Below, one piece after another: positions 1-20,105 of a stretch of 20,105 nt of DNA. The notes beneath the pieces were generated by a model. That model saw nothing but the letters and a program-made list of their open reading frames with translations, was not told the origin of the DNA and did not search any database. Position 1 is the first letter of the stretch; the number at the start of each line of letters is the position of its first letter. Made by a program: the position numbers and the translations under genes. Origin of the DNA: a virus; IMG/VR virus record IMGVR_UViG_3300031687_000134, positions 1 to 20,105 of that record; one strand, given 5' to 3'.

Positions 1-1574
1 GAACCAAATAGTTTACCCCGGTCACTTGAACGGTTAAACATCAGAGTACCTAAGTCTTGTACAGCGTTAATAGTAAACTTACGCATAACAGAAGTAGGCT
101 TTCCCCACACTTCACCAGTGTTATTGAATCGAACAAATGTCTGACGTAATACATCAGTAATAACAGCACGTTGGTTAATCGAAACATCTCTGCTTAAATC
201 ATTCACGAAACTAGTTATCCATTTTTTCTGTCTGTCCTCTAACACTATACTGTCATTTACACGCTTTATACGCTCTAATAAAATCTCAGGTTCTTGTACT
301 TGTAGATGTCTTCCGGCACCACTTGTATAATCAGCACCTTCAGCGTTCATTACTGAACCTTCACGATTACTCTTGAAAGACCTACGGCTTGCCTGCTTCT
401 GAGATAAGGAGTTCCCTTTAAAATCAGTTAAGGCTAATGCCTGAGAGTTATCTTGTACGTCATTCTTAAAGTGTGCTTTGAGAGCGGCCTTACCTGACTT
501 AGATGCCATAAGCTCATCTGGAGTAAAGAAATCTAAATCTACATTACTTTCGTTTTGTGCAGAAGGCCTCTTGACTGTCTGATTGGCTCTACGCATTAAT
601 CCACTAATACTTAGGGCTTTACCTAGAGGCGATACGAAGTCTTTTGCCTGTATTTTACCTTGTTGAAATAGTCTAGCCTGCTGTTCACCACCAAGCATTT
701 TAACTTGTACGTTAGTACCTTGTCGTCTTAACCACTTAGAAAAGCTTTTAATCTTACTAGGCTCACCTGTTAATTGGGTTGCGCTAATATTCTTTAAGTT
801 TCTAAGTTTCATGTTCTTAGAGTTTACTGCTAGTAAGTCTTCTTTAGACTTTACAACAGGAACCATAGTAGAACGACAGTTCCAATGTAACGGCGGTTGA
901 TAGCTTCTATCTTCTATATCATATACTCTGCCATTGTGAAATGCACATATCTGGCTTGTTCTACCATCTAGTATGGCAGTGAACATGTAGCCTTGCATTA
1001 CTTCTCTGTTAGCTTCCATTACCTGATTCAGAGCATTTGTCTGAGTTGCGGTTATAGATGTTCTTGTTAATGTCTTAGCTTGGTACTCTGTTATCTTGGT
1101 CGTCTTTAAAACGTCATTGATAATCTCAGTCTGAGTTAAACCTTTAGCTAAACCACCTTTTACTTTTGATTGAATACGAACCAGTTCACCAGCACTAATG
1201 TTGCTCATGTTCTTAGATAGTGTTTTAACACCTTTAATCTGTGGTCCTGTAATCTCAGCCAGCAATGCTTTACTGCTAGGCTTTTGTGTTCTGTAGAACT
1301 TCTTGATTTCAGCATCAAGGTTGTTCTTGTGAAAGACTTTCTGTGAGTTGGAGAACTCGGCTAGGCTTGTCTTGTTATGGCCTAGTAGTTCTTTTCCGAA
1401 GCGAGTTACTTCTGGTTTCACGTCTGTTCGGATATCCCCTTTTAAAAGGTCTCTCAAGTTATCTCTGTGTTTCTTAATGATTGTACGATTCTTTATTTGT
1501 ACACCATTCTCGTATAACCTTACGTCACCCATATGGTCAACAGTTCGGTCAAATATCTTTTCATTGATGTTCAT
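1..1574 (-). CDS. Phage head morphogenesis protein, Mu gpF / SPP1 gp7-like (3' end off the window)
   Basis: The frame is open from an ATG at 1574-1572 to the left edge: 524 codons with no stop, so the C-terminus is missing. The start follows a good ribosome site (GAGGAG, about 8 bases upstream). Residues 195-240 carry the family signature: DGRTSQIC (203-210) with H213, then PPLHWNCR (227-234) giving H230 and C233. This is the C...H..C pattern of the Mu F-like minor head proteins, which bind near the portal during procapsid assembly. Residues about 278-325 (WLRRQ ... LGGEQQARLFQQGK) match an extension I recall in several members of this family. Residues about 340-524 are not recognised; the family core alone is much shorter, so this C-terminal part could be a separate function. 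The portal gene lies 93 bp upstream, the usual pairing for this family. Confidence 0.85.
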   Translation of the reverse strand, partial: MNINEKIFDRTVDHMGDVRLYENGVQIKNRTIIKKHRDNLRDLLKGDIRTDVKPEVTRFGKELLGHNKTSLAEFSNSQKVFHKNNLDAEIKKFYRTQKPSSKALLAEITGPQIKGVKTLSKNMSNISAGELVRIQSKVKGGLAKGLTQTEIINDVLKTTKITEYQAKTLTRTSITATQTNALNQVMEANREVMQGYMFTAILDGRTSQICAFHNGRVYDIEDRSYQPPLHWNCRSTMVPVVKSKEDLLAVNSKNMKLRNLKNISATQLTGEPSKIKSFSKWLRRQGTNVQVKMLGGEQQARLFQQGKIQAKDFVSPLGKALSISGLMRRANQTVKRPSAQNESNVDLDFFTPDELMASKSGKAALKAHFKNDVQDNSQALALTDFKGNSLSQKQASRRSFKSNREGSVMNAEGADYTSGAGRHLQVQEPEILLERIKRVNDSIVLEDRQKKWITSFVNDLSRDVSINQRAVITDVLRQTFVRFNNTGEVWGKPTSVMRKFTINAVQDLGTLMFNRSSDRGKLFG

Positions 1575-1635
1575 AGTAATCTCCTCATTACTTAATTCGT
1601 GAGTGTGGATGTACTCCTTTTCTTGGAGTTGGCGT

Positions 1636-1657
1636 GGCCACCCCCGTAGGGATGACC
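1636..1657 (-). other. Intercistronic stem-loop between portal and head gene
   Basis: On the minus strand GGTCATCCC, a loop of TACG and GGGGTGGCC form a stem of about nine pairs with G-U wobbles. It starts about 10 bases after the portal stop codon. No T-run follows, so it is not a standard intrinsic terminator. A similar element (same GGTCATCC arm, TACGGGG on the other side) follows a fibre gene at 12330-12370. RNA stability or processing is a possible role, by inference only. Confidence 0.45.
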
Positions 1658-1667
1658 TCTAATAGTA

Positions 1668-3251
1668 TTACTCTTCTTCTAGAGTTATTTCTGAGTCTGC
1701 TGTAGTGTTAACCAAAGGGTCAACTTGAATAGCGGCAATAGCCTCTTCATCATTATAATCAGCAGGCAGGAAGTCGTTATACTTAGCGATGTTAACGAAA
1801 GTCTCACGGGAGATGATTCCACCCTGATACCATTCAGAAACAAGACGCATAGCACCTTCTCCACCGACAGTAGCGGCAAAGTCAGAAGACAATTGGAATT
1901 CAACATCATTACCAGTTAGTTCTGTGTCGTATTTCCAGTTAATCATAAATGCTAGTATTTCTTGCATAGTACCTGATATCTTAGCGTTCATAGTTCCTAG
2001 TTGTGCAGTCTGAGAAGCATTACGTATTTCTAAAGCAACACCTGAAGCGGCTTGCTCTGGAGACAACATGCGGATACCCATCTTAGCCATCTCTTCGACA
2101 GTAGATTGTATCGCTCTATCCATATCAGCTAAAGCACCTGTTGGTGTTTCTAATACAGTGATAGACTCATCTTTACGAACTCTTAACCATGTACCTAGAC
2201 CTGCATTAACTAAATCATCGAATTCCTCGTCAGTCATATCTGATTGTACAACAGGTGTATAAGTAGCGGCACCCATAAGTAGGTGGTTACGACGAGATAC
2301 TTTATTGTATAATGCGACTTCACGGTCAATCAACGGCATAAGCACGGGCTCTATTGGTTCAATCTGACCATTTAAAGGCCAAGCAGGAATCCTCTTAAGT
2401 CTCTCGCCAAACTTCATTGGGTAAACAGTGTCGTATAAACGGAAACCACCATCAGCAGAATCTTCATACTCTTGTTCAATGTTGCCATTCAATGCGTTAA
2501 CTTGGTGTGAGCCAGACTCTTTACGATAATAGTCTAAGACCAAATATCCTTCTTCGTCTAAGTAATGGTCACACACAGTGTCCACATAGCTAGGATGCCA
2601 AGGGTTTTCTGTTGTATACACCTCGGTTATGTACCTAGTTGTCCAGCGGCTAAGAGCCTTTACACGAGTGATAGGGTGTGTCTTTACCTGAACGTTAATA
2701 ACATTCTCTGCTTTAATCAAAACAGGGTAAGGAGAAATCATTGCTCTTTCTTCTACATCCATCATTTCTAATTCAGAATCAGAGACCATTGGTCTGTCAA
2801 TATAAACCCATGCACGAGAAGTTTGTAGTTCTTCCCATATAGCGGCATCTAGAAAGTTGAATAATGAAGCACCATCAAGTGTGATGTCCTTTGTAATCCA
2901 GTTATAAGCCTCTGCATTAACTTCGTTACCAAGAATTTCTTCAGGTAATGTGAGTGAAGAGGGTTTACGTAGTAATGCACTAATCAAAACACGAGCATAC
3001 TGAGTAGTCAAGCCTGGTAGTTCACCTTCTGATTTGTAGAAGTCGTATTGTGCTTGTGACATGCTAGGTGAGAACGGGAGTAATAAATTACTATAATCAT
3101 GCTCGATGTATTCATCATGTGCCTTAGCATGGGCTTCACCTTGGAGTACAGCACGAGCCTTCTTCCATAGTGGTTTTAGTGATAAGTAAGATGCACTAGG
3201 AGTCTCTACTCCACGCTTTTGCGTATTAGCGGCTGTCTTTATTAGAGCCAT
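1668..3251 (-). CDS. Portal protein, DUF4055-like
   Basis: This 527-residue protein resembles the DUF4055 class of phage portal proteins, which form the dodecameric ring at the capsid vertex through which DNA is packaged and ejected and to which the tail joins. Features used: an early segment ending in LISALLRKPSSL (89-100), DGASLFNFLDAAIWEEL (126-142) followed by SRAWVYIDRP (145-154), then SPYPVLIKAENVINVQV (173-189), a central IPAWPLNGQIEPIEPVLMPL (288-307), and ETPTGAL (368-374) before a helical region with MGIRMLSPEQAASGVA. The length suits a portal. The start has GAGG about nine bases upstream. The head morphogenesis gene lies immediately downstream, supporting the call. No terminase gene is visible beside it. 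The family name comes from remembered motif layout, not an alignment. Confidence 0.8.
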   Translation of the reverse strand: MALIKTAANTQKRGVETPSASYLSLKPLWKKARAVLQGEAHAKAHDEYIEHDYSNLLLPFSPSMSQAQYDFYKSEGELPGLTTQYARVLISALLRKPSSLTLPEEILGNEVNAEAYNWITKDITLDGASLFNFLDAAIWEELQTSRAWVYIDRPMVSDSELEMMDVEERAMISPYPVLIKAENVINVQVKTHPITRVKALSRWTTRYITEVYTTENPWHPSYVDTVCDHYLDEEGYLVLDYYRKESGSHQVNALNGNIEQEYEDSADGGFRLYDTVYPMKFGERLKRIPAWPLNGQIEPIEPVLMPLIDREVALYNKVSRRNHLLMGAATYTPVVQSDMTDEEFDDLVNAGLGTWLRVRKDESITVLETPTGALADMDRAIQSTVEEMAKMGIRMLSPEQAASGVALEIRNASQTAQLGTMNAKISGTMQEILAFMINWKYDTELTGNDVEFQLSSDFAATVGGEGAMRLVSEWYQGGIISRETFVNIAKYNDFLPADYNDEEAIAAIQVDPLVNTTADSEITLEEE

Positions 3252-3532
3252 ATTTGTTACCTCATTAAGTTAGATTAATGGGCACTAAAGCCCTTCTGTT
3301 GTTGTTGTTAGTTAAGTATATTTAAAGATAAAACACAATCATGTTACATCTTTGAAGATACCTAAAGTAATATTTAAAGTATAATTAAAGGGGGGTCGGG
3401 GGTCATAAGGGGACCCTATTTTTCTTCCTTAGTAAATAGGTAGCAGGAGGAGCTTTTACACACCTCCCACCTTGAGACCGTCAGACCTTGAGAGTCTGTC
3501 CCAAATTTCTTATCATAAGGGGACCCCATTTA
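3252..3532 (-). promoter_or_regulatory. 281-bp non-coding region between lysis and head modules
   Basis: No convincing gene lies here, yet the flanking genes are tightly packed, so the space is probably regulatory. It holds two copies of the 21-bp motif (3403-3423 and 3513-3533). It also has a direct repeat ACCTTGAGA (3469-3477 and 3485-3493), a small inverted repeat CAGAC/GTCTG (3482-3498) and GGAGG/CCTCC arms (3446-3450, 3463-3467). Further left are an ATCTT-TG-AAGAT dyad (3348-3359), two related AT-rich segments (about 3313-3329 and 3363-3382) and a GGGC/GCCC hairpin (3280-3293) before the portal ribosome site. A leader for a portal/head transcript is the simplest reading. Confidence 0.5.
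3403..3423 (-). promoter_or_regulatory. Conserved 21-bp motif, copy A (candidate promoter or operator)
   Basis: On the + strand it reads TCATAAGGGGACCC then TATTTTT. It matches copy B at 19 of 21 positions and copy C at 17 of 21, by direct comparison. It lies about 150 bp upstream of the portal start. The + strand sequence GGGTC-ATAAGGG-GACCC followed by TATTTTT also looks like a weak intrinsic terminator for transcription in the opposite direction, so this copy could have a different role. Confidence 0.4.
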
Positions 3533-3533
3533 T
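3513..3533 (-). promoter_or_regulatory. Conserved 21-bp motif, copy B (candidate promoter or operator)
   Basis: On the + strand it reads TCATAAGGGGACCCC then ATTTAT, and it begins directly after the endolysin stop codon on the transcribed strand. There it contains TTATGAT, close to a sigma70 -10 box, but no good -35 stands 16-18 bases upstream. The conservation across the GG..CC core argues for a phage-specific site rather than a plain host promoter. Confidence 0.45.
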
Positions 3534-4021
3534 TACTTAGGTATCTCGAAGTGAGGACCGTCAATGAATGGTTTCCTATTTTGACTCTTTCTCAGCTTGA
3601 CATAGGCATTGTGTGCCTTCAAAGCTTTGTTCTTGTCAAGGTCATGTGACCATGCCCCGCCCCAACGAAGGGGTGTCTTTAGTTCTTTAGCGGCCTTAGC
3701 AAAGGCTTCAGCTACAACGATGTAGTGAGCTAATTCCCAAGTTACTTTACCGTCCTTATATACCACAATATCTACAGCCATACCGTCTTGATGACGAGAG
3801 TGACGTATCTGTGATTTTCCTTGTATAACTAATTGGTTCTGTTCATGCTGAGTTCGGAGACCACAAGTGATTCCAAAGTCCATTACACTTAACTCAAGTG
3901 CACGTCTTGTAACCGCTATCAAAGCAGGGTCTACGCCCTCTAGCTTCATCTCTGAGCTTCCACCAAACTTGTAACCGCTCTTATTAAACATACTTCCTAA
4001 TTTCATTTTTCCAAAAATCAT
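3533..4021 (-). CDS. Endolysin, M15-family L-alanyl-D-glutamate / D-Ala peptidase
   Basis: A cell-wall peptidase of the VanY/T5-endolysin group that would cut peptidoglycan peptide bridges once the holin opens the inner membrane. With the start used here (162 residues) the zinc-binding pattern is clear: SRHQDGMAVD gives H77 and D84, and GPHFEIPK near the C-terminus gives H157. GLRT (54-57) and RWGGAW (119-124) are also typical. The frame extends upstream to an ATG at 4099, but that would overlap the holin by 82 bases. The ATG at 4021-4019 overlaps the holin stop as ATGA, the usual coupled arrangement, so it was chosen; an ATG at 4006 is an alternative. There is no signal peptide, consistent with holin-dependent release. 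No spanin gene was found. Confidence 0.87.
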   Translation of the reverse strand: MIFGKMKLGSMFNKSGYKFGGSSEMKLEGVDPALIAVTRRALELSVMDFGITCGLRTQHEQNQLVIQGKSQIRHSRHQDGMAVDIVVYKDGKVTWELAHYIVVAEAFAKAAKELKTPLRWGGAWSHDLDKNKALKAHNAYVKLRKSQNRKPFIDGPHFEIPK

Positions 4022-4410
4022 TGCTTCAACCTGTCTGCTATCTTCTCGCCTGAACGACCAACCACATAACCACCTACACCAATTTGTAATAGGTTCCAAA
4101 GTTCTTTAGGTAACTCTATCAAGAAGACAGAGCCTGTAAGCATATTAACCACGGGAAAGAATAAATAGTTCAAGGCAACAATGGCAATTATAACCATCAT
4201 CAATAGAGGTCTCCACGCCGCTGTTATCCAGTTGCTTGATTTAGCCTCTGCTAGAACAATCTCACCACTTAGCGCTTCTAGACTTTCTGAGTTCTCTAGT
4301 AACGCTAACTTTATCTCTTTTTCTACTTCCTCTGACTTGTCGCCATCGGGGATAAGGCGTTTAACCAAATCCCCTATGATGGGCGCAAGTACGGTAATTA
4401 TCGCACTCAT
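4018..4410 (-). CDS. Holin, 3TM gene-transfer-agent type
   Basis: A 130-residue membrane protein resembling the 'holin of 3TMs, for gene-transfer release' family. Its N-terminus is weakly hydrophobic (ITVLAPIIGDLV). A charged helical stretch (about 24-56) follows, then SSNWITAAWRPLL (58-70), a signature of this family, leading into a strong membrane span at about 68-90. A second segment at about 104-118 runs into GGYVVGRSGEKIADRL (113-128), also typical. It would form inner-membrane lesions that let the endolysin reach peptidoglycan. Its start directly abuts the TAA of the upstream fibre gene, with GGAG as ribosome site, and its TGA overlaps the endolysin ATG. This places both genes in one translationally coupled lysis cassette. 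Confidence 0.85.
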   Translation of the reverse strand: MSAIITVLAPIIGDLVKRLIPDGDKSEEVEKEIKLALLENSESLEALSGEIVLAEAKSSNWITAAWRPLLMMVIIAIVALNYLFFPVVNMLTGSVFLIELPKELWNLLQIGVGGYVVGRSGEKIADRLKQ

Positions 4411-5040
4411 TTATTTCTCCAATAATGTTTTTAACTCGTCTATCTGTTTCTGTTGCTCTTTAACAGCTTCTACTAATAGACCTACTATGTTGCCATAAGA
4501 CACTGACTTGTAACCGTCTTCAGTACTAGTGGAAACTACTTCAGGAACAATTACTTCTAGTTCCTGCGCAATTAAACCAATCTTCTTAACGCCCTGCATA
4601 GTATAGCTAACACCCCGAAGGCTTATAACTTTATCTAATGCAGACTCCAACGTTCTGATATCATCCTTTAGACGACCATCTGATGTTGTGTTTACATCCA
4701 CTGCTTGAATTATACCTGTAGAAGTCAAATTTCCGTTAATCTGGGCAGAAGCCGCTGTTACAGAAGTTGTTGCTACAAGAGTGTTACCTGTTACGATTCC
4801 CGCTGACATGTCTACGCTACTTACTTTAAGCGTAAACAAGGTCTTCCATCCGCTTCTATAAACCTTTAACAAAGGATTTGAGCCAGATGTGTCTAACCAA
4901 AACTTACCATCAAGGACCTCGTCTGTTGGTGCAGAGGAACCTGAGTGGCAAGTGTCTAATGCCGCCATTGCGTCGTTTAAATCAGCGGTGTAAGCTGTAC
5001 CTGATTGGACAGCAGTTATACTTCTAGTTGTTGTTGACAT
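4411..5040 (-). CDS. Short tail fibre/appendage with C-terminal S74 intramolecular chaperone
   Basis: The 209-residue protein has an N-terminal half (1-115) rich in Thr, Ser and Ala with a segment FWLDTSGSNPLLKVYRSGW typical of phage fibre attachment regions. Its C-terminal half is an S74 intramolecular chaperone. The self-cleavage motif SDGRLK places Ser120 and Lys125 at the S-x4-K spacing known for this family; KKIGLIAQE follows, and the end is a coiled coil (EAVKEQQKQIDELKTLLEK). In known members the domain trimerises the fibre and then cuts itself off just before the Ser, which here would leave about 119 residues. It sits 11 bp after the tail-tip gene with a strong AAGGAG site, so it is probably a tail-tip appendage. 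It is much shorter than the fibres further upstream. Confidence 0.82.
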   Translation of the reverse strand: MSTTTRSITAVQSGTAYTADLNDAMAALDTCHSGSSAPTDEVLDGKFWLDTSGSNPLLKVYRSGWKTLFTLKVSSVDMSAGIVTGNTLVATTSVTAASAQINGNLTSTGIIQAVDVNTTSDGRLKDDIRTLESALDKVISLRGVSYTMQGVKKIGLIAQELEVIVPEVVSTSTEDGYKSVSYGNIVGLLVEAVKEQQKQIDELKTLLEK

Positions 5041-5051
5041 TTAAATACTCC

Positions 5052-8000
5052 TTATTGTCCAATTGCTTGCCAATCAACGGTGCGTTGGACACGACTACCG
5101 CTATTGTAAATTGAGTATACAAACCCATTCTTGTTTCTTGATATGATGAAAAGCTCATCTCCTGTAGAACCGCCGATAGTGTTGGTTCCGATAGTCGGGT
5201 TACTAGTTCCTCCAATGCCACCATAGAAAGGTGTTGTGAAAGTCACTGTAGTATCCCCAGAAGTAGAACTTACTTCAGACCCTGTTTTAACAACATCCTT
5301 CTTATCAAGAAGAATACCTAATTGGCTTATAACAATAGACGTGTTAGTGTCTTGAGCTGTACCTATAAATTTGAACCTTAGTCCACGACAAGTAAAACTA
5401 CCAACAGTAAGCAACTCATAAGTTGACCAAGTAGGAGAACCAGCAGGGTTGTCTTGTGTTGTAGATACTAACACACGAAGTGCCGCTTGCTGAACAGGTC
5501 CTGCAAAGCTTGCTTGTGTTGAAACTAGAACATAATCTTCTACATCAACGCCACGGGTAGTAACCGCCGCCTCTATTGTAGGAGAAACTCTAACTGTCTC
5601 AACTTCACCTAAGTCTACATAACCGTTGTAAATATAAGTCATTTCGGTTTGTCCAGATGAAAGCTCTAGGTTTCCACCTATAACAGAACAATTAGTCTTC
5701 GTACCTAAATAACCCGGAGTATGTTCATCCGTTTGCTCAACCTGATTGAAAGAGTCGTCTACAAAGTTACTAACAACAGTCGCCGCATTTACAGAGTAAG
5801 TTCCGTGTGAGTCTTTAAACTTTATAAAGAACGTACCTTTAAGTGTTGGAACTGTTTTATTGTTTGTATTACCGGATAGAGAGTCAACAAGTCCTGCGGA
5901 AGTGTCCCAAGAGGCACTAGCAGTTACTGAGTTGTGGAAACGTATTTCACACGAACCCCCGTATATAACATCTAGGTCTGAGGACAGATTCCAAGAAAGG
6001 TTTATTTGACCTTCATTAATGTTTCCTGAGAACCCACTTGGGTCAGCGGGAGCCGCCGATAATCCTACCATATTGCTTGTAACAACAACGGCAGTACCGG
6101 GGAAGTCATAAGCACTAAAAGGAGTTACTTGGAAATCATAGCTAGCGTTTGATACGTCAGGTATAGTTATGTTATTTGAAGAAGTAGTACCGACGTCTAT
6201 ATAGACAGAATCAGTTGTCTTCTTGTACTCTACTTTGTAGTAGAAGTTATTAACACTTGACAAGTCGGGTGACCATTCAACTAATGCTCTTGATTTAACA
6301 CCAGAGGCATTGTTCGTGACATAGACTTCTTCAGTGATATTTATAGAGGAAACCTCAAGAGGCCCTTTTATTAATACTTGATTACTAACTATAGTAGCTA
6401 GGCTTCTAGAACCCAAGACAGTACGAACTACAACTTTAAAATCAAAGGTGTTAGCAGTATCTAATCCATCTAGTTTTCCGAAAGAAAAAGACTTTGTATT
6501 TGTAGTGCCTAAAGAAACGAAGTCGCTGTCAGCGCTAACCTTGAAGTAGATTTCATAAGTGAAGTTACCTAGGTTTTCATCATCAGCATAGTCCCATGTT
6601 AGTTTACCAACTTCGTAGTTAGCAAGACCTGTTTGAGAGACTACAATATTGTTTACCGATTCTACAGTGTGTGTGAACACCTCTGCCTTCGGGTATGCAA
6701 TACCATCTGCAACATTCCAAGCCAAAACATTCGGATTAAAGAAGGAAGCTTGAACCTCTGTAGTGAAGTCACCAGTTACTTTTACTGCCTGTACTCTGAA
6801 TACTGTGGCTGTGCTTAATCCAACTTCAGGTAGAGTAACATTTATTAGGTCGCCTGGCTCTAGTGTTAGACCTTCACGGTTAGTAGTAAAGTCTATAGTA
6901 AAGATTGAACGAGATGTTCTAACCATTTGCTCGGCTTTTGCTAGAGCATGGTAAGGGTCTGATATGTGGTCAGGGCTTACTGCCGCCTCAAAAGGTTGTC
7001 CGTTATCTTCTGCAAGAAATGTATTATGTACACCACTGCCTCTTGTCGGAAAGGTTGCACTATCTGTCTTAAAGTCTTCGTGTTCATTTAAGAATGAGAC
7101 CGTAACCTGATTGAACCTGTCTGATGCAGATGGGAATTGTATATTAAACAAATCTGAAAGTATATTGTCTTTGTTGAAAGACTGAGTTACTAACGCCGAA
7201 GTCTCGGAGTCATTTGCAGGGTAATCTAGTAGTAGCTTGTATTTGCCTTCAGTATCCCAAGTTAACTCTGCGTAGTTCATGGAAAGCATTATTGTCTCTA
7301 TGTTATCACGAATACCTTTTTCTGTATCTAAAGTAACGTTACATTCATATAGCGGTACATTCCGTGTAGGAACTGAGACTACGTTAAAGGAACCCGTAGG
7401 TTTCTTATCAGTGCCTCCTGTTTTAGCCCACAAGTAATAAATCAAAGTATCATCTGCCTGTAGAACAACGTCTTCATAACCCCAATCATTAGGGTCAGGG
7501 AAATCACCCGATGTAGGGTAAGATGATACAGGCTTAGAACCAAAGATGTGTCCCGCAATGGATGCGTTTGACAATACAGTAGACTCACATATTATACCAG
7601 CATCATAGAACGACTTAAGGTTTACCTCAGAGTCTAATAATCCTTTACCATAAACATTGTTCGTTAAGTAGTCTAGCAGAACAAAGGCAGGGTTGTTGGA
7701 ATATTCTCTTGTACTGTTTATACTGTAGGTAGAACCAGATAGAGTAATCTTTCTAATCTTTACACCATCTATCATAAATTGAACAGAAGGAGCGCCAGAA
7801 TAGTTACCTTCATCACGGTCAAGTCTAAAGACCTCTGCCGCATAACATACATTGGTAAATTTATCACTAGAAGGGTATCCGTTTGCCTGAAGCAAGTTAG
7901 AGGTTCCGCCATCAGGATATACTATTATCCTCTGGCCCTTCTTGTAGTCACGGTGTGAGAAAGACTTCTCATTCACTTTAATATGGTTTATTGCAGATAT

Positions 8001-8426
8001 GCCGCCATGACATATAGCATGTTTAGCAAACATAAATTCATTCTTTGTACCAGTAACGTTACTTGATAATGCACCTGAGTTTATAGGCTTAACGCTAATG
8101 TTCTCTAGTGTATTAAATAAGTTAACAGCAGTCATAGTGCCACTAACATTCTTCTTTGCGATGTCGTCTGACAAGAAAACAAACGTGTCATTTTCTGGTG
8201 CCGAGTAAACGTAGTCAGAAGATATTTTGTGGTCGAACTGAGTTCCACCCATCATCTGTCTTCCATAGACTACAGGTAGAGAGATAGCTTCGCTGTGGAC
8301 AGTAAACATAGAACCCTTACGAGCCTCTGCCGCCGCCGCCATCTTGGCCTTCATCTTCTTCGCTTGGTCTATAGTTATAGCGGTTGATATTAAGAATATC
8401 GTAATCTGTATTACAAAACCAGCCAT
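5052..8426 (-). CDS. Tail tip / host specificity protein, lambda J-like
   Basis: At 1124 residues this is the largest gene in the window. It begins with a hydrophobic stretch (4-19) and a basic, Ala-rich segment, then ISLPVVYGRQMMGG (48-61), a typical opening of J-like central tail tip proteins. A later FNQVTVSFLNEHEDF and the EPGDLINVTLPEVG segment are also characteristic. Between about residues 600 and 840 three stretches look like fibronectin type III repeats (LTWDYADDENLGNFTYEIYF, ALVEWSPDLSSVNNFYYKVE, INLSWNLSSDLDV). The C-terminal 250 residues are beta-rich and not recognised. It would cap the tail and contact the host surface. The ATG overlaps the upstream stop as TAATG, with GGGG upstream, so translation is probably coupled to the preceding tail gene. 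Confidence 0.85.
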   Translation of the reverse strand: MAGFVIQITIFLISTAITIDQAKKMKAKMAAAAEARKGSMFTVHSEAISLPVVYGRQMMGGTQFDHKISSDYVYSAPENDTFVFLSDDIAKKNVSGTMTAVNLFNTLENISVKPINSGALSSNVTGTKNEFMFAKHAICHGGISAINHIKVNEKSFSHRDYKKGQRIIVYPDGGTSNLLQANGYPSSDKFTNVCYAAEVFRLDRDEGNYSGAPSVQFMIDGVKIRKITLSGSTYSINSTREYSNNPAFVLLDYLTNNVYGKGLLDSEVNLKSFYDAGIICESTVLSNASIAGHIFGSKPVSSYPTSGDFPDPNDWGYEDVVLQADDTLIYYLWAKTGGTDKKPTGSFNVVSVPTRNVPLYECNVTLDTEKGIRDNIETIMLSMNYAELTWDTEGKYKLLLDYPANDSETSALVTQSFNKDNILSDLFNIQFPSASDRFNQVTVSFLNEHEDFKTDSATFPTRGSGVHNTFLAEDNGQPFEAAVSPDHISDPYHALAKAEQMVRTSRSIFTIDFTTNREGLTLEPGDLINVTLPEVGLSTATVFRVQAVKVTGDFTTEVQASFFNPNVLAWNVADGIAYPKAEVFTHTVESVNNIVVSQTGLANYEVGKLTWDYADDENLGNFTYEIYFKVSADSDFVSLGTTNTKSFSFGKLDGLDTANTFDFKVVVRTVLGSRSLATIVSNQVLIKGPLEVSSINITEEVYVTNNASGVKSRALVEWSPDLSSVNNFYYKVEYKKTTDSVYIDVGTTSSNNITIPDVSNASYDFQVTPFSAYDFPGTAVVVTSNMVGLSAAPADPSGFSGNINEGQINLSWNLSSDLDVIYGGSCEIRFHNSVTASASWDTSAGLVDSLSGNTNNKTVPTLKGTFFIKFKDSHGTYSVNAATVVSNFVDDSFNQVEQTDEHTPGYLGTKTNCSVIGGNLELSSGQTEMTYIYNGYVDLGEVETVRVSPTIEAAVTTRGVDVEDYVLVSTQASFAGPVQQAALRVLVSTTQDNPAGSPTWSTYELLTVGSFTCRGLRFKFIGTAQDTNTSIVISQLGILLDKKDVVKTGSEVSSTSGDTTVTFTTPFYGGIGGTSNPTIGTNTIGGSTGDELFIISRNKNGFVYSIYNSGSRVQRTVDWQAIGQ

Positions 8427-8986
8427 TATACTTTACCCCACTTTAATTGTAAGTCGTAACCATCATTTATCCTATCGAAACATGTGTCCGTAGTATCATA
8501 TTGGTCAGTACCAAATCTTGTTGTAAAAAATGGACGAACTATATCTAAGTCGGCCATCGGTGAAGAACATTCAATAGTAACAATCTTTGAATCAAAATCA
8601 TTAGTTATGCTCGGATTGTCTACAAAGCCCGTATAAACGTAAACTAGGTCAGTAGGTATAATCAGAGGGCCAAGCGTGTTATGGATAAATCCAGCACGTA
8701 TATTGACACCCTTACCAACAATACCAGCTCTTCCTTCTAAGAAGAGAGCGTTATTTGGGTCTACAAAAGAAACTTTATATGCTTCTCTGTCTAATACCGA
8801 ATTCTGTTTTGGAGCTTCATAACCAAATAAAGCACCGTTAGCTGTGTACAAGTTTCCGTCAACTGTTAAATCTGTAGAGTGTGATGTTAAATAATAATTA
8901 GTATTTAAGTTTAGCTCTACCAAGAAGAAATACTCAACATACTCCTGCGCAAGTGCGGCTTGCACATCCGTAGAAAATTGTCTCAT
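8426..8986 (-). CDS. Minor tail / baseplate hub-type protein (DUF2163-like)
   Basis: A 186-residue protein with the layout of the small tail-tip proteins that precede J-like proteins: an N-terminal helix (residues 1-16), then a beta domain with FFLVELNLNTNYYLT, YTANGALFGYEAP and LVYVYTGFVDNPS, followed by VTIECSSPMADLDIVRPFF. The end, DTCFDRINDGYDLQLKWG, resembles the conserved tail of such proteins, where a D-x-x-F segment and a final W-G occur. I place it loosely with the DUF2163/BR0599 type from this pattern; the assignment is not certain. Its start overlaps the stop of the upstream gene as TAATGA and its stop overlaps the tail-tip start, so three tail genes are translationally linked. Confidence 0.6.
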   Translation of the reverse strand: MRQFSTDVQAALAQEYVEYFFLVELNLNTNYYLTSHSTDLTVDGNLYTANGALFGYEAPKQNSVLDREAYKVSFVDPNNALFLEGRAGIVGKGVNIRAGFIHNTLGPLIIPTDLVYVYTGFVDNPSITNDFDSKIVTIECSSPMADLDIVRPFFTTRFGTDQYDTTDTCFDRINDGYDLQLKWGKV

Positions 8987-9588
8987 TAGATTGCCTCAAT
9001 TAAGTTTATTGGTCCGGGGCTTGCAAGTATTCCATCTTGAAAGGTAATACCTCGCTGGTCATCTATGCTTCTGAACTGAGTTAAAGTACAGTTAGAACCA
9101 TACAAGAATTGCGTGCCGCTTGGAACTGAAGTTCTTAGTGTTGGGTATACTTCTACAGGGCCTGATACAGTAGTGCTTGCGTCCCAGTCTGTTTTAAGTA
9201 AATAAACCTTTGTGTGATTTGCAAACCTTACAAAAGAACCTTTAGGTAGAAACCCAGCACCAGTGGCAAGTGCCAAAGGTATAGTAGAAGCGCCTGCGGT
9301 GATAGCTCCGTTAGCTGTAAATACTCCTGTTATTGTTCTCTTGTCGTCTACTTCTTTTAACTGTGGCATGATGATACTTGAAGAGGAAGCTAATCCACTC
9401 ACTGATGCTAGTAGCTGGTCAGCGGCCTTATCATTTGTTAGTACTTCAAAGCTTAGTTCCCAACGCTGTGCATTCTGTGCTGTACGTATTTGCTTCAGAG
9501 ACACGGTGTCTGCTGTAAACATGGGCTGGTTACTTACAATTGTTAGAGGAGCTAAAATTGGGCTACCTTGGTAATAATAAGCTGTCAT
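8986..9588 (-). CDS. Minor tail protein of unknown family
   Basis: A 200-residue, beta-rich protein without signal peptide or membrane span. The segment QRWELSFEVL (residues about 41-50) followed by an Ala/Leu-rich helix and a beta domain (FLPKGSFVRFANHTKVYLLK) is seen in tail proteins coded next to J-like tip proteins. The FRSIDDQRGITFQDGI stretch near the end supports a structural role. Its position, two bases after the NlpC/P60-like gene and overlapping the next tail gene, makes a distal tail or baseplate component the best reading. I cannot assign a named family. The ribosome site is TTAGGAGA, inside the last codons of the upstream gene. Confidence 0.6.
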   Translation of the reverse strand: MTAYYYQGSPILAPLTIVSNQPMFTADTVSLKQIRTAQNAQRWELSFEVLTNDKAADQLLASVSGLASSSSIIMPQLKEVDDKRTITGVFTANGAITAGASTIPLALATGAGFLPKGSFVRFANHTKVYLLKTDWDASTTVSGPVEVYPTLRTSVPSGTQFLYGSNCTLTQFRSIDDQRGITFQDGILASPGPINLIEAI

Positions 9589-9590
9589 AA

Positions 9591-10055
9591 TTATTCTCCT
9601 AAATATATGGGTCTAGCGTGAAGCTGTAATGTGATTTCTTTGGGTAAGAACCTACGCTGTGGCTTAACGCCCTTGTTTCTTAAGTCTGCGGAAAACCAAT
9701 AGTTATCGCCAGCAATCATAGCGCCGCCAATGCCTTGTTGAATGTCAAATGCTATATCGCCTGTCTCCGGTTTCCGGTCCTTTACAGGTTTAAATTTCAT
9801 AGCTAGTGTGAACTTTATTAAGTTCGAATAACCCAGTTGTTCATGTATTCCTTGCAAGAACTCATCTGAATCGTTATATGAGAGGGTAATGTCTTTGCTA
9901 AGTGATAAATCACCTCTTAATGCTCTTTCATATTCTAGAAGAAAGGCAAAACAATCGTTATATCCCCTGATAAAACGGTCCGCACTCTTTGCTCTACTGT
10001 CAATAACTGTCTTGGCCGCATCTAAGGCGACTTCTAATTGTGTAATACTATACAT
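9591..10055 (-). CDS. NlpC/P60-like tail protein (DUF6950-like), probably not an active peptidase
   Basis: A 154-residue protein with the N-terminal pattern RFIRGYNDCFAFLLEYERALRG (27-48): the N-D-C motif places Cys35 at the head of a helix, as in NlpC/P60-type papain-fold proteins. PETGDIAF (97-103) matches the segment before the catalytic His in that fold. The following GGAMIAGDNYWF lacks a His, and the only later His is H146 near the C-terminus. The catalytic pair therefore seems incomplete. Such proteins correspond to lambda K and help assemble the tail tip. It starts the compact tail operon, after a long hairpin and a good GGAG ribosome site. An alternative is an active enzyme with a rearranged His. 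Confidence 0.62.
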   Translation of the reverse strand: MYSITQLEVALDAAKTVIDSRAKSADRFIRGYNDCFAFLLEYERALRGDLSLSKDITLSYNDSDEFLQGIHEQLGYSNLIKFTLAMKFKPVKDRKPETGDIAFDIQQGIGGAMIAGDNYWFSADLRNKGVKPQRRFLPKEITLQLHARPIYLGE

Positions 10056-10070
10056 GTTCTCTCCTATAGA

Positions 10071-10148
10071 GTGAGCCAGAGAGAGGCACTAGGGGTCTTC
10101 CGATGATAGTCACCATCCAACCTAACCTAACGTCTCTCTCTGTGCCAC
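10071..10148 (-). other. Long intergenic hairpin between phoH and the tail operon
   Basis: The arms CAGAGAGAG (10077-10085) and CTCTCTCTG (10134-10142) are perfect complements. GTG (10071-10073) and CAC (10146-10148) extend the stem beyond a 3x3 internal loop. The loop contains a second hairpin, GATGAT (10102-10107) with ACCATC (10112-10117), one pair being G-U in the minus-strand RNA. It also contains a tandem GTTAGGTTAGGTTGG segment (minus strand). The structure begins just after the phoH stop and ends about 16 bases before the next start, leaving that gene's ribosome site free. No T-run follows, so it does not look like a standard terminator. Confidence 0.55.
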
Positions 10149-10149
10149 T

Positions 10150-10887
10150 TTAGATGCCTTCCTCGATAAACATTCTAACTAAGTCAGCTACAATGTCACT
10201 ACGAACAATATCATCTACTCCAAATTCAATTATAGGAAGGTTTATACCCGCCCTATTTACTCTGTAACAAAATTCAATTAAGTCTTTACCACTACGAACA
10301 TCTGACTGTGCAGGGTCTCCCATAAGAACTAACTTAGAGTTTTCACCTAGTCTTGTTGTAATAGCCTTTAATTCTTCCATACTAAGGTTCTGAGCTTCAT
10401 CTACCAACACCAGAGCGTCCTCATAAGAGCGACCTCGGATAGTTTCTATTGGTTGGATTTCAATCTCACCCTTGTTAAGCATGTACTCGTATTTACCTCT
10501 ACCAAAAGCTTTTCCTAAAACTTCGAGCATAGGCATTAACCAAGGAGTCATCTTCTCAGCAATTGTGCCGGGGAAGTGTCCTAATGATTTGCCAGTCGGA
10601 ACGTTAGCACGAGTCAATACAATCTTCTTGTATCCACCCTTTAAAAATAGTTGTGCAACCGTTCCCGCACTACAGTATGTCTTACCTGTACCAGCGCAAC
10701 CCATCGTAGCAACAATAGGAGCTTCTTTTATAGCGTCAATTAAATCCTGTTGTTTCTCATTCTTAGGTAGAATATGGAAACGGGTAGGTGGATTCTTTAA
10801 ACGATATATATTCGTCTTATCTTGCTCCTGCTCGTAAGCGGGGCGTCGATTAGATTTTTCAGTGAAGCGAGGTTTGCGTTTAGCCAT
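10150..10887 (-). CDS. phoH: PhoH-like P-loop ATPase
   Basis: A 245-residue P-loop protein with all the main marks of the phage PhoH family. GCAGTGKT (63-70) is the Walker A motif, ALVLVDEAQ (158-166) the Walker B motif, followed by LMGDPAQSD (188-196) and an Arg-containing DIVRSDIV (226-233). TRANVPTGKSLGHFPG (92-107) is a conserved PhoH segment. The first 30 residues are basic. PhoH proteins bind ATP and are related to the helicase/RNA-associated ATPases; their role in phages is not settled, and a link to phosphate starvation is by homology only. It sits alone between fibre and tail-tip genes, preceded by copy C of the 21-bp motif about 55 bp upstream and a GGAG ribosome site. It may thus be the first gene of its own transcript. 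Confidence 0.93.
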   Translation of the reverse strand: MAKRKPRFTEKSNRRPAYEQEQDKTNIYRLKNPPTRFHILPKNEKQQDLIDAIKEAPIVATMGCAGTGKTYCSAGTVAQLFLKGGYKKIVLTRANVPTGKSLGHFPGTIAEKMTPWLMPMLEVLGKAFGRGKYEYMLNKGEIEIQPIETIRGRSYEDALVLVDEAQNLSMEELKAITTRLGENSKLVLMGDPAQSDVRSGKDLIEFCYRVNRAGINLPIIEFGVDDIVRSDIVADLVRMFIEEGI

Positions 10888-10940
10888 TAATTAGTCTCCG
10901 AAAGAGTGTTAAAGAGAAAGACAAGGCCCTGACAGCCCTA

Positions 10941-10961
10941 TCATAAGAGGTACCTATTTAT
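10941..10961 (-). promoter_or_regulatory. Conserved 21-bp motif, copy C (candidate promoter or operator)
   Basis: On the + strand it reads TCATAAGAGGTACC then TATTTAT. It begins directly after the stop codon of the 148-residue fibre-like gene, exactly as copy B follows the endolysin stop. In the minus-strand sense it ends CTTATGATAGGG, with TATGAT as a possible -10 box. The core AGGTACCT is palindromic. It lies about 55 bp before phoH. Confidence 0.45.
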
Positions 10962-11407
10962 TATATCCTACGAACTACAACAGCTTGGTCGTGGTCTGTT
11001 CCGTTGCTGTGAACGTTTGTAGTAAGGGTAGTGAACCCTGTTGTAGACTTTGAGGATACGGTGCTATTGTTCCTGTTGTCGCCTGCCAAGACGGTTTGAA
11101 TGCTTATGTCTACGATGTAGTTAGTATTAGCTTCGGCATTTGTAAAAGTATATATTGTTTGTCCAGCGGCTGAACGGCTTACGCTACTGAAACCACTGTT
11201 AGCCAAAAAGCTTGGAGTAGTCCCAGAGTAGATAACAAATGCTTCTGCTTCATTTTTAGAAGTTGAATTTGCTACTATAGCACCTTTAATTTTTTCTGGG
11301 GATACGATAGTCTCTGTTGTTGAAGTACCCGCTTCCCATACAGCTACCGTCTGTGTATTAGTAGTAGCAAGTCCGGAGGGGTGTAATTTTGAGGATAGTG
11401 TTGCCAT
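10961..11407 (-). CDS. Small fibre-like virion protein, paralogous module with its upstream neighbour
   Basis: A 148-residue Thr/Ser/Asn-rich protein without membrane segments. Residues 24-41 (WEAGTSTTETIVSPEKIK) closely match residues 154-171 of the adjacent 282-residue protein (WNTGTSTTEALVSPLKIK). The C-terminal half has a similar beta pattern around TIYTFTNAEANTNYIVDISI. Both read like short receptor-facing or decoration proteins assembled from common fibre modules. Start: AAGGAG ribosome site nine bases upstream. The gene follows its neighbour by 41 bases, suggesting one transcript. No enzymatic motif is visible, and exact virion location cannot be told. Confidence 0.6.
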   Translation of the reverse strand: MATLSSKLHPSGLATTNTQTVAVWEAGTSTTETIVSPEKIKGAIVANSTSKNEAEAFVIYSGTTPSFLANSGFSSVSRSAAGQTIYTFTNAEANTNYIVDISIQTVLAGDNRNNSTVSSKSTTGFTTLTTNVHSNGTDHDQAVVVRRI

Positions 11408-11448
11408 AATTTTAGGCTCCTTAAATTTAAATTATTTTAGAAAGAAGG

Positions 11449-12297
11449 TTATCGAATAAACGATATGCTCGTCTGGTATGTGCTCCCGACTTTTTGCCCT
11501 CCAGCATGGTGAACAACTACTCTACAGCCGGTATTAGCTATATTGTAGAACTTTACTTGACCATCGTTACTGCTACCGCTGTTATCATTAGAGTAAGCAT
11601 AGTTCCCTGAGACGCAGTAATTAGCGTCCACTAGGCTGTTTGTAAACGTAACTTGGAATTCCCCATAATTTACGTAGGTTAGGCTGGCTATATTGTCGCT
11701 GGCTTGTATTACGGGATTTGAAGTGTTTTGTGCATAAGAGAACCTTGCCCATGCTTTTATAGGACTATACAAATCAATCGTTGACTTTATCTTAAGCGGG
11801 CTAACAAGAGCCTCAGTTGTACTTGTTCCGGTATTCCAAGCAGAGGTTGCTAGAATATCTGATGAAGTCACAACTGTACCCCCTACAGCGCCTACTTGAG
11901 CATATACTTGCCAAGTTGTTCCGTTATAGACGAAGTCAACAGAAGCACCTGATACGTCCATAGTCATGTTCTGAGAGTCACCTTCAATAGTAGAACCATT
12001 ACGAGCAACTATTAGGTTGTATGTACCCCAAGTAGAATAATCAACTACTCTAATCATGTTACCAATCGAAGGAGATGCTGGTAGTGTGAGTGTCCAAGAG
12101 CCACTGTTAGTATTAGCTATGACCGCATCGTTATCTTGAGCAGTGTAATTAGCTGACTTTAATTTCCAAGCAAGACCAGCTACTATGCCTGTTAAGGCAG
12201 AACCGTCACCCGCTAGAGTGCTTGCTGTTATCGAATTTACATTTAATATATTTCTGCTATTATCTATAACAGTTGTATTTGAAACTTTAATTGCCAT
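11449..12297 (-). CDS. Tail fibre-like virion protein
   Basis: A 282-residue beta-rich protein. The N-terminus (MAIKVSNTTVIDNSRNILNV) is of the type found on many phage fibre proteins. Residues about 50-133 form a beta domain (SWTLTLPASPSIGNMIRVVD, then an internal V-Y-N-G-T-T-W-Q-V-Y strand) common in tail fibres. Residues 152-174 carry the GTSTTE...VSP.KIK module shared with the next gene. The C-terminal part (IKAWARFSYAQ ... YGEFQVTFTNSLVDANYCV) resembles a common fibre-tip domain. It lacks an S74 chaperone. It starts after an AAGGAT site and lies 88 bp after the larger fibre gene, with a hairpin in the gap. Confidence 0.68.
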   Translation of the reverse strand: MAIKVSNTTVIDNSRNILNVNSITASTLAGDGSALTGIVAGLAWKLKSANYTAQDNDAVIANTNSGSWTLTLPASPSIGNMIRVVDYSTWGTYNLIVARNGSTIEGDSQNMTMDVSGASVDFVYNGTTWQVYAQVGAVGGTVVTSSDILATSAWNTGTSTTEALVSPLKIKSTIDLYSPIKAWARFSYAQNTSNPVIQASDNIASLTYVNYGEFQVTFTNSLVDANYCVSGNYAYSNDNSGSSNDGQVKFYNIANTGCRVVVHHAGGQKVGSTYQTSISFIR

Positions 12298-12329
12298 TTT
12301 CGTTATCCTTTATAACTAAGCTTGTTGTA

Positions 12330-12370
12330 GGTCACCCCGTAAACCTCGTTAAAAGTTTATTAGGATGACC
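12330..12370 (-). other. Intercistronic stem-loop downstream of the 765-residue fibre gene
   Basis: GGTCACCCC (12330-12338) pairs with GGATGACC (12363-12370), eight pairs in the minus-strand RNA including one G-U. An inner stem TAAAC (12340-12344) with GTTTA (12355-12359) extends it. The outer arms are almost the same as those of the stem-loop at 1636-1657, and both lie 10-20 bases after a stop codon. There is no T-run, so it is not a textbook terminator. Confidence 0.5.
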
Positions 12371-12385
12371 CCTTGTTATTATTAG

Positions 12386-14683
12386 CTAAGCCTCTAATGC
12401 TTCTACCCTAGTCTTTAGGGATGCTATTTCTGTTAATGCTTCTTGTAAAGCGGCTGTAAGTAGTGGCACTAGCTTGCTCTGGTCTATGCCCTGATATTCT
12501 GGAGTACCATCGTCATCTACTGCATCTTTAGTGCCGTGTACCGATTCAGGGACAACAGCTTGCGCTTCATGGGCTAGGAAACCATCGACACGAGTGCCGT
12601 CTGATATCCATTCGAAGTTTACAGGATTTAACGCTTGAACACGAGCAGATGCACCTGTCATTGGTTGCGCATCAGTCTTTAAGCGGTAGTCCGAAGATGT
12701 GTTGTAGGCTGTAGATGAAGAACCAGTTGTTATTGAACCAGTCTCACCTCCACCAACAGTATGCTCAAACATTAATGCTTTACTGCCGGCACCCGCTTCA
12801 CCTACAAAATTACCATGCCCATTAGTTGTAGCACTTCCATTAATACATATTCTAGCATTGGCATTTATGCGGAGGCGTTCTGTATTGTTTGCAAAAATCC
12901 TAGTCGGGGTGTTCTTTTCATTTATTATATCAAAGCCACTTGTAGAAGCAACTAATCTTGATAAAACACTTGTGCCGTTAGCACTTGAAAGTACTAATGT
13001 GCCACCCCAGTTGTTGTCTGATACAGATGCAATTTGTAATGCGTGAGATGCACCATAACCACTGCTTAAACTAGTTATGCCAATGCCAACATTACCGCTG
13101 TTATTTACCTGTATCGCATTAGCACCATTAATAGATAGCCCAATAGAATTAGTACCAGTATTATAGAAGCCTGTGCCAGCATCTCCAACAGAAAATGCGG
13201 GTGCACTTGCACTAGACGATGTTACCTTTACTTGCCCAGAGCTAGTTGTGGCACCCGTGATAGATACGCCGGTATCAAACTGTACAGAACCAGCACTGTC
13301 ATTATCACTAAAGCGGAGGTTTGCACCACTGCCATAAATGTCCCACTTGCCTGTTCCAGAACCAGCATACATTCTAACATAATCACCGCTTGATGATGAG
13401 TTAGCTACTACTTTTTGGTCAAACTTGACATCACCACCAGTTACAATCTGAATAGCAGAAGTGTTATGTGCTGAACCGATGTTCCCATTGTTATTAATTG
13501 TTAAATTAGCAAGGTGACTTGAGTTACTACCAATAGATGAGTTACCAACAGTGGCTGTGCCTGTGACTGTTACACCTGCACTGTTTGTTAATAGTTTAGA
13601 GGCATTGTTATGAAATAGCGTTACTCCACCATCTGCATACGCACTAAACATTTCCTCACTATTTGCGTTATTCTTTACACGAAAGCTATTTGAGCGTACT
13701 GTTAAATCACCAGTATCATTCTTTATAGTTGCATTTCCACTGGCATGATAGATACTTAAATCGTCACTATCTCCAATAGTTAAAGCATCTGTAAAGTCGC
13801 CTAAAGATAAACCATCAGAAGTCACTGTGCCTGTTACGGCTATGCCCGTTGATGCTGTGGCAAACTTGAGTGCGTTATCGTGGTACAAAGTCACTGCACC
13901 GTTGTTAGCAAACTCAGCCATAGTTTCACTGGCTGTACTTTTGATGGCAACATCGCCGCCTCTCAACCACAAACTACCCGCCCCAGCGTCATCCACGTAA
14001 CTTCTTGTGCCATCATGGTAAATCTGTAGGTCAGACCCTGCTCCGAAGATGGCTTTGTTGTTATCGCCTAATGTTAAGTTGCCATTAGGAATACTGACAT
14101 TTTGAGAATTATCTATAGATAAACCGGTTGTACCAGTAGTCTCCAGTGTCATAACTTCTGGATTGGAGCCGTGGTTATATTTTATTTTACCTCTAGCGGA
14201 GGCGTTGTCGGAGAATAGTATTTCGCTTGTTCCACCAGCCGAACCATTTCCGATTTCAACTTGTGTAGCTGTTACTGAGCTATTGAACGTAGACGCACCT
14301 GCCGCTGAAGCATCAATAGTAATGGCATTAATAGTTGACCCACCATCGTTAACTTTAAAGAACATATCCTGATTAGAAATCATTCCTTGCATTATAAACT
14401 GCGAACCATTGCCGTTTTGTAGCTGACCATAAACTGTACCTGCATCAGCAAACTTTACATTCCCAGAATCAGCATCAAGTGTGATTGCACCTCCAACGTC
14501 TAACGTAAAGTTACTTGCGTGAGCAATATTACCTGTCATTGTACCGCCAGCTTTAGGCAAGGCGGCACTAGACGTATTTGTATTAGATGTTATAGCGGAA
14601 GATTGTGCTGAAGAAATTCCCGATTTATCTGTGTTTAAGGATATTGCTATCAGTGCGGAAGATAAGTCTCTTGTTTTACTCAT
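12386..14683 (-). CDS. Tail fibre with C-terminal S74 intramolecular chaperone
   Basis: A 765-residue fibre. Residues 1-45 resemble the linker of the neighbouring fibre (IAISLNTDKSGISSAQSSAI), followed by PKAGGTMTGNIAH (43-55), a junction shared with the other two fibres. The shaft contains repeated fibre segments such as FGAGSDLQIYHDGTRSYV and DDLSIYHASGNATI, seen in many aquatic phage fibres. The C-terminal domain is S74: SDYRLK with Ser664 and Lys669, then GFLAHEAQAVVPESV and a final coiled coil ending in RVEALEA. Self-cleavage before Ser664 would release about 102 residues after trimer formation. The start overlaps the upstream stop as ATGA. The last 40 residues are nearly identical to those of the fibre at the right edge, indicating duplication or module exchange. 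Confidence 0.87.
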   Translation of the reverse strand: MSKTRDLSSALIAISLNTDKSGISSAQSSAITSNTNTSSAALPKAGGTMTGNIAHASNFTLDVGGAITLDADSGNVKFADAGTVYGQLQNGNGSQFIMQGMISNQDMFFKVNDGGSTINAITIDASAAGASTFNSSVTATQVEIGNGSAGGTSEILFSDNASARGKIKYNHGSNPEVMTLETTGTTGLSIDNSQNVSIPNGNLTLGDNNKAIFGAGSDLQIYHDGTRSYVDDAGAGSLWLRGGDVAIKSTASETMAEFANNGAVTLYHDNALKFATASTGIAVTGTVTSDGLSLGDFTDALTIGDSDDLSIYHASGNATIKNDTGDLTVRSNSFRVKNNANSEEMFSAYADGGVTLFHNNASKLLTNSAGVTVTGTATVGNSSIGSNSSHLANLTINNNGNIGSAHNTSAIQIVTGGDVKFDQKVVANSSSSGDYVRMYAGSGTGKWDIYGSGANLRFSDNDSAGSVQFDTGVSITGATTSSGQVKVTSSSASAPAFSVGDAGTGFYNTGTNSIGLSINGANAIQVNNSGNVGIGITSLSSGYGASHALQIASVSDNNWGGTLVLSSANGTSVLSRLVASTSGFDIINEKNTPTRIFANNTERLRINANARICINGSATTNGHGNFVGEAGAGSKALMFEHTVGGGETGSITTGSSSTAYNTSSDYRLKTDAQPMTGASARVQALNPVNFEWISDGTRVDGFLAHEAQAVVPESVHGTKDAVDDDGTPEYQGIDQSKLVPLLTAALQEALTEIASLKTRVEALEA

Positions 14684-15105
14684 AGGTCACCTCCTTTAGC
14701 AGGCCATGTTATTGTATTGGGAAAGCCGGCTTGCGTTGGTAAATCAAGCAGTGCTTGTCTGTAATCTGACCATGCTTCTCGATTTGCGGATGTTAAGGCC
14801 GCCCAGCGCAGTGCATTACCAGCTATTGGGTCTACCTCTTCAATTAACCTTTGGTCACGTTCAACTCTTATATTTGCCGATAGTTCTGCATCTAACTCTG
14901 CTTGAGTAGGTGCAACATAAGCCGCATAATCTGGACCAATAAGTTCGAGCAATACACTGTTGTCTACAGTCATATCTGTATCATCAGGCATTAACCCATA
15001 TGGTATCCAACCAAACTCTGGGTGATTAATTTCTACTTGAAATGCAGTATTCTCTGAGTTTAGGGATTGTGCGTTACGCACTTCTGTTATTGTTACTTGT
15101 GGCAT
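14680..15105 (-). CDS. Tail fibre assembly chaperone-like protein (Phage_tail_APC type)
   Basis: A 141-residue protein with a helical middle (residues about 67-95) and a C-terminal motif WSDYRQALLDLPTQAGFP (112-129) followed by ITWP. This is the hallmark of the small phage tail assembly chaperone family coded next to fibre genes. The N-terminus (FQVEINHPEFGWIPYGL, 22-38) fits the same group. It would assist folding or attachment of the fibre made just before it, which lacks an S74 domain. The start has AAAGGAGG nine bases upstream. Its last codons contain the ribosome site of the next fibre gene. Function is by family resemblance; some members may instead be virion parts. Confidence 0.75.
   Translation of the reverse strand: MPQVTITEVRNAQSLNSENTAFQVEINHPEFGWIPYGLMPDDTDMTVDNSVLLELIGPDYAAYVAPTQAELDAELSANIRVERDQRLIEEVDPIAGNALRWAALTSANREAWSDYRQALLDLPTQAGFPNTITWPAKGGDL
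14687..14697 (-). promoter_or_regulatory. Near-complete Shine-Dalgarno site inside the chaperone gene end
   Basis: The transcribed strand reads AAAGGAGGTGA, matching the bacterial anti-Shine-Dalgarno sequence almost completely. It lies within the codons for the last residues of the chaperone-like protein, a few bases before the ATG of the S74 fibre gene whose start overlaps the stop codon. This fixes the start at 14683 and implies very efficient, coupled translation of that fibre. Confidence 0.7.
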
Positions 15106-15133
15106 AAGCGCCTCCTTTTATTGCAATTATTTA

Positions 15134-17527
15134 TCAAGATATTCTGCACCACAGTGTCCCAGGTTTGTCATTGACACTGCTGTGTCTAACATCACCACCC
15201 ATGTTTCTCCAAGTGCCTGATAAACCTTGTGTTGTAATTTGTTGGTTGTGATACTCTCGGTTTGGTATCAATCTAAATGAATGTGTGTTACCTTGAGCAA
15301 TAGTGTTGCCTGCAATAGTAGCCCCTCTAGCTATTGTTACATTAGCTTGAAAGCTAGTAGTACAACCAATAGTATAAGTACCCACATCGCCACGAGTTGT
15401 ACTGCCGCCAACACCTGTTAGGTTAGCGCCACTGCCGTGATAGGTTACGGCGTGTACTTCTTTAAAGCGTGAACCTGAATTGCCTAAATCATAAGAACCA
15501 TCTACTGTAGAACCTGCATCATTGGTGGAATAAATAAGAGTACCATCAAATGCTATCCTTGCACCTGATGCTTTACCAATCATTACGTTTCCATAGAAAG
15601 CAGAAATACTACCTACAGCTGACCCGTCTTTGCGGAATGTAATAATGTCGCCATCGCTATCTTCACGATTAAAGACTGATGCATATTCACCTCCTGCAAA
15701 TAACTGACCGTTTGCCATAAGACTTACACCAGAGCCGCCGTTGGTAATTGGGCTGTGTGTACTTGTATGCCCCACCATCACATTGCCTGATGTGTCGATG
15801 CGCATACGTTCTGTACCGCCTGTGCTAGAACTACTTCCATTATAAAGAGGGGCATTTGCCGTTAAATTTGTTGAGAAGCTCAGTACTCCTGCAGAAGCAA
15901 CGTTAAGGTTTCCGTTGTCGTTGCCTAGTCCTGCATTACCTCCATTACTTCCTCCATTTCCTGCATCAACTAATCGTATTCCTGCCGCATCACTATTTTG
16001 AAAGATTGCGACGTCATAAGCATTTCCTGAAGATATTGTTCCACCACTTGAAACGTGTAATTTTCGGTTCGGGTCATTCGTTCCAATACCTACTTTTCCG
16101 TTGTCTTTAATGCGCATACGTTCTTCAATAGCCGCACCTGTAGCTTCAGTTTGGAAAACTAAATCTGCCGCTGTCGCCGCTGTTGATTCACCACGTATCA
16201 TCGCTAAAGAATGGTCATCGGAATTACCGAAATTTACTTGACCTAAGTTTTTACTTGCCGCAGGGGTGTCTGTACCCTTTAAGAATAATTGGCCACCGCC
16301 TTCATTGTGTACGCCTTGGAGTGTTACTGATGCGTCAGTATTGAAAGTAGCCGAACCCTTATTAGACATATCAAGGGTGAGGGCTGTTATAGCTGAACCG
16401 CCATCGTTGCCTACAAATAAAATATCTTCGTCACTTGCTTCACTGTGAATTTGTAAGTCACCATTATTTCTTTTTATACTACCATAATGTACACCATTTT
16501 GTTTAAGAAAAATATCCCCACCGCCCGCATCAAGGGTAAGATTCCCTGTTACGTCTAGAGTAAAATCGCCGCCGTGTGCAATATTGCCTGTCATAGTACC
16601 ACCCGATAGAGGTAGCTTAGTAGCCAATGCTGTTGTAAGTGTAGAGTTATAACTGGCATCATCGTTGATAGCCGCCGCTAACTCATTTAAATCATTTAGT
16701 GTGCTTGGTGCGCCACCTATAAGGGTCGTAATCTTATCTACTACATAAGCTGTTGTAGCTATTTTAGTGCTATCATCACTTTCAGCTTGTGTGGTTGCTG
16801 TGGATAAGCGAGCCGCCGCTATTGTACCTGTAAGATTAGTTGCTGGAACATCAATACCAAGACCTTCTATATCAGATTTAGTTTGGTCTGCGGTAGCAGA
16901 GGATTCAATAGCATTCAGCTTAGTGTGGTCAGCATCTGTGAAGTTGTTTTGTGTCAACCCACCATCACCAACCGAATAAGTAGTATTAGTGTCTGTAAAG
17001 ACAGCGTTAGAAGGGACTGCCTTCTCTACTAAGGGGTGTGCAACGTTAGTTACTTTAGCTGTATTAGCTGTTATAGCCGAAGCCTGTCCTGAAGTAATAC
17101 CTGTTTTAGCTGTATTAGCTGTTATAGCCGAAGCCTGTCCTGAAGTAATACCTGTTTTAGCTGTATTCAAAGCTATAGCATCAACAGCAGAGTCTAGTGT
17201 TGAACCGTCTGCGGCTACGTCTCGACCATCTACTGTTCCTGAAACAGCTAAGTTACCTGTCACAGTGTTTGCTATTACATCGAAAGTATCAAAGGCAACT
17301 AGCTCTATAATATCGTTTAGTACTGCCGCAACAGTTAAAACAACATCTGTTCCATTAGTTGCAGTGTAGTCTGTGCCGTCTTTTAAGTGTACTCCGTTTA
17401 AGTATATATCTATATATCCAGCAGTATAGCCTGATGAAACGAATGTAGTTTGACCAGAAGTAGCTGTAAAATCGTCTCGTGACTGTGTTGCCACAGGAGT
17501 TGGTAAAGAACCAATATACCCTGACAT
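15134..17527 (-). CDS. Tail fibre without S74 domain, RIS-type tip
   Basis: A 797-residue fibre. Residues 1-83 form a common N-terminal module (MSGYIGSLPTP, RDDFTATSGQTTF, IDIYLNGVHL). A linker with two perfect 17-residue repeats (TGITSGQASAITANTAK, 125-141 and 142-158) follows, then a long shaft with PLSGGTMTGNIAHGG (near residue 310), ERMRI and KVGIGTNDPNRKLHV segments. The C-terminus has no SDxRxK motif. It ends with GLSGTWRNMGGDV and GTLWCRIS, a layout seen at the tips of some other phage fibres. It presumably binds a receptor directly. The next gene is a chaperone-like protein that could replace the missing intramolecular chaperone. The start has GGAGGAG and lies one base after the stop of a micro-ORF. 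Confidence 0.85.
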   Translation of the reverse strand: MSGYIGSLPTPVATQSRDDFTATSGQTTFVSSGYTAGYIDIYLNGVHLKDGTDYTATNGTDVVLTVAAVLNDIIELVAFDTFDVIANTVTGNLAVSGTVDGRDVAADGSTLDSAVDAIALNTAKTGITSGQASAITANTAKTGITSGQASAITANTAKVTNVAHPLVEKAVPSNAVFTDTNTTYSVGDGGLTQNNFTDADHTKLNAIESSATADQTKSDIEGLGIDVPATNLTGTIAAARLSTATTQAESDDSTKIATTAYVVDKITTLIGGAPSTLNDLNELAAAINDDASYNSTLTTALATKLPLSGGTMTGNIAHGGDFTLDVTGNLTLDAGGGDIFLKQNGVHYGSIKRNNGDLQIHSEASDEDILFVGNDGGSAITALTLDMSNKGSATFNTDASVTLQGVHNEGGGQLFLKGTDTPAASKNLGQVNFGNSDDHSLAMIRGESTAATAADLVFQTEATGAAIEERMRIKDNGKVGIGTNDPNRKLHVSSGGTISSGNAYDVAIFQNSDAAGIRLVDAGNGGSNGGNAGLGNDNGNLNVASAGVLSFSTNLTANAPLYNGSSSSTGGTERMRIDTSGNVMVGHTSTHSPITNGGSGVSLMANGQLFAGGEYASVFNREDSDGDIITFRKDGSAVGSISAFYGNVMIGKASGARIAFDGTLIYSTNDAGSTVDGSYDLGNSGSRFKEVHAVTYHGSGANLTGVGGSTTRGDVGTYTIGCTTSFQANVTIARGATIAGNTIAQGNTHSFRLIPNREYHNQQITTQGLSGTWRNMGGDVRHSSVNDKPGTLWCRIS
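17054..17155. repeat. Perfect tandem repeat, 2 x 51 bp, in a fibre linker
   Basis: 17054-17104 and 17105-17155 are identical 51-bp units; a partial third unit of 12 bases (17156-17167) follows before the match breaks. The unit is in frame and codes for 17 residues of the fibre linker. A 17-codon unit keeps the frame, so copy-number change would lengthen or shorten the linker without breaking the gene. Confidence 0.95.
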
Positions 17528-17528
17528 G

Positions 17529-17570
17529 TTATACTCCTCCTACGGATACTGTTATTTTTGTTTTTGACAT
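17529..17570 (-). CDS. 14-codon leader ORF (MSKTKITVSVGGV) coupled to the fibre gene
   Basis: ATG at 17570-17568, TAA at 17531-17529, giving 13 residues. AAAGGAT stands about seven bases before the ATG, a reasonable ribosome site. The stop is one base before the fibre ATG, and the last codons (GTA GGA GGA GTA) form the fibre's own ribosome site. Ribosomes ending this peptide would sit on the fibre start. The first four residues, MSKT, equal those of the 765-residue fibre, so it could also be a remnant of a fibre N-terminus. Whether it is translated is not known. Confidence 0.45.
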   Translation of the reverse strand: MSKTKITVSVGGV

Positions 17571-17701
17571 TGTTTATATCCTTTAATTTAAATTGAGATT
17601 AGGTTCCACCGACAAGTCATAACTCAGCCCATGTATTGCACAGGCCAAGCTATTTTTTATGTCACCTTTATGTAGGTTCAGTAGTCCATAGACATATGTG
17701 A
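17571..17701 (-). promoter_or_regulatory. Intergenic leader between two fibre genes
   Basis: This 131-bp AT-rich gap is the widest inside the fibre cluster. It holds a hairpin, GCCCATG (17627-17633) with CACAGGC (17639-17645), which pairs with G-U wobbles in the minus-strand RNA and has a five-base loop. No clear -35/-10 pair, no T-tract terminator and no copy of the 21-bp motif was found. It ends with the ribosome site of the leader ORF. Confidence 0.3.
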
Positions 17702-20105
17702 TTAACCTTCTAACGCTGTTAGTCTTGTTTCCATTGCATCAATCTTAGCAAGCGCTTCTTGTAAAGCGGCTGTAAGTAACGGTACAAGTTTACTCTGGTC
17801 TATACCCTGGTAGTCAGGAACACTACGAGTACCCATGACAGCTTCAGTTGTGACGTTATCGTCCTCATCTAAGACTGCTGGAGTTACTTCGTATTCTTCA
17901 TCACGCATGGCATCTTTATCGCCATTAACTGCCTCTGGTACTACTGTTGCAACTTCGTGAGCTAAGAAGCCGTCAATCGCTGTGTTAGTATCATCAGTTA
18001 TCCAGTTAAATCTTTTCACATCTAGTTGATTAACTCTTGCAGATGCTCCTGTTAAACTTACTACGTTCTCTTTTAGTCTGTAGTCTGAGGATGTGTTAAA
18101 TGATGCGGATGTCCCGCTGGTAGTAATACTACCTACTTTTCCGTATCCATTACTAATAGACACTACATTTTCTGTACCTGTGCCAACCCTAGAAATGTGC
18201 AAAGCAAAGTCTGTTGTTGTTGCTGAACTATTAACAATTAATGTTTTTGATTGTATTCCAAATCTTACAGGGTCAGTCGCACCTATTACCACTATGCCTG
18301 TAGAGGAAATCCGCATACGTTCTTCAATGTTACCTCCAGTAGCCTCTGTTTTAAACAGCAAAGCACCGTTACTAGTTGTTCCATCTGATTTTGCAGTAAT
18401 AGCCGCCAGTGAAGAGTCAGTACTATTTCCAAAATGAATTATACCCATTGACCCACTTGTTGAACTATTTGAACTGGTTAGACCCAGTTGCCCACCACTA
18501 TTAGCTATTGTATTTTCTATAGATAACTGGCGAGTAGGCGAACTCGTGTTCATACCGATTTTATCAGTACCAGCATCAACAAAGAAAGCATGATTGTAAG
18601 CACCACTTTTAACACGAAAATCTATAGCACCACCACGGTCATTGTTAAATACTGAACCACTAGTATTATTTATAATTGCAGTGTTTGTACCAATAGTTAG
18701 TCCATCTGTGATGCTGAGGCCGCCTGCCGCATTGATGCGCATACGCTCTGTATTGTTAGTAGCAAACTCCATATGGGAGTTTTCAGCTTGCCATAAGAAA
18801 GCTTGTGATGATGTACCTATACCAACTTCAAAACCATTATTGCCTGAGTTAGTAGAGGTAAATCTAGCGACACCTTCATTACCATTAACATGAAGTGGTC
18901 TTTGAGGGTTATTTGTTCCAATACCTACGTTGCCTGATGATTTGATGCGCATACGTTCTGTGTTATTAGCTGAAAATGTAAGGTCTGCGTTTTCTCTTTG
19001 CTCAATGCCAGCAGTACCATCTGTAGAAATACCTAACTGAAAACCATCACCATCTGATGAAGAACCAGTTGTATTATTAGTTATTTGTATTTTAGTAGTA
19101 CCAGTACCACCAATGTGAAGGTGTCTCTTGGGGCTATTTGTTCCAATACCTACGTTGCCTGAGTCATTGATGCGCATGGACTCGGAGGCATTAGAAGTAT
19201 TGAATATCAAGTGATTGTTAGCGTCAGAATTTATACCCGCTCTTTCACCACCACCTACTACTTCTCTAAAAGTATAACCTCCTGCTACTCTGCCAATACC
19301 AATGTCACCATTAACTTCAAGCTTAGAGCTAGTTGAATTAGTGCCAACACTAACAGAACCCCCACTCGGCTGTAGAACTAAATCATAAGCTGTGCCAGTA
19401 CCATCTTCTCGCATCGGCTGTATCCAACCATTACCACTTGAACCATCAACACCAAGATACATTCCATGTTGTTCATTAATAGCCAGCCCAAGTACACCAC
19501 TTGCAGTACCTAATGTTGGATATGTCGTTCCATCTGGAGCATCAACATGAAGCATTGTATTAGGCGAATTTGTGCCAATCCCTACTTTGCCTGAGTTGTC
19601 TATACGCATCTTTTCACTACCGTTAGGCGCAAATGCCATATAATTGCCATTGTGGTTGTACTGGATAAAAGCTTGCATTGCATTCGAAGCAGTATCGTTA
19701 AATCCTATATATCCACTGTCAGAAGAACCAGAATAAATGGTCATCCCATTTCCGCCTGTGCCTGTTCCAACAACAAGATTACTAGCTAGACTGTAAAAAC
19801 TGCTAGGCGAACTCGTACCAATACCAACTTTATTATTAAAGATAGCAGTACCGGCGTCAGACATATCAAGGGTGAGGGCTGTGATTTCATTACTACCATC
19901 ATTTCCCATAAAGATTAAGTCTTTATCTTCTGCTATAGATTTAATATGAAAATTACTTGAACTTCTAAATATTGACCCATAATGTATACCACTATCTTTA
20001 AGTTGTACGCCATTCGCTGACCCTTGATTATCCGCATCAAGGACAATAACTCCTGCTACGTCTAGCGCAAGATTGCCACCGTGTGAAATATCACCCGTCA
20101 TTGTG
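17702..20105 (-). CDS. Tail fibre with C-terminal S74 intramolecular chaperone (5' end off the window)
   Basis: The frame runs past the right edge: the codon before the ATG at 20101 is ACA (Thr), giving T-M-T-G-D-I-S-H-G-G. This matches the internal GGTMTGNIAH junction of the two neighbouring fibres, so that Met is internal and the N-terminus is missing. About 800 residues are visible. The shaft repeats a module marked by ERMRI and VGIGTNSP-like segments about six times, separated by variable beta-rich stretches. The C-terminus is an S74 domain: SDYRLK with the Ser codon at 18088-18086 (672nd residue from the visible Met) and Lys five residues later, then GFLAHEVATVVPEAV and a coiled coil ending TRLTALEG. 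Cleavage before the Ser would release about 128 residues. The end is highly similar to that of the 765-residue fibre. Confidence 0.87.
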   Translation of the reverse strand, partial: TMTGDISHGGNLALDVAGVIVLDADNQGSANGVQLKDSGIHYGSIFRSSSNFHIKSIAEDKDLIFMGNDGSNEITALTLDMSDAGTAIFNNKVGIGTSSPSSFYSLASNLVVGTGTGGNGMTIYSGSSDSGYIGFNDTASNAMQAFIQYNHNGNYMAFAPNGSEKMRIDNSGKVGIGTNSPNTMLHVDAPDGTTYPTLGTASGVLGLAINEQHGMYLGVDGSSGNGWIQPMREDGTGTAYDLVLQPSGGSVSVGTNSTSSKLEVNGDIGIGRVAGGYTFREVVGGGERAGINSDANNHLIFNTSNASESMRINDSGNVGIGTNSPKRHLHIGGTGTTKIQITNNTTGSSSDGDGFQLGISTDGTAGIEQRENADLTFSANNTERMRIKSSGNVGIGTNNPQRPLHVNGNEGVARFTSTNSGNNGFEVGIGTSSQAFLWQAENSHMEFATNNTERMRINAAGGLSITDGLTIGTNTAIINNTSGSVFNNDRGGAIDFRVKSGAYNHAFFVDAGTDKIGMNTSSPTRQLSIENTIANSGGQLGLTSSNSSTSGSMGIIHFGNSTDSSLAAITAKSDGTTSNGALLFKTEATGGNIEERMRISSTGIVVIGATDPVRFGIQSKTLIVNSSATTTDFALHISRVGTGTENVVSISNGYGKVGSITTSGTSASFNTSSDYRLKENVVSLTGASARVNQLDVKRFNWITDDTNTAIDGFLAHEVATVVPEAVNGDKDAMRDEEYEVTPAVLDEDDNVTTEAVMGTRSVPDYQGIDQSKLVPLLTAALQEALAKIDAMETRLTALEG
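18911..19162. repeat. Direct repeats of 27 bp within the edge fibre gene
   Basis: An identical 27-bp sequence occurs at 18911-18937 and 19136-19162, 225 bp (75 codons) apart and in the same frame. It codes for the conserved NVGIGTN segment of the fibre module. The spacing equals one shaft module, so recombination would remove or add one module in frame. Confidence 0.85.

Follow-up and report, generated by a model that had tools for sequence, protein, structure and literature searches.

A recurrent intergenic motif in a marine siphovirus-like genome fragment is almost certainly the promoter of a phage-encoded T7-family RNA polymerase

Overview

The window, the whole stretch of DNA analyzed here, is a fragment of 20,105 bases that constitutes a complete IMG/VR record. 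It carries three copies of a short intergenic motif that are almost certainly promoters of the phage's own T7-like single-subunit RNA polymerase, since the signal and the DNA-reading loop of this enzyme change together in dozens of related phages. Judged by their sequences, these T7/SP6-type promoters are known in kind and new in sequence. The first-pass annotation had likened the motif to promoters of the SP6/T7 kind, a reading that gained support from the synteny of the element, from a T7-type polymerase gene with a downstream copy in relatives, from one contig that joins such a gene to the window's own core, and from covariation with the specificity loop. In the proposed mechanism, a polymerase of ~730 aa would be made early and its specificity hairpin (T7 residues ~740-770) would read an 8-bp recognition core at -12 to -5 in the major groove, flanked by an AT-rich segment (-17 to -13) and a T[AT]A[AT] melting stretch (-4 to -1), with initiation at GA. 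The enzyme would thereby start the structural units, with a tandem promoter pair serving the portal/head genes and the third copy serving phoH and the genes that follow it. We infer the transcription start at the motif and the timing of transcription from sequence.

Promoter copies at the heads of gene units

All genes of the window lie on the minus strand and comprise tail fibre genes, phoH, tail genes, a holin, an endolysin, the portal and a MuF head protein. Copy A (ATAGGGTCCCCTTATGA, 3403..3419, minus strand, predicted +1 the G at 3404) and copy B (ATGGGGTCCCCTTATGA, 3513..3529, minus strand, predicted +1 the G at 3514) form the tandem pair as P2 and P1, respectively, 110 bp apart in the gap between the endolysin (3533..4018, minus strand, PHROG 465), whose stop codon copy B adjoins, and the portal gene (1668..3251, minus strand, PHROG 145, 48% to the cultured phage DSS3_VP1), the first gene of the unit behind the pair. 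Copy C (ATAGGTACCTCTTATGA, 10941..10957, minus strand, predicted +1 the G at 10942) lies ahead of phoH (10150..10887, minus strand, PHROG 170), with a gene of unknown family on its other side. Direct reading of the sequence bore out the three 21-bp copies described earlier in one orientation at 3403-3423, 3513-3533 and 10941-10961, their strand being the coding (minus) strand, and a recount returned the same identities of 19/21 (A-B) and 17/21 (A-C, B-C). It was also true that B and C lie right at the TAA stop of the gene preceding them, with the last A of TAA opening the 21-mer, and that the copies head new gene units, A and B before the portal and C before phoH. In the transcript from promoter C, a 9-bp hairpin (window 10942-10920, minus strand) would start at the very first base, followed by TTTCTCTTT.

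The copies have the one-sided layout of a T7/SP6-type promoter within ~17-20 bp (AT-rich -17..-13, core -12..-5, T/A-rich -4..-1, G at +1) and, like such promoters, recur on the coding strand where gene units begin. The window core is GGGTCCCC; copy C departs from this core at -10, -9 and -6 and, given these differences, may be a weaker promoter. In a window scan, the only matches to a derived pattern, itself built from copies A, B and C, were these three copies, with 0 matches in 100 shuffles. The 17-bp consensus with up to 3 mismatches likewise matched 3 times, all on the coding strand, with 0.07 matches expected per shuffle.

The presence of TATGAT in B and C and the palindromic nature of GGGGTCCCC and AGGTACCT favor an alternative in which the motif is a promoter for host sigma-70 or an operator that overlaps a -10 box, the latter being the other option of the first-pass annotation. 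Neither B nor C has a TTGACA-like partner on the coding strand, the sole minus-strand match (3406-3378) falls after the motif, and the arrangement of a -35 TTGACA 16-18 nt before a -10 TATAAT on the coding strand is absent. In relatives the palindrome is missing (ACTTGACC, ACCCGCAAA) and TATGAT is replaced by TAATGA or TAAAGA, which makes this alternative extremely improbable. A hairpin promoter of the N4 virion-polymerase type was rejected as well, because relatives do not preserve the palindromic core.

The whole window had no nucleotide match in the phage collection, and neither Rfam matches nor tRNAs were found in it. Its portal and tail genes match Naomviridae/siphovirus families; the podovirus module of Autographiviridae with T7-like portal and tail genes was not found.

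Conserved layout and changing core in related phages

Relatives, which are Naomviridae-like marine siphoviruses, were collected as 80 contigs via the portal gene, 17 via the exact pattern and 80 via the RNA polymerase, together with the cultured relative DSS3_VP1 (Naomviridae). An unsupervised search for repeated intergenic 20-mers recovered a recurrent element in most long relatives at the same syntenic sites, which are the region ahead of the portal gene, where the copies form a tandem pair, the one ahead of phoH and the one that follows the RNA polymerase gene. By sequence, the core is lineage-specific and the layout is identical across relatives, consisting of ATA, an 8-bp core, T[AT]A[AT] and GA in the T7/SP6 register. 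The elements read GGGCGGAA in G001-G003, CCCGCAAA in G004, CTTCGCCC in G007, CTTGACCC in G015, CCTGACGT in G006, G008 and G010, CCTGACCT in G009 and GGGTGCGT in DSS3_VP1. Each relative's record held 2 to 12 elements, nearly all on the coding strand, compared to 0.03-0.23 in shuffles. An element was present upstream of the portal in 70 of the 77 portal loci, in 37 of them as a tandem pair ~110 nt apart, while six of the seven loci without one have less than 360 nt of upstream sequence present. The first-pass annotation had made the promoter reading depend on further intergenic copies; these were looked for in the genomes of the relatives and are present, so that the reading stands. Contig G019 has a portal 87% identical to that of the window, and its tandem promoters carry the window's core.

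A de novo repeat search revealed no clear promoter family in Kolga EXVC016S and EBPR siphovirus 1; Kolga yielded a single weak candidate, AAAAAGACACYCTTACAG, present twice. Pattern matches in L116, L121 and L126 were dismissed as unrelated because they lie inside predicted genes. Seven contigs with window-type promoters (L111, L113, L117, L118, L120, L122 and L125) share an additional promoter site that is followed by a conserved G-rich leader (CCTTGGGGAAGGGGGATTATGGGGGTAGGGGT).

A T7-type RNA polymerase with a promoter copy downstream

The first-pass annotation had recommended a search for a single-subunit RNA polymerase gene. Ten long relatives encode a protein of ~730 aa (about 700-780) that exceeds the Pfam RNA_pol cut-off (E about 1e-75 to 1e-88), and alignment with T7 RNA polymerase showed the five T7 catalytic residues checked (D537, K631, Y639, H811 and D812) to be invariant. 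Most of these genes are followed by a promoter copy about 170-270 nt downstream, past a small open frame. Contig L199, which stems from the same metagenome as G019, encodes a polymerase of this type with intact catalytic residues and carries ATAGGGTCCCCTTATGA, the window's exact core. The window is a fragment without that gene, and its own polymerase, encoded outside the contig, would resemble that of L199 with R746, K748 and R758 (T7 numbering). The earlier statement that no polymerase gene lies in the window thus holds for the likeliest reader of the motif. It does not hold for the truncated gene at 3..1574 (minus strand), which is cut by the contig end, matches MuF and represents the N-terminal part of a head-morphogenesis protein whose homologues run on into a T7-fold RNA polymerase domain.

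Covariation of the promoter core with the specificity loop

For 39 polymerases of less than 95% identity, the downstream promoter was paired with each alignment column in a blind scan of ~590 columns. The top-ranked columns, given as T7-equivalent residues, were 748 for -11, 758 for -8 and 746 for -7. When changes were counted on a tree built without the specificity loop, residue 748 ranked first of 589 for both -11 (p 6e-5) and -10 (p 6e-7), and residue 758 ranked first of 589 for -8 (p 2e-6). The link between -7 and 746 ranked 177 on the tree and was seen in the blind scan alone; in T7, R746 contacts -7. Core bases thus covary with specificity-loop residues in both analyses for -11/748 and -8/758.

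The resulting code pairs D/E748 with C-11, K/R748 with G-11 and L/Q/S748 with T-11, and at the second position R758 with C-8, K758 with A-8, D/E758 with G-8 and Q758 with T-8. Exceptions were E748 with T-11 (L194), K748 with T-11 (L192), K758 with C-8 (L191) and N748, which differs between T7 and L203. In L252, residue 748 has changed from the E of its sister group to L and promoter positions -12 to -10 from CCT to GTG, while 758 and GACGT are unchanged. T7, T3 and SP6, outgroups that were not part of the scan and whose promoter sequences were taken from general knowledge, fit the code in seven of eight comparisons (R746/C-7 in all three, Q758/T-8 in T7 and T3, D748/C-11 in T3 and R748/G-11 in SP6). 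In the T7 enzyme, N748 contacts -10/-11, R756 contacts -9 and Q758 contacts -8, within a loop spanning 739-770 (PMC5937735). Because the covarying residues 748 and 758 are known T7 specificity-loop contacts, the covariation supports the motif as the promoter of the ~730-aa polymerase.

The same evidence bears on the reading of the motif as a recombination, packaging or origin repeat instead of a promoter. Recombination could make use of identical repeats placed at module boundaries, and T3 has an annotated origin beside its first promoters, but the position on the coding strand at gene-unit heads and the covariation with polymerase residues speak against a repeat-only role, to which we attach almost no likelihood. 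A secondary role in replication is conceivable.

A second polymerase fused to the MuF head protein

Full-length homologues of the window gene at 3..1574 measure about 1,450-1,584 aa (one full-length example is L159:11757-16193), and their extra domain exceeds the RNA_pol cut-off. The catalytic motifs DxRGRVY, DASSSGAQ (DASASGAQ in DSS3_VP1), K-x7-YG and TIHDAF were found in all 23 MuF-polymerases checked. Searching solved structures by sequence turned up no polymerase relative; such relatives emerged from fold comparison, in which the structure model (mean pLDDT 75.6, pTM 0.68) matched T7 RNA polymerase with a Z of 28.4 over 619 aligned residues at an rmsd of 10.9, as well as mitochondrial polymerases and the N4 virion polymerase (Z 20.1). 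Within the phage collection the protein occurs only in DSS3_VP1, DSS3_PM1 and EBPR siphovirus 1, where it is annotated as a head protein. In EBPR siphovirus 1 (JF412302.1 27802-31141) an HNH endonuclease gene interrupts the match, one part of which falls in a head protein and the other in a hypothetical protein. According to Iyer et al. 2017 (PMC5512222), N4-like virion polymerases are confined to N4-like phages and nearly always form a fusion with a metallopeptidase. The MuF-fused protein is a candidate virion polymerase in siphovirus-like phages, and because of its fusion to MuF it would be packaged and injected.

Because long relatives encode a complete second T7-fold polymerase right after the portal gene, the motif could alternatively be the promoter of this candidate virion enzyme and not of the ~730-aa polymerase. 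Its relation to the core was judged by loop comparison and not by the covariation control, which returned scattered top columns with 18 sequences left and the L014 and L016 promoters wrongly assigned. The loop region of the MuF-fused polymerase is conserved between genomes (66% identity against 64% for the rest of the domain) although the motif core changes completely, whereas the loop of the ~730-aa polymerase is the diverged one (40% against 62%) and covaries with the core at contact residues. Assignment of the motif to the MuF-fused enzyme is therefore very unlikely, and the ~730-aa polymerase is the preferred reader.

Structured RNA between the tandem promoters

Two hairpins lie between the tandem promoters. 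H1 (3470..3505, minus strand), just downstream of P1, is a bulged hairpin of two stems with an invariant 4-nt 3' bulge that is backed by covariation, and H2 (3442..3471, minus strand) is a strong, terminator-like hairpin recognized by fold prediction and sequences, followed by a T-rich stretch in many relatives. In relatives, about 7 to 19 nt of the P1 transcript precede H1, which consists of a stem, a CAG...CUG stem and the constant 4-nt 3' bulge. Both partners have changed in ten of its 12 pairs, and pairing holds in 89.6% of cells, as against 26.6-47.0% when slid. Its covariance model found one copy per genome, at the tandem-promoter site, and none in DSS3_VP1. By position, the analogue of H1 is R1.1 of T3, an RNase III site directly after phi1.1. 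The structured RNA may serve as a processing or termination site or be a small RNA.

An early element and a possible two-polymerase program

A further element, AAAAAGTGRGRAAA...CATCTATAATGA (the TATAATGA element), occurs as 49 distinct copies across 32 genomes or loci; every copy is on the coding strand, and shuffles gave 0. In records that hold the RNA polymerase gene, this early element usually lies a few kb upstream of it. Its positions include 35791 and 36238 in DSS3_VP1 (L081) and 17746 in G019 (portal-forward coordinates). It is often followed by a GATAC...GTATC stem. Unlike the late promoter it is near-constant between lineages, a constancy that would fit either a virion polymerase with a conserved loop or host sigma-70.

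We tentatively propose, as a possibility somewhat short of even, a two-polymerase program independent of host RNA polymerase, in which the injected MuF-fused polymerase would read AAAAAGTGRGRAAA...CATCTATAATGA and lead to the second polymerase and its fast-switching late promoters, the tandem late promoters bracketing a ~90-nt conserved structured RNA as a discrete transcript. This group of marine siphoviruses probably relies on a transcription cascade like that of T7. With many natural promoter/polymerase pairs whose core has switched repeatedly between relatives, they offer a direct test bed for the long-studied T7-family specificity code and could supply mutually orthogonal polymerase/promoter pairs.

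Comparison with known systems

Noahvirus arc DSS3_VP1 (Naomviridae) has the same gene order around the portal, an RNA polymerase gene whose product is 48% identical to the L199 polymerase, 12 coding-strand promoter matches of the same layout, the MuF-polymerase fusion and the same early element, but differs in its core (GGGTGCGT) and is without the bulged hairpin of other long relatives. The SP6 promoter shares the register (AT-rich upstream, core -12 to -5, TATA-like -4 to -1, start GA), and GGTGAC is common to it and the DSS3_VP1 copy ATAGGTGACGTTAAAGA; in contrast, the window core is GGGTCCCC, and SP6, a Salmonella phage, is a podovirus (Autographiviridae). T7 and T3 promoters differ in core sequence and start with GG rather than GA, and the present phages resemble siphoviruses and possess an additional, MuF-fused polymerase. 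On the other hand, T7 and T3 promoters have the same length and register, their -11 and -8 positions are recognized by residues 748 and 758, and their first copies likewise lie just behind the polymerase gene (phi1.1 after gene 1).
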